Positions 1 through 64,000 of a stretch of 64,000 nucleotides of DNA are shown piece after piece; position 1 is the stretch's first letter, and every line of letters starts with the position of its first letter. The notes under the pieces are model-generated. The model had not been told where the DNA came from. It made no database searches and saw only the letters and a list, made by a program, of their open reading frames with translations. Source of the DNA: an uncultured Bacteroidales bacterium (GTDB taxonomy: Bacteria; Bacteroidota; Bacteroidia; Bacteroidales; Bacteroidaceae); assembly GCA_902786925.1 (NCBI GenBank), contig CADAEK010000001.1, positions 1-64,000 of the forward strand. Reading direction: 5' to 3'. The position numbers and the translations under genes were made by a program.

Positions 1-33
1 GCTCCAAATAAACTATAAAATTCGCGTCATTAC

Positions 34-267
34 CACTTTTGCACTTTTGCACTTTTGCACTTTTGACTTTAAGGTTTTTCGAAAGTGCATAACGGAGGGG
101 TGACACTGGGATGTGTGAAAAGGGGTGTGGATAGAGTAATTGATTAAAATTATATCTTTATTATTATATATTATATATATATATATAATATATAATAATA
201 AAAATTCTTTCCTCAATGAAATCCAAAACCTTTATGTCAAGTCTGCAAAAGTGCAAAAGTGCAAAAC
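34..267. repeat. Inverted TTTTGCAC arrays flanking a TA-rich palindrome
   Basis: An array of four CACTTTTG octamers (34-65) faces a complementary array of CAAAAGTG units (245-267). Between them is a perfect 46-nt A/T palindrome (157-202). No credible ORF lies inside. The same architecture recurs at 17379-17566, so this is probably a repeat family and not chance. Function unknown. Confidence 0.7.
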
Positions 268-329
268 CTGCGGAAATAAAAGATATAAGAACATGAGATA
301 AAAAACATGAAAAATAATGGTCATGGAAG

Positions 330-360
330 TTGTTCGATTCGCAAAAAATGTGTACCTTTG
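330..360 (+). promoter_or_regulatory. Promoter-like element without an obvious gene
   Basis: TTG at 330-332, a 20-nt spacer and TACCTTTG at 353-360 match the Bacteroidetes -33/-7 consensus well. No normal CDS follows before the ABC-F gene at 769, which has its own promoter. Confidence 0.55.
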
Positions 361-503
361 CAACAAAGTTGCAAAAATGATATGAGGCAACAAAATTTGC
401 GGCATAGCCAACGAGAAAAATTTTGTTAACCATGGAACAAGATTTTCATAGGCAAAGCGCAAAACAGAGGAAGAAAGGAATAGGTTTTAAGGACGAGGTC
501 TAA
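361..503 (+). other. Leader-like region with hairpin and 23-codon micro-ORF
   Basis: Downstream of the orphan promoter lies a 10-bp perfect inverted repeat (389-398 with 418-427) and then a 23-codon ATG ORF at 432-503 with a basic lysine/arginine-rich middle. This could be the 5' remnant of a lost gene, a small RNA or a small protein gene. Coding is not supported by anything beyond the start codon. Confidence 0.25.
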
Positions 504-600
504 GAGCTGAGGGCTGAAGGCTGATGTCTGAAGGAAGAGGTCTGATGTCTAAGGTCTAATGTCTAAAGTCTAAGGTCTAATGTCAAATGCCTGATGTCAA
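481..600. repeat. Degenerate GTCTAAG/ATGTCTGA heptad repeat
   Basis: Short tandem variants of GTCTAAG, GTCTAAT and CTGATGTC fill this stretch. It resembles other low-complexity heptad repeats in the window (24328-24450, 58732-58808). No gene is seen. Confidence 0.6.
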
Positions 601-603
601 TTA

Positions 604-697
604 TCAATTGTCAAGGTTTGTAGCAGAGAGAGCAGAGTCAAGTGTACATGAACTATGCCAAGTCGCGCCCAAACCTCACCGGAGCTAATTGTTAACA
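604..697 (+). repeat. Dispersed intergenic repeat, copy A
   Basis: This block matches the reverse complement of 62771-62870. Shared stretches include TTTGTAGCAG, GAACTATGCC and AGTCGCGCCCAAACCTCA, with CAATTGTCAA-like ends. It sits just upstream of the ABC-F promoter. Confidence 0.75.
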
Positions 698-738
698 TTT
701 CTCAGCGTAGCTAATTATGAATTATGAATTATTACTCG

Positions 739-746
739 TAACTTTG
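739..746 (+). promoter_or_regulatory. Promoter -7 box of the ABC-F gene
   Basis: TAACTTTG matches TAnnTTTG and lies 22 nt upstream of the ATG at 769. The -33 element is unclear. Confidence 0.65.
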
Positions 747-768
747 CAGCCCGTAAACAATAGACAAG

Positions 769-2781
769 ATGATTTCAATTGATAAATTGGGCGTGGAGTT
801 TTCCGCCACCCCACTCTTTTTGGATGCGAGCTTTGTGGTGAACCCTAAGGACCGCATCGCCCTGGTGGGCAAAAATGGTGCCGGCAAGAGCACGATGCTG
901 AAGATTATTGCCGGAATGCAAGAGCCTACGTATGGACAGGTGTCGCGACAAAAAGACATCACAATTGGCTATTTGCCACAGGTGATGGTGCTGGCCGACA
1001 GCCGCACCGTGATGGAGGAGGCAGAGACGGCTTTTGCCCACATCAGCGAGATGCAGGAACGCCTGGACAAGATGAACGAGGAGATTGCACGCCGCACAGA
1101 TTACGAGAGCGAGTCCTACATGGCGCTGATTGAGAAGTTCACGCACGAGAATGACCGTTTCACGATGATGGGCGGCACGAACTATCATGCCGAGCTGGAG
1201 CGGACACTGCAGGGTCTGGGATTCCAGCGCAGCGACTTTGACCGCCCCACGTCGGAGTTTTCCGGCGGATGGCGCATGCGCATCGAGCTGGCGAAGCTGC
1301 TGTTGCAGAAACCCGACTTGCTGCTGCTCGACGAGCCCACAAACCACCTGGACATCGGTTCCATCCAGTGGCTGGAGCAATTCCTGGCCCAAAGAGCCAA
1401 TGCCGTAATGCTGGTGAGCCACGACCGTGCGTTTATTAATAATGTGACCAACCGAACCATCGAAATCACTTGCCACCGCATCAACGACTACAAGGTAAAG
1501 TATGACGAATATGTGAAACTGCGCGACGAACGCCGCGAGCAGCAACTGCGCGCCTACGAGAACCAGCAGAAGGAGATTGCGGAAATCAAGCAGTTCATCG
1601 AGACCTTCCGTTATAAACCCACAAAGTCGAACCAGGTGCAGTCGCGCATCAAGATGCTGGAGAAAATCGTGCCCATCGAGGTGGACGAGGTGGACACCAG
1701 CAGCCTGCACCTGAAGTTTCCACCCTGCCTGAGAAGCGGCGACTATCCCATCATCTGCGAGGATGTGGCCAAGAGTTATGCCAAGAACGTGTTCTCCGAC
1801 GTAAACCTGACCATCAAGCGCGGCGAGAAAGTGGCCTTTGTGGGCAACAACGGCGAAGGCAAATCCACACTGGTGAAGTGCATCATGGGAGAAATCCCGT
1901 TTGACGGCAACCTGAAAGTGGGGCACAATGTGCAGATTGGCTACTTTGCCCAAAACCAGGCACAACTGCTGGACGGCAACGTGACCGTATTTGACACAAT
2001 AGACCGTGTAGCCAAGGGCGACATCCGCCTGAAAATACGCGACATCTTGGGAGCATTCATGTTTGGTGGCGAGGCATCAGACAAGTATGTGAAGGTGCTC
2101 TCAGGCGGAGAACGAAGCCGACTGGCCATGATTCGCCTGCTGCTGGAACCTGTTAACCTGCTGATTCTTGACGAGCCCACAAACCACTTGGACATGCAGT
2201 CGAAAGACGTGCTGAAGCAAGCCATCAAGGACTTCGACGGCACAGCCATCATCGTAAGCCACGACCGCGACTTTCTGGACGGCCTTGTCGACAAAGTGTA
2301 TGAGTTTGGTGGAGGCAAGGTGCGTGAACACATTGGCGGCATCTACGACTTCTTGCAGAAGAAGCAGATTGAAAGTCTGAACGACTTGGGACGCACCATG
2401 AACAGCGCGGGCAGTCCATCGGCAGAGCCCAACAAGAAGAGCGCCTATGCCCAATCTTCCAACGAGGGCACCACCATGCGTGAGGCCATGAAAGACGCCA
2501 ACTTGACCAGCAAAGCACAAAGCCTCCTTTCGTATGCAGAACTGAAGGAGCGCAACAAACTGCTCAAAAAGGCTGAAAAAGCGGTGGAAGCTGCAGAACA
2601 GAAGATAGAGAAACTGGAACAGGAGATAGCCACCCTCGAAACCAAACTGGCCACTCCAGAAGGAGCATCAGACACAAGCCTCTTCACAAAATACGGAGAA
2701 TTGAAAGCACAGCTTGCAGCCACAGAAGACGAATGGGCTGAAAAGAGCGAGGAACTGGAACAGTTGAAAAACGAAGGTTGA
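769..2781 (+). CDS. ABC-F family ATPase (Uup/EttA-like)
   Basis: This is a soluble ATPase with two nucleotide-binding domains and no membrane segments, the layout of ABC-F translation factors that act on the ribosome. Walker A motifs GKNGAGKST (about residue 34) and GNNGEGKST (about 357) are visible. So are the signatures FSGGWR (about 164) and LSGGERSR (about 443), each followed by DEPTNHLD. The inter-domain linker around residues 270-300 holds the basic tRNA-interaction segment typical of the family. The last 90 residues are a lysine/glutamate-rich coiled coil, as in Uup/YheS types. At 670 aa it is full length. A housekeeping role in translation is likely; antibiotic resistance cannot be judged from sequence. 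Confidence 0.93.
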   Translation: MISIDKLGVEFSATPLFLDASFVVNPKDRIALVGKNGAGKSTMLKIIAGMQEPTYGQVSRQKDITIGYLPQVMVLADSRTVMEEAETAFAHISEMQERLDKMNEEIARRTDYESESYMALIEKFTHENDRFTMMGGTNYHAELERTLQGLGFQRSDFDRPTSEFSGGWRMRIELAKLLLQKPDLLLLDEPTNHLDIGSIQWLEQFLAQRANAVMLVSHDRAFINNVTNRTIEITCHRINDYKVKYDEYVKLRDERREQQLRAYENQQKEIAEIKQFIETFRYKPTKSNQVQSRIKMLEKIVPIEVDEVDTSSLHLKFPPCLRSGDYPIICEDVAKSYAKNVFSDVNLTIKRGEKVAFVGNNGEGKSTLVKCIMGEIPFDGNLKVGHNVQIGYFAQNQAQLLDGNVTVFDTIDRVAKGDIRLKIRDILGAFMFGGEASDKYVKVLSGGERSRLAMIRLLLEPVNLLILDEPTNHLDMQSKDVLKQAIKDFDGTAIIVSHDRDFLDGLVDKVYEFGGGKVREHIGGIYDFLQKKQIESLNDLGRTMNSAGSPSAEPNKKSAYAQSSNEGTTMREAMKDANLTSKAQSLLSYAELKERNKLLKKAEKAVEAAEQKIEKLEQEIATLETKLATPEGASDTSLFTKYGELKAQLAATEDEWAEKSEELEQLKNEG

Positions 2782-2840
2782 TTCTTGAGGAAAGAGGAAC
2801 TGAAGCTGTCAATAAAAGGCAGTAGAATCAAAAGGAAACC

Positions 2841-3296
2841 TTATTCCTTTTCAGACTTATCCTCACACTCTTCCTTCCCTTCAACCCAAATCTCCACAGG
2901 CGCTACGCCATCACGAAGCATGCCCAGCATTTCAGCAGCCTTGTTGCTCAAATCCACCAGACGACCTTTCGAGAAAGGACCGCGGTCTTTCACCACCACT
3001 TCCACTTCCTTTCCATTCTTCTTGTTGACAATGCGCAGACGAGTGCCGAAAGGAAGTGAACGATGCGCACAGAACAGTTCACTTTTATGATAACGTTCAC
3101 CCGACGCCATCATACGCCCATGCGTGCGAGCCGAATAATAGGTGGCCATACCCGTATCATAAAGATGCCACTGCACCGTATCGGCCACTTCGGGAGCAAC
3201 GACGACAGGAGCAGGTGGAGTTTGTGCCTGGCAACCCACAAGCGAGGTTGCCACACAGAAAAGAATGAACAATAGGCGAAGGCCGTGAAAATGCAT
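2841..3296 (-). CDS. RlpA-like septal ring lytic transglycosylase/DPBB lipoprotein
   Basis: The 151-aa protein starts with a lipoprotein signal ending in LVGC. It then has the double-psi beta-barrel of RlpA: GMATYYSARTHGRMMASGE, FCAHRSLPFGTRLRI and VVVKDRGPF. RlpA proteins bind or cleave denuded peptidoglycan at the septum. No C-terminal SPOR domain is present, so this is a minimal version. It converges with the ABC-F gene and has its own promoter. Family assignment is firm, but enzymatic activity is not established from sequence. Confidence 0.9.
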   Translation of the reverse strand: MHFHGLRLLFILFCVATSLVGCQAQTPPAPVVVAPEVADTVQWHLYDTGMATYYSARTHGRMMASGERYHKSELFCAHRSLPFGTRLRIVNKKNGKEVEVVVKDRGPFSKGRLVDLSNKAAEMLGMLRDGVAPVEIWVEGKEECEDKSEKE

Positions 3297-3327
3297 ACAG
3301 ATACGGTTTCGTTAGGGTTTTCTTTTG

Positions 3328-3358
3328 CAAAGGAACGGAAAAAACGGCACTCTCGCAA
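3328..3358 (-). promoter_or_regulatory. Promoter of the RlpA-like gene
   Basis: On the minus strand TTG (3358-3356), a 20-nt spacer and TTCCTTTG (3335-3328) approximate the Bacteroidetes promoter. The -7 box deviates at its second base. Confidence 0.5.
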
Positions 3359-3396
3359 CTTTTTCCAACAAAAATCAAAAAAGTCACACTTTTATT

Positions 3397-3426
3397 TTGC
3401 AGAGTTGAAAATAAGTCGTACCTTTG
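3397..3426 (+). promoter_or_regulatory. Promoter of the tRNA pair
   Basis: TTG (3397-3399), 19 nt, then TACCTTTG (3419-3426), about 50 nt before the initiator tRNA. It probably drives both tRNAs. Confidence 0.7.
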
Positions 3427-3474
3427 CACTCGCAAAAGAGAAAGGGGTATCCCAAAGCTCTTTACACTACATAT

Positions 3475-3547
3475 CGCGGGGTGGAGCAGTTGGTAGCTCG
3501 CCAGGCTCATAACCTGGAGGTCGCATGTTCGAGTCCTGCCCCCGCAA
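3475..3547 (+). tRNA. Initiator tRNA-Met (CAT)
   Basis: A 73-nt cloverleaf with anticodon CAT at 3508-3510. The acceptor stem CGCGGGG/CCCCGCA leaves the first pair as C1-A72, the mismatch diagnostic of initiator tRNA. The D-arm TGGAGCAG and the T-arm with GTTCGAGTC are standard. The anticodon stem is CCAGG/CCTGG, so one of the three usual consecutive G-C pairs is A-U. The 3' CCA is not encoded (discriminator A followed by CTA). Confidence 0.95.
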
Positions 3548-3693
3548 CTAAGAAGTTGACAGTTACTGTCAGAATCTGGAAATTGAGAACTGACAATTGA
3601 AAAGTAGGCTAACGTGATGTGAGCTGATAGGCACACAACCCGAATGGTAACTTTCAATTTTCAATTCTCAATTTTCAATTTTAAACCCATCGT
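3548..3693. repeat. Repeat-rich spacer between the two tRNAs
   Basis: The 146-nt spacer holds GTTGACAGTTACTGTC near the first tRNA and a CAATTTTCAATTCTCAATTTTC run before the second, the TTGACAA-type low-complexity repeat seen elsewhere in the window. No ORF or terminator is evident, consistent with co-transcription. Confidence 0.5.
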
Positions 3694-3777
3694 GCCGGAA
3701 TGGTGGAATGGTAGACACGAGGGACTTAAAATCCCTTGGGCATTGCGCCCGTGCGGGTTCGAGCCCCGCTTCCGGTA
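3694..3777 (+). tRNA. tRNA-Leu (TAA)
   Basis: An 84-nt class II tRNA with a long variable arm. The anticodon stem AGGGA/TCCCT encloses loop CTTAAAA with anticodon TAA (3727-3729). The acceptor GCCGGAA pairs with TTCCGGT, ending in a G-U pair. CCA is not encoded. Confidence 0.95.
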
Positions 3778-3783
3778 CTAAAA

Positions 3784-3819
3784 GCAGGCCTTGCGAATCG
3801 TATGATTTGCAAGGCCTGC
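3784..3819. terminator. Terminator hairpin after the tRNAs
   Basis: GCAGGCCTTGC (3784-3794) pairs with GCAAGGCCTGC (3809-3819), and the stem continues through AATC/GATT. CTTTT follows. It can also serve the converging symporter gene. Confidence 0.8.
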
Positions 3820-3902
3820 AATCTTTTACCTTATTCTCCCGTTATTCCTTTCTGGAACAGCCGTTTTTTCCACGGAGCGACTATTGGCTTACACCTACAA
3901 AC

Positions 3903-5156
3903 TTAGAACGCAAAGTCAGGATTCAAGTCCTCCTCGACATTTAGAGGCTGCACAGGACGGGCAGAGTCCTTCTCCACTATCGCGCACACACACGAGTCGC
4001 TCCACACATTCTCGGCAGTCTCCACCATATCTATAATCGTATATATAGGCAAAATGAAGCCCATGACACCAACTGGTGCCCCCACCCCTGCCATCAGCGA
4101 AAGAGTGAGAAAGAAGCATCCCATCGGCACACCAGCATTGCCAATGGCAGAAACCACCGCAATAAGCACCCACAGGAGCATGGAACTCCAGTCCAGCACC
4201 ATTCCTCCGTTCTGCATCACAAAGAGCGACGTGACAAGGATGAATGCCGCACAACCGTTCATGTTGATGGTGGTGCAGATGGGCAGCACGAAACGCGCCA
4301 CCTGAGGATGCGCCTTCAGCCGCGCTTCAGCCGACTGTATCGTCACAGGCAAGGTGGCTGCGCTGCTCTTTGTAAAGAGAGCCATAAGCACCGCTGGAGA
4401 CATGGCATTGAGCACCTTCCTGGGATTCAGTCCCCGCGCCAACAGGAACAGGGGCAGCACCACAAAGAACTGAATAAGGTTACCGCCCATGATGACAGCC
4501 ACGTACTTGCCCAGCGAGCCCACTGCCACGCCAGCCGACACCTCAGCCGAGAGCTGTGCCGCAAATGCCACAATGCCTAACGGCAACGTCCAAATGAGGG
4601 AACGGATAAGCGTGTAGAGCACCTCCTGTAGTCCATAAATGCCACGAATGAGCGTCTCCACATTCTCGTTCTTCTTGATGAATGCTAAAGCCAGTCCTAC
4701 AGATGCGCTGATGAGCAGAATGCTCAGCACACTACCCTTGGCAAAGGGTTCCACCACATTGTTGGGAATGACACTCAAGATGTGGTCATAATAAGTAAGC
4801 TTCTCCATATCCTGCAAAGGAAGAGCTTCAACCGAAGACAGTTGTATAGACCCAGCAGGCAGATTGCCTGGGGCAATTACGAGATAAAGCACCAATCCCA
4901 CCACAGCTGCCGCAAAGGTGGTAAGCAAGGTGTAAGTGAGCGTGTGCAGGAAAATGCGCCCCGTCTCTTTCTGTCCTCCTAAGGACGAGAGAGTGGTGAT
5001 GATGGCCAAAGCGATAGTGGGCACAGCCACAAATTGAAAGAGCCGCGTGTAAACTGTGGCAATAAATCCCAACAGAGCATTCAGCCATTCAATGCCAAGC
5101 CAACCAAGTACAGCACCCACAACGAGTGTACTTGTCCAGATGATAATATTCTTCAT
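3903..5156 (-). CDS. Dicarboxylate/amino acid:cation symporter (DAACS family)
   Basis: The 417-aa integral membrane protein resembles the GltP/SstT/DctA family, which imports glutamate, aspartate, serine or C4-dicarboxylates with Na+ or H+. Typical segments are LFQFVAVPTIALAIITTLSS in the N-terminal half, then ALFTKSSAATLPVTI (the serine-rich re-entrant hairpin) and INMNGCAAF (the TM7 NMDGT-like motif). FFLTLSLMAGVGAPVG forms the second hairpin. The substrate cannot be fixed from sequence. It starts 49 nt after the TonB receptor gene and may be read through from it. Confidence 0.88.
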   Translation of the reverse strand: MKNIIIWTSTLVVGAVLGWLGIEWLNALLGFIATVYTRLFQFVAVPTIALAIITTLSSLGGQKETGRIFLHTLTYTLLTTFAAAVVGLVLYLVIAPGNLPAGSIQLSSVEALPLQDMEKLTYYDHILSVIPNNVVEPFAKGSVLSILLISASVGLALAFIKKNENVETLIRGIYGLQEVLYTLIRSLIWTLPLGIVAFAAQLSAEVSAGVAVGSLGKYVAVIMGGNLIQFFVVLPLFLLARGLNPRKVLNAMSPAVLMALFTKSSAATLPVTIQSAEARLKAHPQVARFVLPICTTINMNGCAAFILVTSLFVMQNGGMVLDWSSMLLWVLIAVVSAIGNAGVPMGCFFLTLSLMAGVGAPVGVMGFILPIYTIIDMVETAENVWSDSCVCAIVEKDSARPVQPLNVEEDLNPDFAF

Positions 5157-5205
5157 TGTCTTATATTCCGTTTCAATCTTTTTCGTTCGTGAGTTGAGTC
5201 ATTCA

Positions 5206-7182
5206 TTATAATTGCACAGAGAGGTTTACATACACGTTCCTGCCCTTTTGAGGAATATCGCACCAATCGGCATAAGTTGTATAACGCTTGTCCGCTAAAT
5301 TCTCCACCCCAGCACGAAGGGTCAAATCGTGTCCCTGAACAGGCAGCGTATACTGCCCGCTGATCCCTACAACAGCCCATGCAGGAGAGACCGTCTCGCC
5401 ATACTTCTTCCCGTAGTTCACCTGTCGGCTGTTGCCACGCACCTCCACCTTGCCCTGAAAATGCTTGTAAGAGAAGGACAGGTGAGACGTGTAGGCAAAA
5501 GGTGAGATGAGTGGAAGCGGGTCTTCCTCGTCATCACGCCCGATGGCATAACTCAGGCGCGTGTTCCATGCCATCCACGTAAGCAGTTTCCATCCGGCAG
5601 AGAAAGACGTGTTGACGATGGTAGCATGACCAAGATTGCCATACACCTTCACGCCTTCCGCATCCACCGTCATAGCCGAGAGCCTATTCTCAAATTGCCC
5701 GATAATGTAGTTGGAGAAGAAGAAGGCATTGGCATCTAATCCAAAGGTCAGTCTCGAGTTGAGCACAGATAACTTGTAAGCTCCGTTCAACTCAATGGCA
5801 CTCTCATTCTTCAGCCGCGGATTGCCGATGTAGTCATACTGATCGAATGTGTTGTTCAGATAATATCCATACGCCTCCGTCACCGTAGGAGCACGGCTTC
5901 CCCACCCCGCTCCGAAATTCAGTTGAGAGTTGAGAATGGACAGCTGATAGTTCAGCGCCACACGTCCCGTCACTTGATGGTAACGCTGCTTCATGCCAGG
6001 GAAGAACACCCTCAAGGCGTGGTAACCCTCATCGTTGTTCAAGCGCTGCGTTTGCCATGCAAGCTTAGCCGACACCTTCAATGACTGCCTATCTGTAAGA
6101 GATACCACATCCGTAAGCGCCAAGCCCGTGTTCAGCGTGCCCACATCAGGCCATGTGACCATGTACATGGGCGCTGCACCTCCAGGGTACATCGTCATGT
6201 CTGCAAACAGGCGGTTGTAGTAAAGGTCGTAATTCACCTGCATGTCATGCCGTCCGTTCGAGGCAGAGAGGAGACTGTACAGCCCGCTCGTCCAACTCTT
6301 GCCCGGCATGTCCATGTGAATCTCCACGTCAGGACGCGTCGTGTCGTCCATGATGTGAGTGATATGGTTGTAATACGCCTTCGTCTCCCATGAGTTAAGG
6401 AACCCTTCCGGCCACAGATGCCGGTAGGAGAGCGACGTAATGAACGCTTCCGCCTTTGCCACATCCATGTTCAAGGCAGGATAGCCTACATCAGTAGCAC
6501 GGTCAAAGATGAATGTGCCCTCCACAATATCCATGTCGGCTAATTTCACGCCAGCATTGGCAAAAGCATTCACCTTCTGGAACTTCGAGAACTGCACCTC
6601 GCGGCCTCCACCCTCTTTATAGTTGTCGGCATGACGATAAAAGAAGCCTGCATTAGCATAGAAACGCGGTGTGGACACAGCCCCATCCGCACCATACACC
6701 TGCAGGTGTCCATTCGTCTCATAACCCGCATCCGCATTCAGATGGAACAGGTCTCCGTCGAAACCCACCCGACGCAGCTTCAGGTCAAGGCTGCCTCCGA
6801 TATTGCCCGTCGATTGCGGATTCCCGTTCAGTCCCGAATTCAGCAGGATGCTCTGCAAATTGCTGCTCTCCACATACGAAGTCACAGGATCCATCTTGTC
6901 GGTGCAGGCATAAAAGATTTTCATGCCGTCAATCGTAGTAGCCACACGCTCCGTTGCCATATTGTTCACCACTGGCTCCCATGCATACGAGCCACGTCTT
7001 ACCAGATTCACGTGCGAGAATTCCGACAGGTGCTCATCAATACTGGCCACCTGCCCCTTGAACGAGCGTGTCCGTCCTTGCCCTGCCACCGACACCACTA
7101 CCACCTCGTCAATTGCATGCGACGAAGTGGTGAAGGTATCGGGCAGGAGGAACAGAGATGAAATAAACAAAACTGATAACAT
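5206..7182 (-). CDS. TonB-dependent receptor, OprC/NosA copper-importer type
   Basis: This is a 658-aa outer-membrane barrel with an N-terminal plug. I chose the ATG at 7182 because it begins a clean signal peptide; an in-frame ATG at 7248 would precede it with a non-signal stretch and overlap the promoter. Cys93 and Met97 form YACTDKMDP, the CxxxM motif. His276 and Met278 form THIMDD, the HxM motif. Together these are the copper ligands described for Pseudomonas OprC, and GYPALNMD is also typical of that branch. A methionine-rich loop MTMYPGGAAPMYM lies mid-barrel. The C-terminus ends in an aromatic-rich strand. The metal assignment is inference from motifs; barrel and plug are clear. Confidence 0.88.
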   Translation of the reverse strand: MLSVLFISSLFLLPDTFTTSSHAIDEVVVVSVAGQGRTRSFKGQVASIDEHLSEFSHVNLVRRGSYAWEPVVNNMATERVATTIDGMKIFYACTDKMDPVTSYVESSNLQSILLNSGLNGNPQSTGNIGGSLDLKLRRVGFDGDLFHLNADAGYETNGHLQVYGADGAVSTPRFYANAGFFYRHADNYKEGGGREVQFSKFQKVNAFANAGVKLADMDIVEGTFIFDRATDVGYPALNMDVAKAEAFITSLSYRHLWPEGFLNSWETKAYYNHITHIMDDTTRPDVEIHMDMPGKSWTSGLYSLLSASNGRHDMQVNYDLYYNRLFADMTMYPGGAAPMYMVTWPDVGTLNTGLALTDVVSLTDRQSLKVSAKLAWQTQRLNNDEGYHALRVFFPGMKQRYHQVTGRVALNYQLSILNSQLNFGAGWGSRAPTVTEAYGYYLNNTFDQYDYIGNPRLKNESAIELNGAYKLSVLNSRLTFGLDANAFFFSNYIIGQFENRLSAMTVDAEGVKVYGNLGHATIVNTSFSAGWKLLTWMAWNTRLSYAIGRDDEEDPLPLISPFAYTSHLSFSYKHFQGKVEVRGNSRQVNYGKKYGETVSPAWAVVGISGQYTLPVQGHDLTLRAGVENLADKRYTTYADWCDIPQKGRNVYVNLSVQL

Positions 7183-7246
7183 ATATTCGTTGATGAAGTT
7201 TTTTGAAGCAAATAAAAACCAAATTGTTTCGGGAGTTAAAGAAAGC

Positions 7247-7272
7247 ATAACTTCGCAAACAAAGGAAGTTAT
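7247..7272. promoter_or_regulatory. Inverted repeat overlapping the receptor promoter
   Basis: ATAACTTC (7247-7254) and GAAGTTAT (7265-7272) form a perfect 8-bp inverted repeat with a 10-nt spacer. The minus-strand -7-like box TTCCTTTG (7267-7260) lies inside it, so a bound regulator would block the copper-receptor promoter. This is a candidate metal-responsive operator. Confidence 0.45.
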
Positions 7273-7277
7273 TTTGA

Positions 7278-7319
7278 AAGCCCCCTCATTTCCACGAAGC
7301 AGAGGAACCGAGGGGGCTT
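7278..7319 (-). terminator. Terminator after the YtkA-like lipoprotein gene
   Basis: AAGCCCCCTC (7278-7287) pairs with GAGGGGGCTT (7310-7319). On the minus strand it is followed by TTCAAAAT. It separates the lipoprotein gene from the receptor gene. Confidence 0.65.
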
Positions 7320-7323
7320 AGTC

Positions 7324-8268
7324 TTATAGTGTCACATCCCAATAGAGAGAGCTGAATCCATCCTTCTGGCTATCTCCTCCAGCCACGACATTCCCCTGTG
7401 CATCTTTCACAGTCAGGTGAATGCGCCACAAGCCCGTCATCGTCAGATTGATACTGCCCTGATAACTGCCGTTGGGCTGCTTAGCAAGCGCCACGTTGCC
7501 AGGCGAGGTATGATTGCCCATGTCTGGCATACGGGGGTCAATCTCTACCGTGAATGTCTCAGCAGCCACAGCGTATGGCGTGGTAGCAGGGCTACTCTTT
7601 TTTGAGATGTAAGCCTGGATAGCGTTCGTGCCTGTCTTCCAGTCATTGGGGTTCACCAGCGAGAGGTAGTAGGTATCGTTGCCCACCTTGAATGACTTCA
7701 GCCAATCCTGACCCTCAAGCAAGGCTTCCACATTGACCACTTGGTCCTCCACACGTCCTTTACTGCCCAACACCTCAATGTCATAAGAGAACTGCCAATA
7801 GCCTGCTTCGCTCGTGTTCATCAGCAGCGACACCCATCCGTGCTTCACGGCAGGACGCTTCGTGTCGAGCACCTCCAGCGCGCCACCCACAGGAGTGCTG
7901 TGCCACATGTTCATTTTCACCATGTTCATCAGCGGGGTGACATTCTTGATATCAAAGAACTTCACATAGTTGCCCGTCTTCTTCTTGGTCACCACGAAGT
8001 ACAAATCGTTGTAACCTCTGTGCAGTGTACCAGTCTTTGAAAAGGCCTTCACGTCATACAGTCCATCCACAGAAGTGGAGAGTTCAGGAATGTAGTGAAC
8101 TGTCTGCAGGAACTTATACACCTGCAGTGCCTCTTCGGCCGAGCAGCAATCCACATCCTTCGAGAGGTCAATACCGTCAATTACAATACCATTCTCATCA
8201 TCGTTGCTGTTGCACGATGTGAATCCCAGCGTCACCGCTGCCAAAAACAACATTAATACCTTTTTCAT
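7324..8268 (-). CDS. YtkA/FixH-like methionine-rich lipoprotein next to the copper receptor
   Basis: The 314-aa lipoprotein has signal MKKVLMLFLAAVTLGFTSC. Its C-terminal 100 residues carry RMPDMGNHTSPGN and GSINLTMTGLWRIHLTV, the pattern of the YtkA-like/FixH-like beta-sandwich often found near copper proteins. A second metal-suited patch is PLMNMVKMNMWHSTPVGG, and a CC pair sits at about residue 41. Position beside an OprC-like receptor suggests a surface or periplasmic copper-binding partner (inference). It has its own promoter, and a hairpin follows it. Confidence 0.7.
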   Translation of the reverse strand: MKKVLMLFLAAVTLGFTSCNSNDDENGIVIDGIDLSKDVDCCSAEEALQVYKFLQTVHYIPELSTSVDGLYDVKAFSKTGTLHRGYNDLYFVVTKKKTGNYVKFFDIKNVTPLMNMVKMNMWHSTPVGGALEVLDTKRPAVKHGWVSLLMNTSEAGYWQFSYDIEVLGSKGRVEDQVVNVEALLEGQDWLKSFKVGNDTYYLSLVNPNDWKTGTNAIQAYISKKSSPATTPYAVAAETFTVEIDPRMPDMGNHTSPGNVALAKQPNGSYQGSINLTMTGLWRIHLTVKDAQGNVVAGGDSQKDGFSSLYWDVTL

Positions 8269-8316
8269 GTCTCTTCAGTTTTTTGTCGTTAATAGATTTG
8301 TTTTTGAAATCTGGTG

Positions 8317-8347
8317 CAAAGGTACAGACATTGCACAGAGCCCACAA
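8317..8347 (-). promoter_or_regulatory. Promoter of the YtkA-like lipoprotein gene
   Basis: Minus strand: TTG (8347-8345), 20 nt, TACCTTTG (8324-8317). This is a near-perfect Bacteroidetes promoter. Confidence 0.75.
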
Positions 8348-8373
8348 TACCGCTCATACGCTATTGGCATACC
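8347..8373. promoter_or_regulatory. Two ATACC half-sites upstream of the lipoprotein promoter
   Basis: ATACC occurs at 8347-8351 and 8369-8373, a 22-nt period, abutting the -33 element. The half-site is the same as in the ATACC-N8-GGTAT repeats at 16996 and 29521. Confidence 0.35.
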
Positions 8374-8396
8374 ATAAATAGAGTAGAAAAAGCCCA

Positions 8397-9674
8397 CTAC
8401 TTATCCCTCATAATGTCCACAATCACCTTCTCTGTTCCCACCATGCCGGGCGATGCAATCAGCCCCATGTGGTACATCGTGTCTTCAGGTGTCTTACCAT
8501 TAATACCGTGTTCCTTCTCTATGGCAATGCCTGCTAAAGCCAGTTCCACAGAGCGATAGGCTGCATCCACAGCCACGATGCCCTTCATCGTGCAGCCATG
8601 ATTGCCCCCATCGCAAATCATGCCCGTGATGCTTGATGCCATATTCTGAATCGTCAGCGTGAGTGTTTTGAGACTACCCCCTTTCTGGTAGGCAAGTCCA
8701 CATGCCATACCCGTACCAGCGGCAATGGCACAACCACAAAATGCAGAAAGCTTGCCCGAATGTTCCTTGATATACATACACACCAGATAACTGAGGGCAG
8801 TGGCTCGCAGCAACTGCTCATGCGTCCACCCATTCACTTTCGAGGCAGCATAAAGAGGCAGCGTGGCAATGATGCCATGCGCCCCACTTCCTGTAATGCT
8901 CATGGCTGGCAGGGGAAGTCCTAACACGCGCGCCTCAATAGCAGCATTGCAGAGCAGGGATGCAGACTTTTGTTCGTCTGTCGAGATGATTTGCTTCCCA
9001 TTCTGCTGGTAAAGGAAGTGAGCAAAGGTGGTTTTCCTGTTCCGGATGGCCTCCTCAAAAAGCGCCAAGTTCATCTCGTATGCCGCACCAATGAAACTGA
9101 TTTCTTCCAACGGGACCGTCTTCACATAGTGCAGAATCTGGCGCAACGAGTACCGGTGAATGAGAGGAACATCCTCACTCGAAGAAGTGTCCCATTCCTT
9201 CGCCACTCTACGTGAAAACACTACACGTTCGTTCTCTCTTATTTCTGTGATGTTTGTGTGCGCATCATCAATCGTGAGAGAAGCCGTTCCCTCATCGGTA
9301 GTAATCACCACATGGATGTGTATCCTGCTGCTGACCTCCCCCATCTCCACTTTCACCCAACCTGCCTCCACAAGGCGTTTCGCCTCACGGTTATGGGCAG
9401 CCGTAACCCCATCCAGGCATTCCAGCCCTTTAGCCGCATCCGCTGCCACATATCCCAATGCGGCAGCATGTGCATTGCCCACCTCATTGCTGTTGGGAAT
9501 GCCACAAGTGAATGCATTCTTATACATGCCACTATTCAGCACAATGCGCACTTCCTGCAGAGCACCAGTCACGTGCTCTTTTGCCGTCGCCACCGCAAAA
9601 GCAATAGCGCCAGGTTCCGTTACACCCAACGCAGGACGCATATCATCATGAATCAGTTGAGTGAGTCTTTTCAT
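8397..9674 (-). CDS. L-cysteine desulfidase family protein (UPF0597, CyuA/CdsB-like)
   Basis: The 425-aa protein matches the UPF0597/serine-dehydratase-alpha-like family. Members such as E. coli CyuA (YhaM) break L-cysteine into pyruvate, ammonia and sulfide with an Fe-S cluster. Family hallmarks are LGVTEPGAIAFAVA at the start, CGIPNSNEVGNAHAAALG, ITGSGAHGI, and conserved cysteines in FCGCAIAAGTGMACG and MICDGGNHGCTMKG. Its ATG overlaps the stop of the NhaC-type carrier (ATGA), so the two are translationally coupled. An anaerobic cysteine-degrading, sulfide-producing role is likely. Confidence 0.85.
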   Translation of the reverse strand: MKRLTQLIHDDMRPALGVTEPGAIAFAVATAKEHVTGALQEVRIVLNSGMYKNAFTCGIPNSNEVGNAHAAALGYVAADAAKGLECLDGVTAAHNREAKRLVEAGWVKVEMGEVSSRIHIHVVITTDEGTASLTIDDAHTNITEIRENERVVFSRRVAKEWDTSSSEDVPLIHRYSLRQILHYVKTVPLEEISFIGAAYEMNLALFEEAIRNRKTTFAHFLYQQNGKQIISTDEQKSASLLCNAAIEARVLGLPLPAMSITGSGAHGIIATLPLYAASKVNGWTHEQLLRATALSYLVCMYIKEHSGKLSAFCGCAIAAGTGMACGLAYQKGGSLKTLTLTIQNMASSITGMICDGGNHGCTMKGIVAVDAAYRSVELALAGIAIEKEHGINGKTPEDTMYHMGLIASPGMVGTEKVIVDIMRDK

Positions 9675-11017
9675 TTCTTTCTACGTTTGATAAAACAAGT
9701 AGTTAGGCTACATATTAATAATACCCATGGATAAAAAGCCGTGAAGAACATATCAGTAGCCTGTATCGCTACGTTTGCGCCCGAGGACTCAACGCCTTTC
9801 TGTAACAGCAACAGACATCCTCCATAAGGCAAAACAAAAGGGAACGTACAGATGACTGTGGCAAGGAGGGTGGCTCGGCGATAAGGATGAATCCCTTGCT
9901 CCTTACCCAGCGTGTTGACAAAAGGTGCAACACAGATATTAGCGATGGTGTTCACCGCTGCGATGAGAATACCCGCAAGAGACACCATTGTGAAAATGGT
10001 CAGTTCAGTCTTGCGTTGAGATTGCCCTACTCCATCATTCAGTTTCGCCATCATCCATTCCATACATCCGCTACGTAGAATCAAGCCCGTAAGCGACACT
10101 ACCACCATCAGCAACAAGCAAATGCTTGTCATGTCTGCAATGCCCTCCACTATAGCGCCACCCACTTTTGAGTTCTCCACACTAACAAGAGTGCTGAAAC
10201 CGAACAGATGCAATCCTAAACCAACGACAATGGCTGTCACGATGCCTACGAAGAGAGACACGAAAATGTTGACTTTTCCTAGTGCTAAAGCCATCACTAT
10301 AAAGGTAGGCAGCAACAATGCCAATCCCTTGCAATCACCCTCTGCTGACAATCCGCAATTTATCACAGATTCAGACAGAAGCACACTCGCCACACCATAT
10401 ACAACCACCGCAATGCCTACGCTCACCAGCACTATCGGAAGTCTGTCTCGTATAGTGCCTCCTACATCCGCCACGCGCTTGTCCTCTCGAAATTCTTGCG
10501 TAGATGCAGCGATAATTGCGGTGTCAGACACAGGAGCAATGCTGTCGCCCAAAGCAGCACCAGAGAGGATTGCACCTCCAAGCAAGGCCGGATGTGCCCC
10601 TATTGCAATGCCAGCAGGGAAAAGCGTGAGACTCATAGCACTAATCGTACCAAAACCAGAGCCCGTTGAGATGGCAAACAAGCCAGAGAAGAGGAAAGTG
10701 ACAAGCGTGAAACTTGCACCACCCATATTCATGCTGTGAGCCATCCACACCAATCCTTCCACCATGTGCCCTTCCTTCAAGATGTTCCCATACACTCCCA
10801 CCATCAGCCAGAGCAAGGTAGCAGTCATGGCCGTTTTGCTACCCATAAAAGTAAATATGGTGGTCCAATAGGCATCACCTTCCTTTGTCAACAAGGCACC
10901 AAGAATTATGGCAACGAGTCCTATCCCTGTCAACAAATCAATATTGACAGTACCGCAAAACGGCAGCCCAATGGCTGCCGCAACAAAAACACTAAAAGGA
11001 ATGAGGTTCTTTGTCAT
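9671..11017 (-). CDS. NhaC-family Na+/H+ antiporter-like carrier, possibly for cysteine
   Basis: This 448-aa membrane protein of the NhaC/ion-transporter superfamily has about 11-12 TM segments. GSGFGTISAMSLTLFPAG, LGDSIAPVSDTAIIAAS and ATVICTFPFVLPYGG are typical. Proteins annotated NhaC include real Na+/H+ antiporters and amino-acid or carboxylate carriers. The 4-nt overlap with the cysteine desulfidase gene favours a transporter feeding that enzyme (inference). Only 9 nt separate it from the upstream lipoprotein gene, so it probably belongs to the SusD transcript. Confidence 0.82.
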   Translation of the reverse strand: MTKNLIPFSVFVAAAIGLPFCGTVNIDLLTGIGLVAIILGALLTKEGDAYWTTIFTFMGSKTAMTATLLWLMVGVYGNILKEGHMVEGLVWMAHSMNMGGASFTLVTFLFSGLFAISTGSGFGTISAMSLTLFPAGIAIGAHPALLGGAILSGAALGDSIAPVSDTAIIAASTQEFREDKRVADVGGTIRDRLPIVLVSVGIAVVVYGVASVLLSESVINCGLSAEGDCKGLALLLPTFIVMALALGKVNIFVSLFVGIVTAIVVGLGLHLFGFSTLVSVENSKVGGAIVEGIADMTSICLLLMVVVSLTGLILRSGCMEWMMAKLNDGVGQSQRKTELTIFTMVSLAGILIAAVNTIANICVAPFVNTLGKEQGIHPYRRATLLATVICTFPFVLPYGGCLLLLQKGVESSGANVAIQATDMFFTAFYPWVLLICSLTTCFIKRRKK

Positions 11018-11026
11018 AAGAAAGGA

Positions 11027-11743
11027 TTATTTCCAAACAGGACGTATAGTGCGACCCCATTGCCTGTCATTCAAACTCCACTGTGGAGCGAAACCACTTC
11101 CGATGGATACATACTCGATATCATCGTAGGTAGTCCATCCATAAAGAGTTGAAGACAAGAGAATGATTTTTGTACCGACACTAAAAGTTTCTGTACCGTT
11201 TTGATAACCTGCGGCAGGAATGAAGATACTGTTTCCATTTGGTCCAACTACTTCATGTCCATTCACACCATTCACTTTCTTCCATGTCCAAGTGGCTTTC
11301 TCAATCAGTTCTACAATCTCCTTTTGTGTAGGAGTACGCCACTTCCCCCCCCAATTGACACGAGCTGCATCGTCAGAGAGTTCGAGCGTACGAAGTCCTC
11401 CACTGACTGAAGCATCTAATGAAGACAGTTGATATTTGGTCAAAGCATCTGGCTGGCCCCATTTATAATTATCCCACGTATAGTCCGCCTTTGGTTCAGT
11501 TTCGCCAAACACAAAGTATTCACCAAAGTCTTCAGGAGAAGCAGCTCCCAAATTGTGAGTGGCCCATTTTACAGATAATCCTAGGTCAACGAAATCACCT
11601 ACTGTGCCGCCTATAGAAACTTCCTTACCGGCATTTGTATTAACGTCTTCAGGCTTGGATTCGTCATCATCTTTGTCACAAGAAACAGATGCCACACTGA
11701 GAATAGCAGCTGCAGCGAGCATAAAGAATTTGTTCTGTATCAT
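11027..11743 (-). CDS. Lipoprotein with Fibrobacter-paralogous (TIGR02145-like) domain
   Basis: Start chosen at 11743 because it gives the lipoprotein signal MIQNKFFMLAAAAILSVASVSC. After an acidic linker the mature part reads VDLGLSVKWATHNLGA, GEYFVFGETEPK, WRTPTQKEIVEL and FIPAAGYQNG, the pattern of the Fibrobacter major-paralogous domain that is common in Bacteroidetes surface lipoproteins. Its biochemical function is unknown. It lies 92 nt after the SusD gene and 9 nt before the carrier gene, so it is probably an accessory surface protein of the same uptake system. Confidence 0.75.
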   Translation of the reverse strand: MIQNKFFMLAAAAILSVASVSCDKDDDESKPEDVNTNAGKEVSIGGTVGDFVDLGLSVKWATHNLGAASPEDFGEYFVFGETEPKADYTWDNYKWGQPDALTKYQLSSLDASVSGGLRTLELSDDAARVNWGGKWRTPTQKEIVELIEKATWTWKKVNGVNGHEVVGPNGNSIFIPAAGYQNGTETFSVGTKIILLSSTLYGWTTYDDIEYVSIGSGFAPQWSLNDRQWGRTIRPVWK

Positions 11744-11835
11744 ATTATCTTTTTGTTTTATATAAGGGCTGGAATACATTGCTGTATGCCAGCCCTTCAT
11801 CAATGACAACTCTTTAGAAATACTTAGATTCAAAC

Positions 11836-13479
11836 TTAATAACCTGGATTCTGGCTGATACCAAGGTTCTCACCCTGCAATCCTGTTGGGATAGGTTGGC
11901 GGTAGTGCTTGCCGCGCACATTGTTGTATTTTGCCACAAGGTGGTTGTGAATCTTCGTAAAGTAAGCTTCTTGGGTCTTAGTATAAGTGTGACCTGTGCT
12001 TGTCTTCCAATCATCGGGGAAGTGTTTGAAGTTGGCAACTTCCTTCACTGATGAGATAAGGTCTTTCCAACGGTAGCTATTCAGCAGAGAGAATTGTTCG
12101 TAGGTGAACTCGTAGTCCCATTCACGCTTGATTTGCTCGAAAGTTGGTGCGCTAACTGTTGCAAGACCGGCACGTGTACGGAGCTGGTTGAATGGTTCAG
12201 CAGCCTCGCTGTTTCTACCCAGCTGCACGAGAGCTTCGGCCTTGATGAGAAGTACTTCTGCATAACGAATCTCGATACGGTCAACTGAGTTCTGAATGAT
12301 TTCGAGATTTTCTGCATTCTCATAACTTTGATCCACGCCTTTACCGTTGATAGGAGTGTAGATAGGTGAGAGATAGTGGTGGATTTTACCAGTCTCAGGG
12401 TTCTTAATCTGCACGAAATAAGTCTCTGCAAGACGTTTGTCATTAGGCTGCTCTGATTTCCAGTCCTCGTAGAGGTCATCGTCTGCTACTTCAGTATGGT
12501 TCTGGCTATAGCCCTCACCGTTCTCACCATTTTGGAATGGGAAAGTCCAAGAGCAGTGGGTTTGGTGGTTACCCTGCGCATCCTTAGCGTCACCGTCATG
12601 GGCAATTGTAAAGAGGTGCTCATTAGTCTTGCGCTTATTGCTCTCATACTCACGACCAAACAGTTTCTTATAATCTGGGTCAAGGGCGAGTTTATGACTA
12701 TTGATGACCTTGTCGGCATACTGCACAGCTTTCTCCAGTTTAGCGTTGTCCTTGCTGAAAGCAGGGTCTGTCTGTGAATTAGCAATGTCTGCTACCTCTG
12801 CCTGAGAGAGTGGCTTGTCACCCCACACGAGGTAGGCTCTTGCCAACAGTGCTTGAGCAGCCTGCTTTGATGGTACACGTGGGTCGCCATCGTAGTCTTT
12901 CAAGAGCGATTCTGCAGCAGTCAAGTCAGCGACAATCTGATTGAATACATTGTCAATACTCTGACGTTCAGTGGTGCTACCACCTTCCTCCGTATAAACA
13001 GGAATTTCTCCCCAAAGCTGGACAAGCTTCAAGTATGCCAAGGCACGAAGGAACTTAGCACGACCTACAGCAGCGTCATAGCCAGCTGGAGTCACCTTGC
13101 CTTCCTCGAAAGCTGTCTTGATCTTCGCAATGGCTTCATTTGCCTGTGTGATACCCAGGAACAGGTGGTTAAAAATCTTCACTTGATACCAAGTGCCGGG
13201 TTCCTGCTCAAAGCGGCTGTTCACAGGACCAGGTTCATCCTCTTCACCTTCGAAAGAGATGAGTTTGTTACTGTTCAACTCGATGATGAATGAGAATGAT
13301 GAGCTGAGTGGCTGCCAGTGGCTGTACACACCGTTTACCAGAGAGATGGCACTAGCATCATCTTTTACCACATTCTTGTCTGTCACCTGATTCGTGTCGT
13401 CATCATCCGAAGAGCATGATGAAAAGCCTGCTAAAAGGCTTGTTGCTGCAATGGCAGCGAGGAAAAGATTCTTTTTCAT
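11836..13479 (-). CDS. SusD/RagB-family nutrient-binding lipoprotein
   Basis: The start at 13479 gives signal MKKNLFLAAIAATSLLAG and a lipid cysteine at residue 22, preceded by an AGGAGA ribosome-binding site. The TPR-like region includes AKFLRALAYLKLVQLWGEIPV, and the C-terminus has EVLLIKAEALVQLG and LRTRAGL, all family hallmarks. SusD proteins form the lid over a SusC transporter. Unusually, it is separated from its SusC gene by 357 nt with a terminator hairpin and a new promoter. It heads a unit with a carrier and cysteine desulfidase, so the ligand may be a peptide or thiol compound and not a glycan (inference). Confidence 0.92.
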   Translation of the reverse strand: MKKNLFLAAIAATSLLAGFSSCSSDDDDTNQVTDKNVVKDDASAISLVNGVYSHWQPLSSSFSFIIELNSNKLISFEGEEDEPGPVNSRFEQEPGTWYQVKIFNHLFLGITQANEAIAKIKTAFEEGKVTPAGYDAAVGRAKFLRALAYLKLVQLWGEIPVYTEEGGSTTERQSIDNVFNQIVADLTAAESLLKDYDGDPRVPSKQAAQALLARAYLVWGDKPLSQAEVADIANSQTDPAFSKDNAKLEKAVQYADKVINSHKLALDPDYKKLFGREYESNKRKTNEHLFTIAHDGDAKDAQGNHQTHCSWTFPFQNGENGEGYSQNHTEVADDDLYEDWKSEQPNDKRLAETYFVQIKNPETGKIHHYLSPIYTPINGKGVDQSYENAENLEIIQNSVDRIEIRYAEVLLIKAEALVQLGRNSEAAEPFNQLRTRAGLATVSAPTFEQIKREWDYEFTYEQFSLLNSYRWKDLISSVKEVANFKHFPDDWKTSTGHTYTKTQEAYFTKIHNHLVAKYNNVRGKHYRQPIPTGLQGENLGISQNPGY

Positions 13480-13628
13480 GTTTTTAGTCTCCTTTCTTTT
13501 CACCTTAATAGTTAAATTGATAATGTAAATAGTATATAATATAGTTCTATCTCTTTCGAAGAAGAAGGGTTGATATATTGCCTTTATACTTTTGGAGGCC
13601 TTCTATCGCATCTTTTCTAAATCTGGTG

Positions 13629-13636
13629 CAAAGTTA
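13629..13636 (-). promoter_or_regulatory. Promoter -7 box upstream of the SusD gene
   Basis: TAACTTTG on the minus strand, about 150 nt before the SusD ATG and downstream of the SusC terminator. It implies independent transcription of SusD. Confidence 0.6.
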
Positions 13637-13662
13637 CGGACATTCTACCATGCTCGAAATCC

Positions 13663-13709
13663 CGATGGTGTGGTATTCGTGTACCTCGATAGCGTGGTAT
13701 TCATGTACC
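13663..13709. promoter_or_regulatory. Two 23-nt direct repeats upstream of the SusD promoter
   Basis: Units at 13663-13685 and 13687-13709 (24-nt period) agree at 20 of 23 positions and share the core GTGGTATTC and TGTACC. They lie 27 nt upstream of the -7 box, as expected for a dimeric activator binding in tandem. Confidence 0.6.
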
Positions 13710-13742
13710 ACAAAAAAGGTAGATGACGGAGAGAGGATAACA

Positions 13743-13813
13743 AAAAAGGGGCATTTGCCACCCCATTTCTACCTGCAGTTGTTGTGCAAGTATGGTAGCA
13801 AATGCCCCTTTTT
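13743..13813. terminator. Bidirectional terminator after the SusC gene
   Basis: AAAAAGGGGCATTTGC (13743-13758) pairs with GCAAATGCCCCTTTTT (13798-13813), a 16-bp perfect stem with A/T tracts on both sides. It ends SusC transcription 23 nt past its stop. Confidence 0.8.
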
Positions 13814-13835
13814 CATTTTTTCTTTTACATTCTCA

Positions 13836-16800
13836 TCATAACGTGATGTTCACGCCAAATGTAAAGGTTCTTGCTGATGGGTAGGCGCCACTGTCTGTGC
13901 CACTGCTCACCTCTGGGTCATAACCCTTGTATGGTGTGATGGTGAACAAGTTGGTGGCTGTGGCATATACGCGCAGAGAGAGAGGGAACGACTTAGGCAA
14001 TCGAGGACGGAATCCTATGGTGAGATTGCGCAACTTCAAATAGCTGGCATTCTGCACGTAGCGGCTGTCGATGTAGGAGAAAGGACGTGAGGTAGAGGCG
14101 AGAGGCAAGGTATTGCCACCATTCTCCGCTGTCCACGAATTCTTCACCGTAGAGAGCACGTTGTAGGAGTCGCCCGTCTGCTCCAGTCTTCTTCCTAAGG
14201 CGTTGTAGAGTCTGGCGCCATAACTGCCTGCCAAAGTAACAGAGAAGTCCCACTCTCGCACCTGCAGTTGAGAAGAGAATCCAAAAGTGAAGTCAGGCTG
14301 CACAGAACCGAGTATCACACGGTCGTTGCCGTCTATCTTATGGTCATTGTTAGCATCCACAAACTTGGCATCTCCTGCCTTAGGAGTAAGTCCGTTGATG
14401 GTAGGCAGCTTGCTGACATCTTCCCCTTGCAGCACAATGCCATCGAACCGCAAGCCATAGAACGAGCCAAGCGCCTCTCCCTTACGGAGTATCTGCTGAT
14501 TGTCTGCTCCCTGAATGACATTGTTGGTCTTGCCCATGCTGGAAATCTCATTATGGTTATGGGCGATATTGGCAGATGCCGTCCACTGCAAGTGGCGACG
14601 TTTGAGCAAGGTGCCGTTCAAAGCCAGCTCGATACCCTTGTTCTCCACATTGCCCACATTCTGCAGTTGGGTGGTCACACCCGAAGAGAAGCCCATAGGC
14701 ACAACAAGCAAGAGGTCGGAAGTCTTTTTGTAGTAGAGGTCAAGCACCGCGTTGAAACGTCCACCCCAGAGTCCGAGGTCAGCACCGATGTTGTAACTGG
14801 CCGTCGTTTCCCACTTCAGGTTGTCATTAGCGCTATTGGCCTTGGCATAAGAAGACGAACCGCCATAAGAGCCTGTGCTGTAAGAGGTATTGAAGGCATA
14901 GTCAGAAATCTCCTGATTGCCCACCAATCCACCAGTCAGGCGCAACTTCAGATAGTCCAGATGACGGGCATTGGCCAGAAACTTCTCCTTATCCACATTC
15001 CATGACAGACCGAGCGATGGGAAGTAGCCCCAGCGATGGTCTTTTGCGAATCGGCTGGAACGGTCAGCGCGGAAGGTTGCAGTCGCGTTATAGCGGTCAA
15101 GCAGAGTGTAGTTCACACGTGCGATAAGGCTGTTCAAGTCGCTTTCGCTGATGCCCGTCTGCGGCGTGTAGATATTAGCGCCATCGCCCAGGTTGTACTG
15201 CTTCAGTGTCTCGTTGGTGAAGTGGTTGGTACGGATGCTGCTGAAGGTAGATTCGCTGGTCTGCTTCGTATAGCCTGCCAATGCGTCAAACTGATGGATG
15301 CCGAGTTCCTTGTTATAAGACAAGGTGTATTCCTGCTGCCACACATCGGTCTGCCGGTTGCCCGTACCTCCAATACCCTGAGTAGCCAAGCCCAAGGAAG
15401 TGTTGGCCCCAGAGAAATAGTTCTGTGTCAGTTTCTCGCTGCTCAATCCCACCGTTGCCTTCAACGTGAAGTCACCCAACTTATAACTTGCCCACACATT
15501 GTTGAGCAGGTAGTTGTTGACATTCTCAGCCACACTCTCCTTGACGTCATAGACAGGGTTGGAAGCATGGTCACCGATGGCGAAGTAGGCATATTCATAA
15601 GGGTTGGTGAAGTTGTATGAGCCGTCAGCGTTATACACAGGAACCACTGGAGGCATCAGCAAGGCATACACGAAACTGTTGGTGATGCCAGCCGAGAAGG
15701 GCGATGAATTGAACACCTTCTCCTCGGTGGTGGTCAGTCCCTTCTGCTTACTGCGGCCATAGGTGGCGTTGATGCCAAACTTCAGATTCTTCTGCAGTTC
15801 CCACTCCACATTGGTGTGGAAGTTATAGCGCTGGAAACCGGAATTGAGCACAATGCCGTCTTGGTCGGTATAGTTGACAGAGAAGGCATAGCGGCTCTTT
15901 TCCGTGCTACCATTGATGGAGAGTTCGTGTCCCTGCTGCACGGCTGTACGGAGCAAGGCATCCTGCCAGTCGGTACCCTTGCCAAGTGCCTTAATCTGCT
16001 CGTCGGTGTAGCCGCCCTTATTGTTGAAATAAGTCTTTTGGAACTGTGCCCATTCAGAGGCATTCATCAGGTCAAGATGCTTGCTCACGGTGCTCAATCC
16101 GATACTGTATCCATAGGAGATATGCGCCTTCTTGTCACCCAGTTTTCCTTTCTTGGTAGTGATGAGAATCACGCCGTTGGCGCCTCGTGAACCGTAGATA
16201 GCCGTGGCACTCACGTCCTTCAGCACCTCGATGCTCTCAATGTCGTTGGGATTGATGGTGGCCAACGGATTGAGGTTGCTCTCGATGGCTCCCAAGCCTG
16301 TCCCACTGGCTGCCGCATCTTTGTAATAGATGAATCCATCAACCACATACAGAGGCTCGTTGCTCGCGTTGACAGAATTTCCGCCACGAATGCGGATGCT
16401 GCTGTCTGCACCAGGCTGTCCACTGGCTGCCGTCACGTTGAGACCTGCTACCTGGCCACTCAAAGCTCCATCGAGCGTTGAAGCGGTGCTGTTCTCAAAC
16501 ACATCGGCCTTGACAGTCACCACCGACCCCGTCAGCTGCGTGCGGCTCTGTGTGCCATAGCCCACAACCACCACATTATTGAGGTAGCTGCGCTTCTCGG
16601 AGAGTTTCACATCAATATCCTCCTCATCGTCATACACGGTAATGGTTTGCGGACGGTAGCCGGTGTAGCTGATGCTGAGCTTGACCGGCAGCGACTTCAC
16701 GTCAATAGCAAAATGCCCGTCATAGTCGGTCAACACTCCTTTGCCCTCACCGTACCGGATTGTGGCACCTACGATACTTTCTCCTGTGATAGCATCCACG

Positions 16801-16886
16801 ATGGTTCCCCGAACATTTTGTGCCGATGCTGCAATTATGGGAGCAACAGCCAGAACCCCAGCTAATAAGAATTGTTTCTGTTTCAT
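13836..16886 (-). CDS. SusC/RagA-family TonB-linked outer-membrane transporter
   Basis: The start at 16886 gives signal MKQKQFLLAGVLAVAPIIAA, leaving 1016 aa. Domains in order are a carboxypeptidase-regulatory-like repeat (GTIVDAITGESIVGATI), the RagA box before the plug (NNVVVVGYGTQSRTQLTGSV), a plug with IRGGNSVNASNEPLYVVDG and IEVLKDVSATAIYGSRGANG, and a 22-strand barrel. Such transporters import oligosaccharides or peptides with a SusD lid. It has its own promoter and an ATACC-N8-GGTAT operator candidate upstream. Confidence 0.95.
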   Translation of the reverse strand: MKQKQFLLAGVLAVAPIIAASAQNVRGTIVDAITGESIVGATIRYGEGKGVLTDYDGHFAIDVKSLPVKLSISYTGYRPQTITVYDDEEDIDVKLSEKRSYLNNVVVVGYGTQSRTQLTGSVVTVKADVFENSTASTLDGALSGQVAGLNVTAASGQPGADSSIRIRGGNSVNASNEPLYVVDGFIYYKDAAASGTGLGAIESNLNPLATINPNDIESIEVLKDVSATAIYGSRGANGVILITTKKGKLGDKKAHISYGYSIGLSTVSKHLDLMNASEWAQFQKTYFNNKGGYTDEQIKALGKGTDWQDALLRTAVQQGHELSINGSTEKSRYAFSVNYTDQDGIVLNSGFQRYNFHTNVEWELQKNLKFGINATYGRSKQKGLTTTEEKVFNSSPFSAGITNSFVYALLMPPVVPVYNADGSYNFTNPYEYAYFAIGDHASNPVYDVKESVAENVNNYLLNNVWASYKLGDFTLKATVGLSSEKLTQNYFSGANTSLGLATQGIGGTGNRQTDVWQQEYTLSYNKELGIHQFDALAGYTKQTSESTFSSIRTNHFTNETLKQYNLGDGANIYTPQTGISESDLNSLIARVNYTLLDRYNATATFRADRSSRFAKDHRWGYFPSLGLSWNVDKEKFLANARHLDYLKLRLTGGLVGNQEISDYAFNTSYSTGSYGGSSSYAKANSANDNLKWETTASYNIGADLGLWGGRFNAVLDLYYKKTSDLLLVVPMGFSSGVTTQLQNVGNVENKGIELALNGTLLKRRHLQWTASANIAHNHNEISSMGKTNNVIQGADNQQILRKGEALGSFYGLRFDGIVLQGEDVSKLPTINGLTPKAGDAKFVDANNDHKIDGNDRVILGSVQPDFTFGFSSQLQVREWDFSVTLAGSYGARLYNALGRRLEQTGDSYNVLSTVKNSWTAENGGNTLPLASTSRPFSYIDSRYVQNASYLKLRNLTIGFRPRLPKSFPLSLRVYATATNLFTITPYKGYDPEVSSGTDSGAYPSARTFTFGVNITL

Positions 16887-16943
16887 CTTGTCTAAGTTTT
16901 TTGTCGTTCCGAGAGAGTCTTCCTCTATTCTCAATTTCGGGTG

Positions 16944-16951
16944 CAAAGGTA
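16944..16951 (-). promoter_or_regulatory. Promoter -7 box of the SusC gene
   Basis: TACCTTTG on the minus strand, 57 nt upstream of the ATG. No TTG is seen at -33, which suits an activator-dependent promoter. Confidence 0.7.
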
Positions 16952-16995
16952 CGGGCTTTCCTTTTGACACGAAATCCCTTGCATGGGGGAGGCAG

Positions 16996-17013
16996 ATACC
17001 ATAGATGCGGTAT
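16996..17013. promoter_or_regulatory. ATACC-N8-GGTAT inverted repeat upstream of SusC
   Basis: ATACC (16996-17000) and GGTAT (17009-17013) with 8 nt between, 44 nt upstream of the -7 box. The same repeat at the same distance occurs before the PstS-like gene (29521-29538). TACC-type half-sites resemble those used by NarL-family regulators. Confidence 0.55.
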
Positions 17014-17844
17014 GTGACAACAGCGATTGACATGATGATTGGAACTAAAAAAAGGTTTCAGGCCCCTTCTTTTTGTACAAACTTTCAAAGAACAACTTTC
17101 CATCGACCTATACCACCAAGACTTTTCATATTGAACTTTTGACCTCTTCCCTCACCTGTTGCAAAGTTCGCTAGAAAAACAGCGTTTTCCATGAAATTGT
17201 ACACTTTTCTTAAAGTCCCCCTCAGTCCCCCTGTTTAGGGGGAAGAAGGGAGGAGAGAAGGGGTGTTGGGCCAAAGGGGCTCTTGAGGCTTGCCCTTCCC
17301 TTCACTTATACCTTTCCTACCAACAAATGTGAGCGTAGCAAACAGATCATTTTGAGTTGTGCTGAATCGCAGGTCGAAGTGCAAACACTACAAACGTGCA
17401 AACATGCAAACAAACTCTCCGCACGCACACACGAATAAATATATCACTAGTGATAATATATAATAAGAATAATATATTATTACTTTCCAAACACCCCCTA
17501 ATAAACAATCCCCCAACCACCTGACACAGAAAAAAAATGCACGTTTGCGCGTTTGCACGTTTACACTATTCGTATCACAATGATTTTCTATCGTATAATA
17601 ATGTGTACACTTTCCAAAAAAACTCCAATTTGTACAAAAATCCACCTGTTCCCTTCCCTATTTCATACTTTGTTTTTCCACACAAAAATCAGTTTAAGAC
17701 ACATAGATACCGTGGAGTACACGAGGGGGATTGCGAGCAGAATGCTTTAACATCACAAAATGTGTTCTTAAAGAAGAACGGCCGAGAACAACATCCTCAA
17801 AAAAAGGGGCATCGGAGCCCATATTCTACACTCAGACAACACAA
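17014..17844. other. Gene-poor intergenic region with an inverted GTGCAAA repeat system
   Basis: No credible ORF lies in these 830 nt. It holds a CCCCCT-rich hairpin (about 17216-17241), GTGCAAAC-type repeats (17379-17412), the palindrome TATCACTAGTGATA in A/T-rich DNA, and the complementary array GCACGTTTGCGCGTTTGCAC (from 17539). The layout parallels 34-267. Confidence 0.55.
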
Positions 17845-17874
17845 AGTGCCCCGCCAGCGAACTGGCAGGGCACT
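17845..17874. terminator. Terminator hairpin after the nucleotidyltransferase gene
   Basis: AGTGCCCcGCCAG pairs with CTGGCaGGGCACT around a CGAA loop, 35 nt past the stop. The U-tract is weak. Confidence 0.6.
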
Positions 17875-17909
17875 CCTGTATGTAGAGTATTATACTCTTC
17901 TGAAAAAAA

Positions 17910-18830
17910 TTAGAACAGCTTGTTAGGATATACTCCGTCGGCAACGAGCTTGGCAATGCGCTCTACGGTGGCCTCACGGTCAGCGGCGTATGTCACGCCG
18001 AACCATACAGAGGTGGTGTCGAGCACTTCCACGGTAGCGGTGCCTTCCTTGATGAGCTTGTTCACCATGAGCGGGATGAAGAACTCAGCCTTGAGGTTCT
18101 CCATGTTCTTTGGGTCAGAGAGGAACTCCTTGAAGTACTCCTCGCTGTACTCGAAGTAGTCGGGAGTGAAGCCCCACATGTTCATGCTGACAGGCACGTT
18201 CTCCTCGAGTGGAGTCCATACACCCTGCTCGTCCTTGTAGCAGATGGCGTTGCCCTTGTCGGCCTGACGCATAATCTCTGTGCGCTCTACTACATCCACG
18301 AGGTGACGGTTGTCGTCATACATGCACACGCCACGAGCCACAGAACCGTTCTCTGAGAGTGTGTTGCAGCAGCGGAAGCCCACCATTGCGTACTTATTCT
18401 TAGAGCCTTCTGGGAGGTTGCTGAGATACTTGCCGATAGACATGAAGGCATCGCGGCCATAGAAGTCGTCGCAGTTGATGACAGCGAAAGGCTCCTTGAT
18501 GACATCCTTGCCCATGAGCACAGCGTGGTTAGTACCCCAAGGCTTCACACGGCCTTCTGGGCACTTGAAGCCTTCTGGAAGGCTGTCGATGCTCTGGAAG
18601 CAGAGTTCGCATGGCACCACACCCTCATACTTAGAGAGAATCTGTGTACGGAACTGCTCTTCGAAATCCTTGCGAATCACCCACACAATCTTGCCGAAGC
18701 CTGCCTTCACAGCGTCGTAGATAGAATAATCCATGATGGTTTCACCGTTAGGGCCCAGACCATCAAGCTGCTTCAAGCCACCATAGCGGCTTCCCATTCC
18801 TGCAGCAAGGAGGAATAAAGTTGGTTTCAT
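17910..18830 (-). CDS. Sugar-nucleotide nucleotidyltransferase family protein
   Basis: The 306-aa protein has the Rossmann-like fold of NTP-transferases. It begins with MKPTLFLLAAGMGSRYGGLKQ, which contains the GxGxR signature for nucleotide binding, then PLDGLGP-like and FAVINCDDFYG (the metal-binding Asp pair). Such enzymes transfer NMP to a sugar phosphate; the sugar here is unknown. It lies 64 nt after the branched-chain aminotransferase gene with no clear own promoter, so the two may be co-transcribed. Confidence 0.8.
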   Translation of the reverse strand: MKPTLFLLAAGMGSRYGGLKQLDGLGPNGETIMDYSIYDAVKAGFGKIVWVIRKDFEEQFRTQILSKYEGVVPCELCFQSIDSLPEGFKCPEGRVKPWGTNHAVLMGKDVIKEPFAVINCDDFYGRDAFMSIGKYLSNLPEGSKNKYAMVGFRCCNTLSENGSVARGVCMYDDNRHLVDVVERTEIMRQADKGNAICYKDEQGVWTPLEENVPVSMNMWGFTPDYFEYSEEYFKEFLSDPKNMENLKAEFFIPLMVNKLIKEGTATVEVLDTTSVWFGVTYAADREATVERIAKLVADGVYPNKLF

Positions 18831-18894
18831 TGTCAATTAGCTATTAGTTTTGAACTATTGTTAATTATAGCCATGCGCACAACGCACAGGCAGA

Positions 18895-19917
18895 TTATTC
18901 AATCACCACGCGTGTCCATCCGTGCACATCGGGTTCGGTGCCATACTGGATGCCGCGCAACTTGTTGTAGAGTTTCTGTGAGATAGGACCTGGCTTGCCA
19001 TCCTTAGAAATCTGGAAGGACTTCTTCTCCTCGAGGTCGTCAATCTTGCCGATAGGAGAGATGACAGCGGCTGTGCCGCATGCGCCAGCCTCTTCGAAGG
19101 TAGCCAGCTCGTCCTCTGGAATCTGACGGCGCTCCACCTTCAGACCGAGGTCTTCAGCCAACTGCATGAGCGACTTGTTGGTGATAGAGGGGAGGATAGA
19201 AGTTGACTTTGGAGTAATGTAGGTGTTGTTCTTGATGCCAAAGAAGTTGGCTGCACCACACTCGTCCATGTACTTCTTCTCCTTGGCGTCGAGATAGAAC
19301 TCGCAGGCATAGCCGAGGTCGTGTGCCATCTTGTTGGCACGGAGAGATGCAGCATAGTTGCCGCCCACCTTGTAGATGCCTGTGCCGAGAGGAGCCGAAC
19401 GGTCATACTCGCGGATGATGACATAGTCGTTGCAAGAGAAGCCACCCTTGAAGTAAGGACCTACAGGAGTGACGAAAATCATGAACAGATATTCTGTAGC
19501 TGGATGTACGCCCACCTGTGCGCTTGTGCCGATGAGGAGCGGACGGATGTAGAGTGTAGCACCTGTCTCGTATGGTGGGATGAAACGCTCGTTCAGACGT
19601 ACCACCTTGTCCACCATCTCGTTGAACTTCTCAGTGGGGAGTTCAGGCATGAGGATGCCACGGCAAGTGCTCTGCAGACGGGCTGCATTCTCGTCAGAAC
19701 GGAACACACGCACCTTGCCATCTGGGCAGCGGTATGCCTTCAGTCCCTCGAATGCCTCCTGGCCATAGTGCAGACAAGTGGCTGCCATGTGGAGTGGTAT
19801 AGTCTCTTCGGAGCAAACCTCGATTTCGCCCCATTTGCCGTCACGGTAGTAACAGCGTACATTGTAATCAGTCTTGCGGTAGCCGAAACCGAGGTTCGAC
19901 CAATCCATCTGTTCCAT
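18895..19917 (-). CDS. ilvE: Branched-chain amino acid aminotransferase
   Basis: A 340-aa fold-type IV PLP enzyme that interconverts Leu, Ile and Val with their keto acids. The start at 19917 matches the usual family N-terminus (MEQMDWSNLGFGYRKTDY). Recognisable motifs are HYGQEAFEGLKAYR, YIRPLLIGT, YLDAKEKKYMDECGAANFF (with the PLP lysine region) and the phosphate-binding ACGTAAVISPIG. It has its own TACCTTTG promoter. Assignment is firm. Confidence 0.93.
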   Translation of the reverse strand: MEQMDWSNLGFGYRKTDYNVRCYYRDGKWGEIEVCSEETIPLHMAATCLHYGQEAFEGLKAYRCPDGKVRVFRSDENAARLQSTCRGILMPELPTEKFNEMVDKVVRLNERFIPPYETGATLYIRPLLIGTSAQVGVHPATEYLFMIFVTPVGPYFKGGFSCNDYVIIREYDRSAPLGTGIYKVGGNYAASLRANKMAHDLGYACEFYLDAKEKKYMDECGAANFFGIKNNTYITPKSTSILPSITNKSLMQLAEDLGLKVERRQIPEDELATFEEAGACGTAAVISPIGKIDDLEEKKSFQISKDGKPGPISQKLYNKLRGIQYGTEPDVHGWTRVVIE

Positions 19918-19954
19918 ATCTTGTAATGTTTTGTGATTGTTACGTTTTATGTTG

Positions 19955-19985
19955 CAAAGGTAACTAAAAGAAGAAAAACAAACAA
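19955..19985 (-). promoter_or_regulatory. Promoter of ilvE
   Basis: TACCTTTG on the minus strand (19962-19955) with TTG at 19985-19983, a 20-nt spacer. Confidence 0.65.
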
Positions 19986-20033
19986 ACAAAACAGAGAAAA
20001 ATACATCTAAGCAGAATCATTTCCCCACCGTCC

Positions 20034-20056
20034 ACCCCTATGGAATTACCCCTATG
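20034..20056 (+). promoter_or_regulatory. Tandem ACCCCTATG repeats upstream of the pectin operon
   Basis: ACCCCTATG occurs at 20034-20042 and 20048-20056 (14-nt period), about 80 nt before the -7 box. Direct repeats like this are typical of two-component or hybrid regulator sites in Bacteroidetes polysaccharide loci. Confidence 0.45.
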
Positions 20057-20136
20057 TTTCAGCATGGTATAAACCGCTGGATGGAAGGGTTCTGAAAAAA
20101 GCGTACAATTTGTTAGTCAAGTAGGCAAAAAAGACG

Positions 20137-20144
20137 TACCTTTG
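20137..20144 (+). promoter_or_regulatory. Promoter -7 box of the rhamnogalacturonan operon
   Basis: TACCTTTG 24 nt before the ATG at 20168. Confidence 0.7.
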
Positions 20145-20167
20145 CAACATCATCAACCCCTTGACAA

Positions 20168-23029
20168 ATGAAAGCTTTACTAACTACACTCATCTTATTG
20201 TTTACCACCATCTTGCACGCACAGCAATGGCGCATGGAGGCTGAAGACGCTCTCTCTGCTGTCACCTGGAAGAACGGCACCGCCACGATTGTGGCCCCCA
20301 AGGGACTGACCCTCTGGTGCGAGAAACGCATGACGGGCAATGTGGTGATTGAATACGAAGCACGGATTGTGGCCGACAAACGCTTCAGGAATGAGCAGGG
20401 ACATGTGCGCGTGAGCGACCTGAACTGCTTCTGGATGGCGAACCAATGTGGTGGACACGGCGGACGATTCGTGGACAACTACGCCCTGCAGACCTACTAC
20501 CTGGGCTTTGGCGGCAATTGGAATACCACCACAAGATTTCGCCGATACACAGGCGACACACGAGGCATTGGAGACGCGGCTTTTCGCCCTGCCATCTTGA
20601 AGGAATACACCGACAAGGCACACCTGCTGGAGGGAAACAGGTGGTACAAGATTCGCCTGGAGCAGAAAGATGGACACGCACGCTACTACATCGACGGAGA
20701 GCTGCTGGTGGATTATGTTGACCCGAAGCCCTTGCGAGAGGGCTACTTCGGATTCCGCACCACGATGGCTGTGGCGCAGTTGCGAAATTTCCGCTACACC
20801 TGTTCGGAGCCTGACGAAGCCCCCATTGTCCTGAAGTGGGCGGGTTCCAAGGGGCATGGCACTGTCACCTTCGGAGTGCCTTTCGACAAGGGGGAAGTGA
20901 CCACCGACGACTTCACCTTGAAAACTAACAAGAACATCACCTTGTCCCTCGACACCTGGCGATTGGCCTCATGGCCCGACGGCAGCGCCAAGTGGCAGGC
21001 CTTCACCACCATTGTGCCCGAAGGGACTGACTCTGTCATGCTCCTGAAAAAGAAGCCTTCCTCCCGATTGAAGACACGACTTCCCCGACCCCTCAAAGAG
21101 TTTCCACCCTTCTACGTCACCCTCAACGGCAAGCGCTCCCCTATCCTCTCCCATGAGGTGGAGTTCCAAGGCCAGTTCCGGAAGGTTCACAAATACACCG
21201 GCAAGAACTTCATCATCCGCACGTATCAATATCAAGGGCAGGATGCCGGCAGCAAGGAGATGAAACTCGTCCACACCCTGCTGGTGGACAGTGCCCTGAA
21301 CAAGGAAGGGCTGCATGAACTCAGCATCCATTTCAAAGTGCCTGTGCAGGGCAAGCCCTACGAGCGGTTCGTCAATTTCGACGGCAAGGCGATGTCTGTG
21401 CAACCCCTCATTGCCCGTCGCAACATCAACCTCAAGGCCATGGACCCCACCACACGCATGGTGCTGGACAACATTGCTCAGTGGGATGACTTCCGACTCT
21501 CACAACTCTCTCCCAACGGCTATAGCATTCGCAAGCGAGCCACTCACCAGTCGCCCTGGATTGGAACGATGGAGGGACAGCGTTCCGAAGGCATGGTGAC
21601 CCTCGGCGACAGCACTTCGCGCACCTCCTTCCGACTGAAAGACTTCTGGCAGTCCTACCCCTCCACCCTGCAAGTGGAAGGAATGCGAGGCGACACGGCC
21701 ACCGTCACCATCAGCCTCTATTCGCCCGAAGCAGAGCCCTATTCGTTTGAACACTACGACACCATTCCTCACGGACTCGAAGCCTCCTACGAGGATGTGC
21801 AGCCAGGCATGAGCACGGCATGGGGCATTGGACGCACCTGCACCATCCTCATCAATAGCGACGAAGAATACCACTTGGTCTGCACGCCTGAATATCTGCA
21901 CCGCAAACGTGCCTTTGGCATCTGGAGTCTTCCGACCGTGGAGACGGAGCGCGACAGCCTCATTGAAGGGAAACTGAAGGAAATCATGCAGTTCTACCAG
22001 ACGGAGATTGAACGCAACGGCTGGTATGGCTTCTTCAACTATGGCGACGTGATGCACGCCTACGATGCCTCACGCGACGAATGGCGCTACGATGTGGGCG
22101 GCTTTGCATGGGACAACACCGAACTGGGCACACCAGCCATGCTGTGGTATCAGTTCCTCCGCACGGGTAATCCCGACGTGTGGCGCATGGCCGAAGCAAT
22201 GACTCGCCACTGCAGCGAGGTGGACACCTACCACATGGGTCCTCATGCCGGACTGGGCTCTCGCCACAATGTGCTGCACTGGGGATGTGGCGCCAAGGAG
22301 TCACGCATCAGCGAAGCCTGGTGGAACCGCTTCTACTACTATCTCACAGCCGACGAGCGCACAGGCGACATCATGCATGAGGTGGCCGATGCCGACACCT
22401 TATTATATACATTAGACCCCATGCGCCTGGCACAGCCTCGCGACCTCTACCCCTGTTCTGCGCCTGCACGCCTCCGCATTGGTCCCGACTGGCTTGGCTA
22501 TGCCAGCAACTGGATGACGGAGTGGGAACGCAGTTCCATAAACCGCAATTCCAACGCTGCCGAAAACCCATACTTGCAGAAACTGAAGGCTGGCATGAAC
22601 TCCATCGCCTCCCTTCCTCACGGGTTCTTCCAAGGTCCTCTTGCCCTCGGCTATGATCCTGCCACGGGCATCATCAGCACCGACATGGATTCTCTGCAGT
22701 CCACGAATCACCTGCTGCCTATCATGGGTGGTTTCGAATTGCTGAACGAACTGGAGACGATGATTGACCATGCTCCCTTCTATACTGCATGGCTCCACCA
22801 TAATCAGCACTACAAGCAGAAAGCACGGGAAATCACTCGAAACAGATTCCTCATTCCTCGCCTCTCAGCCTATGCAGGGTGGCGATTGGGCAATGAGACA
22901 CTGAAGAAACAAGCGTGGGACGACCTGCTGAACCACCAGCCGCTGAACGACCGGACGACCATCTGGACCAACGACTGCGCCACATGGACCCTCGATGCCA
23001 TCTTTTTGAAAGAGACGATTAACAAATAA
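20168..23029 (+). CDS. Exo-rhamnogalacturonan lyase-like protein (PL26 type) with DUF6250 N-terminus
   Basis: A 953-aa secreted protein with signal MKALLTTLILLFTTILHAQ. Residues about 20-215 form a DUF6250/laminin-G-like sugar-binding domain (ALQTYYLGFGGNWNTTTRFR). From about 225 the sequence follows the three-part PcRGLX architecture of PL26 exolyases: VTFGVPFDKGEV, LASWPDGSAKWQAF, then a long all-alpha part with GWYGFFNYGDVMHAYDA and WDNTELGTPAMLWYQFLRTG. PL26 enzymes cleave rhamnogalacturonan I from the chain end by beta-elimination. The next gene handles the unsaturated product. The PL26 call is from pattern memory, not a search. Confidence 0.78.
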   Translation: MKALLTTLILLFTTILHAQQWRMEAEDALSAVTWKNGTATIVAPKGLTLWCEKRMTGNVVIEYEARIVADKRFRNEQGHVRVSDLNCFWMANQCGGHGGRFVDNYALQTYYLGFGGNWNTTTRFRRYTGDTRGIGDAAFRPAILKEYTDKAHLLEGNRWYKIRLEQKDGHARYYIDGELLVDYVDPKPLREGYFGFRTTMAVAQLRNFRYTCSEPDEAPIVLKWAGSKGHGTVTFGVPFDKGEVTTDDFTLKTNKNITLSLDTWRLASWPDGSAKWQAFTTIVPEGTDSVMLLKKKPSSRLKTRLPRPLKEFPPFYVTLNGKRSPILSHEVEFQGQFRKVHKYTGKNFIIRTYQYQGQDAGSKEMKLVHTLLVDSALNKEGLHELSIHFKVPVQGKPYERFVNFDGKAMSVQPLIARRNINLKAMDPTTRMVLDNIAQWDDFRLSQLSPNGYSIRKRATHQSPWIGTMEGQRSEGMVTLGDSTSRTSFRLKDFWQSYPSTLQVEGMRGDTATVTISLYSPEAEPYSFEHYDTIPHGLEASYEDVQPGMSTAWGIGRTCTILINSDEEYHLVCTPEYLHRKRAFGIWSLPTVETERDSLIEGKLKEIMQFYQTEIERNGWYGFFNYGDVMHAYDASRDEWRYDVGGFAWDNTELGTPAMLWYQFLRTGNPDVWRMAEAMTRHCSEVDTYHMGPHAGLGSRHNVLHWGCGAKESRISEAWWNRFYYYLTADERTGDIMHEVADADTLLYTLDPMRLAQPRDLYPCSAPARLRIGPDWLGYASNWMTEWERSSINRNSNAAENPYLQKLKAGMNSIASLPHGFFQGPLALGYDPATGIISTDMDSLQSTNHLLPIMGGFELLNELETMIDHAPFYTAWLHHNQHYKQKAREITRNRFLIPRLSAYAGWRLGNETLKKQAWDDLLNHQPLNDRTTIWTNDCATWTLDAIFLKETINK

Positions 23030-23034
23030 ACAAA

Positions 23035-24327
23035 ATGAGAAAAAGACTATTCACATTCATCGCGCTGACCCTTTCCCTTGGAGAATTGGGATGTTATGCA
23101 CAAGAAGTACAGAACGATGCCACCGCACCGCTTCACCTCATGCGACCTGCCTACAAGATTCCTTACGGAGTACCTGAAGCAAAGGACGTGAAAGCCACAA
23201 TGGACCGCATCAAGGACTATCTCGATGCCACTACTTTCATGGAACTGGACGAGACGGGAAAGATGCTCAAGCGCGGCACCTTCCGACTCACTTCCTACGA
23301 GTGGGGAGTCACATACTCAGCCATGCTGCGTGCCGGCGAAGTGACAGGCGACAAGACTTACACCCGCTATGCCATTGACCGCATGGAGTATCTCGCAAAA
23401 CTCGCACCTCAATTCAAGGCATGGCTCGACAAGGGCGAGAGCATTGACCCGCTGATGCACCAAGTGGTGAAGCCTGAAGCCCTCGACGATGCAGGCGCCA
23501 TCTGTGCTGCCATGCTGAAAGCGAAGGACAAGAAACTGAAGAATCAAATTGAGACCTACTACAACTTCATCGCCAACGAGCAGTACCGCTACACAGACGG
23601 CATGTTTGCCCGTTTGCGCCCTGTGAAGAACACGGTGTGGCTTGACGACATGTTCATGGGCATCCCTGCCCTTGCATGGCACGGGAATGTGGAAGAAGCC
23701 ATGCGCCAGTTCCAACTGTTCCACGAGAAGATGTGGGTGTCGGAAAAGAATCTCTACAGACATGGATGGGTGCCCGGCGAGTATCACCCCGCTTTCTTCT
23801 GGGGACGTGCCAATGGATGGGCCCTCTTGACGGCTTGCGAACTGTTGGATGTTCAAGAATCGCCCCTCATCATGAACTGGTTCAAGGAGCACCTCGCTGG
23901 CTTGATGCCTCTTCAGCACCACGATGGCGCATGGCATCAGTTGCTCGACCGTCCCGACACTTACTTGGAGACTTCCTGCACCGCTATCTACTGCTACTGT
24001 ATCGCCCATGCCATCAACAAGGGCTGGATTGATGCAGAAACCTACGGCGCTCAGGCCATCCTTGCCTGGAACTACGTCAACGCACACGTCAATGCACAAG
24101 GCCAAGTAGAAGGCACTTGTGTGGGAACAGGCCTCGCCTTCGACCCTGCTTTCTATGCCTACCGTCCAGTCAACAACTTTGCAGCACACGGATACGGCCC
24201 CACGCTTTGGGCGGGTGCTGAGATTTACCAGCTTGTGAAAACTCACCACATCAAGATGAATGACTCTGCTGTTCACTTCTACCCTGAAGACCCACAGACT
24301 GACGAGCCAATCTTTTATGTGAAATAG
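23035..24327 (+). CDS. GH105-like unsaturated rhamnogalacturonyl hydrolase
   Basis: The 430-aa protein is an (alpha/alpha)6-barrel of the YteR/YesR family. It hydrolyses the unsaturated galacturonic acid left by lyases. WLDDMFMGIPAL holds the catalytic aspartate region of GH105, and FFWGRANGWAL and HQLLDRPDTYLETSCTAIYCY are family hallmarks. A signal peptide is present. The ATG is 5 nt after the lyase stop, so the two form an operon that takes rhamnogalacturonan through consecutive steps. Confidence 0.88.
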   Translation: MRKRLFTFIALTLSLGELGCYAQEVQNDATAPLHLMRPAYKIPYGVPEAKDVKATMDRIKDYLDATTFMELDETGKMLKRGTFRLTSYEWGVTYSAMLRAGEVTGDKTYTRYAIDRMEYLAKLAPQFKAWLDKGESIDPLMHQVVKPEALDDAGAICAAMLKAKDKKLKNQIETYYNFIANEQYRYTDGMFARLRPVKNTVWLDDMFMGIPALAWHGNVEEAMRQFQLFHEKMWVSEKNLYRHGWVPGEYHPAFFWGRANGWALLTACELLDVQESPLIMNWFKEHLAGLMPLQHHDGAWHQLLDRPDTYLETSCTAIYCYCIAHAINKGWIDAETYGAQAILAWNYVNAHVNAQGQVEGTCVGTGLAFDPAFYAYRPVNNFAAHGYGPTLWAGAEIYQLVKTHHIKMNDSAVHFYPEDPQTDEPIFYVK

Positions 24328-24450
24328 TGAGGAGTGAGGAATGGGGAGTGAGGAATGAGGAGTGAGGAATGAGGAGTGAGGAATGGGGTTGATGGGTATA
24401 ATGGGCTTGATGGGAACTCCTAACTCCTCACTCCTAACTCCTCACTCCTT
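24328..24450. repeat. Inverted GAGGAGTGAGGAATG heptad repeats
   Basis: GTGAGGAATGAGGA-type repeats (24328-24385) face CTCCTAACTCCTCACTC repeats (24417-24450), so the pair can fold back between two convergent genes. The second arm encodes the last nine residues of the helicase gene. Confidence 0.7.
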
Positions 24451-26714
24451 ATGTCTGCAATCACCAACTTGATTTCGGCATATGTGTAGTCATCGGGAAG
24501 CAGATTCTTCACATCGCTCAACGCATAAGCCTTGTCGAACGATTTGATAATTCCACGAATCATCTTCTGATGCTGGGTGCTCACCACATCACCTATCTTC
24601 AATTCGCCTGTCTCGACGAAATGGGCCAAGTGGTTCTCGATGGTGCCTACGGTGAGGGAACGCGCTGCTGCAATGTCCTTGATGGACTTGCCTTCATGAT
24701 AGAGCTTGAGGGTTTCACGCTTCGTGTCCACCTTCTCCTTCTTGGGCTTTTCTTCCTTTGCCTTTCTCGTCTTGGCTTTCGACTTCACGCCATCTTCATC
24801 CATGCTCACCTCGTCAAGCGCAGCCTTGGCCTTCGCCGACAAGAAGGCACGAATGGAGAAGCCCTCGTCTTTCAATCGGGCAAGGATGCCTACCTTCAGT
24901 TTATAGGAGAGCATGAAGGCATCGAGCGCATTGTTGTATTGAGTGACCACCTGCTTGTTGTTGATAACCACCTTGGTGCGTGGAATGATAGGGTCGAGCA
25001 GGTGGTGTATCTTCTCTTCGAAATAAGCCATGCCTGCCTTCAAGCGTTCTTGCAGCTTGTCGTCTTGAGCAAAGGCCGTGCCACTCTGCTGCATCAGAGC
25101 AGCATATTGGCGCTGGAACTTCTGTGCCACTTCAACCACCTCGGAGTCCAGCTTCGGGAGCACCTCTTTCAAGATTTCCAGCAACTCGGGTGCTGAGCCA
25201 TACAGATGCTGGTTCACCACACGCATGAGATACTCCATGTCGCTCTTCAGCAATTGGAAGTTGAAGAGTTCGTTGAGCAGCGAATAGTAATACTCCCACA
25301 TCATCTGGGGCAGTTTTCCTTCTGTCTGCTGCGCCTCTTGCAGTTCACGGTCAATGTAGGCATTCACCGACGCATCTGTGATGACAGAGCCCATCGCAAG
25401 CGGGCGTGCCAGCACCATACCCTCCAGCGTGCGGCAACGGCTCAGCGCCACATACACCTGTCCGTGTGTGAAGGAGTCGGTGATGTCCAGCACGGCATGG
25501 TCGAACGTCAAGCCCTGACTCTTGTGCACCGTGATGGCCCACGCCAGTCTTAAAGGATATTGTGTGAAGGTGCCGTCCACTTCCTCTCGTATCTCCTTCG
25601 TCTCTGCGTCAATCACATATTTCGTATTCTCCCAGGTCAACTGAGGCACGTAAATAGTTCGGTTATCCTCCTTGCAATGCACCACAATGATGCGTTCATC
25701 CGTCTCGTCGTCCCACATGAAGCCTTTCACCACACCAATCTTGCCGTTGTAATACTCCTTCCCCGGGTTGGGGTCATTCTTGATGAACATCACTTGCGCC
25801 CCTTCCTTCAACACCAACTTTTCATCGGCAGGATAACTGCTTTCGGGGAAATTCTTATGAATCTCAGCCATGAAAGTCATCTCCTTCGACTTCAAGGCGT
25901 CCAGCTGTGTCTCGTTGTAGGTCTGCGCCATGCGGTTATGGGTGGTCAGACGAATCCAATCCTCATTCTTCGGAGGTTCGAAATTGGCCATATAGCGGGC
26001 ATTGAGCGCGTTCATCGTAGCGGTGTCCACCTGATTGCTGCGAATCTTGCCCAAGATATGGATGAACGAGGCATCCTGCTGACGATAGATGTGCTTCAGC
26101 TCAATGGTCACATAGGGAGTCTGCTGCAGGGCCTTGCTGCCAAAGAAGTAGGGTGTTGAGTAATAAGGAGCCAGCAAGACCCACTCACGCTCTTGAGCCA
26201 CGGGGGCCAACTGCTGCAAGTCGCCTATCAAAAGCAGCTGCACGCCGCCAAAAGGCCTGGTCCTGTCACGATATTTGCGCAGTTCCTGGTCTATCGCATC
26301 CAGCACATCGCACCTGACCATTGAAATCTCGTCAATCACCAGCAAGTCCAGCGTCTTGATGAGGTTTTTCTTCTCTTTGCTCATGTTGTAGCGCCCCTTC
26401 TTCTCTGCCATCTTCACACCAGGCACGATGGGGCCGAAGGGCAACTGGAAGAAGGAGTGGATGGTCTGCCCTTGGGCATTGATGGCTGCCACACCCGTAG
26501 GAGCCAGCACCACCATCCGCTTGGGGGTGCGTTCCCTCAAGGTGCGCAAGAACGTCGTCTTGCCTGTTCCTGCCTTTCCTGTCAGAAACACCGACACATT
26601 CGTGCTGGAGATAAAACGCCACGCTAAGTTCATCTCGTGATTCTGCACTCCATCGCTCTCTGCCACTTGCATCGAAAACACATCTTCCTGCGATGCACGC
26701 TGTATATAGTCCAT
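24420..26714 (-). CDS. Pif1/RecD-like SF1B helicase with C-terminal helix-turn-helix
   Basis: A 764-aa helicase; the start at 26714 (MDYIQRASQEDVFSMQ) lies just after the promoter. Motif I is FLTGKAGTGKTTFL, Ia is LAPTGVAAINAQGQTIHSFF, II is LVIDEISMV, III is LLLIGDLQQLAPV. The C-terminal motor half contains LAWAITVHKSQGLTFD and VYVALSRCRTL (motif VI). Residues past 620 look like an HRDC-like segment followed by a lysine-rich linker and a helix-turn-helix (SIKDIAAARSLTVGTIENHL). Likely role: DNA repair or fork processing. The tail RSEELGVRS comes from the intergenic heptad repeat. Confidence 0.88.
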   Translation of the reverse strand: MDYIQRASQEDVFSMQVAESDGVQNHEMNLAWRFISSTNVSVFLTGKAGTGKTTFLRTLRERTPKRMVVLAPTGVAAINAQGQTIHSFFQLPFGPIVPGVKMAEKKGRYNMSKEKKNLIKTLDLLVIDEISMVRCDVLDAIDQELRKYRDRTRPFGGVQLLLIGDLQQLAPVAQEREWVLLAPYYSTPYFFGSKALQQTPYVTIELKHIYRQQDASFIHILGKIRSNQVDTATMNALNARYMANFEPPKNEDWIRLTTHNRMAQTYNETQLDALKSKEMTFMAEIHKNFPESSYPADEKLVLKEGAQVMFIKNDPNPGKEYYNGKIGVVKGFMWDDETDERIIVVHCKEDNRTIYVPQLTWENTKYVIDAETKEIREEVDGTFTQYPLRLAWAITVHKSQGLTFDHAVLDITDSFTHGQVYVALSRCRTLEGMVLARPLAMGSVITDASVNAYIDRELQEAQQTEGKLPQMMWEYYYSLLNELFNFQLLKSDMEYLMRVVNQHLYGSAPELLEILKEVLPKLDSEVVEVAQKFQRQYAALMQQSGTAFAQDDKLQERLKAGMAYFEEKIHHLLDPIIPRTKVVINNKQVVTQYNNALDAFMLSYKLKVGILARLKDEGFSIRAFLSAKAKAALDEVSMDEDGVKSKAKTRKAKEEKPKKEKVDTKRETLKLYHEGKSIKDIAAARSLTVGTIENHLAHFVETGELKIGDVVSTQHQKMIRGIIKSFDKAYALSDVKNLLPDDYTYAEIKLVIADIRSEELGVRS

Positions 26715-26732
26715 ACTTTTCTTTCTTTTGTG

Positions 26733-26740
26733 CAAAAGTA
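26733..26740 (-). promoter_or_regulatory. Promoter -7 box of the helicase gene
   Basis: TACTTTTG on the minus strand, 18 nt before the ATG. The -33 element is unclear. Confidence 0.5.
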
Positions 26741-26905
26741 CTGATTCTATTTGAAAGCGGGAAATGGAGCGTTGAAAATCAGCCTCACTGGCATGAATTA
26801 TCAAAGATTCGGGAGTTAATTTATCCTAAAAAACAGAGGCAAAAGATGAACCTTTCGCCGGTGAGCGCCTCTAAACCAATAAAGCAACATCGTATTTTCC
26901 AAGAG

Positions 26906-28489
26906 ATGAAAGGACATTTTATGACTGCATTGGCGCTCGCCCTCTTCATGGGAGGAGTGAGCCACGCCGAAGATATCACCATTCGCTATAATGGTGAAAA
27001 GGCAACGGTTAAGAAGAACGTGAAAGACAGCATCAGCGTGACTGTGGAAGGAGCGCATGTGAGTGTTGTCAGCACTTATCAGGCACACAAGCTCACCGTC
27101 CTGCTGAGCGGAAAGAGTGACAACGGACAACTCATCCTCAAGACGGACGGAAAGGCGAAGGTGAAGCTGAAGGACTTGCAACTGACGAGCCAAGAAGGTG
27201 CGCCTCTGTGGCTGAAGAATAAGAAGAAGGTGGAGATTACGGCCACGAAAGGCACGAACAACACGCTGACCGTCACCGCCTGCAACGACACCGCCAACCA
27301 TAAGGCGGCTGTCATCTGGGCAAAGGACAAGGTGAAGTTCTCCGGCACAGGTACCCTCAACGTCCTGGCGAAAGGCGACGGTTGCAAGGGCATCAGCAGC
27401 AAAGATGATATCACCATAGAGGAACTTACGCTCAACGTGGAGACTACGGGCAATAACCTCGGAGAGAAGGCCAATCCATTCGGAGGAGGAGGCTTCGGAG
27501 GATTTGGAGGACCCTTCCCTGCCAACGACAGCATCCCACAAGGGGGATTCGGAGGCTTTGGAGGTTTCGGAGGTCCTCCTGCTTTCGACTTCAGCAATAT
27601 CTCAGAGGAGGACAAAGCACGCTTTGAGGAGATGCGCAAGAACTTTGAAGAGATGATGAAGAACGGAGGTGGTTTCCCGATGGGCGGTTTTGGCCATCAG
27701 GAAGAAGGAGATAGCACGCGTCAACAGGGCTTTGGCGGCTTCCCTATGGGAGGTGGCATGGACTTTGCCAAGCATAAGTATAACGGCACGACGAAGGGCA
27801 TCAAGTCACAAGAAAAGGTCATTATGAATAGCGGCCATGTGAACGTCACTACCTCATCGCCCGGTGCTGAAGGTATTGAGGGCAAGAAGGGCGTGATTCT
27901 CAACGGAGGCGATGTGAATGTCTTGGCCATCGACGATGCCATCAATGCCAATGCCGTCATTGAGTTCAATGGTGCCAACGTGGTGGCACGCAGCACGACC
28001 AACGATGCCGTGGATGCCAACCTTGTGGATTTCTTTGCAGGCGGCTTCGGAGGTTTCTTCGGAGGAGGCAACCAGGAGCAGAACAATGACCCTGCCATCA
28101 TCATCACAGGAGGCACTGTCTATGCATGGAGTCAGCGAGGCATGCCAGAGGAAGGACTCGACTGCGACTTCTCCCCTATCAAGATTACAGGTGGAAAAGT
28201 GTTCTCTGTGGGAGCCGGCATGGGAGAAATGCCTTCTGTGCCTACACAGGAAAGCGCAGAGCAACCCACGGCCCTTCTGCTCGGCATCAACATTGTGAAG
28301 GATGAACCCATCCAAGTACTCGACAGCAAGAATCAGGTCATCAACACCCTCACGGTTCCTTTTGCTCTGCAGAACAGTTCCAGCGTCATCACTTCACCCC
28401 AGTTCCTGTTGGGAGGCACCTATACGGTGAAGACCAAGGGCTATGAAAAGAGTTTCACACTGAAGGAGAACTTCACCATCGTAAGATAA
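26906..28489 (+). CDS. Secreted Cthe_2159/DUF4353-type beta-helix protein with Gly-Phe linkers
   Basis: The 527-aa protein begins with signal MKGHFMTALALALFMGGVSHA; an ATG at 26846 is also in frame. The N-terminal part (ITIRYNGEKATVKKNV) resembles the carbohydrate-binding domain of the Cthe_2159 family, a right-handed parallel beta-helix seen to bind cellulose or acidic sugars. Repeated turns such as DGCKGISSKDDITI, SPGAEGIEGKKGVIL and DDAINANAVIEF support the helix. Residues about 190-310 are a low-complexity region rich in FGGFGG. The precise ligand is unknown. Family members often accompany CotH-like genes, but none is seen here. Confidence 0.75.
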   Translation: MKGHFMTALALALFMGGVSHAEDITIRYNGEKATVKKNVKDSISVTVEGAHVSVVSTYQAHKLTVLLSGKSDNGQLILKTDGKAKVKLKDLQLTSQEGAPLWLKNKKKVEITATKGTNNTLTVTACNDTANHKAAVIWAKDKVKFSGTGTLNVLAKGDGCKGISSKDDITIEELTLNVETTGNNLGEKANPFGGGGFGGFGGPFPANDSIPQGGFGGFGGFGGPPAFDFSNISEEDKARFEEMRKNFEEMMKNGGGFPMGGFGHQEEGDSTRQQGFGGFPMGGGMDFAKHKYNGTTKGIKSQEKVIMNSGHVNVTTSSPGAEGIEGKKGVILNGGDVNVLAIDDAINANAVIEFNGANVVARSTTNDAVDANLVDFFAGGFGGFFGGGNQEQNNDPAIIITGGTVYAWSQRGMPEEGLDCDFSPIKITGGKVFSVGAGMGEMPSVPTQESAEQPTALLLGINIVKDEPIQVLDSKNQVINTLTVPFALQNSSSVITSPQFLLGGTYTVKTKGYEKSFTLKENFTIVR

Positions 28490-28500
28490 GAAAAAGAAAT

Positions 28501-28534
28501 GCCCCGCGCTGTCTATCACAGATAGCGTCGGGGC
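28501..28534. terminator. Terminator hairpin after the beta-helix gene
   Basis: GCCCCG (28501-28506) pairs with CGGGGC (28529-28534), with CGCTGTCTATC/GATAGCG inside. It may serve both converging genes. Confidence 0.65.
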
Positions 28535-28679
28535 GGACAAAAAACTTCATCAGTTTTTTGGTTCATCACCTTACATTATTATTCTATCCAGAAAGTTATT
28601 GATATGCTATGGCTTTAACAATAATAACTCTACGGGAATAGAATCCCAATACTTTCACTACATTACTATTTTCACTACA

Positions 28680-29342
28680 TTATATATAATACTCTACCAT
28701 TTCCACCAGACCGGCTCTTAGCGCATACTTCGTCGCCTCATAGGTGGTGTTCACGTTTATCTTTCGGAAGATGTTCTTCTTGTGCGTCGTGATGGTATGG
28801 ATGCTGGAATTTCGTTCAGCAGCTATCTCCTTCACCGACTTGCCCAAGGCTATTGATCTCAACACTTCCATTTCCGTGGTGGTCAACTGGTCACGCTCCA
28901 GCGGCGACTGCTGCTTGGTGGGCGTCAGCAACAAGTTGGTCACCTGATGGCACAAGAAACGCACGTCTGTGATGGCACACTTCAGCGCTGTGATGATTTC
29001 TTGTGCCGAATCGTCTTTCAGTACCATGCTGAACTGTGATTCCACACTCAACCTGCGAATCAAGTTTTCCGTCAAATCATCAGAGAAAAGCACCCAATGG
29101 ACAAACGGAAAGCGGTCTGCCAAATTCAGCAACTCGTCTGTACTGCCCAAATCAAACAACGTGTAATCAATGATGACTAACGACGAAGGATCCTCTTTCA
29201 GCTCGGCAATTAGTTCTGCTCGGCGACTCACTTCTTTCACCTCCAGTGCCTCTAAATCCTTCAGTGTCCCACGTATCAAGGCTTTTAAGCCCAATCGTGT
29301 TATATCCTGATTATCTGCGATGATGATTTGTTTCTTGTCCAT
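28680..29342 (-). CDS. NarL/FixJ-family response regulator (orphan)
   Basis: The 220-aa protein has an N-terminal receiver (IIIADNQDITRLGLKALI, phospho-acceptor Asp in LVIIDYTLF). Its C-terminal LuxR-type helix-turn-helix is TTTEMEVLRSIALGKSVKEIAAERNSSIHTITTHKKNIFRK in outline. No kinase gene is adjacent; the only histidine kinase in the window is at 57 kb. It is divergent from the PstS-like gene, whose promoter carries an ATACC-N8-GGTAT repeat, the kind of site NarL-type regulators use. I infer that it controls that gene and possibly the SusC gene. Confidence 0.88.
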   Translation of the reverse strand: MDKKQIIIADNQDITRLGLKALIRGTLKDLEALEVKEVSRRAELIAELKEDPSSLVIIDYTLFDLGSTDELLNLADRFPFVHWVLFSDDLTENLIRRLSVESQFSMVLKDDSAQEIITALKCAITDVRFLCHQVTNLLLTPTKQQSPLERDQLTTTEMEVLRSIALGKSVKEIAAERNSSIHTITTHKKNIFRKINVNTTYEATKYALRAGLVEMVEYYI

Positions 29343-29366
29343 GACCTTTACTCATTAAATTCGGCG

Positions 29367-29397
29367 CAAAGGTACGCCGACTTTATTTTTTTGCCAA
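29367..29397 (-). promoter_or_regulatory. Promoter of the NarL-type regulator
   Basis: Minus strand TTG (29397-29395), 20 nt, TACCTTTG (29374-29367). A single ATACC half-site lies at 29406-29410, compatible with autoregulation. Confidence 0.7.
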
Positions 29398-29520
29398 GAG
29401 AGACTATACCGTTCAGTAAATATATCTACACAAAGAGATAGACAAAGAAAAATCATCCGATAGCCTTATAGCTGTACTTGCACGATTATCTTTCACAATC
29501 AGAAGAACTTATAAGCAAAT

Positions 29521-29538
29521 ATACCATATTTAGGGTAT
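29521..29538. promoter_or_regulatory. ATACC-N8-GGTAT inverted repeat upstream of the PstS-like gene
   Basis: ATACC (29521-29525) and GGTAT (29534-29538), 44 nt before the -7 box at 29583. Half-sites, spacing and distance are the same as at 16996-17013. Confidence 0.6.
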
Positions 29539-29582
29539 CAAAATCACCTATCGAAGGGATTTCGGGTACGTTAGAAAGGCTG

Positions 29583-29590
29583 TACCTTTG
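29583..29590 (+). promoter_or_regulatory. Promoter -7 box of the PstS-like gene
   Basis: TACCTTTG. The -33 position reads TTC and not TTG, which suggests dependence on an activator. Confidence 0.7.
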
Positions 29591-29641
29591 CACCAGAATT
29601 CAAAACAGAACGATTTATCCATTAAGAAAATTACAGACGAC

Positions 29642-30559
29642 ATGAAGGTAAGAACATTATTTACAGTAATAGCAACAGCCGTAGCTCTTACGGCAAGTGC
29701 AGCAACGGCGCAGAATGATGGTGTTATCACAATCAAAGTAAACAAGGCAAGCAAGGCTTTGGTAGAGCAATGGATTAAGGGGTTCAAAGCAGTGAAGCCT
29801 AACGTGGAAATAGCGCTTGTGAGCGGAAAGAGCGCTGATGCCGACCTCACCCTGGTGAACGCGCCTCAGGAGGGCGCACAAATCACTTATGTGGGACGTT
29901 ATGCCCTGCTGCCCGTTACATCTACGGAGAATCCTCTGCTCCGCGACATCCAGAAGAAGGACTGGAAGAGCAAGGACATCAAGCACCTCTTCTTCAACGC
30001 CGAGGAAGAGTTTGACGAGGAGTTTGACGACTACGAAGAGGAAACTGAAGGAAAGAAGAACAAGCTGGAGGACAAGCTGACGGTGTACTCAGGCAGCAGC
30101 AAGGCATCGCTGACCAGCACCTTCGCAGCACACTTCGGACGCAGCACAGAAGACTTGCGCGGCAATCGCATCGCAGGCGACGACTACTATCTGCTATCTG
30201 CTCTTTCCGAGGATAAGGCTGCTGTGACTTTCAATGCACTGAACAACCTCTACGACCTTTCTTCACGCACTCTCCGCAGCGACCTCGCTCTGCTGCCTCT
30301 GAGCGTCAAGACATCACAGCGTGAGGTGCTCCGCTCTGGCAATCTCGACGAGACAATCGAACTCATTGAGAAGGAGAACATCGACCTGATTCCTGTGGCT
30401 GACATCGGTTTCACTTACGGAACATTCGACAGCGACATCGACGCATTCCTGCAGTGGGTCATTCAGGACGGACAGCAGTACAACCACCAGCAGGGCTTCC
30501 TCAAACTGAGTTCCAAGGAAGTGGAAAGCCAACTGAGAGTATTAGCACTTAACCAATAG
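29642..30559 (+). CDS. PstS-like periplasmic substrate-binding protein
   Basis: A 305-aa secreted protein; the start at 29642 gives signal MKVRTLFTVIATAVALTASA. VITIKVNKASKALVEQWIKGF and SGKSADADLTLVN resemble the opening of PstS-like (type 2) binding proteins. AITY-like VGRYALLPVTSTENP and SGSSKASLTSTFAAHFG continue that pattern. An acidic insert of about 20 residues (EEEFDEEFDDYEEE) is unusual. No ABC transporter or phosphate genes are nearby, so it may act as a solute sensor or be secreted for another purpose. The ligand is unknown. Confidence 0.6.
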   Translation: MKVRTLFTVIATAVALTASAATAQNDGVITIKVNKASKALVEQWIKGFKAVKPNVEIALVSGKSADADLTLVNAPQEGAQITYVGRYALLPVTSTENPLLRDIQKKDWKSKDIKHLFFNAEEEFDEEFDDYEEETEGKKNKLEDKLTVYSGSSKASLTSTFAAHFGRSTEDLRGNRIAGDDYYLLSALSEDKAAVTFNALNNLYDLSSRTLRSDLALLPLSVKTSQREVLRSGNLDETIELIEKENIDLIPVADIGFTYGTFDSDIDAFLQWVIQDGQQYNHQQGFLKLSSKEVESQLRVLALNQ

Positions 30560-30597
30560 CCATAAACCATTTCTGAAAGTTGATTACAAAAAAAGGA

Positions 30598-30626
30598 GAA
30601 GGAGGCGAGATTATCTCGCTTCCTTC
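30598..30626. terminator. Terminator after the PstS-like gene
   Basis: GAAGGAGGCGAGA (30598-30610) pairs with TCTCGCTTCCTTC (30614-30626), followed by TTTGCTTTT. Confidence 0.8.
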
Positions 30627-30627
30627 T

Positions 30628-30656
30628 TTGCTTTTCGCCTAAAATCCATACCTTTG
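30628..30656 (+). promoter_or_regulatory. Promoter of the ThiD-AraC fusion gene
   Basis: TTG (30628-30630), 18 nt, TACCTTTG (30649-30656), right after the preceding terminator and 24 nt before the ATG. Confidence 0.7.
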
Positions 30657-30680
30657 CACCAGATTTATCGCTTATAGTGC

Positions 30681-31577
30681 ATGAAAGGGCTACACACCAT
30701 ATTGACGATTACAGGTTCGGACGGAACAGGCGTTTCAGGAGTGCAGGCTGACATCCGCTGCATCAATGCATTGGGAGGAACAGCCACCTCAGCCATCACG
30801 TCCATCACGGTACAGAACACGCTGGGCATTCAGCAATTCTACGATTTGCCTGCAGCCACCGTACGGGAGCAGATTGAGGCCATCCTCAACGACTTGCAGC
30901 CACAGGTTATCAAGATAGGCTTGCTCCGCCGCATCGAAGTGGTGGAAGTGGTAGCGGAACTGATGCGCAAGTATCACCCCAAACACATTGTGTATGCCCC
31001 CATCAGGCATTCTACCCATGGCGACCAACTGGTCAATTCCCAAGTTTTTGACACCATTCAGCAGCAACTCATTCCGCTTTGCACCGTGGTGCTGGAACCC
31101 TCCGACCTTCCACCTGGTGTCAGAAAGCACGGTCATGCCAACTTGCTGTCTGCTGCTTTGGCCTATTACCTGAGCTGCGGCGAGCAAGTGGACGAGGCGA
31201 TGCTCCATGCTCGCACATACCTCAGCCAACTGCCTGCCGGCTATACCGAAGACAACAGCCGCAGCGGTGAACTCTTCAATCTTTTCCTTGATGTGCTGAA
31301 CAAGTACTATTACCGTTACAGCGACGTGGCATTCTATGCCGAGCAGTTGGGTGTCAGCGCCCGTTACCTCGGACAGGTGACCCGCAGCATAGCCCAGCGT
31401 TCACCCAAAGCCATGATTGATGAGCGCATCACAGAAGAAGTCACCCGTCTGCTCACCACCACCAGCAAACCCCTCAAGGAAATCGCCCAGATGTTTGGCT
31501 TCTCCTCTCAAGCCCATCTTTCTAGATTCATCAAGAAGCAAAAGGGACAGGCACCCAGCACATTAAGATATCAGTAA
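30681..31577 (+). CDS. Degenerate ThiD/PdxK-like domain fused to an AraC-type DNA-binding domain
   Basis: 298 aa. Residues 1-190 align by eye with the HMP-phosphate/pyridoxal kinase fold: LTITGSDGTGVSGVQADI, then VIKIGLL. Key catalytic parts are changed. The DPV motif reads APIRHSTHGD, about 60 residues are missing between LEPSDLP and the last helix, and the GTGC anion hole is HGHANLLSAAL. Phosphotransfer is therefore unlikely. Residues 205-298 are an AraC HTH pair ending in LKEIAQMFGFSSQAHLSRFIKK. I infer a one-component regulator sensing a pyridoxine- or pyrimidine-like vitamin. PdxT-PdxS are under 3 kb away, an obvious candidate target. Confidence 0.8.
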   Translation: MKGLHTILTITGSDGTGVSGVQADIRCINALGGTATSAITSITVQNTLGIQQFYDLPAATVREQIEAILNDLQPQVIKIGLLRRIEVVEVVAELMRKYHPKHIVYAPIRHSTHGDQLVNSQVFDTIQQQLIPLCTVVLEPSDLPPGVRKHGHANLLSAALAYYLSCGEQVDEAMLHARTYLSQLPAGYTEDNSRSGELFNLFLDVLNKYYYRYSDVAFYAEQLGVSARYLGQVTRSIAQRSPKAMIDERITEEVTRLLTTTSKPLKEIAQMFGFSSQAHLSRFIKKQKGQAPSTLRYQ

Positions 31578-31582
31578 AAACC

Positions 31583-31628
31583 TTTAGCCCCTCCCGACTT
31601 TCCCGAATGGAAGCCAGGAGGGGCTAAA
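31583..31628. terminator. Bidirectional terminator between convergent genes
   Basis: TTTAGCCCCTCC (31583-31594) pairs perfectly with GGAGGGGCTAAA (31617-31628). Confidence 0.8.
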
Positions 31629-31653
31629 AATTCTATGGCCGTTCACCACAAAG

Positions 31654-32367
31654 CTAACGTCCTATCTGCATGATGTGGATGGGACAAGCTTGAGTACACT
31701 TCCCGCACTTGATGCAGTCGGGATGCAAGTAGCCATCGGCTTCTCCACGGGCATCATAGGGTGTGAGCTGCATAGGACACACACGGGCACATTGCTTGCA
31801 CTTCATCTGGCAAGCGCTGCTGACATGCACAGTGGTGAAAGCTTTGGACGCTGACGCCTTCTTTGGTGCCACCCAACGTGAGATTGTTCCCATCGGGCAG
31901 AAGGAACACCAGGTACGAGGCGCATAGATGAAGGCCAGAATCACGCCTACCACCGTAGTGACGAGGATGATCGTCCAGAACACACGACCTATGTCGCTCC
32001 ACAGAGCAAGCCCTCCTTCGCTCCAGTGGGCTTGGCTCAGTTGGATTCCAAACATCGTGAAGATGAACAGCACCATGAAGAGGCGGAAGCCTGACGTGCG
32101 CACAAATGCAGGAATAGGCTTGTGGGGAGAGTATTTGGAGAGCAGGCGGTCAAACATGTTCCCGCGCGGACAGTAATGGCCACACCAATAACGCCCACGC
32201 CAGATGGAGGTGAGCACGGGTCCTATCATGCAGATGATTGCCACAATCCCAATAACAGGAAAGAACCATCCTAAGGCAAGATATACAGCGAGAATCCCAT
32301 ACAGTGGCTTTCCCGGTACTTCGAAATGGCGGTGGAAAGGTTTCGTTTTTTTCTTCTTTTCTTCCAT
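31654..32367 (-). CDS. FixG/NapH/NosR-like 4Fe-4S membrane protein
   Basis: The 237-aa protein has about four TM segments, two cysteine clusters between them (WCGHYCPRG and WCSFCPMG) and two C-terminal ferredoxin motifs (CQMKCKQCARVCP and CIKCGKCTQACP). This is the polyferredoxin design of NapH, NosR and CcoG. Family members pass electrons across the membrane; CcoG reduces copper. No denitrification or cbb3 genes are seen here, so the partner is unknown. It is transcribed divergently from OxyR, which hints at a link to redox stress. Confidence 0.82.
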   Translation of the reverse strand: MEEKKKKTKPFHRHFEVPGKPLYGILAVYLALGWFFPVIGIVAIICMIGPVLTSIWRGRYWCGHYCPRGNMFDRLLSKYSPHKPIPAFVRTSGFRLFMVLFIFTMFGIQLSQAHWSEGGLALWSDIGRVFWTIILVTTVVGVILAFIYAPRTWCSFCPMGTISRWVAPKKASASKAFTTVHVSSACQMKCKQCARVCPMQLTPYDARGEADGYLHPDCIKCGKCTQACPIHIMQIGR

Positions 32368-32398
32368 AATTCGTTGTCTTTTAAGATGTTTTTCGCTG

Positions 32399-32429
32399 CA
32401 AAAATACGAACTTTATGATAGACGTTCAA
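32399..32429 (-). promoter_or_regulatory. Promoter of the FixG-like gene
   Basis: Minus strand TTG (32429-32427), 20 nt, TATTTTTG (32406-32399). Confidence 0.6.
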
Positions 32430-32440
32430 ATCATTTTATC

Positions 32441-32448
32441 TATCTTTG
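32441..32448 (+). promoter_or_regulatory. Promoter -7 box of oxyR
   Basis: TATCTTTG, 29 nt before the ATG at 32478. It is back-to-back with the FixG-like promoter, so OxyR could control both from one site. Confidence 0.6.
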
Positions 32449-32477
32449 CATTGAACATATCTATCATCATATGGCAT

Positions 32478-33404
32478 ATGACCCTGCAACAACTGAAATA
32501 CATTGTGGCGATTGACCGCTACCGGAACTTCGCAAAGGCCGCTGACGCTTGTGGCATTTCACAGCCCACCTTGAGCGCCATGCTGGTGAAACTAGAAGAA
32601 GAACTTGACGTGCGGATATTTGAGCGCAACAACAAGAACGTGCAGCCTACAGCCAACGGAGAACAAATCATCCGTCAAGCAGAACGCACCCTTACCGAAG
32701 CAGAACGAATCACTTGGATAGTCAGCGAGGAGAAAGGGAAGGTGGCTGGTGAACTGTCGCTCTCTGTAGGACCGACCATTGCGCCCTACATCCTGCCGAA
32801 GTTCATCAAGCATTATGTGGCAGATTTCCCACAAGTGACGCTGAGCGTGAAGGAGCTGAAGGCTGATGCCATGCTGAGCGAGCTGCAGTTGGGACATTTG
32901 GATGCAGGCATTGCCATCAGCGGCAATGTCCAGCAGGGCATCTTGGAGATACCTCTCTATACCGAACGATTCATGGTATATCTCTCGGAGAACTGCTGGC
33001 GCAAGCTGCCCGTGTTTCACCCCAAGAACCTGGAGCATGAGAAGATGTGGGTGATGAAAGAAGCGCAATGCCTGCGCGACAGCGCCTTCAGTTTCTGCAA
33101 GGCCAAGACAAAAGGGCGCCACATCTACGAGGCGGGGAGCATCGAAACCCTCATCCGCATTGTGGACGAAAACGGAGGCTTCACCATCATCCCCGAGATG
33201 CATCTGCCATTCCTCTCCGACCGCCAGCGAGAGAACGTGCGCCCCATTGAGGGTGACTATCTCTCACAGCGCAGAGTGTCGCTCTACATCCGACAAGACT
33301 ACATCCGCCAAGCGATGCTGGGCACCATCACCAACACGCTCCTCCGATTCATGCCCAAAGGCATGATGGAGGAGCGCATTGTCAAGTATGGTATCAAGCT
33401 CTGA
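32478..33404 (+). CDS. oxyR: Hydrogen peroxide sensor OxyR (LysR family)
   Basis: The 308-aa LysR-type regulator starts at MTLQQLKYIVAI, the standard N-terminus. The HTH is FAKAADACGISQPTLSAMLVKLEEEL. The sensor domain keeps the redox pair Cys198 and Cys207 in AQCLRDSAFSFC, with the same eight-residue spacing as E. coli Cys199/Cys208, and SIETLIRIVDENGGFTIIP follows as in OxyR. It should activate peroxide defence genes through disulfide formation. None of the usual targets (ahpC, katA, dps) is in this window. Confidence 0.92.
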   Translation: MTLQQLKYIVAIDRYRNFAKAADACGISQPTLSAMLVKLEEELDVRIFERNNKNVQPTANGEQIIRQAERTLTEAERITWIVSEEKGKVAGELSLSVGPTIAPYILPKFIKHYVADFPQVTLSVKELKADAMLSELQLGHLDAGIAISGNVQQGILEIPLYTERFMVYLSENCWRKLPVFHPKNLEHEKMWVMKEAQCLRDSAFSFCKAKTKGRHIYEAGSIETLIRIVDENGGFTIIPEMHLPFLSDRQRENVRPIEGDYLSQRRVSLYIRQDYIRQAMLGTITNTLLRFMPKGMMEERIVKYGIKL

Positions 33405-33413
33405 TGCCGAAGT

Positions 33414-33974
33414 TCAGTCCTTTCCTTCCCTTGCCAGTTTCAGAAAGAATTCATGAATGCTGGTGCTGTCGTCCAGTTCAGGATGGAACGCTGTGGCCAA
33501 TTGGTTCCCTTGGCGCACAGCCACGATGTGGCCATCAACGGTAGCCAGGGTATGACAGCGGTCACTCAGAACCGTTTCCACATACGGTGCACGGATAAAG
33601 GTCATAGGCAAGTCCTCGCCTATTTCATCCACATCGCCGAAGGTATGGAAGCTGCCCAACTGCCTGCCGTAAGCATTGCGACGCACACGGATGTCCATCG
33701 TATCCAGATGCCCTTCAGAAAGCAGTATCATGCCAGCGCAGGTGCCAAACACAGGCAGCCCCTGTGCAATTGCCTCCTTCACAGGCTGGAGCAGTCCGAG
33801 CTGGGCCAACAGGCGCATCTGCACCGTGCTCTCGCCTCCAGGCAGGATAAGACCATCCTTAGGCTGTTCCCAATCTTTCAATTGGCGCACTTCAAATGTC
33901 TCTACGCCCAATCGCTGCAGCACCTGTTCGTGTTCAATGAAAGCCCCTTGCAGGGCCAAAACTGCAATTCTCAT
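33414..33974 (-). CDS. pdxT: Pyridoxal 5'-phosphate synthase glutaminase subunit PdxT
   Basis: The 186-aa class I glutaminase releases ammonia from glutamine for PLP synthesis. It shows IAVLALQGAFIEHEQVL, LILPGGEST, the nucleophile in FGTCAGMILLS and the His/Glu pair in FHPELDDS. The ATG lies 3 nt after the pdxS stop, so the two subunits of the deoxyxylulose-5-phosphate-independent B6 pathway are co-expressed. Confidence 0.96.
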   Translation of the reverse strand: MRIAVLALQGAFIEHEQVLQRLGVETFEVRQLKDWEQPKDGLILPGGESTVQMRLLAQLGLLQPVKEAIAQGLPVFGTCAGMILLSEGHLDTMDIRVRRNAYGRQLGSFHTFGDVDEIGEDLPMTFIRAPYVETVLSDRCHTLATVDGHIVAVRQGNQLATAFHPELDDSTSIHEFFLKLAREGKD

Positions 33975-33977
33975 CCC

Positions 33978-34853
33978 TTACTTTCCTCTTTCAGCCATTA
34001 AGAGTTGAATTTCCTGCTCGTTGATGCCCACCATCGCCTCGCCGAGGTCTTCCGACAGCTCAGCCAGCAGTTTAGCATCCTTGTAGTTCGTCACAGCCTG
34101 CACAATAGCAGCAGCACGCTTAGCAGGGTCACCGCTCTTGAAGATGCCGCTTCCCACAAACACACCTTCTGCACCCAGCTGCATCATCAGCGCAGCGTCG
34201 GCAGGAGTAGCCACACCACCTGCAGCAAAGTTCACTACAGGCAATTTGCCATTCTCATGTACATATTTCACCAGTTCATAAGGAGCCTGCAATTGCTTAG
34301 CAGCCTCGAAGAGCTCATCCTCGCTCATAGAGACGAGACGGCGGATTTCGCTCTGCATCAGTCGCATGTGGCTCACAGCCTGCACCACATCACCCGTGCC
34401 TGGCTCGCCCTTGGTACGAATCATCGTGGCACCCTCCGCAATGCGGCGCAGCGCCTCACCCAAGTTCTTTGCGCCACATACAAAAGGCACGTCAAACTTC
34501 GTCTTGTCGATGTGGTAGATATTGTCAGCAGGGCTCAGCACCTCGCTCTCGTCGATGTAGTCAATCTCAATGGCCTGCAGAATCTGTGCCTCTGCTATAT
34601 GACCGATACGGCACTTGGCCATCACGGGGATGCTCACCGCCTCCTGAATGCCGCGAATCATCTTGGGGTCGCTCATGCGGCTCACACCACCCGCTGCACG
34701 GATGTCAGCAGGAATTCTTTCGAGCGCCATCACAGCGCAAGCACCAGCCGCCTCAGCGATACGTGCCTGTTCTGGGGTTGTCACATCCATAATCACACCA
34801 CCTTTGAGCATCTGAGCCAACTGGCGGTTCAAGTCTTGTCTTTCGTTTGCCAT
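33978..34853 (-). CDS. pdxS: Pyridoxal 5'-phosphate synthase subunit PdxS
   Basis: This 291-aa (beta/alpha)8 barrel condenses ribose-5-phosphate, glyceraldehyde-3-phosphate and ammonia into PLP. Hallmarks are [13 protein letters not shown], the lysine in [30 protein letters not shown] and [14 protein letters not shown]. It is full length and has its own strong promoter. Operon pdxS-pdxT. Confidence 0.97.
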
Positions 34854-34898
34854 GTTCTTTGTTTTTAGATGAAGTATTTGCTTATTTCAATTCGCTGG

Positions 34899-34930
34899 CA
34901 AAGGTAGCGACAATTGCCATTCACACACAA
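34899..34930 (-). promoter_or_regulatory. Promoter of pdxST
   Basis: Minus strand TTG (34930-34928), 21 nt, TACCTTTG (34906-34899). Confidence 0.75.
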
Positions 34931-35020
34931 CCTTGTTCCTGTTCTGATAAACTAAAACTCATTTTTGAAAAGCACAGAATCGTTTCTTTTTATCCTTCCC
35001 GCACACACTGACCAACAAAG

Positions 35021-35053
35021 GAGGTGGGGACGCTCTGTCAGCGTCCCCACCTC
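35021..35053 (-). terminator. Terminator after the histidine phosphatase gene
   Basis: GAGGTGGGGACGCT (35021-35034) and AGCGTCCCCACCTC (35040-35053) form a 14-bp perfect stem with a 5-nt loop. Confidence 0.8.
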
Positions 35054-35112
35054 TTCCTATTTCTTGATACGATGATGATGATGTCGTTCTGGTTCGAAAG
35101 AACAGGATGGCA

Positions 35113-36405
35113 TCACTTGTTGCCACGTTCAAAGTCGTCCAGCTTCTTCAGGTAGTAGGTACGGAGGTCGTCCCACTTGTAGTAAGGATACTGGTCGGTA
35201 GGGATAGGGAGCGTGGCCTCCTTCTCGTTGAGGAGCGCCTTTACCAAGATAGGCGCACCTGCTTTCTTGGAACGGTAGTACACCAGCTGGATATTGCACG
35301 CCATAGGATAGATGCGGAAGTTCACCCACTGCTCGTCAAGGCGGTCAAGGTCCTCCACCTGACGACCACAGCTGTCCAGCTCCATCAGGCAGGCCAATGG
35401 CATGACACACACCTCGTGGCCGAAGCGAAGGGCTGCACCGTTCTTGTAGCTCTTCGATGCCAGCACCGTGTCGGTGGTCTCAATCATGTTGCGCAACAGG
35501 TTTGCCTGATTGAACTGCATGATGGAGCCTGTCTGTGGCGCTGCACCATAACCCAAATACCAATCGATGTTCCAAGCCTTCCAAAGGTCGTAGCACTCCT
35601 CCTTGGTAAAGAGGTTCCACATGTCTTCGCCAAAGGAATGGCTCTGCATGTTGGTAACGACATAGAATACTGAGCGCATGAAAGAGCGTGGACGGAAGTC
35701 CTCATCGTTCCAGAAGCTGTCATCAGTGAAGAGGGCGCGGCAAAAGCGCTCCGGATGAGTGAACTTGCGGTTATACTGGCTCACAATGCGTCCGCGGTCA
35801 CGACTGGCATCCTTCAAGCGCTGACTGAAGTTGTGGTTCAGGTACCACTGGTACGACTCGCTCACGTCATTGTGCATACGGAGCTGTGGATTGAAGGCCG
35901 TCAATTCCTCGCACTCGGCAGTCATGCTGAGAATACAACGGATAACCACCGTACTGCGTGCATCCACCTGTGCCTCCTTGCCGCTGAAAATCTCGGGGAA
36001 ATGCTCTGTCATACGCTTGCCGATGCCGTGGTGCTGCTGTTCGCCCACGTCAGACAGTTCGCCTAAGCGATTCTTTGTGGAGGGGTAGAAACGTTCCATT
36101 TTCTCCAGTGCCTCCTTGCCCAACGGAGTGAGCACACCCTTGTCGGCAGCATTGCGCAACGTGCGGATTACGTCCATATAATCCCTGTCGTTCAACAGCC
36201 AACGGGAACCGTGACGCCCATAGTGCGACATATAGAAGGGAGTATATCCCTTCGGAGTCTTGGTGAGCGGCTGAGTTGGAGCCTGATAAGCCATGTGGTT
36301 TGAAGCCGACTTCAAGATGTCAGCATAAATCTCTTCTTTAGCGGTCTGCGCTGTTGTTCCCAGCGCCACTGCCATGAGACTGGTCAGTAAAAAGATCTTT
36401 TTCAT
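35113..36405 (-). CDS. Secreted histidine-type (branch 2) phosphatase
   Basis: The 430-aa protein has signal MKKIFLLTSLMAVALGTTAQ. The catalytic RHG motif is MSHYGRHGSRWL, and the proton-donor region is LRFGHEVCVMPLACLM. This is the layout of histidine acid phosphatases and of multiple inositol-polyphosphate phosphatases, which Bacteroidetes use to take phosphate from phytate. The proline usual after RHGxR is absent, so substrate preference is uncertain. It may lie in one unit with the esterase gene upstream (71 nt). Confidence 0.82.
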   Translation of the reverse strand: MKKIFLLTSLMAVALGTTAQTAKEEIYADILKSASNHMAYQAPTQPLTKTPKGYTPFYMSHYGRHGSRWLLNDRDYMDVIRTLRNAADKGVLTPLGKEALEKMERFYPSTKNRLGELSDVGEQQHHGIGKRMTEHFPEIFSGKEAQVDARSTVVIRCILSMTAECEELTAFNPQLRMHNDVSESYQWYLNHNFSQRLKDASRDRGRIVSQYNRKFTHPERFCRALFTDDSFWNDEDFRPRSFMRSVFYVVTNMQSHSFGEDMWNLFTKEECYDLWKAWNIDWYLGYGAAPQTGSIMQFNQANLLRNMIETTDTVLASKSYKNGAALRFGHEVCVMPLACLMELDSCGRQVEDLDRLDEQWVNFRIYPMACNIQLVYYRSKKAGAPILVKALLNEKEATLPIPTDQYPYYKWDDLRTYYLKKLDDFERGNK

Positions 36406-36475
36406 TACTTATTATATATATGTGTTAGTTTTAAGGGGAAGTTAAAATGGAAGTTAAAGGGGGAGTTAAAGGGGG

Positions 36476-37312
36476 TTAATCATCATACTCCGGATATTTC
36501 CCGATGTCCTGATAGGCGCTTTGCAGAATCTGTGGTGTGATTTCGAAGTCACGGTTCACAGGACGGCCCTCATCCTCCAGCGAGTGGGAGAACAGCCAGT
36601 CGTACGTCTGGGGCAGGTAGAAGATGCGGGCAGGACGACCGTGGTCAATGCCCGGCATACGCGTGTAAATCAAGCGAGAGTCGTCCCCCGTCTTTCTGAC
36701 AGCCTCCACCACCTTGTCCGAAGCCGACACGGGTACAGCCCGGTCTGCCGTTCCATGTACTATCCACATGGGCATACGGGACAAGCCCGTCACATCCTTC
36801 ACCGTGGCGCCCCCACAGAGTGCCATGCCTGCTGCCACACGGTCGGGGTATGTGGCACAGAAGTCCATCGTGCCGTAACCACCCAGACTCATGCCGATGC
36901 AGTAGATGCGGTTGCTGTCCACATTGAAATGCTGCTCGGCCCACTCCACCAGTTTCATCACTTTCGATGGTTGCCATGAGCCTCCCGGATTCTGTGGAGC
37001 CAAGATATAGCAATCAATGATGCGTCCGCGCTTCAGCGCCTCGATGGGGCCATAGCGCTTCACCTTCTGCAGGTTGTTTCCACACAGGCTTGCCCCATGC
37101 AGGAAAATCAGCAGTGGGCGATGCTCCTGCGGGTAATCTTCCTGCACACCCTTCTTCGAGAGCTTCTCCGCCTCCACCTCGTCACTTGGACGGTAGAACC
37201 AGAAATTGTAGCTGCCTGCCACCTCATTCCTATAGGCTTTGCTGGTATCTTGTGCATGCGACAGTGCGCCGTACAGAAAACACAGCACTATCGCCATAAA
37301 TCTTATCATCAT
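36476..37312 (-). CDS. Secreted alpha/beta hydrolase (esterase/dienelactone hydrolase-like)
   Basis: The start at 37312 gives signal MMIRFMAIVLCFLYGALSHA and a 278-aa protein. PLLIFLHGASLCGNN is the oxyanion region. CIGMSLGGYGTMDF holds the nucleophilic serine in GMSLGG, and MWIVHGTADRAVPV carries the acid. The histidine is probably in PGIDHGRPA. The upstream in-frame extension is repeat-derived and not a signal peptide. Such enzymes often remove ester groups from plant polysaccharides; the substrate is unknown. Confidence 0.8.
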   Translation of the reverse strand: MMIRFMAIVLCFLYGALSHAQDTSKAYRNEVAGSYNFWFYRPSDEVEAEKLSKKGVQEDYPQEHRPLLIFLHGASLCGNNLQKVKRYGPIEALKRGRIIDCYILAPQNPGGSWQPSKVMKLVEWAEQHFNVDSNRIYCIGMSLGGYGTMDFCATYPDRVAAGMALCGGATVKDVTGLSRMPMWIVHGTADRAVPVSASDKVVEAVRKTGDDSRLIYTRMPGIDHGRPARIFYLPQTYDWLFSHSLEDEGRPVNRDFEITPQILQSAYQDIGKYPEYDD

Positions 37313-37377
37313 CTCGCATTTTATAGGTTTCATATGCAAAGTAACAGCTTTTTCGTGACAATACAAAACCTTTTTCG

Positions 37378-37385
37378 TACTTTTG
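37378..37385 (+). promoter_or_regulatory. Promoter-like -7 box before the DUF819 gene
   Basis: TACTTTTG, 133 nt upstream of the ATG, followed by the TTGACAA-type repeat. Confidence 0.4.
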
Positions 37386-37390
37386 CAAAA

Positions 37391-37505
37391 GGTTTGACAA
37401 TTGACAATTGACAGTTGACAATTAGGCTGACGCGATACCACAAATGGACAAACATTCCGCATGGCAATTATCAATTGTCAATTATCAATTATCAACTATC
37501 AACTA
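37391..37505. repeat. TTGACAATT / ATCAATTGTCA repeat tract
   Basis: Two blocks of tandem TTGACAA-type units (37394-37424 and 37461-37505) in opposite orientation flank TAGGCTGACGCGATACC. A related TAGGCTAACGTGAT lies at 3607-3620. It fills the leader of the DUF819 gene. Confidence 0.6.
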
Positions 37506-37510
37506 TCCAA

Positions 37511-38665
37511 ATGTTCATCACACTACTCTGCATCTTCTCCCCACTCCTCATCCTGTGGCTCACCTACAAGAGCGCATTGCTCAACAAGGTGGGGAGCATC
37601 ATCATCGCCTACATCCTGGGCTGCGCCCTTGGTCTCACAGGCATCATCCCCGACACTGAGGAAGTGCACTCCCTGCAGACCACCATCGCGTCGGCAGCCA
37701 TTCCGTTTGCCATTCCCCTGTTGCTGCTCTCGGCCGACCTGCGTGCCTGGGCACGGCTTGCCCCCAGCTTCATCAAGTCCACCCTCTTCGGACTGCTGGG
37801 CTGCGCCATCGCCATCACCATCGGCTTCCTGCTCTACGGACAAGGCAACCCCACCCTCTTTGCCCATGTGGGCGGCATGCTCACAGGACTCTACACCGGA
37901 GGCAACGCCAACCTCGCCTCGCTCAAGATAGCCCTCGGTGTGGACGATGCCACCTACATCCTCGTGTCGGCCTACAGCACCCTGATGAGTGCGCTCTACC
38001 TCTTCTTCGTCATCATCATCGGCAAGCGCACGCTGCGCCTTTTCATGCCCGATTTCAAGGATGACAAGACCGTGGAAGATACCACCGTCCAGATAGAGAA
38101 TCACGACCGCGAGCTCTTCCTCGGGCTCTTCCGCCGCGACAACCTCCCCCACCTCGGACTCAGCCTTCTCCTCTCCGTCGCTATCATCGCCCTCGGAGCC
38201 GGCATCGCCTATCTCTTTCCCAAAGACGCCTTCCAGTCTGTCTTCATCCTCAGCATCAGTCTGTTCGCCATTCTCGCCTCGCTCCATCCACGGGTCAGAA
38301 GCCTGAAGCGCACCTTCGAGGCAGGCACCTACTTCATCCTCATCTTCAGCGTGGCTGTGGCTTCGCAAGTGAGCCTCAAGACCCTCACCGACATTGACCC
38401 CACCATCTTCCTCTTCACTACGGTGGCTACCCTTGGTGCCCTCTTCTTCCACGTGCTGCTCAGCGCCCTCTTCCGTCTCGACACCGACACGACCCTCACC
38501 ACCAGCATCTCCCTGATTTGTTCCCCACCCTTCGCACCCGTCATGGGCAGCGCTCTCCACAACAAGGCCGTCATCGGTCCCGGCATCGCCGTTGGTCTCT
38601 TCGGCTATGCCATTGGCACCTATCTGGGCTTCGGCATTGCCCACTTCCTCCTGACCCTTGCATAA
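37511..38665 (+). CDS. DUF819 family membrane protein
   Basis: A 384-aa polytopic membrane protein; the ATG at 37511 starts directly with a TM segment (MFITLLCIFSPLLILWLTYK). The upstream in-frame codons are repeat-derived. GGMLTGLYTGGNANLASLKIALG and ICSPPFAPVMGSALHNKAVIGPGIAVGLFGYAIGTYLG in outline are hallmarks of DUF819/YjcL. The family has an inverted-repeat carrier-like topology with no settled substrate. Neighbours give no help. Confidence 0.85.
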   Translation: MFITLLCIFSPLLILWLTYKSALLNKVGSIIIAYILGCALGLTGIIPDTEEVHSLQTTIASAAIPFAIPLLLLSADLRAWARLAPSFIKSTLFGLLGCAIAITIGFLLYGQGNPTLFAHVGGMLTGLYTGGNANLASLKIALGVDDATYILVSAYSTLMSALYLFFVIIIGKRTLRLFMPDFKDDKTVEDTTVQIENHDRELFLGLFRRDNLPHLGLSLLLSVAIIALGAGIAYLFPKDAFQSVFILSISLFAILASLHPRVRSLKRTFEAGTYFILIFSVAVASQVSLKTLTDIDPTIFLFTTVATLGALFFHVLLSALFRLDTDTTLTTSISLICSPPFAPVMGSALHNKAVIGPGIAVGLFGYAIGTYLGFGIAHFLLTLA

Positions 38666-38687
38666 GGCTCTATTTGCGCCACAAAAT

Positions 38688-38752
38688 CGGTGTGACTCAG
38701 ACCGAGGGTGTCGGTGTGACTCACACCGACCATGCCGGTCTGAGTCACACCG
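38688..38752. repeat. Three palindromic 17-mers with 7-nt spacers (locus 1)
   Basis: Variants of CGGTGTGACTCACACCG at 38688-38704, 38712-38728 and 38736-38752, separated by AGGGTGT and ACCATGC. The middle unit is a perfect palindrome around one base. TTTTTA follows, so the last unit may also terminate the DUF819 transcript. The same array occurs at 50411-50475. Confidence 0.8.
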
Positions 38753-38932
38753 TTTTTATAGTGTTGAGCATCCCCCCTTGGAAATGCACCAACATCCCTA
38801 GTTCCCCAACACCCATCATTCCCATTCTCGAACACCTATTTCACTCATCCAACCTTCCCACCCCCTTCTCCTCTCCCTTCAGGGAGAGGTTGGGAGGAAG
38901 CTTTGAGGTTGGAAGGAGACTTTTTAGTTAAT

Positions 38933-39058
38933 TTAAGCGAAACAATGACGCAACGTTGCCGCCTGAGAGCCTCGCGAAGTAGCTCTCGGGCGGATTTTTC
39001 GTGTCTCAATGTCACTGCTGTTTCGCCTTAACCATGGATAATTCCTGCGTATCCATGG
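38933..39058. other. Nested hairpins, candidate structured RNA
   Basis: TTAAGCGAAACA (38933-38944) can pair with TGTTTCGCCTTAA (39019-39031). Inside is a strong stem CCGCCTGAGAGC/GCTCTCGGGCGG (38959-38993) followed by ATTTTT, an intrinsic terminator shape. CCATGGATA/TATCCATGG (39032-39058) forms the next hairpin. No ORF is present between 38666 and 39162. Confidence 0.4.
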
Positions 39059-39130
39059 CGGTAATCGTCTCGTTATAGAGACGGAGCAGGAAAATGACCG
39101 TTGTTCTGCCTACCGTTTAGGAAAAAGTTG

Positions 39131-39138
39131 TATCTTTG
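39131..39138 (+). promoter_or_regulatory. Promoter -7 box of the YhcH-family gene
   Basis: TATCTTTG, 24 nt before the ATG. Confidence 0.65.
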
Positions 39139-39162
39139 TGCCGTAATCATTAAACAACAGAT

Positions 39163-39801
39163 ATGAAAAGACTAGGCATTGCTTTGTTGCTGACGGCTAT
39201 CCCCTTCGTGGGCAGCGTGGCACAGACTTATACAAACTCGTATTCGAAAGAGGTAACCCGACTGGCTGAGAAATGGGCGAAGAAGGGCGAATGGCGCAAC
39301 GGATTCACGAAGGCGTCTCCTGCTCCGACGGTGAACTTGACGGAGTTCTACCTTCAGTATCAGAAGAACCCCGAACAATGGAAAGCGTTGTTCAAGTGGC
39401 TGCAAGAGACGGATTTGCTGGCCATCCCTGCAGGACGCACGCCCATTCCTGGCACCTCGCTGACGGTGAGCGTGGAGGATGGCGACAACTGGTGCTCGCA
39501 GGATGACCTCAAGGCGGGGAAAGGTAGCGAGAGCCACTATGAGAAGATTGACTTCATGTATGTGGTGCGCGGCACGGAGGGCTTCTGCCGACTGGACCAC
39601 GAAACCTCTAAGTCCCGTGCGGCTTACAAGCCCGACCGCTTGGAATACACCTTTGAGTATGACCGCCTGCAGCAGTTCACGTCTATTCCCGGCACGTTCA
39701 ACATCATGTTCCCTTGCGACTGGCATGTAGCAAAAGTGAAGACCAACACAGGGAGTGAGAACCTCCGAGTGCTGGTCATTAAGGTGGACAACAAGATGTA
39801 A
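39163..39801 (+). CDS. Secreted YhcH/YjgK/YiaL (DUF386) family protein
   Basis: The 212-aa protein has signal MKRLGIALLLTAIPFVGSVAQ. The cupin-like core shows GSESHYEKIDFMYVVRGTEGF (ExHxxxID) and FNIMFPCDWHVAKV (PxDxH), the putative metal site of the family that includes the beta subunit of Ebg galactosidase and NanQ-like anomerases. A secreted form suggests action on free sugars in the periplasm. Function is tentative. Confidence 0.82.
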   Translation: MKRLGIALLLTAIPFVGSVAQTYTNSYSKEVTRLAEKWAKKGEWRNGFTKASPAPTVNLTEFYLQYQKNPEQWKALFKWLQETDLLAIPAGRTPIPGTSLTVSVEDGDNWCSQDDLKAGKGSESHYEKIDFMYVVRGTEGFCRLDHETSKSRAAYKPDRLEYTFEYDRLQQFTSIPGTFNIMFPCDWHVAKVKTNTGSENLRVLVIKVDNKM

Positions 39802-39868
39802 GGCTTGTTGCCTGTCTGAACTGGATATCAAGACGGGAAATGGGGGAACATATACAGAACTCCCTCAA

Positions 39869-39916
39869 AAAGCGAAGTGCCCCACATCGATTCACCGATG
39901 TGGGGCACTTCGCTTT
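39869..39916. terminator. Bidirectional terminator with 21-bp perfect stem
   Basis: 39869-39889 pairs base for base with 39896-39916 around loop ATTCAC, with A and T tracts at the ends. It separates two convergent genes. Confidence 0.9.
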
Positions 39917-39956
39917 AGAGGTGATGGAGGCTTCTCTTGAGCCTCACCCTCGTCGT

Positions 39957-40814
39957 TTATTCTCTGTAGAAACTTCTGGAAGCGAAGGGCAAGGCGATAC
40001 GGATGGCCTGATGCCAATATTCCCAGTTGTGCTGTCCGTTGCGGATGCGCAGCTCGCTCTTGATGCGCTTCTGGCGCATGGCCTGATGAAGCTGCACATT
40101 GAGGTCGAAAAGGAAATCGTCATCGCCACAGTCGATGAACCACTTGACGCTCTGCAACTGCTTGACAGTCTCGGCGCTGGCGTTGCGGACATAGTCGAGA
40201 GCGGAGTGCTGGTGCACGGCCTGAGTGACGAGGAAGACTTTGTCGTCCACTCCCTCGTGACGGCGGCGACCTCCGTCGCTATCGAGCCATGCACTCATGG
40301 CATAGACGGAAGAGAACGAATCGGCATGGCGCTGACCATACACGGTGCTGCCACCACCGCCCATCGACAGACCCATCACTGCACGCTGTCCTTTGGAGCC
40401 GCCTGCACGATACTTCTGCTCCACCTGTGGAACAAGTTCCTGGAAGAAGAAATCTTCATAATGCCAACCGGGCATGTTGAAGTAGCCGTTCCACGTTTCA
40501 TACGTATTAGGGCCACCGGCATTAGGCATCACGATGACCATCGGAAGGGCCTCTCCTGTCTCTATGAGCTCGTCGGCCACGGTCTGCATCTGTCCCTTGT
40601 CTCGCCAAGCCTTATAGTCGTCGGTGAAGCCATGCAGGAGATACACCACTGGATAGTGCGCTTGGGTATTCCTATCGAACCCGTCGGGCACATAAACATT
40701 ATACTTGACCCACTCGCCCAGCACCTGACTGCGGATGCTGTCGGTGAGCACACGCCCTGCCTGAGCTGCGGCACACACAGCCAGTGCTGCCGCCATTGCA
40801 AAGATTTTTCTCAT
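39957..40814 (-). CDS. Secreted esterase, CE1/esterase D-like
   Basis: The 285-aa protein has signal MRKIFAMAAALAVCAAAQA. It has VVYLLHGFTDDYKAW, the nucleophile elbow AVMGLSMGGGG, the acid in FIDCGDDDFLFD and the histidine in RNGQHNWEYW. This matches feruloyl/acetyl-xylan esterase-like members of the esterase D family. It has its own promoter. It may act with the sugar-processing proteins nearby; the substrate is unknown. Confidence 0.85.
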   Translation of the reverse strand: MRKIFAMAAALAVCAAAQAGRVLTDSIRSQVLGEWVKYNVYVPDGFDRNTQAHYPVVYLLHGFTDDYKAWRDKGQMQTVADELIETGEALPMVIVMPNAGGPNTYETWNGYFNMPGWHYEDFFFQELVPQVEQKYRAGGSKGQRAVMGLSMGGGGSTVYGQRHADSFSSVYAMSAWLDSDGGRRRHEGVDDKVFLVTQAVHQHSALDYVRNASAETVKQLQSVKWFIDCGDDDFLFDLNVQLHQAMRQKRIKSELRIRNGQHNWEYWHQAIRIALPFASRSFYRE

Positions 40815-40906
40815 TGTTCAGTAAATTGATTTAGTTAGTAATCCATCGAGCAGTAGCGGATGCTGTGCCGCTATCGCACGGGACGGGGTGTTTGTTGTTG
40901 CAGTTG

Positions 40907-40914
40907 CAAAGATA
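40907..40914 (-). promoter_or_regulatory. Promoter -7 box of the CE1-like esterase gene
   Basis: TATCTTTG on the minus strand, 93 nt before the ATG. Confidence 0.5.
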
Positions 40915-41031
40915 TGGATTTATTTTGGAAGCATCCTACTGCATTGCATAAAAATAATAGAAGTTCAAAAAATGGGGAGTTGAAGAATAGAAACGAAGCA
41001 CGAATGATTGGTTGTTTATCAGAATCTTTTC

Positions 41032-41109
41032 TTACCTTTTCCTTTGCAATAGACCCCAACCGCACATAACGCCGATAAATGCAAAACTCATAGCTAAAGC
41101 GACTGGCAT
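41032..41109 (-). CDS. Possible 25-residue membrane micro-protein
   Basis: The ATG at 41109 opens a 25-codon frame: a hydrophobic stretch MPVALAMSFAFIGVMCGWG ending in LLQRKR. This is the profile of a single-pass small membrane protein, or the tail of a lost gene. The frame stays open for a few codons upstream of the ATG. No promoter or ribosome-binding site is evident. The remaining 40815-41263 intergenic DNA shows nothing else except the promoter at 40907 and the terminator at 41167. Confidence 0.2.
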   Translation of the reverse strand: MPVALAMSFAFIGVMCGWGLLQRKR

Positions 41110-41166
41110 TGTCAAACGGCTGAAGGCTACATCACGCAAGTAGGCACACTACACCGAAACACAAAA

Positions 41167-41207
41167 AAGGCTGAACTCACAACTGCAACGGTTGTAGTTC
41201 AGCCTTT
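41167..41207 (-). terminator. Terminator of the RND pump operon
   Basis: AAAGGCTGAACT (41167-41178) pairs with AGTTCAGCCTTT (41196-41207), with a further CACAAC/GTTGT stem inside. Confidence 0.8.
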
Positions 41208-41263
41208 ATCTTTTAATTCAGCGAGAAGCGAGGAGTTCTACCTTTCACCTCTCACATTTCACA

Positions 41264-41557
41264 TTAAATACTCTGCTCGCAAGCCCATACGAAGGCACGG
41301 AGACCGAGCATGGGGTTGTCGTCATCAAGCTTCTTGAGACGAGTGAGCAAAGGTTGTACCTTTTCATCATCCACAATGGTGACGATGGCGCTATTCATGG
41401 ATGGCCATGCATGGCTGCCAAGGTGCGGGTCGCCCCCTTTGGTGCCACGACCACCTACTTGTTCGAAGAAGGTGTAGCCGCGCACATTGGAGTCGTTAAG
41501 GGCTTCCATCACATTGTCGTGATGAGCCTGGTCGTATGCTATAAATACTGTTTTCAT
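41264..41557 (-). CDS. PII-like protein at the end of an RND operon
   Basis: The 97-aa protein has a ferredoxin-like alpha/beta pattern similar to PII/CutA-type trimers: MKTVFIAYDQAHHDNVMEALN, a loop EQVGGRGTKGGDPHLGSHAWP, then NSAIVTIVDDEKVQPLLTRLKKL. The uridylylated tyrosine motif of GlnB is absent. It lies 23 nt after the pump gene, so it is probably a small regulatory or sensory subunit for the efflux system. The ligand is unknown. Confidence 0.65.
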   Translation of the reverse strand: MKTVFIAYDQAHHDNVMEALNDSNVRGYTFFEQVGGRGTKGGDPHLGSHAWPSMNSAIVTIVDDEKVQPLLTRLKKLDDDNPMLGLRAFVWACEQSI

Positions 41558-41580
41558 GTTGTCTAATAGGATGTGTGTGT

Positions 41581-44500
41581 TTAACCTCTGAAGTTATTGA
41601 TGTCACGCTGTGCGTTCTTCTCCATCACGCTGACACGAGTGGTAGAGAGCATCTCCTCAGCCTTGTGCTCACGCCAATAAGCATCAAGTTCGCGCTTTTC
41701 CTTGATGATGCGGCGCTGACGCTTCACACCTACAGAACCGAAGATGCAGAACATGGCGGGGACATAGATGAGGGTGAGGATGGTCGATACGGTAAGACCG
41801 CCAATCACAGCCACACCAAGAGGACGCCACATCTCTGCTCCAACACCATGACTGACTGCCATTGGCACCATACCGAGGATGGTGGTGAGCGTGGTCATGA
41901 GGATAGGACGCAGACGTGAACGTGCTGCCATCACTGCCGCACGAATCAGGCCGATGCCGCGCTCGCGCAGAAGCTGGGTGTAGTCGATGAGCACAATACC
42001 GTTCTTCACCACAATACCAATCAGCATGATACCACCAAGCATGGACATGATGTTAAGGTTGGTTCCTGTGAGCACCAGTGCCAAGATGATGCCCGAGAAG
42101 GCGAATGGCACGGAGAGGATGATGATGAAGGGGTATGTGAGCGACTCGAACTGAGCAGCCATGACGATGAACACCAAGAGGATGATGAGGATGCCCAGCG
42201 TGCCAAGGTCACGGTTAGAGTCTTGCTGGTCCTCGTAAGAACCTGCCACCTGAACAGTGACGCCATTTGGCATGCGGAGCTGGTCGCAGAAGGTCTCACC
42301 CAGTTCAACACCGTCGGACAGGGCATAACCGTCGGCAAGCACAGCGCTTACAGTAACGATACGCTGGCGGTCCTTACGCTCGATGGTTGGTGGGATGGCG
42401 CTCTCGGACACGTTAGCGATGTCACGAATGCGAATATTCTGACCCTTGGAGTTGGGGATGACCATATTCTCGATGTCCTCGACAGAACGACGTGCAGTGG
42501 GTTCATAACGCACCTTGATGTCGTACTCCTCACCGTCCTCACGATAGCGGCTCATGACGGAACCGTAGATGAGAGAACGCACGGCGTTTGCTGCTGTGGA
42601 GAGACCAATGCCTTCCTTGGCGAGCTTGTCGCGGTCGAAGTTGACCACAATCTCTGGCTGATAGTCGGAACGGGAGATGTTGACCTGAGTAATCATCTCG
42701 CTGGAGCGGAACTTCTCTGCCAACTGCTCTGCAACATCACGCGTGTCATCCATATTGTAGCCATAGATTTCAAATACCGCTGTAGACTGTCCACCCATGC
42801 CGCGTGCACCATTGTTACCGCCAAGGTTCACTTGGTACTTGGCCAACTCAGGAATAAGCTTCAGGTCAGCGCGCATCTCGTCACAAATCTGGGCAAGACC
42901 CTTCTCACGCTGATTTGAAGGCACCATCATGATGTTGAAGGAAACGATGTGTGTACCGTTATCGGAGAGAGAGGCCCAGGTGTTGTCGTCACCAGCCTGA
43001 CCCACCGTGAAGTTACAAGACTGCATGTCTTCACCATAGCGCTCCTGCCACTTCTGAACGAGTGACTTGGCTAGTGCTTCGGAAGTCTCCACACGGGTAC
43101 CGATAGGCAACTGGAGGGTGACACCCACACGACCAGAGTCGTTGGCTGGGAAGAACTCACTCTTGATGCCTGCCACATTGGCCACAACGAGACTAAAGAC
43201 AAAGAGCAACGCACTGCCTGCCACAACAGTCCAACGGTGACGCACAGCCCAGTTGATGCGATGCTCATACCAAGAGTCCAACTTGTCGAGCGTCTTGGCG
43301 ATAGGACTGTAGAAGAGCTTAAAGGCCTTGCTTTGCTTCTTCTGCAAGCGGAGCATCTGCGAACAGAGCATTGGGGTGAACGAGAGGGCGCTGGTGGTGG
43401 AGATGGTCATGATGATACACATCATCCAACCCAACTGCTTGAAGAGCACACCCGACATACCGGTCACCATCGTGAGTGGGAAGAAAACCGCAATCATGGT
43501 GAGGGTGGATGCAATTACGGAGATCGCCACCTCGTTGGTAGCGTGAATAGCCGCCTGTTTCGGGTCGGAGCCTCGTTCAATATGCGTGGTCACGTTCTCA
43601 AGTACCACAATGGCGTCGTCGACGACGTTACCAATAGCGATAGACAGACACGAGAGTGATATCATGTTGAACGAACCACCTGTGCCATACAGATAGATAA
43701 ATGAGGCAATCAACGACATCGGGATAGTGATGACGATGATGGTGGTGGCACGCCAACGCCCCAGGAAGATGAACACGATGAGGGCCACAAATATCATGGC
43801 GTATGTGATGGTCTCCACCAGCGTGTCGATGGTGTTCAAGATGTTGTCAGACGTGTTGACGATGATGCCAAGCTTCACGTCAGAAGGCAGGTTCTTCTGC
43901 AAGGTGGGAAGCATGTCCATCACCTTCTTGGAAATCTGCACAGAGTTGGCACCGCTTTGCTTCTGCACAATGACCATGGCGCCTTGCTTGCCGTTGGTGA
44001 AGGTCTTCTGCGCACGTTCTTCCACATTATCGACAATGCGGGCTACATCACGCAGATAGATATTCACTCCGTCACGCGAACCTACGATAACGTTGTTCAT
44101 CTGACGGGGATCGTCGAACTCACCCTCCACACGAACGGTGAAGGTCTGTGTGCCGACATCGACCGTACCATTGGTCACATTAAGGTTCTCGGAAGAGATG
44201 GCGCTGGCCACCTGCATAGGGCTGAGGTTGTAAGCCTCCATCTTCTGAGGGTCCAGATAGATGTTGATTTCGCGCTGAGGGGCACCCGCAATGCTGACGG
44301 TGCCGACTCCATCGATACGAGCCAAAGGATTGGCTACATTATCGTCAAGAATCTTGTACAATGCCTGCTGCGACTCATCAGCCTGAACAGACAGCATCAA
44401 GATAGGAATCATGTCCGTTGAGAACTTGAATAGGATAGGTGTCTGCGCATCGTCAGGAAGAGAGTTGGACACCAAATCGAGTTTGTCTCGCACGTTGTTG

Positions 44501-44814
44501 GTCAAGGCATCAATGTCATAACCATATTCAAACTCCAACGTGATGACAGAGACGTTCTCACGGCTATTGCTGGTCACATGCTTGAGGTGCTCCACAGAGT
44601 TGAGCACGTTCTCCAAAGGACGTGTGACGTTATTCTCAATATCCTCGGCACTCGCACCCGTATAGTACGTCATCACCATGATGGTGTTCGTATCGATATC
44701 TGGGTAGAGGTCAATAGGCAACTTGATAGCCGAGAAGATACCAAATATTATCACTGCCAAAAAGCAGAGACTTGTCATAATCGGTCGTTTGACCGCACCT
44801 TCGTATAGACTCAT
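41581..44814 (-). CDS. RND efflux pump inner-membrane transporter (AcrB-like)
   Basis: A 1077-aa RND permease with 12 TM segments and two large periplasmic loops. MTSLCFLAVIIFGIFSAIKLPIDLYPDID opens TM1. SIAIGNVVDDAIVVLENV holds the TM4 aspartate pair of the proton relay. The porter loops and GIVVKNGIVLIDYTQLLRERG in the second half are typical of the HAE group that exports drugs and other amphiphiles. It forms an operon with the outer-membrane channel, adaptor and PII-like genes (order: channel, adaptor, pump, PII-like). Confidence 0.95.
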   Translation of the reverse strand: MSLYEGAVKRPIMTSLCFLAVIIFGIFSAIKLPIDLYPDIDTNTIMVMTYYTGASAEDIENNVTRPLENVLNSVEHLKHVTSNSRENVSVITLEFEYGYDIDALTNNVRDKLDLVSNSLPDDAQTPILFKFSTDMIPILMLSVQADESQQALYKILDDNVANPLARIDGVGTVSIAGAPQREINIYLDPQKMEAYNLSPMQVASAISSENLNVTNGTVDVGTQTFTVRVEGEFDDPRQMNNVIVGSRDGVNIYLRDVARIVDNVEERAQKTFTNGKQGAMVIVQKQSGANSVQISKKVMDMLPTLQKNLPSDVKLGIIVNTSDNILNTIDTLVETITYAMIFVALIVFIFLGRWRATTIIVITIPMSLIASFIYLYGTGGSFNMISLSCLSIAIGNVVDDAIVVLENVTTHIERGSDPKQAAIHATNEVAISVIASTLTMIAVFFPLTMVTGMSGVLFKQLGWMMCIIMTISTTSALSFTPMLCSQMLRLQKKQSKAFKLFYSPIAKTLDKLDSWYEHRINWAVRHRWTVVAGSALLFVFSLVVANVAGIKSEFFPANDSGRVGVTLQLPIGTRVETSEALAKSLVQKWQERYGEDMQSCNFTVGQAGDDNTWASLSDNGTHIVSFNIMMVPSNQREKGLAQICDEMRADLKLIPELAKYQVNLGGNNGARGMGGQSTAVFEIYGYNMDDTRDVAEQLAEKFRSSEMITQVNISRSDYQPEIVVNFDRDKLAKEGIGLSTAANAVRSLIYGSVMSRYREDGEEYDIKVRYEPTARRSVEDIENMVIPNSKGQNIRIRDIANVSESAIPPTIERKDRQRIVTVSAVLADGYALSDGVELGETFCDQLRMPNGVTVQVAGSYEDQQDSNRDLGTLGILIILLVFIVMAAQFESLTYPFIIILSVPFAFSGIILALVLTGTNLNIMSMLGGIMLIGIVVKNGIVLIDYTQLLRERGIGLIRAAVMAARSRLRPILMTTLTTILGMVPMAVSHGVGAEMWRPLGVAVIGGLTVSTILTLIYVPAMFCIFGSVGVKRQRRIIKEKRELDAYWREHKAEEMLSTTRVSVMEKNAQRDINNFRG

Positions 44815-44958
44815 AAATTCATTTACAATTATTTCATTGACAATTTACCAGCTTCCTTCGCCATTCGAGCCTTCTATTGCGGAAGTGAATCATCGCCTAG
44901 TCGTCGCATAGCGAATTGCGAATTGAGCATAGTGAATTGCAAACTGTCAAATGCTCAA

Positions 44959-45972
44959 TTACTTCACTACTTCCACTTCCTTACCATTCGCCAAGCGGCT
45001 CTGGCCTGCAACGACTACATCGTCTCCAGGATTGACACCGCTCAGAATCTCGTACTTGTTGCCGATGTGTCTGCCAAGTTCCACCTTGTTGTATGAAACC
45101 TTGCCACCTTTGTGCACATAGACATAACGGTCGCCTGCACCAATCTGCTTCACGAGAGCCTCATCAGGCACCAACACGTGGTTCTTCACACCGAAGTTGA
45201 CCGTAGCGCGAGCAAACATGCCTGGACGCACTTTCTGGCTGGCGTTGTCGATGGTTACCTCCACAGGGAACGTGTGAGTAGCCTCATCAATAGTAGGATA
45301 AACAATCGTCACTTTGCCACCGAAGGCCTCATCCTCGTAGGCATCAAGCTGAATGTCAACAGGCATGCCCTTAGTGACCTGCTTGTAGTACACCTCAGAG
45401 ATGTTAACCAACACCTTCACAGGGTTCAGCTGCTCAATCGTGAGCACAGGGTTGCCGCTATACATGTCACCGTCGTCATAGTTACGAGCAGTCACGACAC
45501 CGTTGATAGGTGACACAAGCTGTGTGTTCTCTGTGAGCTGTCGGAGCTGAGTAGAATACACATCGAGCTGCAGCTTAGCGTTGTCATATTCAGCCTTGCT
45601 GGCACCGCCCACCTGATAGAGCTGCTCTGTGCGCTTGAATTCCACCTTCTGGTTCTCCAGCTGCAACTTGAGCTGACGCAGGTTGCTGGCATCCAGCTGT
45701 ACGAGTACCTGTCCTTTGTGTACGCGGTCACCCACTTCCACAAAGATTTTCTCAATTCGATAAGGAGTGTTAGGAGCGATGTTGTTCTTCACGTCGCTCT
45801 CCACTGTGGCTGTATAAGTTTCTGTCTGTGCAACGTCTTCGCTGGTGACTTTAGCTATTTTCACCTGCACTTTGTCCTGCTGAGCAGCACCGGCTGCCTT
45901 ATCGCTCTTGTTGTCACATGCAACGGCAAGAAGGGCAAGAGCACCCAATGATAATGTTTTAATGAGTTTCAT
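44959..45972 (-). CDS. RND pump periplasmic adaptor lipoprotein (AcrA-like)
   Basis: The 337-aa lipoprotein (signal ending LLAVAC) bridges pump and channel. A lipoyl half (YRIEKIFVEVGDRVHKGQVLVQLDASNL) leads into the alpha-helical hairpin (LKLQLENQKVEFKRTEQLYQ), with LVSPINGVVTARNYDDGDMY completing the lipoyl fold. A beta-barrel and membrane-proximal domain follow. The 144-nt gap to the pump gene contains TTGACAA-type and GCGAATTG repeats but no clear promoter. Confidence 0.93.
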   Translation of the reverse strand: MKLIKTLSLGALALLAVACDNKSDKAAGAAQQDKVQVKIAKVTSEDVAQTETYTATVESDVKNNIAPNTPYRIEKIFVEVGDRVHKGQVLVQLDASNLRQLKLQLENQKVEFKRTEQLYQVGGASKAEYDNAKLQLDVYSTQLRQLTENTQLVSPINGVVTARNYDDGDMYSGNPVLTIEQLNPVKVLVNISEVYYKQVTKGMPVDIQLDAYEDEAFGGKVTIVYPTIDEATHTFPVEVTIDNASQKVRPGMFARATVNFGVKNHVLVPDEALVKQIGAGDRYVYVHKGGKVSYNKVELGRHIGNKYEILSGVNPGDDVVVAGQSRLANGKEVEVVK

Positions 45973-46003
45973 ATCGTTTGTTTGTTTCGTTCAGTTCTTT
46001 GTG

Positions 46004-47350
46004 TTATTTCAGATAGGTCTCACGGCCTAAAGTATAATCGAGATCAGCCTTATTGGACAGATAGTCGTAGATGCTCTGTACATAAGTGAGTTCGGCTTGT
46101 GTCTGTGCAGTCTCACTTTGGTTGAGCTCAAGGATGGTTCCACGTCCCACTTCATAGCGCTTGCCAGCAATGTCAACAGCCTTCTCGGCTTGCTTCACTG
46201 CTTCTGCATTGCTCTCCACCTGCGCCATGCTGCTGGCCATGTTCTTCTTGTAGCTTTCAGCTGCCAGATTCAACTTGCGCTCGGTGTCAAGACGCGTGTC
46301 CTCCAATTGGGAAATCTGCAAGCGGTTGCTCTTCAGTTTAGTCCAGTTGCTTGCATGGAAAATAGGAATGTTCACCGCGATAGACAACGTAGAACTTGGC
46401 GTGTAATCATAGCCAAACACATTCCAGTTCTTGTTGGCATAACTCTGATACTGTCCCGTCAGCTGCAAAGCCACAGTAGGCATAAAGTTGGTCTGCAGAA
46501 TTTTGCGGTTCTGCTGCAAAAGGCCCATGTTGTAATCGAGTTGGCGGAGAGAAGAGTTGTTGCCCAGTTCGTCAGCCGAATGCTCAGCGTCAGCCAGAGA
46601 GAGCTTGCCCTCGTAAGCCTTCAGCGAGTCGTCGATAGCCATATCCACATCGGCAGTTACGCCCATGAGCACCTTCAGTTGCAAGAGCGCAAGCGTCTTG
46701 CCTGTCTGTGCGCTCACCATCGATGCGTTCATATTGCGAGCCTGCACTTCAGCAGAAATCTTATCATACTCACTCACGCGGCCCACCTTGAACTTCTCGT
46801 TCACCACATCAAAGTTCTGCTTAGCCACCTGATAGCTGCGCTTCATCACCTCATAGCTATCGCTAGAGAGAAGAGCGCCGTAATAGGCCTTTGTCACCTG
46901 ATTGATGAGGTCAAGACGACTGCCACGTGATTTCTCTTGTGCCAGCAGGATGTCCTTCTTCGTCAGTTTCATATTCTGATATACCGCAGGTGCGAACACA
47001 GGCAGATTGAGCGATGCGCCGCCCATAGCCGTAACGGTTCCGTCCACACCCATCTTGAACTTACCCATACCAGTCACCATTTCTGGCACCAAAATATTGT
47101 CCGTAAGACTCAGCGTTGCATCTACGGTAGGCAGCAACGCCTGCCATGCTTCCTTATCCGCAATCTTTTTCAGTTCGATGTCCTTGTCGGCTACTCGAAT
47201 GGTTGGATTCTCTGCCAACGCAATCTCGATGGCCTTCTCAAGCGTCAGATTCATAGTTCCGACAGAAGCATCAGTTCGTTCCTGAGCTACCAAACTCATG
47301 GCTCCCGCCATCAGAACGCTCAGGCTCATTAGCATTTTTTTACCGTTCAT
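46004..47350 (-). CDS. TolC-family outer-membrane channel
   Basis: The start at 47350 gives signal MNGKKMLMSLSVLMAGAMSLVAQ and a 448-aa protein. Two repeated halves of long helices (LEKAIEIALAENPTIRVADKDIELKK and VESNAEAVKQAEKAVDIAGKRYEVGRGTILELNQSE in outline) match the TolC/OEP family. It is the first gene of the efflux operon, 31 nt before the adaptor. Confidence 0.94.
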   Translation of the reverse strand: MNGKKMLMSLSVLMAGAMSLVAQERTDASVGTMNLTLEKAIEIALAENPTIRVADKDIELKKIADKEAWQALLPTVDATLSLTDNILVPEMVTGMGKFKMGVDGTVTAMGGASLNLPVFAPAVYQNMKLTKKDILLAQEKSRGSRLDLINQVTKAYYGALLSSDSYEVMKRSYQVAKQNFDVVNEKFKVGRVSEYDKISAEVQARNMNASMVSAQTGKTLALLQLKVLMGVTADVDMAIDDSLKAYEGKLSLADAEHSADELGNNSSLRQLDYNMGLLQQNRKILQTNFMPTVALQLTGQYQSYANKNWNVFGYDYTPSSTLSIAVNIPIFHASNWTKLKSNRLQISQLEDTRLDTERKLNLAAESYKKNMASSMAQVESNAEAVKQAEKAVDIAGKRYEVGRGTILELNQSETAQTQAELTYVQSIYDYLSNKADLDYTLGRETYLK

Positions 47351-47392
47351 TTTACTTTTTATCCAAATATTTAATCTACACAAAAATCTATG

Positions 47393-47423
47393 CAAAGTTA
47401 GGACATATTCCCGGGTTCACCAA
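47393..47423 (-). promoter_or_regulatory. Promoter of the RND efflux operon
   Basis: Minus strand TTG (47423-47421), 20 nt, TAACTTTG (47400-47393). The rest of 47424-47628 shows nothing I can name. Confidence 0.7.
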
Positions 47424-47628
47424 CCTCCGTTCTTTCTTATTTAATAAAATATAACACAAAAGCACCTTATAGAATAACGGATTCGACTTTTAGAACGATT
47501 TCATGCCATTATTTCAGTCGTTTTCCGCTCTGTTTTCTCCTTATAGAACATTTCGTCTTTCACCTTTCACATCCAGTCGAAGCTCATCTTCAATCAACTA
47601 AGCCTATCGCCTTTTTCATATTAAAAAC

Positions 47629-47653
47629 TCCTTCCTCAAGAGGCAGGAAGGAG
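47629..47653 (-). terminator. Terminator after the anti-sigma-like gene
   Basis: CTCCTTCCT (47629-47637) pairs with AGGAAGGAG (47645-47653). On the minus strand it is followed by TTTTTAATATG. Confidence 0.75.
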
Positions 47654-47660
47654 CTTCATA

Positions 47661-48095
47661 TCAATACATCATCCTATCCGAACTCGATGCCAACAAGTCA
47701 TACCGGATATGGTCTTCAAGCACCGAAATACCAATTTTCCTCGGCTTCGTTGAAGACGGAGCCGATGCTGTGATGGGTCGTGGACGCACAGGACGGTGAG
47801 GATTGGTCGTCTGATAGACTGTATCGGACGCCACCTCACGGGCCAAGAACGTGTCGGCCGTAACAGTAGAGGCAAAGTTTTGTGGCGAGTCTCCAGAGGA
47901 AGAGAGATGAATACAATAGCCGAGCACGAAACCGATGAAACAAGCAGCTGGAACAGCTATATACCAAGCAATGCGATTGCGCGATTTCCAAGGGCGCACG
48001 TTCAGTCTTCGATTGTCCTCCTCGCGTATGCTGCGCGCAATAGCAATGATGTCTTCATTGCTCATGTTTTCCGTATGTTGTGAAGTTGTTTTCAT
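47661..48095 (-). CDS. Single-pass membrane protein, probable anti-sigma factor
   Basis: 144 aa. The N-terminal 46 residues are soluble and charged (NEDIIAIARSIREEDNRRL). A TM segment IAWYIAVPAACFIGFVLGYC follows, then a periplasmic tail rich in Ser, Pro and Thr. No zinc-binding HxxxCxxC motif is visible. Position (ATGA overlap with the sigma gene) and topology make it the likely membrane anchor that inhibits the sigma factor. Confidence 0.6.
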   Translation of the reverse strand: MKTTSQHTENMSNEDIIAIARSIREEDNRRLNVRPWKSRNRIAWYIAVPAACFIGFVLGYCIHLSSSGDSPQNFASTVTADTFLAREVASDTVYQTTNPHRPVRPRPITASAPSSTKPRKIGISVLEDHIRYDLLASSSDRMMY

Positions 48096-48658
48096 ATGCT
48101 TGCAAGTTTTTGACGTATGATTTTCATTGTTTTATAGATTCGCCCTCTCACTACCCCTTCCGACAGTTGTTCAATTTGGGCTATCTGAGGAATGGTCAGT
48201 CCTTCTTCATAATGCATGGAGAAGAGCAGATGAAGCGGCGGCGGCAGTGACGAGAGCGCATTTCGAACAGCATCCCGTTGCTGTTCCAGGGTCAGTCTCA
48301 CCTCCACATCTTCCTCGCTGACTGGCTCTGCATCGAGTGTAGCAAGGAAATTCATCACATGCTCATTGTGGCGATACGTGTTCTTGCACAGGTTGTAGGC
48401 AATAGAAAAAAGCCACGTTGCCACATTACTACCTTTTATAAATTTGTCACGCGACTCATATACTCTAAGAAACACATCGTGTGTAAAGTCCGATGCCGCC
48501 TCCTCATCACCTCCAAGCTGACGGAAGAAGAAGCCCTGTAACCGTCGGGCATACCGACGGTACAGTTCTTCGAATGCAGAATCGCTATCACGTGCCACCC
48601 GTTGCATCAGCTCTTCATCGGTCATTTGCCGATGTGATTTAAACAAGAGGAGGCTCAT
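48092..48658 (-). CDS. ECF-type RNA polymerase sigma factor
   Basis: The 188-aa protein has sigma region 2 (DSAFEELYRRYARRLQGFFFRQLGGD in outline, then DFTHDVFLRVYESRDKF and ATWLFSIAYNLCKNTYR). Region 4 reads RNALSSLPPPLHLLFSMHYEEGLTIPQIAQIEQLSEGVVRGRI in outline. It overlaps its neighbours by 4 nt on both sides, so the three genes are tightly coupled. The targets are unknown; no SusCD genes adjoin, unlike glycan-linked ECF systems. Confidence 0.92.
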   Translation of the reverse strand: MSLLLFKSHRQMTDEELMQRVARDSDSAFEELYRRYARRLQGFFFRQLGGDEEAASDFTHDVFLRVYESRDKFIKGSNVATWLFSIAYNLCKNTYRHNEHVMNFLATLDAEPVSEEDVEVRLTLEQQRDAVRNALSSLPPPLHLLFSMHYEEGLTIPQIAQIEQLSEGVVRGRIYKTMKIIRQKLASI

Positions 48659-49971
48659 AGTTCATTCGCTTTTGTGGCTTCATAATAAGAGCGGATGTCC
48701 GGCTTCAAATCGTTGAGAAACCCTTTGTCAAATGCGCCCTGTTTGTCCCTTTGTTCTATCGTTTTGAGCAACAGCCCGCTCAGCCAATGGCATCGCTCAG
48801 GATTGTACGTTTTGTAATGAGGCAGAAGGCCCTGTAAGAGCACAACGGTGTTGCGCACACACATACTGCCATCAGAGTAATAATGTTCATCCTCTTGGGG
48901 CGTCGAAGCTAATGGTCGGTAGAGATAATCAAGCAGATAGCGCTCTTCCACATTACGGCATGTCGCAGCCATGTTGTCATAAGGTTTTGACGAGTAGCGC
49001 ACAACCAATCCCTCGTTATATAAGTTCTTCAGTAGTTCGCGAGGCATCTTTCGTCTATTGAGTGATGATGCATCTGCCGCATAATAGACGGGGTGCTCAC
49101 TATGCTTCCCGATCCAATCCAATATCATCAAGTTCTTAATATACCACTCGCTCGCAGGGTCACTCTTGTCGAACTCAGGCAAGGCATTCACCCAGTTCTC
49201 ATCTGGCATAGGAACTTTACACAACTTCCAAATAATTCCCCAATCGCCATTTCTGTTGACCAGCACCTTGTCTTTGTGCAAGCCAAACACCACCTGAATC
49301 ATCTTCTTGGGAATCAAATCATTTTCATCATCACCCAAATAAATACCATTCTCTTCCATTCCCTGCATTTGGTTATAATGATAATAAAGAACTTCAGCCG
49401 AGTACAAGCCACTTTCATAATAGCGGGTCAGCATGTCGTCCAAACGCTTGCCTCCTTTTTCATACAAAAACCAGCACCACTTATCAAAGTCTTCTTTCAG
49501 AGGTTGCTCGGGCAAACGCTTCAAGGCCTCTTCACCATATTTCCGGCTCTTTGCCCACTCGTTGCTGTTCTCCATCGCCAATAGATAATAAGTATAGGTG
49601 TCAGGAATCGCCTTTTTGACACGTGCCATAAATGTCTTGTGCCACTCCTCTGATATATAGTCACGGTCATAGTAACAATAAAGAATGCTTGCCGCATACA
49701 GATTTCTCCACCCTATCTCGTCCTTAGGATGCTCTTCCACGTATGCATCCCATTTCTGGACTCTCTTCAAGAGGGTGATGGAATCCTTCAGCACATTCCA
49801 TTTTTCCAATTCCACGCCTTCCGTTTTGGAGTCGCTTGTCCTTTGCGGCATGCGACTTATCCAATTCTCGAATTCCGAGCTTTGCGTGTCCTGACCTTTC
49901 TGCTGAGACTGACCGCATGAGCACAGTAGCCCTGCGAGCAAGACCATCAGTCCTATTGTTCTTTTTTTCAT
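48655..49971 (-). CDS. Lipoprotein of unknown function, first gene of the ECF sigma operon
   Basis: A 438-aa lipoprotein (signal ending LLCSC). The body is helical with many Trp, Tyr and Leu residues (WRNLYAASILYCYYDRDY, YLLAMENSNEWAKSRKYGEEALKRL), suggesting TPR-like repeats. I do not recognise a family. Its stop overlaps the sigma ATG (ATGA). A surface or periplasmic sensor that triggers the sigma/anti-sigma pair is an attractive guess only. No clear promoter was found upstream. Confidence 0.75.
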   Translation of the reverse strand: MKKRTIGLMVLLAGLLCSCGQSQQKGQDTQSSEFENWISRMPQRTSDSKTEGVELEKWNVLKDSITLLKRVQKWDAYVEEHPKDEIGWRNLYAASILYCYYDRDYISEEWHKTFMARVKKAIPDTYTYYLLAMENSNEWAKSRKYGEEALKRLPEQPLKEDFDKWCWFLYEKGGKRLDDMLTRYYESGLYSAEVLYYHYNQMQGMEENGIYLGDDENDLIPKKMIQVVFGLHKDKVLVNRNGDWGIIWKLCKVPMPDENWVNALPEFDKSDPASEWYIKNLMILDWIGKHSEHPVYYAADASSLNRRKMPRELLKNLYNEGLVVRYSSKPYDNMAATCRNVEERYLLDYLYRPLASTPQEDEHYYSDGSMCVRNTVVLLQGLLPHYKTYNPERCHWLSGLLLKTIEQRDKQGAFDKGFLNDLKPDIRSYYEATKANEL

Positions 49972-50410
49972 ATTCTTTATGAGTTGATTGTTGCTTTATT
50001 TTGTTTTCATTCTCAAAAGCATCTTGACGTCATTGATCCCTTTCTGTCACTGCATACACTTGAGGATTGAAACCGTCACAACAAATCGCAACTTATTTGC
50101 AGAATTTGCCCCTATTCACATACCACGAACGGAATAAAACACGCTCAACAGGCCAAGCACGAGTTTCAAGATTGTTATCAATTTCATTCCTGTTAGTTGT
50201 TCACATTCTATTCTACTACACTTTACAAAACGACAAAAAACTCATCCTATTGTCTTTGAGCCATCTAAACAGAGCCCTATAGCCTTGCCTATAAGACGCG
50301 GTTCCTTCGTCCCGCCATCTCCAAATAGTTTTCCCCATCAAGTCCACACAGCGGTGTTTGCGCTCACATAAAGATGAAAGAGAACATGAGTATGCTTTCT
50401 CCTCCAAAAT
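49972..50410. other. Gene-free stretch before the palindromic array
   Basis: No credible ORF, promoter box or terminator is visible here. It should contain the promoter of the lipoprotein/sigma operon, which does not fit the usual consensus. Confidence 0.4.
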
Positions 50411-50475
50411 CGGTGTGACTCAGACCGACCATACCGGTGTGACTCAGACCGAGGGTGCCGGTGTGACTCAGACCG
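50411..50475. repeat. Three palindromic 17-mers with 7-nt spacers (locus 2)
   Basis: CGGTGTGACTCAGACCG occurs three times (50411-50427, 50435-50451, 50459-50475), separated by ACCATAC and AGGGTGC. Both loci are preceded by AAAAT and use the same two spacer types in the opposite order. Confidence 0.8.
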
Positions 50476-50711
50476 GTTTCGAAGCACAGAAAGAGCGCCG
50501 AGAGGTTCGAAAACGATGCTGATGAGAAAGCACACCCTTCACCTTCATCGGACTTTATCCGTAGCCACAATTGACAAAAAAGTTGAAAAAGGGGTGACAA
50601 AAACCGTCAAAAATGGCTCGATTTCTTAAAAAAAACAGAAAAATGGCATTGTGTTCGTGCACAGATGTTAAGAAACATGTTTTAAAATTTGTTTAAGAAC
50701 ACAAAAGTCCA

Positions 50712-50806
50712 TACCTTTGCAACATCCTAAAAACAATCTTTTTACCTTAAAAAAATTAATACTTATTGAGAACAGAAAAGCGTGAGTCGTGAGATTCGCG
50801 CTTTTT
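50712..50806 (+). ncRNA. Candidate small RNA upstream of luxS
   Basis: TACCTTTG (50712-50719) with TTTG about 19 nt upstream starts a transcript. It would end at a hairpin AAAAGCGTGA/TTCGCGCTTTT (50776-50805) followed by more U residues. The expected RNA is about 80 nt with no ORF. luxS has its own promoter downstream at 50853. Confidence 0.4.
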
Positions 50807-50852
50807 CGCTTTTACTCCCCTTCCCTCTTTGGCGTGTAAACAGATAATTTCG

Positions 50853-50860
50853 TATCTTTG
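50853..50860 (+). promoter_or_regulatory. Promoter -7 box of luxS
   Basis: TATCTTTG, 85 nt before the ATG. The leader holds an AACGGT/ACCGTT hairpin (50874-50902). Confidence 0.65.
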
Positions 50861-50945
50861 CAGCATCAAAGTAAACGGTCCGGCCAAAACGCAAGCACCG
50901 TTCCGAAACAAACAAGATTATTCACACTAAAACAACAATAACATT

Positions 50946-51440
50946 ATGGAAGTCATACAAAGTTTCACCATCGACCACACTCGTCTGAAGCCAGGCATTT
51001 ACGTGTCGCGCATAGATAAGGGTTTCACCACTTTCGACCTCCGCATCACGGAGCCCAACAAGGAGCCAGCCGTTGCGCCAGCAGCGATGCACAGCATTGA
51101 GCACTTGATGGCCACCTGGTTCCGCAACTCTGAAGCGAAAGAGGATGTGGTGTATGTTGGCCCCATGGGATGCCTCACAGGCATGTACATCATCATGACA
51201 GGAACCTACACCGTAGAGGATATGCGCCGCTTGACCATCGAGTGCCTCGAGTGGATTCTCACACAGACAGAAGTGCCAGCCACAACCCCTGACACTTGTG
51301 GCAACTACCTGCTGCACGACCTGCCCATGTGCAAATGGGAAAGCGCTCGCTATCTCGACCGACTGAAGAACGATTTCCACAGCGAGTACACCAAACTTCA
51401 GGTCACACTCAGCGACGGAAAAGTCTTTGCCGACGCATAA
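50946..51440 (+). CDS. luxS: S-ribosylhomocysteine lyase LuxS
   Basis: The 164-aa enzyme splits S-ribosylhomocysteine into homocysteine and the AI-2 precursor DPD. The metal ligands are the HSIEH pair (HxxEH, about residues 54-58) and Cys in TCGNYLLHDL. The N-terminal SFTIDHTRLKPGIYVSR is standard. It stands alone between a candidate sRNA and a terminator; metA is 2.6 kb downstream. Confidence 0.97.
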   Translation: MEVIQSFTIDHTRLKPGIYVSRIDKGFTTFDLRITEPNKEPAVAPAAMHSIEHLMATWFRNSEAKEDVVYVGPMGCLTGMYIIMTGTYTVEDMRRLTIECLEWILTQTEVPATTPDTCGNYLLHDLPMCKWESARYLDRLKNDFHSEYTKLQVTLSDGKVFADA

Positions 51441-51468
51441 TCAGCAGAAAGACAAAGAAAGAAACAAC

Positions 51469-51515
51469 AAAAGGCAAACGGCAGCGTTCACACACACACT
51501 TCCGTTTGCCTTTTT
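51469..51515 (+). terminator. Terminator of luxS
   Basis: AAAGGCAAACGG (51470-51481) pairs with CCGTTTGCCTTT (51502-51513), with a T tract. Confidence 0.85.
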
Positions 51516-51581
51516 AGCGTCTTAGTAGTCAAAAAGACACTTTTTCTTTTACTTATACTTATATAATATAATGAAAAATTG

Positions 51582-51589
51582 TACCTTTG
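51582..51589 (+). promoter_or_regulatory. Promoter -7 box of the kinase-leuB-metA unit
   Basis: TACCTTTG, 18 nt before the ATG at 51608. Confidence 0.65.
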
Positions 51590-51607
51590 CACACAAAATA
51601 AAACCGA

Positions 51608-52462
51608 ATGGGAAAGAAGCAACTGAATATCGTGTTCGTAATAGCAGGCAGTGAGCCACTGGGCAGTGCCGGCATGCAGGCCGACATCAAGGCCATTACA
51701 GCTTGCGGAGGCTATGCGGCATGTGCGCTGACAGGCATTGTGGACGAGGACACCAGAAGAGTGAAGAGCGTGACACCCATGTCGGCCGAGCTGGTGGTGA
51801 GTCAAGCAGAATCCTTCTTGGACGATGTAGGCGCCCAATGCATCAAGACCGGCGTGCTGCCTACAGCAGAAATCATTCAGGGAGTAGCAGGCGTGCTGCA
51901 ACGCCACCCGAAAGTGCACAAGGTGATTGATCCCGTGATTGTGGACAGCAACGGCGTGCAACTGGTGAGCGACGAGAGCATCGGAGCCTACAAGAAAATG
52001 CTTTTCCCTTTGGCCACACTCATCACCCCCAACTTCCGCGAGGCAGAAGTGCTGCTGAAACGCAAGATAACAAACATTGCCGAAGACATCAAGGAACTGG
52101 GGCAATGGGGCAACAGCGTCATCATTAAGAGCATGCAAAGCCAAACTTTTGCGGGGAAAGGCACATCGCCACAAGAGATGCTGTCCGATTTCCTCTACAA
52201 CGCTGAAACCGGAGAGGTGAAAGAGTTCAGGAAGCACCGCATCCCCACTCATAACGTGAACGGCACAGGCGACTCGTTCTCCTCCGCCATCGCCACTTAT
52301 CTGGCCAAGGGCTACAGTCTGTCGGAAGCTGTGGAGAAAGGCGAGGAGTTCATCAGTCGGGCCATTGCTCTGGGCGCAGAATATGAGTTCGGGCACGGAT
52401 ATGGCCCTGTACATCCATGTTTCATGGAAGACAAAGTGATACACGAAAGAATCTATAACTAA
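51608..52462 (+). CDS. ThiD/PdxK-family kinase (pyridoxal or HMP-phosphate kinase)
   Basis: The 284-aa ribokinase-fold enzyme has [51 protein letters not shown] and the anion hole [12 protein letters not shown]. The catalytic residue in GTGD is Asp as in pyridoxal kinases; canonical ThiD has Cys there, so a B6 salvage role is somewhat favoured. Unlike the ThiD-AraC protein at 30.7 kb, all catalytic parts are present. leuB follows after 14 nt. Confidence 0.8.
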
Positions 52463-52476
52463 ATCAACATAAAGAA

Positions 52477-53538
52477 ATGAAACTGAAAATCGCAGTTCTG
52501 GCCGGTGACGGTATCGGACCAGAGATTATGGAACAGGGCGTAGCAGTCTGCAACGCCATCGCAGAGAAGTTTGGACACGAAGTTAGCTACAAAGAGGCCC
52601 TTTGCGGTGCTCACGCTATTGATGAAGTGGGAGACCCATTCCCAGAGGAGACCTTCCAGACCTGCATGGAGGCCGACGCTGTGCTGTTTGCCTCAGTAGG
52701 CGACCCCAAGTTCGACAACAACCCTAACGCAAAGGTGCGTCCTGAGCAGGGTCTGCTGGCCATGAGAAAGAAGCTGGGTCTGTTTGCCAACATCCGTCCT
52801 GTCACCACCTTCGACTGCCTGGTGCACAAGTCTCCACTGAAGGACGAACTCGTGCGCGGCGCCGACTTCATCTGCATCCGCGAGTTGACTGGCGGCATGT
52901 ACTTCGGCGAGAAGAAGGAAGGCAACGACTACGCTTATGACACCAACGCCTACTCTCGTGCTGAGGTAGAACGCATCCTGAAGGTCGCTTATCAGTATGC
53001 TCGTCAGCGCAGAAAGCACCTCACGGTTGTGGACAAGGCCAACGTGCTGGCATCAAGCCGTCTGTGGCGTGCTGTTGCTCAGGAGATGGCTCCTCAGTAT
53101 CCAGACGTGACCACCGACTTCATGTATGTGGACAACGCTTCTATGCGCATGATTCAGGAGCCTAAGTTCTTCGACGTGATGGTGACCGAGAACACCTTTG
53201 GCGACATCCTCACCGACGAGGGCAGCTGCATCACAGGTTCTATGGGTCTGCTCCCATCCGCTTCAACCGGCGAGCACACACCTGTGTTTGAGCCTATTCA
53301 CGGCAGCTGGCCACAGGCTAAAGGACTGAACATTGCAAACCCTCTGGCACAGATTCTTTCTGCAGCTATGCTTTTCGAGTACTTCGACCTGAAGGAAGAA
53401 GGCGCGCTGATTCGTGAAGCAGTCAACGCTTCGCTCGATCAGAACGTGCGCACTCCCGAAATTCAAGTGGAAGGCGGCGCAAAGTATGGCACGAAGGAAG
53501 TGGGCCAGTGGATTGTTGATTATATCAAGAACAAGTAA
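52477..53538 (+). CDS. leuB: 3-isopropylmalate dehydrogenase
   Basis: The 353-aa NAD-dependent enzyme catalyses the third dedicated step of leucine synthesis. Motifs are [13 protein letters not shown], the substrate-binding arginines in NIRPV and [24 protein letters not shown], the metal site [13 protein letters not shown] and the NAD site [13 protein letters not shown]. The other leucine genes are not adjacent. The metA ATG overlaps its stop (TAATG). Confidence 0.94.
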
Positions 53539-54455
53539 TGCCTCTCATTCTACCAGATCAACTTCCAGCCATTGATGAACTGAAGCATGAGAACATCTTC
53601 ACGATGGGCTACAAACGGGCGGGCAGTCAGCAGATTCGTCCGCTCCGCTTGGCCGTGCTCAATCTCATGCCGCTGAAAATCACAACGGAGACCGACTTCA
53701 TCCGCATCCTCTCGAACTCAGCCCTGCAAATCAAGGTGGAGTTCATGAAAATCAAGTCGCACACGAGCAAGAACACGCCCGTGGAACACATGATGGCGTT
53801 CTACCGCAACTTTGAGGATATGAAGAAGGAGAAGTACGACGGCCTGATTGTGACAGGTGCTCCGCTGGAGTTCATCAGCTATGAGGAGGTGACCTACTGG
53901 AAGGAGCTGCAAGAGGTGTTTGACTGGGCACACAACCACGTGACAAGCACCATCTATGTGTGCTGGGCGGCCTTTGCGGGACTATACCACTTCTACAATG
54001 TGCCCAAGCACAACACACCGCACAAAGTCTTCGGTGTGTTCAAGCATCAGATGCTCGCACCCGAGCTGCCCATCTTCAGAGGATTTGATGATGAATTCTA
54101 CGCTCCTCACAGCCGTCACTGCACCGTGCTGCGCAAGGACATTGAGAAAGTGCCGGGTCTGCACATCATTGCCGAAAGCCCACAGGCAGGCGTGACTATC
54201 GTGGAAGCCCGCAACGGAAGAGAGTTCTTCATCACCTGCCACTTGGAATATTCACCGCTGACCCTCGACGGAGAATACAAGCGCGACCTGAAGAAGGGAC
54301 TCCCCATCAACAAGCCTCAGAACTACTATCCAGGCGGCGACCCCAAGAAACACCCCATCGTGAAATGGCGTGCAGCAGCCAACCTACTCTACACCAACTG
54401 GCTGAACTACTACGTTTATCAAGAAACGCCGTTCAACATCAACGACATCAACTAA
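53538..54455 (+). CDS. metA: Homoserine O-acyltransferase MetA
   Basis: The 305-aa enzyme acylates homoserine (succinyl or acetyl group) at the start of methionine synthesis. It begins [20 protein letters not shown], contains RPLRLAVLNLMPLKITTE, the nucleophile in YVCWAAFAGLYHFY and the His-x-Glu pair in CHLEYSPLTLDGEY. Acyl specificity depends on one active-site residue that I cannot assign safely. It overlaps leuB by 1 nt. Confidence 0.94.
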   Translation: MPLILPDQLPAIDELKHENIFTMGYKRAGSQQIRPLRLAVLNLMPLKITTETDFIRILSNSALQIKVEFMKIKSHTSKNTPVEHMMAFYRNFEDMKKEKYDGLIVTGAPLEFISYEEVTYWKELQEVFDWAHNHVTSTIYVCWAAFAGLYHFYNVPKHNTPHKVFGVFKHQMLAPELPIFRGFDDEFYAPHSRHCTVLRKDIEKVPGLHIIAESPQAGVTIVEARNGREFFITCHLEYSPLTLDGEYKRDLKKGLPINKPQNYYPGGDPKKHPIVKWRAAANLLYTNWLNYYVYQETPFNINDIN

Positions 54456-54521
54456 GAACAGACGACTGGCAATTGGGAATTGACAAACATCCAATAAACG
54501 AGAAAACATCGGGAGCTTAAG

Positions 54522-56177
54522 ATGAGCACAATGAAAAAGATAGAACTCCTCGCTCCGGCAAAGACAGCAGACATTGGCATCGAGGCCATCAGGCACGGTG
54601 CTGATGCTGTTTATATAGGTGCTCGTGCATGGGGCGCCCGTGCTGCTGCCGGCAACAGCGTGGAGGACATCGAGCGGCTCATCCGCTACGCGCACCTCTA
54701 CAAGGCAAAGGTGTACGTCACCGTCAACACGCTCCTCATGGAGAAAGAGATGCAGGACGTGGAGCGGCTCATCTGGCAGCTCTACGAAATAGGCACCGAT
54801 GCGCTCATCATTCAAGACCTCCGCATCTTGTCGCTACACCTTCCCCCTATCCCGCTACACGCCAGCACACAGATGGACAACCGCACACCCGAGAAGGTGC
54901 AGATGCTGGCCGAGCTGGGATTTCCCCAAGTGGTGCTGGCCCGCGAGCTCACCCACGAGGAAATCGCCGACATACATCAAAAATGCCCCGACACAAAGCT
55001 CGAAGTCTTTGTGCACGGAGCATTATGCGTGTGCCTGAGCGGACGCTGCAACGCCAGCGAGGCTTTGTTCAGAAGAAGCGCTAACCGAGGCGAGTGCGCA
55101 CAAGTGTGCCGAATGGCCTTCGACCTGCAGGTGGACGGAAAGACCGTCATGCGCAACAAGCATCTGCTCTCCCTCAGGGACAACTGCCAGCTGGACCACT
55201 TGGAAGAGCTGCTGATGGCGGGAGCCGTATCGCTGAAGATAGAAGGCCGTCTGAAGGACGTTGACTATGTGAAGAACGTGACAGCAGCCTACTCACAGGC
55301 GCTTGATAAGGTCATTGCCAAGCACCCCGACCTCTTCTGTCGCGCTTCCTCAGGCCAAGTGCATCTGAAGTTTCAGCCCGATGTGCGGAAAAGCTTCAAC
55401 AGAGGATTTGTGGAAGATGTCAGCCGACCAGATGCCAACATCGACACTCCCAAGTCGATGGGCGAGCCTGTCAACTTGCACACTCAGCTGCACAACGGAG
55501 ACGGGCTGTGCTACATAGACAAAGGCAGCCTCGTCGGTTTCCGCGTGAACAACGCAGCCTCGTTCCGTCCGGCTAAAGGCATACAGTACTACCGCAACCA
55601 GGACCCCGAGTGGGACAAGATGCTGGCTAAACCTTCAGCCGAGCGCAAGATAGCCGTCAGCATCGACGTGCACGACGACCACATCTGCATGACCGACGAA
55701 GACGGGCTCACAGCCTCCCTCCCCATTCATGAGGACTTCGACCTCGCCCACACCCACCAGACTGCCAACATCCAACGGCAGCTGAGCCGTCTAGGCGACA
55801 CCATCTTCGAGGCACAAACCGTGAATGTGCACCTGAAGAAGAACTACTTCATTCCAGCCTCCCTACTGGGTGCTTGGCGCAGGGCTCTGACCGAGCAGCT
55901 GACTGCCGAGCGGATGAAGTTCTACCCGCAGGAACGGCAGGAGCACACCCCCATCCAGCTGGAGACAGCCGTTCCGTTCGAAGAGACACACGACACCAGC
56001 GAGCCCGTCATGATTTGCAAGTACTGCATCCGTCGGCAAACGGGCATGTGTCTTAAAGAGCCAACAACCCCTCATCACCTCAAGAACAAGCCCTTGGCCA
56101 TTCAGTTAGCCAACGGGACAACCTTCGGTCTTGAGTTCGACTGCAAAAACTGCCTCATGAAACTCTATCTGCAATGA
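54522..56177 (+). CDS. U32 peptidase-like RNA hydroxylation protein (RlhA/TrhP type)
   Basis: The 551-aa U32-family protein starts IELLAPAKTADIGIEAIRHGADAVYIGA. The cysteine cluster GALCVCLSGRCNASEALF and RGECAQVCR is that of the Fe-S members now linked to rRNA and tRNA hydroxylation (RlhA, TrhP). A further cysteine-rich motif lies at the C-terminus (CKYCIRRQTGMC, CKNCLM). GGGAG sits 6 nt upstream of the ATG at 54522. The exact RNA target is not decidable. Confidence 0.85.
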   Translation: MSTMKKIELLAPAKTADIGIEAIRHGADAVYIGARAWGARAAAGNSVEDIERLIRYAHLYKAKVYVTVNTLLMEKEMQDVERLIWQLYEIGTDALIIQDLRILSLHLPPIPLHASTQMDNRTPEKVQMLAELGFPQVVLARELTHEEIADIHQKCPDTKLEVFVHGALCVCLSGRCNASEALFRRSANRGECAQVCRMAFDLQVDGKTVMRNKHLLSLRDNCQLDHLEELLMAGAVSLKIEGRLKDVDYVKNVTAAYSQALDKVIAKHPDLFCRASSGQVHLKFQPDVRKSFNRGFVEDVSRPDANIDTPKSMGEPVNLHTQLHNGDGLCYIDKGSLVGFRVNNAASFRPAKGIQYYRNQDPEWDKMLAKPSAERKIAVSIDVHDDHICMTDEDGLTASLPIHEDFDLAHTHQTANIQRQLSRLGDTIFEAQTVNVHLKKNYFIPASLLGAWRRALTEQLTAERMKFYPQERQEHTPIQLETAVPFEETHDTSEPVMICKYCIRRQTGMCLKEPTTPHHLKNKPLAIQLANGTTFGLEFDCKNCLMKLYLQ

Positions 56178-57148
56178 AAAAACTCGTCTATCTCCTCCTC
56201 TCCGTCCTTGTGGCCTCCTGTATCGGAGGCGTCACCCCCTCGCCCAAAAGCGCAGCGCCCCAAGACAGCGACTCGATTCCAACTATCGTGAACATTGTGG
56301 ACACCACTACCACAGAGGACACCACCAAAATGTCGCTCACCCCACAGCAGGTAGATTCCCTGATGTTCCGACTGACACACCACTATTCCGAAAACTTCAA
56401 TTTTCTCGTCAAGACCGACTCGCTCACGCTTATTCCACGCGAAGGCGACCTGATGATTGACACGTGCCGAGTGTACCGTGGGGAAGTCGTAGCCGTTGCA
56501 GCCATCAAGATAGTGCCAGGCGACTCTATCGACTCCATTTGGGTGAAAGTGGCCAGCAATCAGTACACTATGGGGTGGATTCCCGAACACGACCTGCTTC
56601 GCGGTACAACACCCGACGACATCATCTCCGAGATGCTGGACGCCCTGTCCGACAGCCGTTCCATCTGGATGTCAGCCCTGCTGGTGCTGGGCATCTTAGC
56701 CGTTGTGGTGGGCAAGAAGCAAGTGCGCAAGCAGCAAATCCTTCACTTCTTCGACGAGATGAACAGCTGCTACCCGTTCCTCTTCCTGCTGCTCACCGCC
56801 ATGATGGCCACACTTTACGCCTCCGTCCAAAACTTCGTGCCCGAGTTTTGGCAAGAATACTATTATCACCCCACGCTCAACCCGCTGGTGCTTCCTCCCA
56901 TCATGGCAGCATTAGTGGTGACCACATGGCTGGTCATCATCACCTTCATCGCTCTGACCGATGAAGTCTATCACCACTTCTACTTTCTGCCAGGCATCAC
57001 CTATCTGGCCAAACTCATTGGAGTGGCGATGTTCGTATATCTTGTGGTATCATGGAGCACCCTCATCTACGTAGGGTACCCACTCGTTGTGGTGCTTGCC
57101 TATCATCTGCTCAGGCAAGCTTGGCGCGTCATCCGACAGGATGCGTGA
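56174..57148 (+). CDS. Lipoprotein with SH3-like region and four TM helices, unknown function
   Basis: A 324-aa protein with lipobox LVASC near residue 16, a soluble part to about residue 155 (including DTCRVYRGEVVAVAAIKIV and YTMGWIPEHDLLRG, reminiscent of an SH3-like fold) and then about four to five TM segments. A charged loop KKQVRKQQILHFFDEMNS lies between the first two. Its ATG overlaps the stop of the U32 gene (ATGA), so they are co-translated. I know no function for it. Confidence 0.75.
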   Translation: MKKLVYLLLSVLVASCIGGVTPSPKSAAPQDSDSIPTIVNIVDTTTTEDTTKMSLTPQQVDSLMFRLTHHYSENFNFLVKTDSLTLIPREGDLMIDTCRVYRGEVVAVAAIKIVPGDSIDSIWVKVASNQYTMGWIPEHDLLRGTTPDDIISEMLDALSDSRSIWMSALLVLGILAVVVGKKQVRKQQILHFFDEMNSCYPFLFLLLTAMMATLYASVQNFVPEFWQEYYYHPTLNPLVLPPIMAALVVTTWLVIITFIALTDEVYHHFYFLPGITYLAKLIGVAMFVYLVVSWSTLIYVGYPLVVVLAYHLLRQAWRVIRQDA

Positions 57149-57926
57149 AGATAAAGCGTGCGCCCTTCTGCTTATAAGAAGTGTCCAGCTTAGCCTCACC
57201 GCCCAGTTGCGAGGCGATGGTGCGACAAATGGCAAGACCCAGTCCCGTTCCGCCATTGAACGTGTTGAACTTCTCAAAGCGCTTGAAAATCAGTTCAGCC
57301 TTGTCGGCAGGAACGCCCTCGCCCGTATCGGTCACAGAGAAGGTCACCATACCGGGCTTCTCCTTCAGCGACACATGTACATGAATCTCGCCCTCAGTCG
57401 TATGCTTCACCGCATTGGTGAGATAGTTGATGATAACCTGCTCCACACGCTTTGAGTCGCTCTTGATGGTGTAGGCGTCATCCACCTCCGTAGTCATATA
57501 CATATTTATATTATCAGGGCAGCGGTACTTCACCGTGCTGAGCGCATTGCGGCACACGTCATTCACGCAGCAAGTGCCGATGTTCAGGCGATACTTGCCG
57601 CTTTCCATATCCGAAATATCCAGGATGTCATTCACCAGCGTGCTCAGCAGGTCAGTGTTGCTCTGAATGATGACGCCATATTCTGCAATTTCCTCCTCCG
57701 TCATCATAGAACGTATCTGGCTGTTGCACAACAGTTGGGAGAATCCGCAAATGGCGTTCATAGGCGTGCGAATGTCGTGACTCATGTTCTGCAGAAAACC
57801 CTTCTGCACGGCGATGCCTTTCATATACTGCATACACTTCTGGCGCTGTCGATAATATAAGAATGACATCACTCCGAGTCCAATAGCTAAAATAACAATA
57901 AGTACGATGGATAAAACAATAGACAT
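57129..57926 (-). CDS. Short membrane-anchored sensor histidine kinase
   Basis: The 265-aa kinase has one N-terminal TM segment (VLSIVLIVILAIGLGVMSFLYY in outline) and no sensor domain. HisKA reads MSHDIRTPMNAICGFSQLL (phospho-His in SHD). The ATPase part has NYLTNAVKHT, FSVTDTGEGVPA and GGTGLGLAIC. No response regulator gene adjoins, so its partner must be elsewhere, with the NarL-type regulator at 28.7 kb one distant option. Its 3' end overlaps the converging lipoprotein gene by 20 nt. Confidence 0.92.
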   Translation of the reverse strand: MSIVLSIVLIVILAIGLGVMSFLYYRQRQKCMQYMKGIAVQKGFLQNMSHDIRTPMNAICGFSQLLCNSQIRSMMTEEEIAEYGVIIQSNTDLLSTLVNDILDISDMESGKYRLNIGTCCVNDVCRNALSTVKYRCPDNINMYMTTEVDDAYTIKSDSKRVEQVIINYLTNAVKHTTEGEIHVHVSLKEKPGMVTFSVTDTGEGVPADKAELIFKRFEKFNTFNGGTGLGLAICRTIASQLGGEAKLDTSYKQKGARFIFTHPVG

Positions 57927-57950
57927 GCTTTTCTGAATAAAATATCACCG

Positions 57951-57981
57951 CAAAAGTACACATTCTTTCCTCTACACACAA
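57951..57981 (-). promoter_or_regulatory. Promoter of the histidine kinase gene
   Basis: Minus strand TTG (57981-57979), 20 nt, TACTTTTG (57958-57951). Confidence 0.65.
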
Positions 57982-58205
57982 ATCTTTTGTGTGAAAAATC
58001 ATTGAAAACATCCTCAAACACAAGAAACATGTCCATTCGCGCCGTTTCATGACACTTCAACCCCCTTTTTCGCACATTCTTCCCTTTCTACATAAAAAAA
58101 GTCATAAACGCGGTGTGTGCGTACACACATATTGACACACATCAATAATAATGCATTTTTTCATAAAAAGCGGAAATAAAATGAGGTTCACCTTTCGAAA
58201 AGCCC

Positions 58206-58478
58206 GTAACTTTGCATCGTCAAAAGAAAAAAAAGACTATCGAATCTAATTTCAAAAGACAGGTTAGTGAAGGTATTAGTTATAAGGTATATTTCTCAAT
58301 TAGGTATTAGGATTAGGTAAATAGATTGTTTTAAACAGGATACTTAAGGTATAAAGTAAGAAAATAGACATAGGTTATACAATAGGTTTTAGGTTAGTAA
58401 AAGATTTAGGTTCATTTTCTCTCACATTGAAAAAATGACAAAAGAAATGGAGTCCGTGATGGATTTCATTTTTTTTGT
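58206..58478 (+). ncRNA. Candidate non-coding RNA with TTAGG-type repeats
   Basis: TAACTTTG (58206-58213) begins a purine-rich stretch with many AGGTTAG, AGGTATTAG and TTAGGT units. It ends in a clear intrinsic terminator: AAATGGAGTCC (58445-58455) pairs with GGATTTCATTT (58461-58471) and T8 follows. The RNA would be about 260 nt. An 18-codon ORF (58435-58491) overlaps the terminator, which would also suit an attenuator. No longer ORF exists. Confidence 0.45.
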
Positions 58479-58528
58479 GTCTCTTAGTTAGAGGGCTCGT
58501 TCTTGCCACAGACTGCCGACTTGAATCA

Positions 58529-58582
58529 TGTCGCACAGATTTCATAAATGACATTTTTTATTCATCAAGAATCAGAGAACGC
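58529..58582 (+). repeat. Dispersed repeat CACAGA...ATCAAGAATCAGAGAACGC, copy 1
   Basis: ATCAAGAATCAGAGAACGC (58564-58582) with upstream CACAGATTT matches 62893-62923 except for small changes. The region between 58583 and 58731 otherwise holds only a TACTTTTG box (58689-58696), the probable promoter of the M16 gene. Confidence 0.5.
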
Positions 58583-58731
58583 CGCAGGAGACGGCCCTGA
58601 GGGATTCATTTCTAGGCTTTTCCCCAAGATTTTAAACGATTTACCATCATTTTAGGGCGAAGATGCGCCATTATTGAATACAATGTAGTACTTTTGTGCG
58701 GCAAAATATCGATGCACCCCCCTAACGAAGG

Positions 58732-58808
58732 TGCCTAACTCCTAACTCCTAACTCCTAACTCCTAATTTCTAATTCCTCATTCCTAATTCCTAATTCCTA
58801 ATTCCTCA
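58732..58808. repeat. CCTAACT/CCTAATT heptad repeat before the M16 gene
   Basis: About eleven tandem 7-nt units (CTAACTC, CTAATTC, CTCATTC) run up to the start codon and form the probable leader of the M16 transcript. Confidence 0.75.
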
Positions 58809-58811
58809 TTC

Positions 58812-61646
58812 ATGAGAAAGCTAACGACTACTTTATTAGCATGCATGGCCGCTGCCTTTGCAGCATTTGGCCAGACATCTGAACAAATCGTTCCAGCAGA
58901 CACAGCCCTTCGTCAGGGCGTTCTGCCCAATGGTCTCACCTACTATGTGCGCCGAGCGGTGAACAAGAAGCACATTGGCGAGTTCCGGCTGATACAGCGC
59001 ACAGGGTCGCTGGTGGAGGAAGAGAACGAGCAGGGAATGGCCCATTTCCTGGAGCACATGATGTTCAAGGGCACGAAGCATTACCCTGACAACGCAATCA
59101 TCGACTTTCTGCGCAGCATCGGTGTGGCGTTCGGTCCCGACGTGAATGCACGCACATCGTTCGAGAGCACCCACTACATCCTTGCCGACGTGCCCCTCAC
59201 GGGCGAGAGCCGCATAGACAGTTGCCTGCAGATTCTGCGCGACTGGAGTGCCGACGCCGTTCTGGACGCTGCAGCGCTGCAGGCTGAACGCAACGTGATT
59301 GTGGAGGAATGGCGCACACGCTCGCTGACTGATGCCGGAATGGCAATGTTCAACGAACGTCATGCGGGCACACGCTATGCGCAGCGCAATCCTATAGGTC
59401 TGATGGACATCATCAACACGTGCACCATCGAGCAGATGCGGGCCTTCTACAAGCGTTGGTATCAGCCACAAAACCAGTGTGTCATTGCTTGTGGCGACTT
59501 CAACCCCGACCAGATGGTGGAGAAGATTGAGAAGCTGTTTGGCGACTTGAAAAAGGGAAAGACAACGGTGCCGGACTTCAACCCTCCTGCCGCAAGAGAG
59601 CAGCTGTTTACGTCGGTCGTCAAGAGCAAGGAAGTGCCGATACCCACTATCCAGTTGCAGGCTATTTACCCTTCCGCGCCCCAGAGCGAGATGCAGAAGG
59701 TGGCGTTCTTCAAGCAGACCGAGATAGACAACATCGCAATAAGGATACTGCGTGAGCGCATGAAGAAACTGAAGGACAACAACCCGCATGTGCTCCTCTC
59801 GCAGGTGTTGCAGACAAGGCCCATCGACAACTACAGCATCAAGAACAGCCAGGTGATAGCGCTGCTGATGACCTCGCCTGAGGACTTGCGCGAGATGACC
59901 AAGAAGATGTTGGCGGAGGTGGAGAAGATGAAGCGCATCGGGGTGACTGATGAGGAGCTTGCAAAGCACATCTCTTATAAGGACAGCTCCGACTTCCGGG
60001 CTATCGAGGACACCACCGTGATTGAGTGGAACGACACGCTTGTTGGAGGGGACTCGGATGCTGTTGATGCGAAGGGTGCTGCCGAGAACTGCATTGAGCA
60101 CTATCTGAAGGGGACAACTGGCGTTTCGCCCAGGGTGCGGGCTATCTTGGACTCGTACATCCGGCGCCACATCTCGCGAAGCATGGTGCAGGCTGCCGCA
60201 CAGAGGATATTTGACGAGAGCCGGTGCGGACTGATGCTCGTCTTCCCCGAGAACAGCGAGGCGGCAATGCCCACCCGAGAGGATTTGCTGGCCTGGTGGA
60301 ACGAAGTGAAGGCTGCAGAGTATGCTGCCGACGACGCTTCGGCCAAGAAGAAGGAGGAGAAGAAACTGACATTCGACATCAATCCGAAGGCGGGAAAGGT
60401 GGGCAAGAAGAAAGTGCTCGACTACGACAAGCACTTCACCCTATACGCGCTATCTAACGGTGTTCAGCTGGTGATGAACCAAGTGCCCGACAGCAATATG
60501 ATGTACACAGAAGTGCGCCTGTTTGTGAAAGGCGGTGAGACCTTGCTGGAGAACGACGAGGTGATTTATAGCGAGCATCTGAAGAAGGCTGTCCGAAAGT
60601 ATGATGAATACGAGCAGCTGGTGTCGATGGTGGAGGTGAAGCCTACGGAGGTGCTTTATGGGGCCTATGCCGACAGCGCCAAACTGGAGAGCATGTTCAA
60701 GTCGTTCTACGTGAAGCTCACCACAACCGATGTGGACACGCTGGAGTTCAACAAGCTGAGCGCTACGGCCCGCATGGCTGTGGATATGCCGAGAACGCCC
60801 ATCGTGCAATCCGTCATCGATATCCTGTCTTTCCCTTACGCTTCGGACGAGCGCACAAGGATGCCCTCGAAGGAGGAAGTGGAGGCGATGAGTGTCGGCA
60901 AGATGAAGGAGATTCTTGCTCGCGTGCACGCTAACTACAACGGAATGGTGGCGGTGGTTAAGACTCCACTGAAGACGGAGGACGTTCTTCCCCTTGCGGC
61001 GAAATATTTGGGCAGCTTGCCCACAACGAAGCAGCCTGTAGAACGCATCTGCCGCCCGGAACTGCACTATCGCCCGAACGACACCATCGCCGTGAGGATG
61101 GTGGACGGGGACACACCGAAGGCTGACTGCATCCTGATGCTGGCCTGGGAGAAGAACTTGAAGTATGATGCTTCACATCAAGCGCATATGGACGCCCTGA
61201 GAAGTGTGCTGAGCGAGGCTTTGCTGAACCGCATCCGCCTTCAGCATAGCGACATCTATAGCATTGGGGTTCAACCGAAATACACCCAGTACCCCTTCCC
61301 GCAGATGCTCTTCACCATATCGTTTGCTTGTGCCCCAGAGAGGGAGTCGGCTATTCGCAACGACATCAAGGCTCTTCTTCAAGAACTGGCGGACAAGGGC
61401 ATCGATGAGCAGTTGCTGGCGAACTACAAGGCGCTGAGACACAAGCAGCACAAGGCTCCATCTTTGAACACAGACAAGAGTGCTGACGACATCCGCACGT
61501 ATTTCGTGAAAGGAGGCATCGTGATAGACAACAACGACCTCACCTGCGTCGATGCGGTTACAACAGCGTCTCTTCAGGATTTCCTCAAGCGTCTGCTCAG
61601 CGACGGACACACCTACGAGTATGTCATGAAGACGGAAGGCAAGTGA
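58812..61646 (+). CDS. Secreted M16-family zinc metalloprotease
   Basis: A 944-aa protein with signal MRKLTTTLLACMAAAFAAFGQ. The inverted zinc motif HFLEHMMFKGT (HxxEH) lies at about residue 78, and the third ligand is probably in ERNVIVEEWRTR. The second half repeats the fold without the motif, as in single-chain M16 peptidases such as pitrilysin or PqqL. It probably degrades peptides in the periplasm. Heptad repeats precede the ATG. Confidence 0.92.
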   Translation: MRKLTTTLLACMAAAFAAFGQTSEQIVPADTALRQGVLPNGLTYYVRRAVNKKHIGEFRLIQRTGSLVEEENEQGMAHFLEHMMFKGTKHYPDNAIIDFLRSIGVAFGPDVNARTSFESTHYILADVPLTGESRIDSCLQILRDWSADAVLDAAALQAERNVIVEEWRTRSLTDAGMAMFNERHAGTRYAQRNPIGLMDIINTCTIEQMRAFYKRWYQPQNQCVIACGDFNPDQMVEKIEKLFGDLKKGKTTVPDFNPPAAREQLFTSVVKSKEVPIPTIQLQAIYPSAPQSEMQKVAFFKQTEIDNIAIRILRERMKKLKDNNPHVLLSQVLQTRPIDNYSIKNSQVIALLMTSPEDLREMTKKMLAEVEKMKRIGVTDEELAKHISYKDSSDFRAIEDTTVIEWNDTLVGGDSDAVDAKGAAENCIEHYLKGTTGVSPRVRAILDSYIRRHISRSMVQAAAQRIFDESRCGLMLVFPENSEAAMPTREDLLAWWNEVKAAEYAADDASAKKKEEKKLTFDINPKAGKVGKKKVLDYDKHFTLYALSNGVQLVMNQVPDSNMMYTEVRLFVKGGETLLENDEVIYSEHLKKAVRKYDEYEQLVSMVEVKPTEVLYGAYADSAKLESMFKSFYVKLTTTDVDTLEFNKLSATARMAVDMPRTPIVQSVIDILSFPYASDERTRMPSKEEVEAMSVGKMKEILARVHANYNGMVAVVKTPLKTEDVLPLAAKYLGSLPTTKQPVERICRPELHYRPNDTIAVRMVDGDTPKADCILMLAWEKNLKYDASHQAHMDALRSVLSEALLNRIRLQHSDIYSIGVQPKYTQYPFPQMLFTISFACAPERESAIRNDIKALLQELADKGIDEQLLANYKALRHKQHKAPSLNTDKSADDIRTYFVKGGIVIDNNDLTCVDAVTTASLQDFLKRLLSDGHTYEYVMKTEGK

Positions 61647-61670
61647 GCATAAAGGCTTTGTCGTAAAACA

Positions 61671-61725
61671 GAATCACCATTCACTACGAGCATTGTTAAG
61701 CGTATGTGAATGGTGATTCTTTTTG
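61671..61725. terminator. Terminator between the M16 and cyclophilin genes
   Basis: AGAATCACCATTCAC (61671-61685) pairs with GTGAATGGTGATTCT (61707-61721), followed by T5. Confidence 0.85.
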
Positions 61726-61808
61726 AATGCGAACGATTCTCTAATATCAGGATGTAGAGCCTTGAATGGCTTATGATTAATTCGTGATAAATGGAAAAAC
61801 TCTGTGAC

Positions 61809-62639
61809 TCATTCCTCGATGTAAGCCTTGAGGATGCGGATGTCGCGTAGCGGTCTGTCGTTAGCGCCCGTCTTGACGCGCTGAATGTCTTCCACCACCT
61901 TCATGCCCTCGGTCACTTCGCCGAAGACGGTGTACTCGTTGTCGAGCCAAGGGGCTCCGCCGTGCACCTTATAGGCCTTGCGCAGTTCCTGAGGGTAGGT
62001 GATGGGCGGATTCTCGGACACTTCCCAACGGGCTGCATCTTGCAACTTCTCGAGCAGATTGCTGAGCCCGTCGCGGTCGCGGGCAGCACGCAGCGCATCG
62101 AGCTTCGCCTTGTTGGCCTGCTGCTTCTGGAGGAAGAGGGCCTCAGCGTCGCGCTGCTCGCGGGCAGTCTCGTAGCCGTCCATATCGGCATCAGCGCAGG
62201 TCTTGCCCGTCACGATGTAGAACTGGTACTTGTCGCTGGCGCGCTGAGGATTCTCGTCGTCGCCGTCGCGCGCGGCAGCCAGAACGCCTCGCCTGTTGAA
62301 GTGCTGGGGCCAGCGGATTTCAGCCGGAATGCGCTCGGCGATGGTGTCGCCGTTGGCGTCGGTGTGGGGCTTGTAGCCCTCGGGACGTGTGGCGGGATCG
62401 CCCGTCTGTATCATGAAATTGCGGATGACGCGGTGAAAGGTTACACCCGTGTAGAGACCCTCCTTGACGTTGCGCACGAAGTTGTCTCGGTGTCCAGGGG
62501 TGTCGTTGTACAGTTTCACGCGGATGTTGCCGGCTGTGGTCTCCAGCACGACTTCAGTCTCTTGCTCCTTGTTCTGCCCCGTGCAGCCCACGCTGACCAA
62601 GCAGCTCAGCAGCAGGGCGAATGTGATGTTCTTTTTCAT
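61809..62639 (-). CDS. Cyclophilin-type peptidyl-prolyl isomerase lipoprotein
   Basis: The start at 62639 gives a lipoprotein signal ending VSVGC and a 276-aa protein. The cyclophilin core has VTFHRVIRNFMIQTGDP (catalytic Arg and FMIQ), YQFYIVTGK and NEYTVFGEVTEGMKVV. An insert of about 60 charged residues (QKQQANKAKLDALRAARDRDG) splits the domain, as in other Bacteroidetes forms. It assists folding of exported proteins. Confidence 0.93.
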   Translation of the reverse strand: MKKNITFALLLSCLVSVGCTGQNKEQETEVVLETTAGNIRVKLYNDTPGHRDNFVRNVKEGLYTGVTFHRVIRNFMIQTGDPATRPEGYKPHTDANGDTIAERIPAEIRWPQHFNRRGVLAAARDGDDENPQRASDKYQFYIVTGKTCADADMDGYETAREQRDAEALFLQKQQANKAKLDALRAARDRDGLSNLLEKLQDAARWEVSENPPITYPQELRKAYKVHGGAPWLDNEYTVFGEVTEGMKVVEDIQRVKTGANDRPLRDIRILKAYIEE

Positions 62640-62664
62640 TTTGCGGCTCTTGGCTTTTCTGCGG

Positions 62665-62693
62665 CAAATGTACACATTTTTGCGGGAACTCAA
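62665..62693 (-). promoter_or_regulatory. Promoter of the cyclophilin gene
   Basis: Minus strand TTG (62693-62691), 18 nt, TACATTTG (62672-62665). Confidence 0.55.
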
Positions 62694-62770
62694 TTGCTGT
62701 TTCATGTCCTATTTATGTCAGAGTGTAAAAAAGAGAACCTACCCAAGTTGTTTTTTGAACACGAACTTTG

Positions 62771-62870
62771 TTAATTGACAATTGACAGTTAGTTCGCTGA
62801 GGTTTGGGCGCGACTCGGCATAGTTCGAGCGAGATTGACACGCTCTAGCTGCTACAAATGTTGACAATTA
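62771..62870 (-). repeat. Dispersed intergenic repeat, copy B (inverted to copy A)
   Basis: Read on the minus strand this matches 604-697, sharing TTTGTAGCAG, TGTCAA, GAACTATGCC and GTCGCGCCCAAACCTCA. TTGACAA-type units bound it on both sides. Confidence 0.75.
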
Positions 62871-62904
62871 GGGCAGGTGTGATGTTTAAGGACACAGAGA
62901 TTTT

Positions 62905-62984
62905 TATCAAGAATTAGAGAACGCAGAAGGCCTCGCTTTCGATCGCGAGGTCTTCGGCGTTCCCAAATTCTCTAATTCTTGATA
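62905..62984. repeat. Long hairpin / dispersed repeat copy 2, terminator of the RluA gene
   Basis: TATCAAGAATTAGAGAA (62905-62921) pairs with TTCTCTAATTCTTGATA (62968-62984). Inside, ACGC.GAAG..CCTCGC pairs with GCGAGG.CTTC.GCGT, giving about 30 paired bases. It lies just after the RluA stop (minus strand). Confidence 0.7.
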
Positions 62985-63015
62985 TAATAAATAATAAATG
63001 CGATTCGTGTCCCCC

Positions 63016-63684
63016 CTACTTGCCGAAGGACTGCCAAAGCTTGTCGTCGGGCAGCGGTGCCTCGACTGAGATTTCCTTCTTGCTGACGGGGTGGATGAAC
63101 TGCATCGTGCGGCTCAGCAGGGAGATGCTCCCGTCGGGATTGGAGCGCTTGGCGCCATACTTGAGGTCGCCCTTGATGGGGCAGCCTATCTTGGCAAGCT
63201 GGCAACGTATCTGATGATGACGGCCCGTCTTGAGGTTCACTTCGATAAGGGTGTAGTTGTCGGAACGCCCAATGACGCGATAGTCGAGCTCGGCACGTTT
63301 GCTGCGAGGCACTTCGTGGTCGTAGGCGTAGGACTTGTTCTGCTTCTCATTGCGCACCAGCCAATGGATGAGAGTTCCCTCTGGCTGCTCGGGCGCGTTC
63401 TTCACAATGGCCCAGTAGCGCTTGAGCACCTGTCCGCCAGCAAACATCGCATTGAGCCGCGAGAGAGCCTTGGAGGTGCGGGCGAACATGACGAGTCCTG
63501 CCACAGGACGATCCAGACGGTGCACCACACCGAGGAACACGTCGCCGGGCTTGGCGTAGGCTTCCTTGATGTATTGCTTGACAGTGTCGCTGAGGGGCTT
63601 GTCGCCGGTCTTGTCGCCTTGCACGATTTCACCAGCCGTCTTGGAGACGATGATGATGTGGTTGTCTTCGTATATTACTTGCAC
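63016..63684 (-). CDS. RluA-family pseudouridine synthase
   Basis: About 222 aa. The start is uncertain: I place it at GTG 63684 (VQVIYEDNHIIIVSKTAGE), where homologous N-termini begin. The upstream ATG at 63792 would add 36 residues encoded by the TTGACAG repeat. The catalytic motif is GVVHRLDRPVAGLVMFARTSKA (Asp in HRLD), with LKTGRHHQIR and GDLKYGA further on. It converts uridine to pseudouridine in rRNA or tRNA; the target site is unknown. Confidence 0.88.
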   Translation of the reverse strand: MQVIYEDNHIIIVSKTAGEIVQGDKTGDKPLSDTVKQYIKEAYAKPGDVFLGVVHRLDRPVAGLVMFARTSKALSRLNAMFAGGQVLKRYWAIVKNAPEQPEGTLIHWLVRNEKQNKSYAYDHEVPRSKRAELDYRVIGRSDNYTLIEVNLKTGRHHQIRCQLAKIGCPIKGDLKYGAKRSNPDGSISLLSRTMQFIHPVSKKEISVEAPLPDDKLWQSFGK

Positions 63685-63689
63685 TGGAA

Positions 63690-63765
63690 TGAGTTGAGAG
63701 TTGACAGTTGACAGTTGACAGTTGACAGTTGATAGTTGACAGTTGACAGTTGACAGTTGGGCTTG
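63690..63765. repeat. TTGACAG heptad tandem repeat
   Basis: About ten units of TTGACAG (one TTGATAG) in a row, directly upstream of or inside the 5' end of the RluA reading frame. Confidence 0.85.
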
Positions 63766-64000
63766 CGCGGTGTTTGTTTTGTTGCTACGCAAGAAATCTG
63801 AAAAATCTTATAAAAAATCTAAGGGGCAAAGCCCAGAAATAAGGAGAGCCTCGGTGCGGCTCTGGCTTGCGCGGTGTTCTTTTAATCTCACACAGATTAC
63901 GTGGATGACACAGATTTTTGGAGCCTCGGATGGCTCTTGGAAGATTGCACAGATGACAATTAGCTTCGCTGAGCTGCTACAAACGTTGAGAATTGACAAT
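63766..64000. repeat. Repeat-rich end of window with truncated copy C
   Basis: GGCTTGCGCGGTGTT occurs at 63761 and 63866. GAGCCTCGGTGCGGCTC and GAGCCTCGGATGGCTC form small hairpins. The last 48 nt (63953-64000) match the two ends of the copy A/B repeat joined without its middle. No credible gene is seen; the 63-codon minus-strand frame here reads through these repeats. Confidence 0.5.

Follow-up and report, generated by a model that had tools for sequence, protein, structure and literature searches.

A putative copper-uptake unit of an OprC-like TonB-dependent receptor and a CrdA-like lipoprotein in Bacteroidota

Entry of copper through the Gram-negative outer membrane is understood for very few receptors (PMC8610252, PMC12914433). 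The window analysed here, a stretch of 64,000 nucleotides of contig CADAEK010000001.1 from an uncultured Bacteroidales bacterium, a rumen-type anaerobic relative of Prevotella, encodes a TonB-dependent receptor next to a methionine-rich lipoprotein, and an initial annotation took the two for a copper-acquisition pair. The locus raises the question of whether such a pair imports copper and, if it does, a second question that can be put to the test: why strong selection would maintain a copper importer in a lineage that lacks the copper enzymes searched for. A search of the open-licence literature found nothing on point for copper receptors of Bacteroidota, YtkA proteins with TonB receptors, TonB receptors in nos clusters or copper in the rumen.

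Organisation of the locus

The unit is read on the minus strand from 8268 to 3903, in the order lipoprotein, receptor and SDF symporter.

7324-8268, minus strand: lipoprotein of 314 aa, first gene in reading order
5206..7182 (ORF opens at 7248), minus strand: OprC-like TonB-dependent receptor of 658 aa, second gene
3903-5156, minus strand: SDF-family (sodium:dicarboxylate type) symporter, Pfam SDF 6e-88, third gene
8317..8324, minus strand: TACCTTTG, candidate -7 promoter element of Bacteroidota type, about 50 nt upstream of the lipoprotein start
7278..7319, minus strand: stable hairpin between the lipoprotein and receptor genes, -26.9 kcal/mol, z -4.2 (window)

Both genes of the pair lie where they had been annotated, the receptor within the minus-strand ORF 5206-7248. 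The native start of the receptor is most likely 7182, the 23rd codon of this ORF, where its homologues start, and with this start the annotated residue numbers C93, M97, H276 and M278 are correct. The element TACCTTTG is kept upstream of the lipoprotein in 9/10 same-genus loci, consistent with the lipoprotein having its own promoter. The hairpin is possibly a partial terminator. An Rfam scan of 3500-18000 gave one tRNA only, and a metal riboswitch was not found there.

Neighbouring genes were identified by Pfam or NCBIfam where scanned and the rest by eye. The genes directly upstream of the unit (8397-11017) encode a serine-dehydratase-alpha family protein and an NhaC-type antiporter, which accompany the unit in 15/80 loci. 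Further upstream is a SusC/SusD pair (11836-17033), and such a pair precedes the lipoprotein on the same strand in 51-56/80 loci. A PBP-like protein of 305 aa without a Pfam match (29642-30559 in the window) adjoins a SusC gene in 21 loci.

Relation of the receptor and the lipoprotein to OprC and CrdA

The receptor carries the following motifs.

6892..6906, minus strand: C93-T-D-K-M97, predicted plug-domain copper ligands, aligned to OprC C143 and M147, invariant
6349..6357, minus strand: H276-I-M278, predicted barrel copper ligands, aligned to OprC H323 and M325, invariant
6307..6315, minus strand: M290-D-M292, aligned to Met339 and Met341 of the OprC methionine track, kept in 39-40/40
6160..6198, minus strand: M329-T-M331...M339-Y-M341, conserved Met-rich loop
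Receptor residues 25-30: DEVVVV, Ton-box-like stretch

C143, M147, H323 and M325 are the four copper ligands of Pseudomonas aeruginosa OprC (PMC8610252). When the PDB was searched with phmmer, OprC was the sole receptor matched (E 6e-9), and both motifs were in register, with YACTDKM on C143-M147 and HIM on H323-M325. The four ligands show no variation across 20 family, 40 phylum-wide and four proteobacterial OprC-type homologues and also in 80 named Bacteroidales loci; these sets overlap, some genomes being in two of them. CxxxM was found in 0 of 8 other TonB receptors checked in the window's own genome. The match to OprC in register, the invariance and the lack of CxxxM in these eight receptors argue that the motifs are not due to chance, and the CxxxM-HxM signature reported initially is borne out.

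The GYPALNMD and Met-rich stretches noted at the same time are also genuine, their methionines being conserved in the family and phylum homologues. Seven methionines (M239, M290, M292, M329, M331, M339 and M341) do not vary among the 20 family homologues, and the first six of these recur in 38-40 of the 40 phylum-wide ones. M290 and M292 align with the silver-binding residues Met339 and Met341 of the OprC methionine track, and M239, M290 and M331 are common to all four OprC-type rows, the track residues being shared in part. The aligner can favour the pairing of methionines, and the claim for a methionine track is therefore weaker than that for the ligands.

The HMM comparison with NosA/OprC suggested with the initial annotation gave a divided result. 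The best NCBIfam model was the TonB-dependent copper receptor TIGR01778 (9e-26), but the score of 90.7 bits lies below the curated cut-off of 472.45; a Burkholderia OprC-type control reached 847 bits. In the tree, the receptor family formed a clade apart from OprC with support of 100/99, although long branches urge caution. Judged by these sequence comparisons, the receptor is a member of a sister clade of OprC/NosA, and because it fails the equivalog cut-off it is OprC-like and not OprC proper. The description as OprC/NosA-like agrees with the ligands, the best model and the top Foldseek match, but does not extend to a place within the OprC clade. A heme or siderophore receptor was set aside, as those NCBIfam models score below the copper model.

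In the structural comparison by Foldseek, ranks 1-21 were all OprC chains, at approximately 17% identity over the fold alignment. VIA-align gave a tie between the zinc receptor ZnuD and OprC (Z 26.8 vs 26.5). The barrel was well modelled by AlphaFold2, and plug residues 57-119 had pLDDT <50. Convergence of the four predicted ligands would follow from homology to OprC, not from the model of the window protein. In one genome of the phylum (L201:8263-10533), the receptor groups with the proteobacterial OprC-type rows and not with the window's clade, and a lipoprotein partner of it was not found by HMM.

The lipoprotein consists of two tandem CrdA/YtkA-like domains, at residues ~58-180 and 184-314. 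Each half matches the Helicobacter pylori copper protein CrdA at Z 10.4 in the fold comparison, with the next row at 7.4, and CrdA was matched by sequence search too. The YtkA-like character proposed earlier is confirmed by Pfam YtkA at 27.1 bits, above the gathering score of 25.9, in the second domain only. This domain contains the predicted copper site.

7510..7530, minus strand: M247-P-D-M250-G-N-H253, predicted copper-site loop of the second domain, with M277 at 7438-7440

A Met cluster in H. pylori CrdA has been proposed as a Cu(I) site (PMC9182242). M247, M250, H253 and M277 are invariant in 36/36 distant homologues and, as read from the alignment, appear to correspond to this cluster. 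M114, M116, M119, H123 and M150 of the first domain are kept in the family and only partly outside it. The lipid-bearing Cys19 is followed by NSNDD, which is nearly invariant in 60 homologues. The Bacteroidetes surface-export signal (LES) is described as a polar residue followed by acidic residues (PMC5080379). NSNDD fits this description, and the lipoprotein is therefore likely to be exposed on the cell surface.

Conservation and genomic context of the pair

The lipoprotein and receptor genes are neighbours in 80/80 named loci (two with an insert of ~3 kb), in 20/20 family loci (two with one extra gene between) and in 36/40 phylum loci. The partnership proposed initially is supported by this phylum-wide adjacency, but the proposal left out the SDF symporter at 3903-5156, which also belongs to the unit in the window's lineage.

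Outside the window's family, NosZ or MbnP is present in 44/47 carriers of the pair. NosZ lies <=15 kb from the pair in 12 of the 27 distant carriers having it, and MbnP <=6 kb away in 17 of 28. This proximity is far above random placement, and it comes from related genomes that are hence not independent. NosZ is also commoner in carriers (27/48) than in those sampled genomes of the phylum that do not carry the pair (101/347; Fisher p 4e-4). At locus L193, NosZ is followed by a small unassigned protein, NosL, the pair (lipoprotein, then receptor), NosD, an ABC ATPase that is NosF by position, and a NosY-like permease. In several other genomes, genes for MbnP and an MbnH-like di-haem enzyme come after the receptor gene. 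The copper substrate suggested at the outset gains from these nos and MbnP/MbnH surroundings, together with the top match to OprC, the conserved ligands and the CrdA-like domains.

Outside the window's family, the pair often has as its neighbour a small protein of ~110-135 aa whose N-terminus is hydrophobic and which contains a cysteine motif of CxGxC type (L164:12075-12416, L175:11048-11416, L178:11868-12272, L180:7263-7625 and L200:6972-7346); one representative had no Pfam match.

The new point concerns the window's own family. NosZ, MbnP and Cu-oxidase_3 (multicopper oxidase) are absent from all 22 family carriers (0 of 22), the absence of NosZ being scored alongside known positives as controls, and the SDF symporter gene follows the receptor on the same strand in 72/80 loci. 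COX1 was not found in the own genome, which has one Cu-oxidase_4 (YfiH-like) protein. Its only HMA domain is CopZ-like and forms the C-terminal part of an SO_0444-type Cu/Zn efflux protein (L211:3905-5269; 372 bits vs cut-off 300). This genome is a 92% complete draft, so its absences alone are soft and the 22-genome result is firmer. In most relatives outside the family, no symporter was observed next to the pair. The symporter may be a carrier of a copper ligand or a passenger.

The pair is patchy in the family sample (22/201 genomes). Judged by record title or species name, at least 56 of the 80 named carriers are of ruminant origin, a habitat in which copper is bound by sulfide and thiomolybdate. 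Cultured carriers include Xylanibacter brevis ATCC 19188 and Prevotella communis. Some carriers have a sulfur cluster after the copper locus, with genes for cysteine synthase, DsrE, a family 2B encapsulin shell protein and the cysteine desulfurase belonging to it, and a Cys/Met PLP enzyme (L082:13896-15335, L087:14432-16006, L042:1460-7445); storage of copper and of sulfur may be linked there. Near the unit, some same-genus loci have a small HMA-domain protein beside a second, unrelated TonB receptor (L051:14296-16621, L064:2457-4430, L069:643-978), which is possibly another metal receptor.

Mechanism, alternatives and known systems

From the observed homology, ligand conservation, pair conservation and genomic context we infer copper as the substrate, the import direction, the hand-off, the surface location and a role of the symporter. 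We consider it likely that the pair is an outer-membrane copper-uptake unit of Bacteroidota. The lipidated, probably surface-exposed lipoprotein would capture copper with its two CrdA-like Met/His domains and hand it to the OprC-like receptor. Conserved methionines would relay the ion to the CxxxM-HxM site, predicted to lie between plug and barrel, and copper would be freed on the periplasmic side when TonB moves the plug. NosZ or the MbnP/MbnH system would be the recipients of the copper in other members of the phylum. These consumers are absent from the window's lineage, where the unit is coupled to the SDF symporter. This reading is weakened by the ~17% identity to OprC, the tie with ZnuD, the low model confidence of the plug and a family without the copper enzymes searched for.

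Several other functions have to be weighed. The receptor could import copper not as free ions but in complex with a small ligand (a thiol, an amino acid or a dicarboxylate), with the SDF symporter moving the ligand or the copper complex across the inner membrane; the benefit to the lineage may then be partly sulfur or amino-acid salvage. The place of the symporter after the receptor agrees with this, as do the serine-dehydratase-alpha type enzyme upstream in the window and the reported import of chelated copper by Bordetella CrtA (PMC12914433). Genes for CysK, the Cys/Met PLP enzyme, DsrE, the family 2B encapsulin and the cysteine desulfurase also recur nearby, but in a minority of loci (6-14/80, raw counts). 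The ligand set, however, is that of OprC, which is reported to bind ionic copper (PMC8610252), and relatives outside the family mostly have the pair without an adjacent symporter. We hold import of chelated copper to be rather unlikely.

A role in copper defence or sensing, with the lipoprotein sequestering the metal, is very improbable: TonB-dependent receptors are importers by established mechanism, the locus contains no efflux gene, and relatives have the pair among NosZ assembly genes. Such a role would nevertheless suit CrdA, a known resistance determinant (PMC9182242), as well as the SO_0444-type efflux protein with its CopZ-like domain and an own genome that has no copper enzyme among the families searched, save the YfiH-like protein. 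Transport of a different metal such as zinc or silver on the same scaffold is suggested by the ZnuD tie in VIA-align. Against it, the receptor has the C/M/H/M ligands of OprC, a set of soft-metal type, the surroundings are nos and MbnP genes, the lipoprotein is of CrdA type, and the NCBIfam ZnuD model gave no score for the window receptor at E up to 1; we give this reading hardly any credence.

If the pair takes up copper as a nutrient, anaerobic rumen Prevotella relatives without NosZ, MbnP and multicopper oxidases might keep the fully conserved importer for an unrecognised copper-dependent enzyme or process, or for copper-thiol salvage. We offer this tentatively, as a conceivable rather than an expected explanation. 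If true, it would represent a copper economy in anaerobes that is so far undescribed. With this locus, the range of the CxxxM-HxM type widens to span Bacteroidota, in the form of a receptor and lipoprotein unit that the present curated model does not name.

The closest known system is OprC of P. aeruginosa and NosA of P. stutzeri (TIGR01778). The window receptor shares with it the CxxxM-HxM ligands in register, several track methionines and the best sequence and Foldseek match. It differs in its low identity over the fold, its score below the cut-off, its separate, supported clade and its obligate lipoprotein partner. It also has several extra conserved methionines, M339 being absent from OprC-type rows. 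Both lipoprotein halves resemble H. pylori CrdA and YtkA-like proteins (PF13115) in fold and in the Met-rich copper loop. Unlike CrdA, the window lipoprotein has two tandem domains on a lipid anchor and His replacing one Met, and it is encoded with a TonB receptor, whereas CrdA sits in a resistance locus. BtuB-BtuG of Bacteroides thetaiotaomicron likewise combines a TonB receptor with a surface lipoprotein, and BtuB1G1 occurs in the structure match lists, but its lipoprotein has another fold and its substrate is vitamin B12. CrtA/BfrG is similar in that TonB-dependent copper import is tied to copper enzymes; by description, it differs in forming a cluster distinct from OprC, in occurring mostly in beta- and gamma-proteobacteria and in importing chelated copper (PMC12914433).

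Follow-up and report, generated by a model that had tools for sequence, protein, structure and literature searches.

A ThiD kinase-derived domain fused to an AraC-type DNA-binding domain: a probable vitamin B6-responsive regulator of pdxST in Bacteroidales

Gene organisation at the locus

The window analysed here is a 64,000-nucleotide stretch of DNA from an uncultured, Prevotella-like Bacteroidales bacterium of the rumen. A gene on its plus strand (30681-31577) encodes a putative ThiD-AraC fusion regulator of 298 amino acids with an ATG start, in which a kinase-derived domain (residues ~1-192) is followed by a helix-turn-helix (HTH) pair (residues ~195-298). Just upstream lies an open reading frame (29588-30559, plus strand; ~304 amino acids counted from the start used in the scan), for which Pfam gives no match and the only similarity is a weak PstS-like one. 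The predicted targets of the regulator are encoded on the minus strand, near the fusion gene and at the positions given in an earlier reading of the sequence alone: pdxT, the glutaminase subunit (33414-33974; PF01174, E 2.5e-50), and pdxS, the PLP synthase subunit (33978-34853; PF01680, E 6e-108), which form an operon with a 3-bp gap.

Two genes recognised by domain scans separate the regulator from pdxST, a NapH-like ferredoxin gene (31654-32367, minus strand) and an OxyR-like LysR regulator gene (32415-33404, plus strand). They were rejected as partners because they intervene solely in the lineage of the window and locus L003; in L004-L006, which are near relatives, the regulator leads directly into pdxS. 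Both genes are probably not part of the regulator-pdxST system, and the operon was probably split in recent times by the rearrangement that placed them at 31654-33404.

Domain architecture of the fusion protein

The window gene carries a ribokinase-like ThiD fold and a C-terminal AraC-type double HTH. Residues 14-137 match positions 1-123 of the 246 in the Pfam profile PF08543 (Phos_pyr_kin; E 2.2e-38, above cut-off), and residues 219-296 match HTH_18 (E 7.4e-18; 65.1 bits against a cut-off of 33.6). The full-length ThiD model TIGR00097 gives the window protein 123.2 bits, which is below its cut-off of 204.95. In the AlphaFold model (pLDDT 82.9, pTM 0.63), the best fold match of residues 2-192 is the ThiD structure 7r8y (Z 22.0, rmsd 2.6, 172 aligned), and the ThiD enzyme 4jjp is matched with Z 21.7. 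Residues 195-298 superimpose on MarA with Z 15.6 and rmsd 1.1 over 103 residues. The sequence-only reading had described the N-terminal ~190 residues as the substrate-side part of a ThiD kinase and the C-terminus as an AraC HTH pair, and both descriptions are borne out by these matches.

Alignment with 7r8y extends up to residue 138 of the window protein and resumes at residues 149-182, with the enzyme passing from position 157 to 227 over the gap. Relative to this structure, ~59 enzyme residues are absent, all in the nucleotide half. The window protein has GHAN (residues 151-154) in place of GTGC and API in place of DPV, so that the loss of both motifs and of ~60 residues, as previously claimed, is confirmed.

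Catalytic residues, substrate pocket and selection

Residue counts across the family separate the fusions from active enzymes. The Cys of GTGC is present in 0/59 fusions, whereas 20/21 ThiD-type kinases carry it and the sole exception has Asp. Kinase activity, which the sequence-only reading had regarded as evidence against its proposal, is therefore contradicted at the sequence level by the absence of this residue from every fusion. The D of DPV is gone in 44/59. In contrast to these lost catalytic residues, the substrate side is nearly invariant: S13, D14, D24, K78, G80, H150 and G151 are each present in 59/59 fusions and Q22 in 57/59. Q45 is also found in 57/59, which is every member having that position, given that L082 and L083 are locally deleted there. 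The equivalent position holds Q in 19/21 ThiD-type rows and in 7l07, the common ancestor of the HMPPK and PLK/HMPPK kinases.

The fusion genes are under purifying selection. For pairs with computable dS, comparison of the window gene with its relatives gave omega values of 0.05-0.10 in the kinase region and 0.05-0.08 in the HTH region, both being rough because dS is high. A pseudogene, an artefact or a chance fusion is ruled out by these values together with the recurrence of the architecture in dozens of genomes. The combination of lost catalytic residues, near-invariant substrate-side residues and selection fits the conversion of an enzyme to a putative sensor.

Distribution and phylogeny of the fusion family

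A single-protein scan of 84,980 species genomes returned 17 loci, all in records of Prevotella-like or other Bacteroidales bacteria save L012, whose record title names just an uncultured bacterium. Within the GTDB family, 201 genomes were searched with a profile, which identified 39 full-length fusions in 38 genomes. Full-length fusions matched with E 6e-92 or better and extended to the end of the HTH, and were clearly set apart from ordinary ThiD proteins, which matched with E 8e-66 or worse and ended near position 190. Beyond the GTDB family, five genomes from the same order yielded six full-length fusion genes between them, and a sample of 296 genomes from the phylum yielded none outside Bacteroidales.

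The fusion family has a single origin. A midpoint-rooted tree built on the kinase region of 67 sequences places all 46 fusions in one clade (100/100). One deep branch of this clade holds nearly full-length but dead forms of 347-388 amino acids (L076-L083, L094, L098, L100-L102), and forms of 293-368 amino acids, some partly and some strongly shortened, make up the other. Because the deep branches divide near-full-length dead forms from shortened ones, the catalytic loop appears, in outline and given the midpoint rooting, to have been lost first and the nucleotide half to have shrunk later.

Several members depart from the common arrangement. One assembly (G156) contains two complete regulator-pdxS-pdxT operons (L052 and L053) with different regulator subtypes. 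In L082 and L083, the strand around Q45 is deleted and the fusion lies 4.5-5.7 kb from pdxST, with a motif-like site remaining at pdxS; sensing may have changed in these two loci. Genome G214 carries a long-form fusion adjoining pdxST and additionally a second, fast-evolving copy away from pdxST (L099:8273-9187). In genome G456, which is 94% complete, a fusion with a motif-like site in front (L097:7667-8665) occurs and no pdxS was found; this fusion is a relic or else controls other B6 genes.

Genomic linkage to vitamin B6 genes and the distribution of thiC

Among the 201 genomes of the GTDB family, pdxS occurs in 45, and 38 of those 45 carry the fusion. All 38 fusion genomes have pdxS, and the profile search found the fusion in 0/156 genomes without it. 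Within the sampled genomes of genera g5 and g9, each taken alone, fusion and pdxS are either both present or both absent. Most fusion genes in this sample (35/39) directly adjoin pdxS. The remaining four comprise two lying 4.5-5.7 kb off (G144 and G163) and those of the window genome (G000) and its close relative G147, where the NapH-like and OxyR-like genes cause the split. At nearly all loci examined the fusion gene runs straight into pdxS-pdxT, in most with a gap of ~0-140 bp. Outside the GTDB family, 4/6 fusions adjoin pdxST; the two orphans are L097 and L099, and the genome of L097 has no detected pdxS. Neighbourhood analysis had been proposed as the means of breaking the B6 link, and it instead found a nearly universal linkage to pdxST; together with the co-occurrence it argues strongly for a connection between the fusion genes and vitamin B6.

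The thiamine side of the proposed vitamin link was not supported. The thiamine gene thiC is present in just 17/38 fusion genomes and absent from the window genome, and this distribution lends no support to a thiamine regulon. The only other PF08543 protein of the window genome is a full-length, fast-evolving ThiD-like kinase (51608-52462, plus strand), in which GTGD replaces GTGC and E replaces Q at the pocket position. Since the genome has no thiC, this protein may not be a standard ThiD but a kinase of the pyridoxal or salvage type. A MocR-type PdxR was also considered as the pdxST regulator of the window genome and set aside, since no GntR-domain protein was found in that genome.

A predicted operator at the pdxST promoter

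Reading the upstream regions of the fusion loci first brought a shared motif to notice. Against shuffled sequences, for which the maximum was 19/28, most short-form sites scored 20-26. A weight matrix was built from 27 non-redundant sites, those of the window and of L003 being withheld from training, and has the consensus ..ccAAA.TG..tTTTc.TTTaTCA.AA..GGAACa...TTT.g. The ~40-bp motif is located just upstream of -33-like and -7-like (TAnnTTTG) elements of whichever unit carries pdxST. Where regulator and pdxST share one transcript, the motif precedes the regulator; where they have separate promoters (L003-L006, L019, L055, L057, L082, L083 and the window), it stands at pdxS and not at the regulator. 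This location is the strongest single argument for the proposed target, because the motif follows pdxS and not the regulator gene. In the seven pdxS genomes without a fusion, no motif was found at pdxS (scores -11 to -25 bits). The long-form clade matches the consensus weakly (+12 at best with the matrix, GGAAC-like blocks being visible), so the operator has diverged or differs there.

In the window, the predicted operator upstream of pdxS occupies 34924-34969 on the minus strand, with its conserved core (AAAAATGAGTTTTAGTTTATCAGAACAGGAAC) at 34935-34966. This site scores 40.3 bits with the matrix trained without it, against 4.0 bits for the next-best match on either strand of the window, and is the sole site at two or fewer mismatches in the window genome (2.59 Mb, 92% complete). 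The predicted pdxST promoter lies directly downstream (34899-34930, minus strand) and consists of a -33-like TTGTG (34926-34930) and the -7 element TACCTTTG (34899-34906). Both element names follow the promoter pattern of Bacteroidota, in which TAnnTTTG is the -7 consensus. The conserved operator core stops upstream of the -33-like element and does not extend over the promoter core. A strong terminator-like stem of 14-16 bp, reading in both directions (35019-35055), insulates this promoter from the upstream gene. The regulator has a -7-like box of its own (TACCTTTG, 30649-30656, plus strand), and no operator motif was found at the regulator's promoter in the window (best score -22.7). The earlier suggestion of pdxS-pdxT as candidate targets gains from this conserved, operator-like motif, which sits at the pdxST promoter even in the window, where the regulator is detached.

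A wider regulon was sought in 20 relatives, and most extra matches at two mismatches were at the level of a reversed-pattern control. With the window genome having one site, a second target is not claimed. In several species (e.g., L065 and L068), the two outer arms of the site loosely mirror each other as inverted repeats, a possible sign of a dimer. The statistical support is modest: the match between paired outer arms exceeds that between swapped ones (p 0.0012), but the rows are related and many sites show no such repeat. An outer-arm axis was not clearly supported by a dyad column test, and a palindromic operator was not adopted.

Proposed mechanism and alternative explanations

The evidence makes it quite probable that the fusion protein is a one-component, B6-responsive regulator that activates pdxST from the predicted operator. 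An ancestral ThiD-family kinase domain would have been fused once to an AraC-type DNA-binding domain, would have lost its catalytic Cys and later much of its nucleotide-binding half, and would have kept its substrate-side pocket for sensing. Through its AraC domain, the protein is predicted to bind the ~40-bp site that adjoins the -33 element of the pdxST promoter on the upstream side. When B6 is scarce, the regulator would recruit polymerase and activate pdxST; when a B6 vitamer occupies the old substrate pocket, the regulator would be switched off. The earlier notion of an enzyme turned into a vitamin sensor is supported for B6 on the grounds of the dead kinase, the kept pocket, the linkage and co-occurrence with pdxST and the motif, but not for thiamine.

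We infer that the motif is bound by the fusion protein in the manner of an AraC-type regulator; the motif is found at the promoters of this operon family, and a different factor could bind it. The ligand is presumed to be a B6 vitamer, i.e., pyridoxal, pyridoxine or PLP rather than HMP. In other bacteria, apo-PdxR activates pdxST and PLP acts as an anti-activator (PMC5320631). The regulator is probably likewise an activator of pdxST, given the predicted site immediately before the promoter and the analogous action of apo-PdxR activators.

The same regulator and target could also be read the other way round, with the ligand-bound protein blocking pdxST and B6 acting as co-repressor. A site abutting the -33 element could indeed obstruct RNA polymerase, and the regulator gene, standing behind the same site in most genomes, would then be autoregulated. 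However, the conserved core terminates short of the promoter core, and AraC-type regulators usually activate from sites just upstream of the promoter core, so that repression is considered unlikely. The nature of the ligand could be disputed as well, given that the nearest folds are HMP-P kinases and the ThiD-type Q45 is retained; a domain sensing HMP, HMP-P or another thiamine intermediate would couple B6 synthesis to thiamine metabolism. Against this stand the thiC distribution, the genomic linkage to pdxST and the Q in 7l07, and Q45 does not exclude pyridoxal because the common ancestor of HMPPK and PLK/HMPPK carries it. Such thiamine-side sensing is quite unlikely.

Two further explanations concern the kinase-derived domain itself. 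It is very unlikely to be a mere dimerisation module with something else as the signal: ThiD enzymes of solved structure form dimers, short members have a reduced nucleotide half and L082 and L083 lack part of the pocket strand, but pocket-side residues kept in 57-59 of 59 members rank with the best-conserved positions of the domain and are more conserved than dimerisation requires. An active bifunctional B6/HMP kinase moonlighting as a regulator would agree with the fold and family membership and is extremely improbable; judged by its residues, an active enzyme appears ruled out by the missing catalytic Cys and the replaced GTGC loop, and the window protein has lost much of the nucleotide half besides.

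Taken at family level, the B6-responsive activator probably represents an undescribed group of Bacteroidales B6 sensors, which would consist of a dead kinase fused once to an AraC domain, its nucleotide half shed stepwise, standing in for PdxR with an operator of its own. If this is true, rumen and gut bacteria would have a separately evolved solution to the task of PdxR. The family would offer living intermediates between enzyme and sensor, in the shape of full-length dead, partly shortened and half-domain forms. An HMP-P kinase annotation in these genomes may conceal a regulator, a caution for predictions of vitamin auxotrophy, and the window genome offers a single testable operator and proteins ready for assay.

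Comparison with known systems

A search of the open-licence PubMed Central subset found no publication on a ThiD-AraC fusion family, and databases may list the architecture without comment. In the same subset, no kinase-derived B6 regulator was found in papers on B6 regulation, which describe the MocR-type PdxR instead. PdxR, with a GntR winged HTH and an aminotransferase-like domain, resembles the fusion as a one-component pdxST regulator that joins an HTH to a B6-binding domain of enzyme origin, and its gene often adjoins pdxST. The parts are unrelated, the fusion having the ThiD kinase fold and the AraC HTH, and Pfam and NCBIfam scans found neither the GntR winged HTH nor the fold-type I aminotransferase domain in the window protein. 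The fusion protein is thus not PdxR by homology, and is proposed to work like it.

Among enzymes, ThiD/HMP-P kinase and the ThiD2/PdxK pyridoxal kinases share the fold and the substrate-side residues. The fusion differs from them in having no catalytic Cys, a lost GTGC loop, a reduced nucleotide half and an added HTH. The two-HTH DNA-binding domain is that of the AraC/XylS family (MarA, AraC, SoxS), in which the usual sensor is cupin-like or of another kind, whereas here it would be a kinase relic. An archaeal parallel is ThiR, in which an HTH is fused to the thiamine phosphate synthase domain ThiN, so that an enzyme domain of vitamin metabolism has likewise been recruited as a sensor; ThiR has another enzyme fold and HTH family, concerns another vitamin and belongs to another domain of life. 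The general design of an enzyme domain turned sensor and joined to an HTH is already known from PdxR and ThiR.
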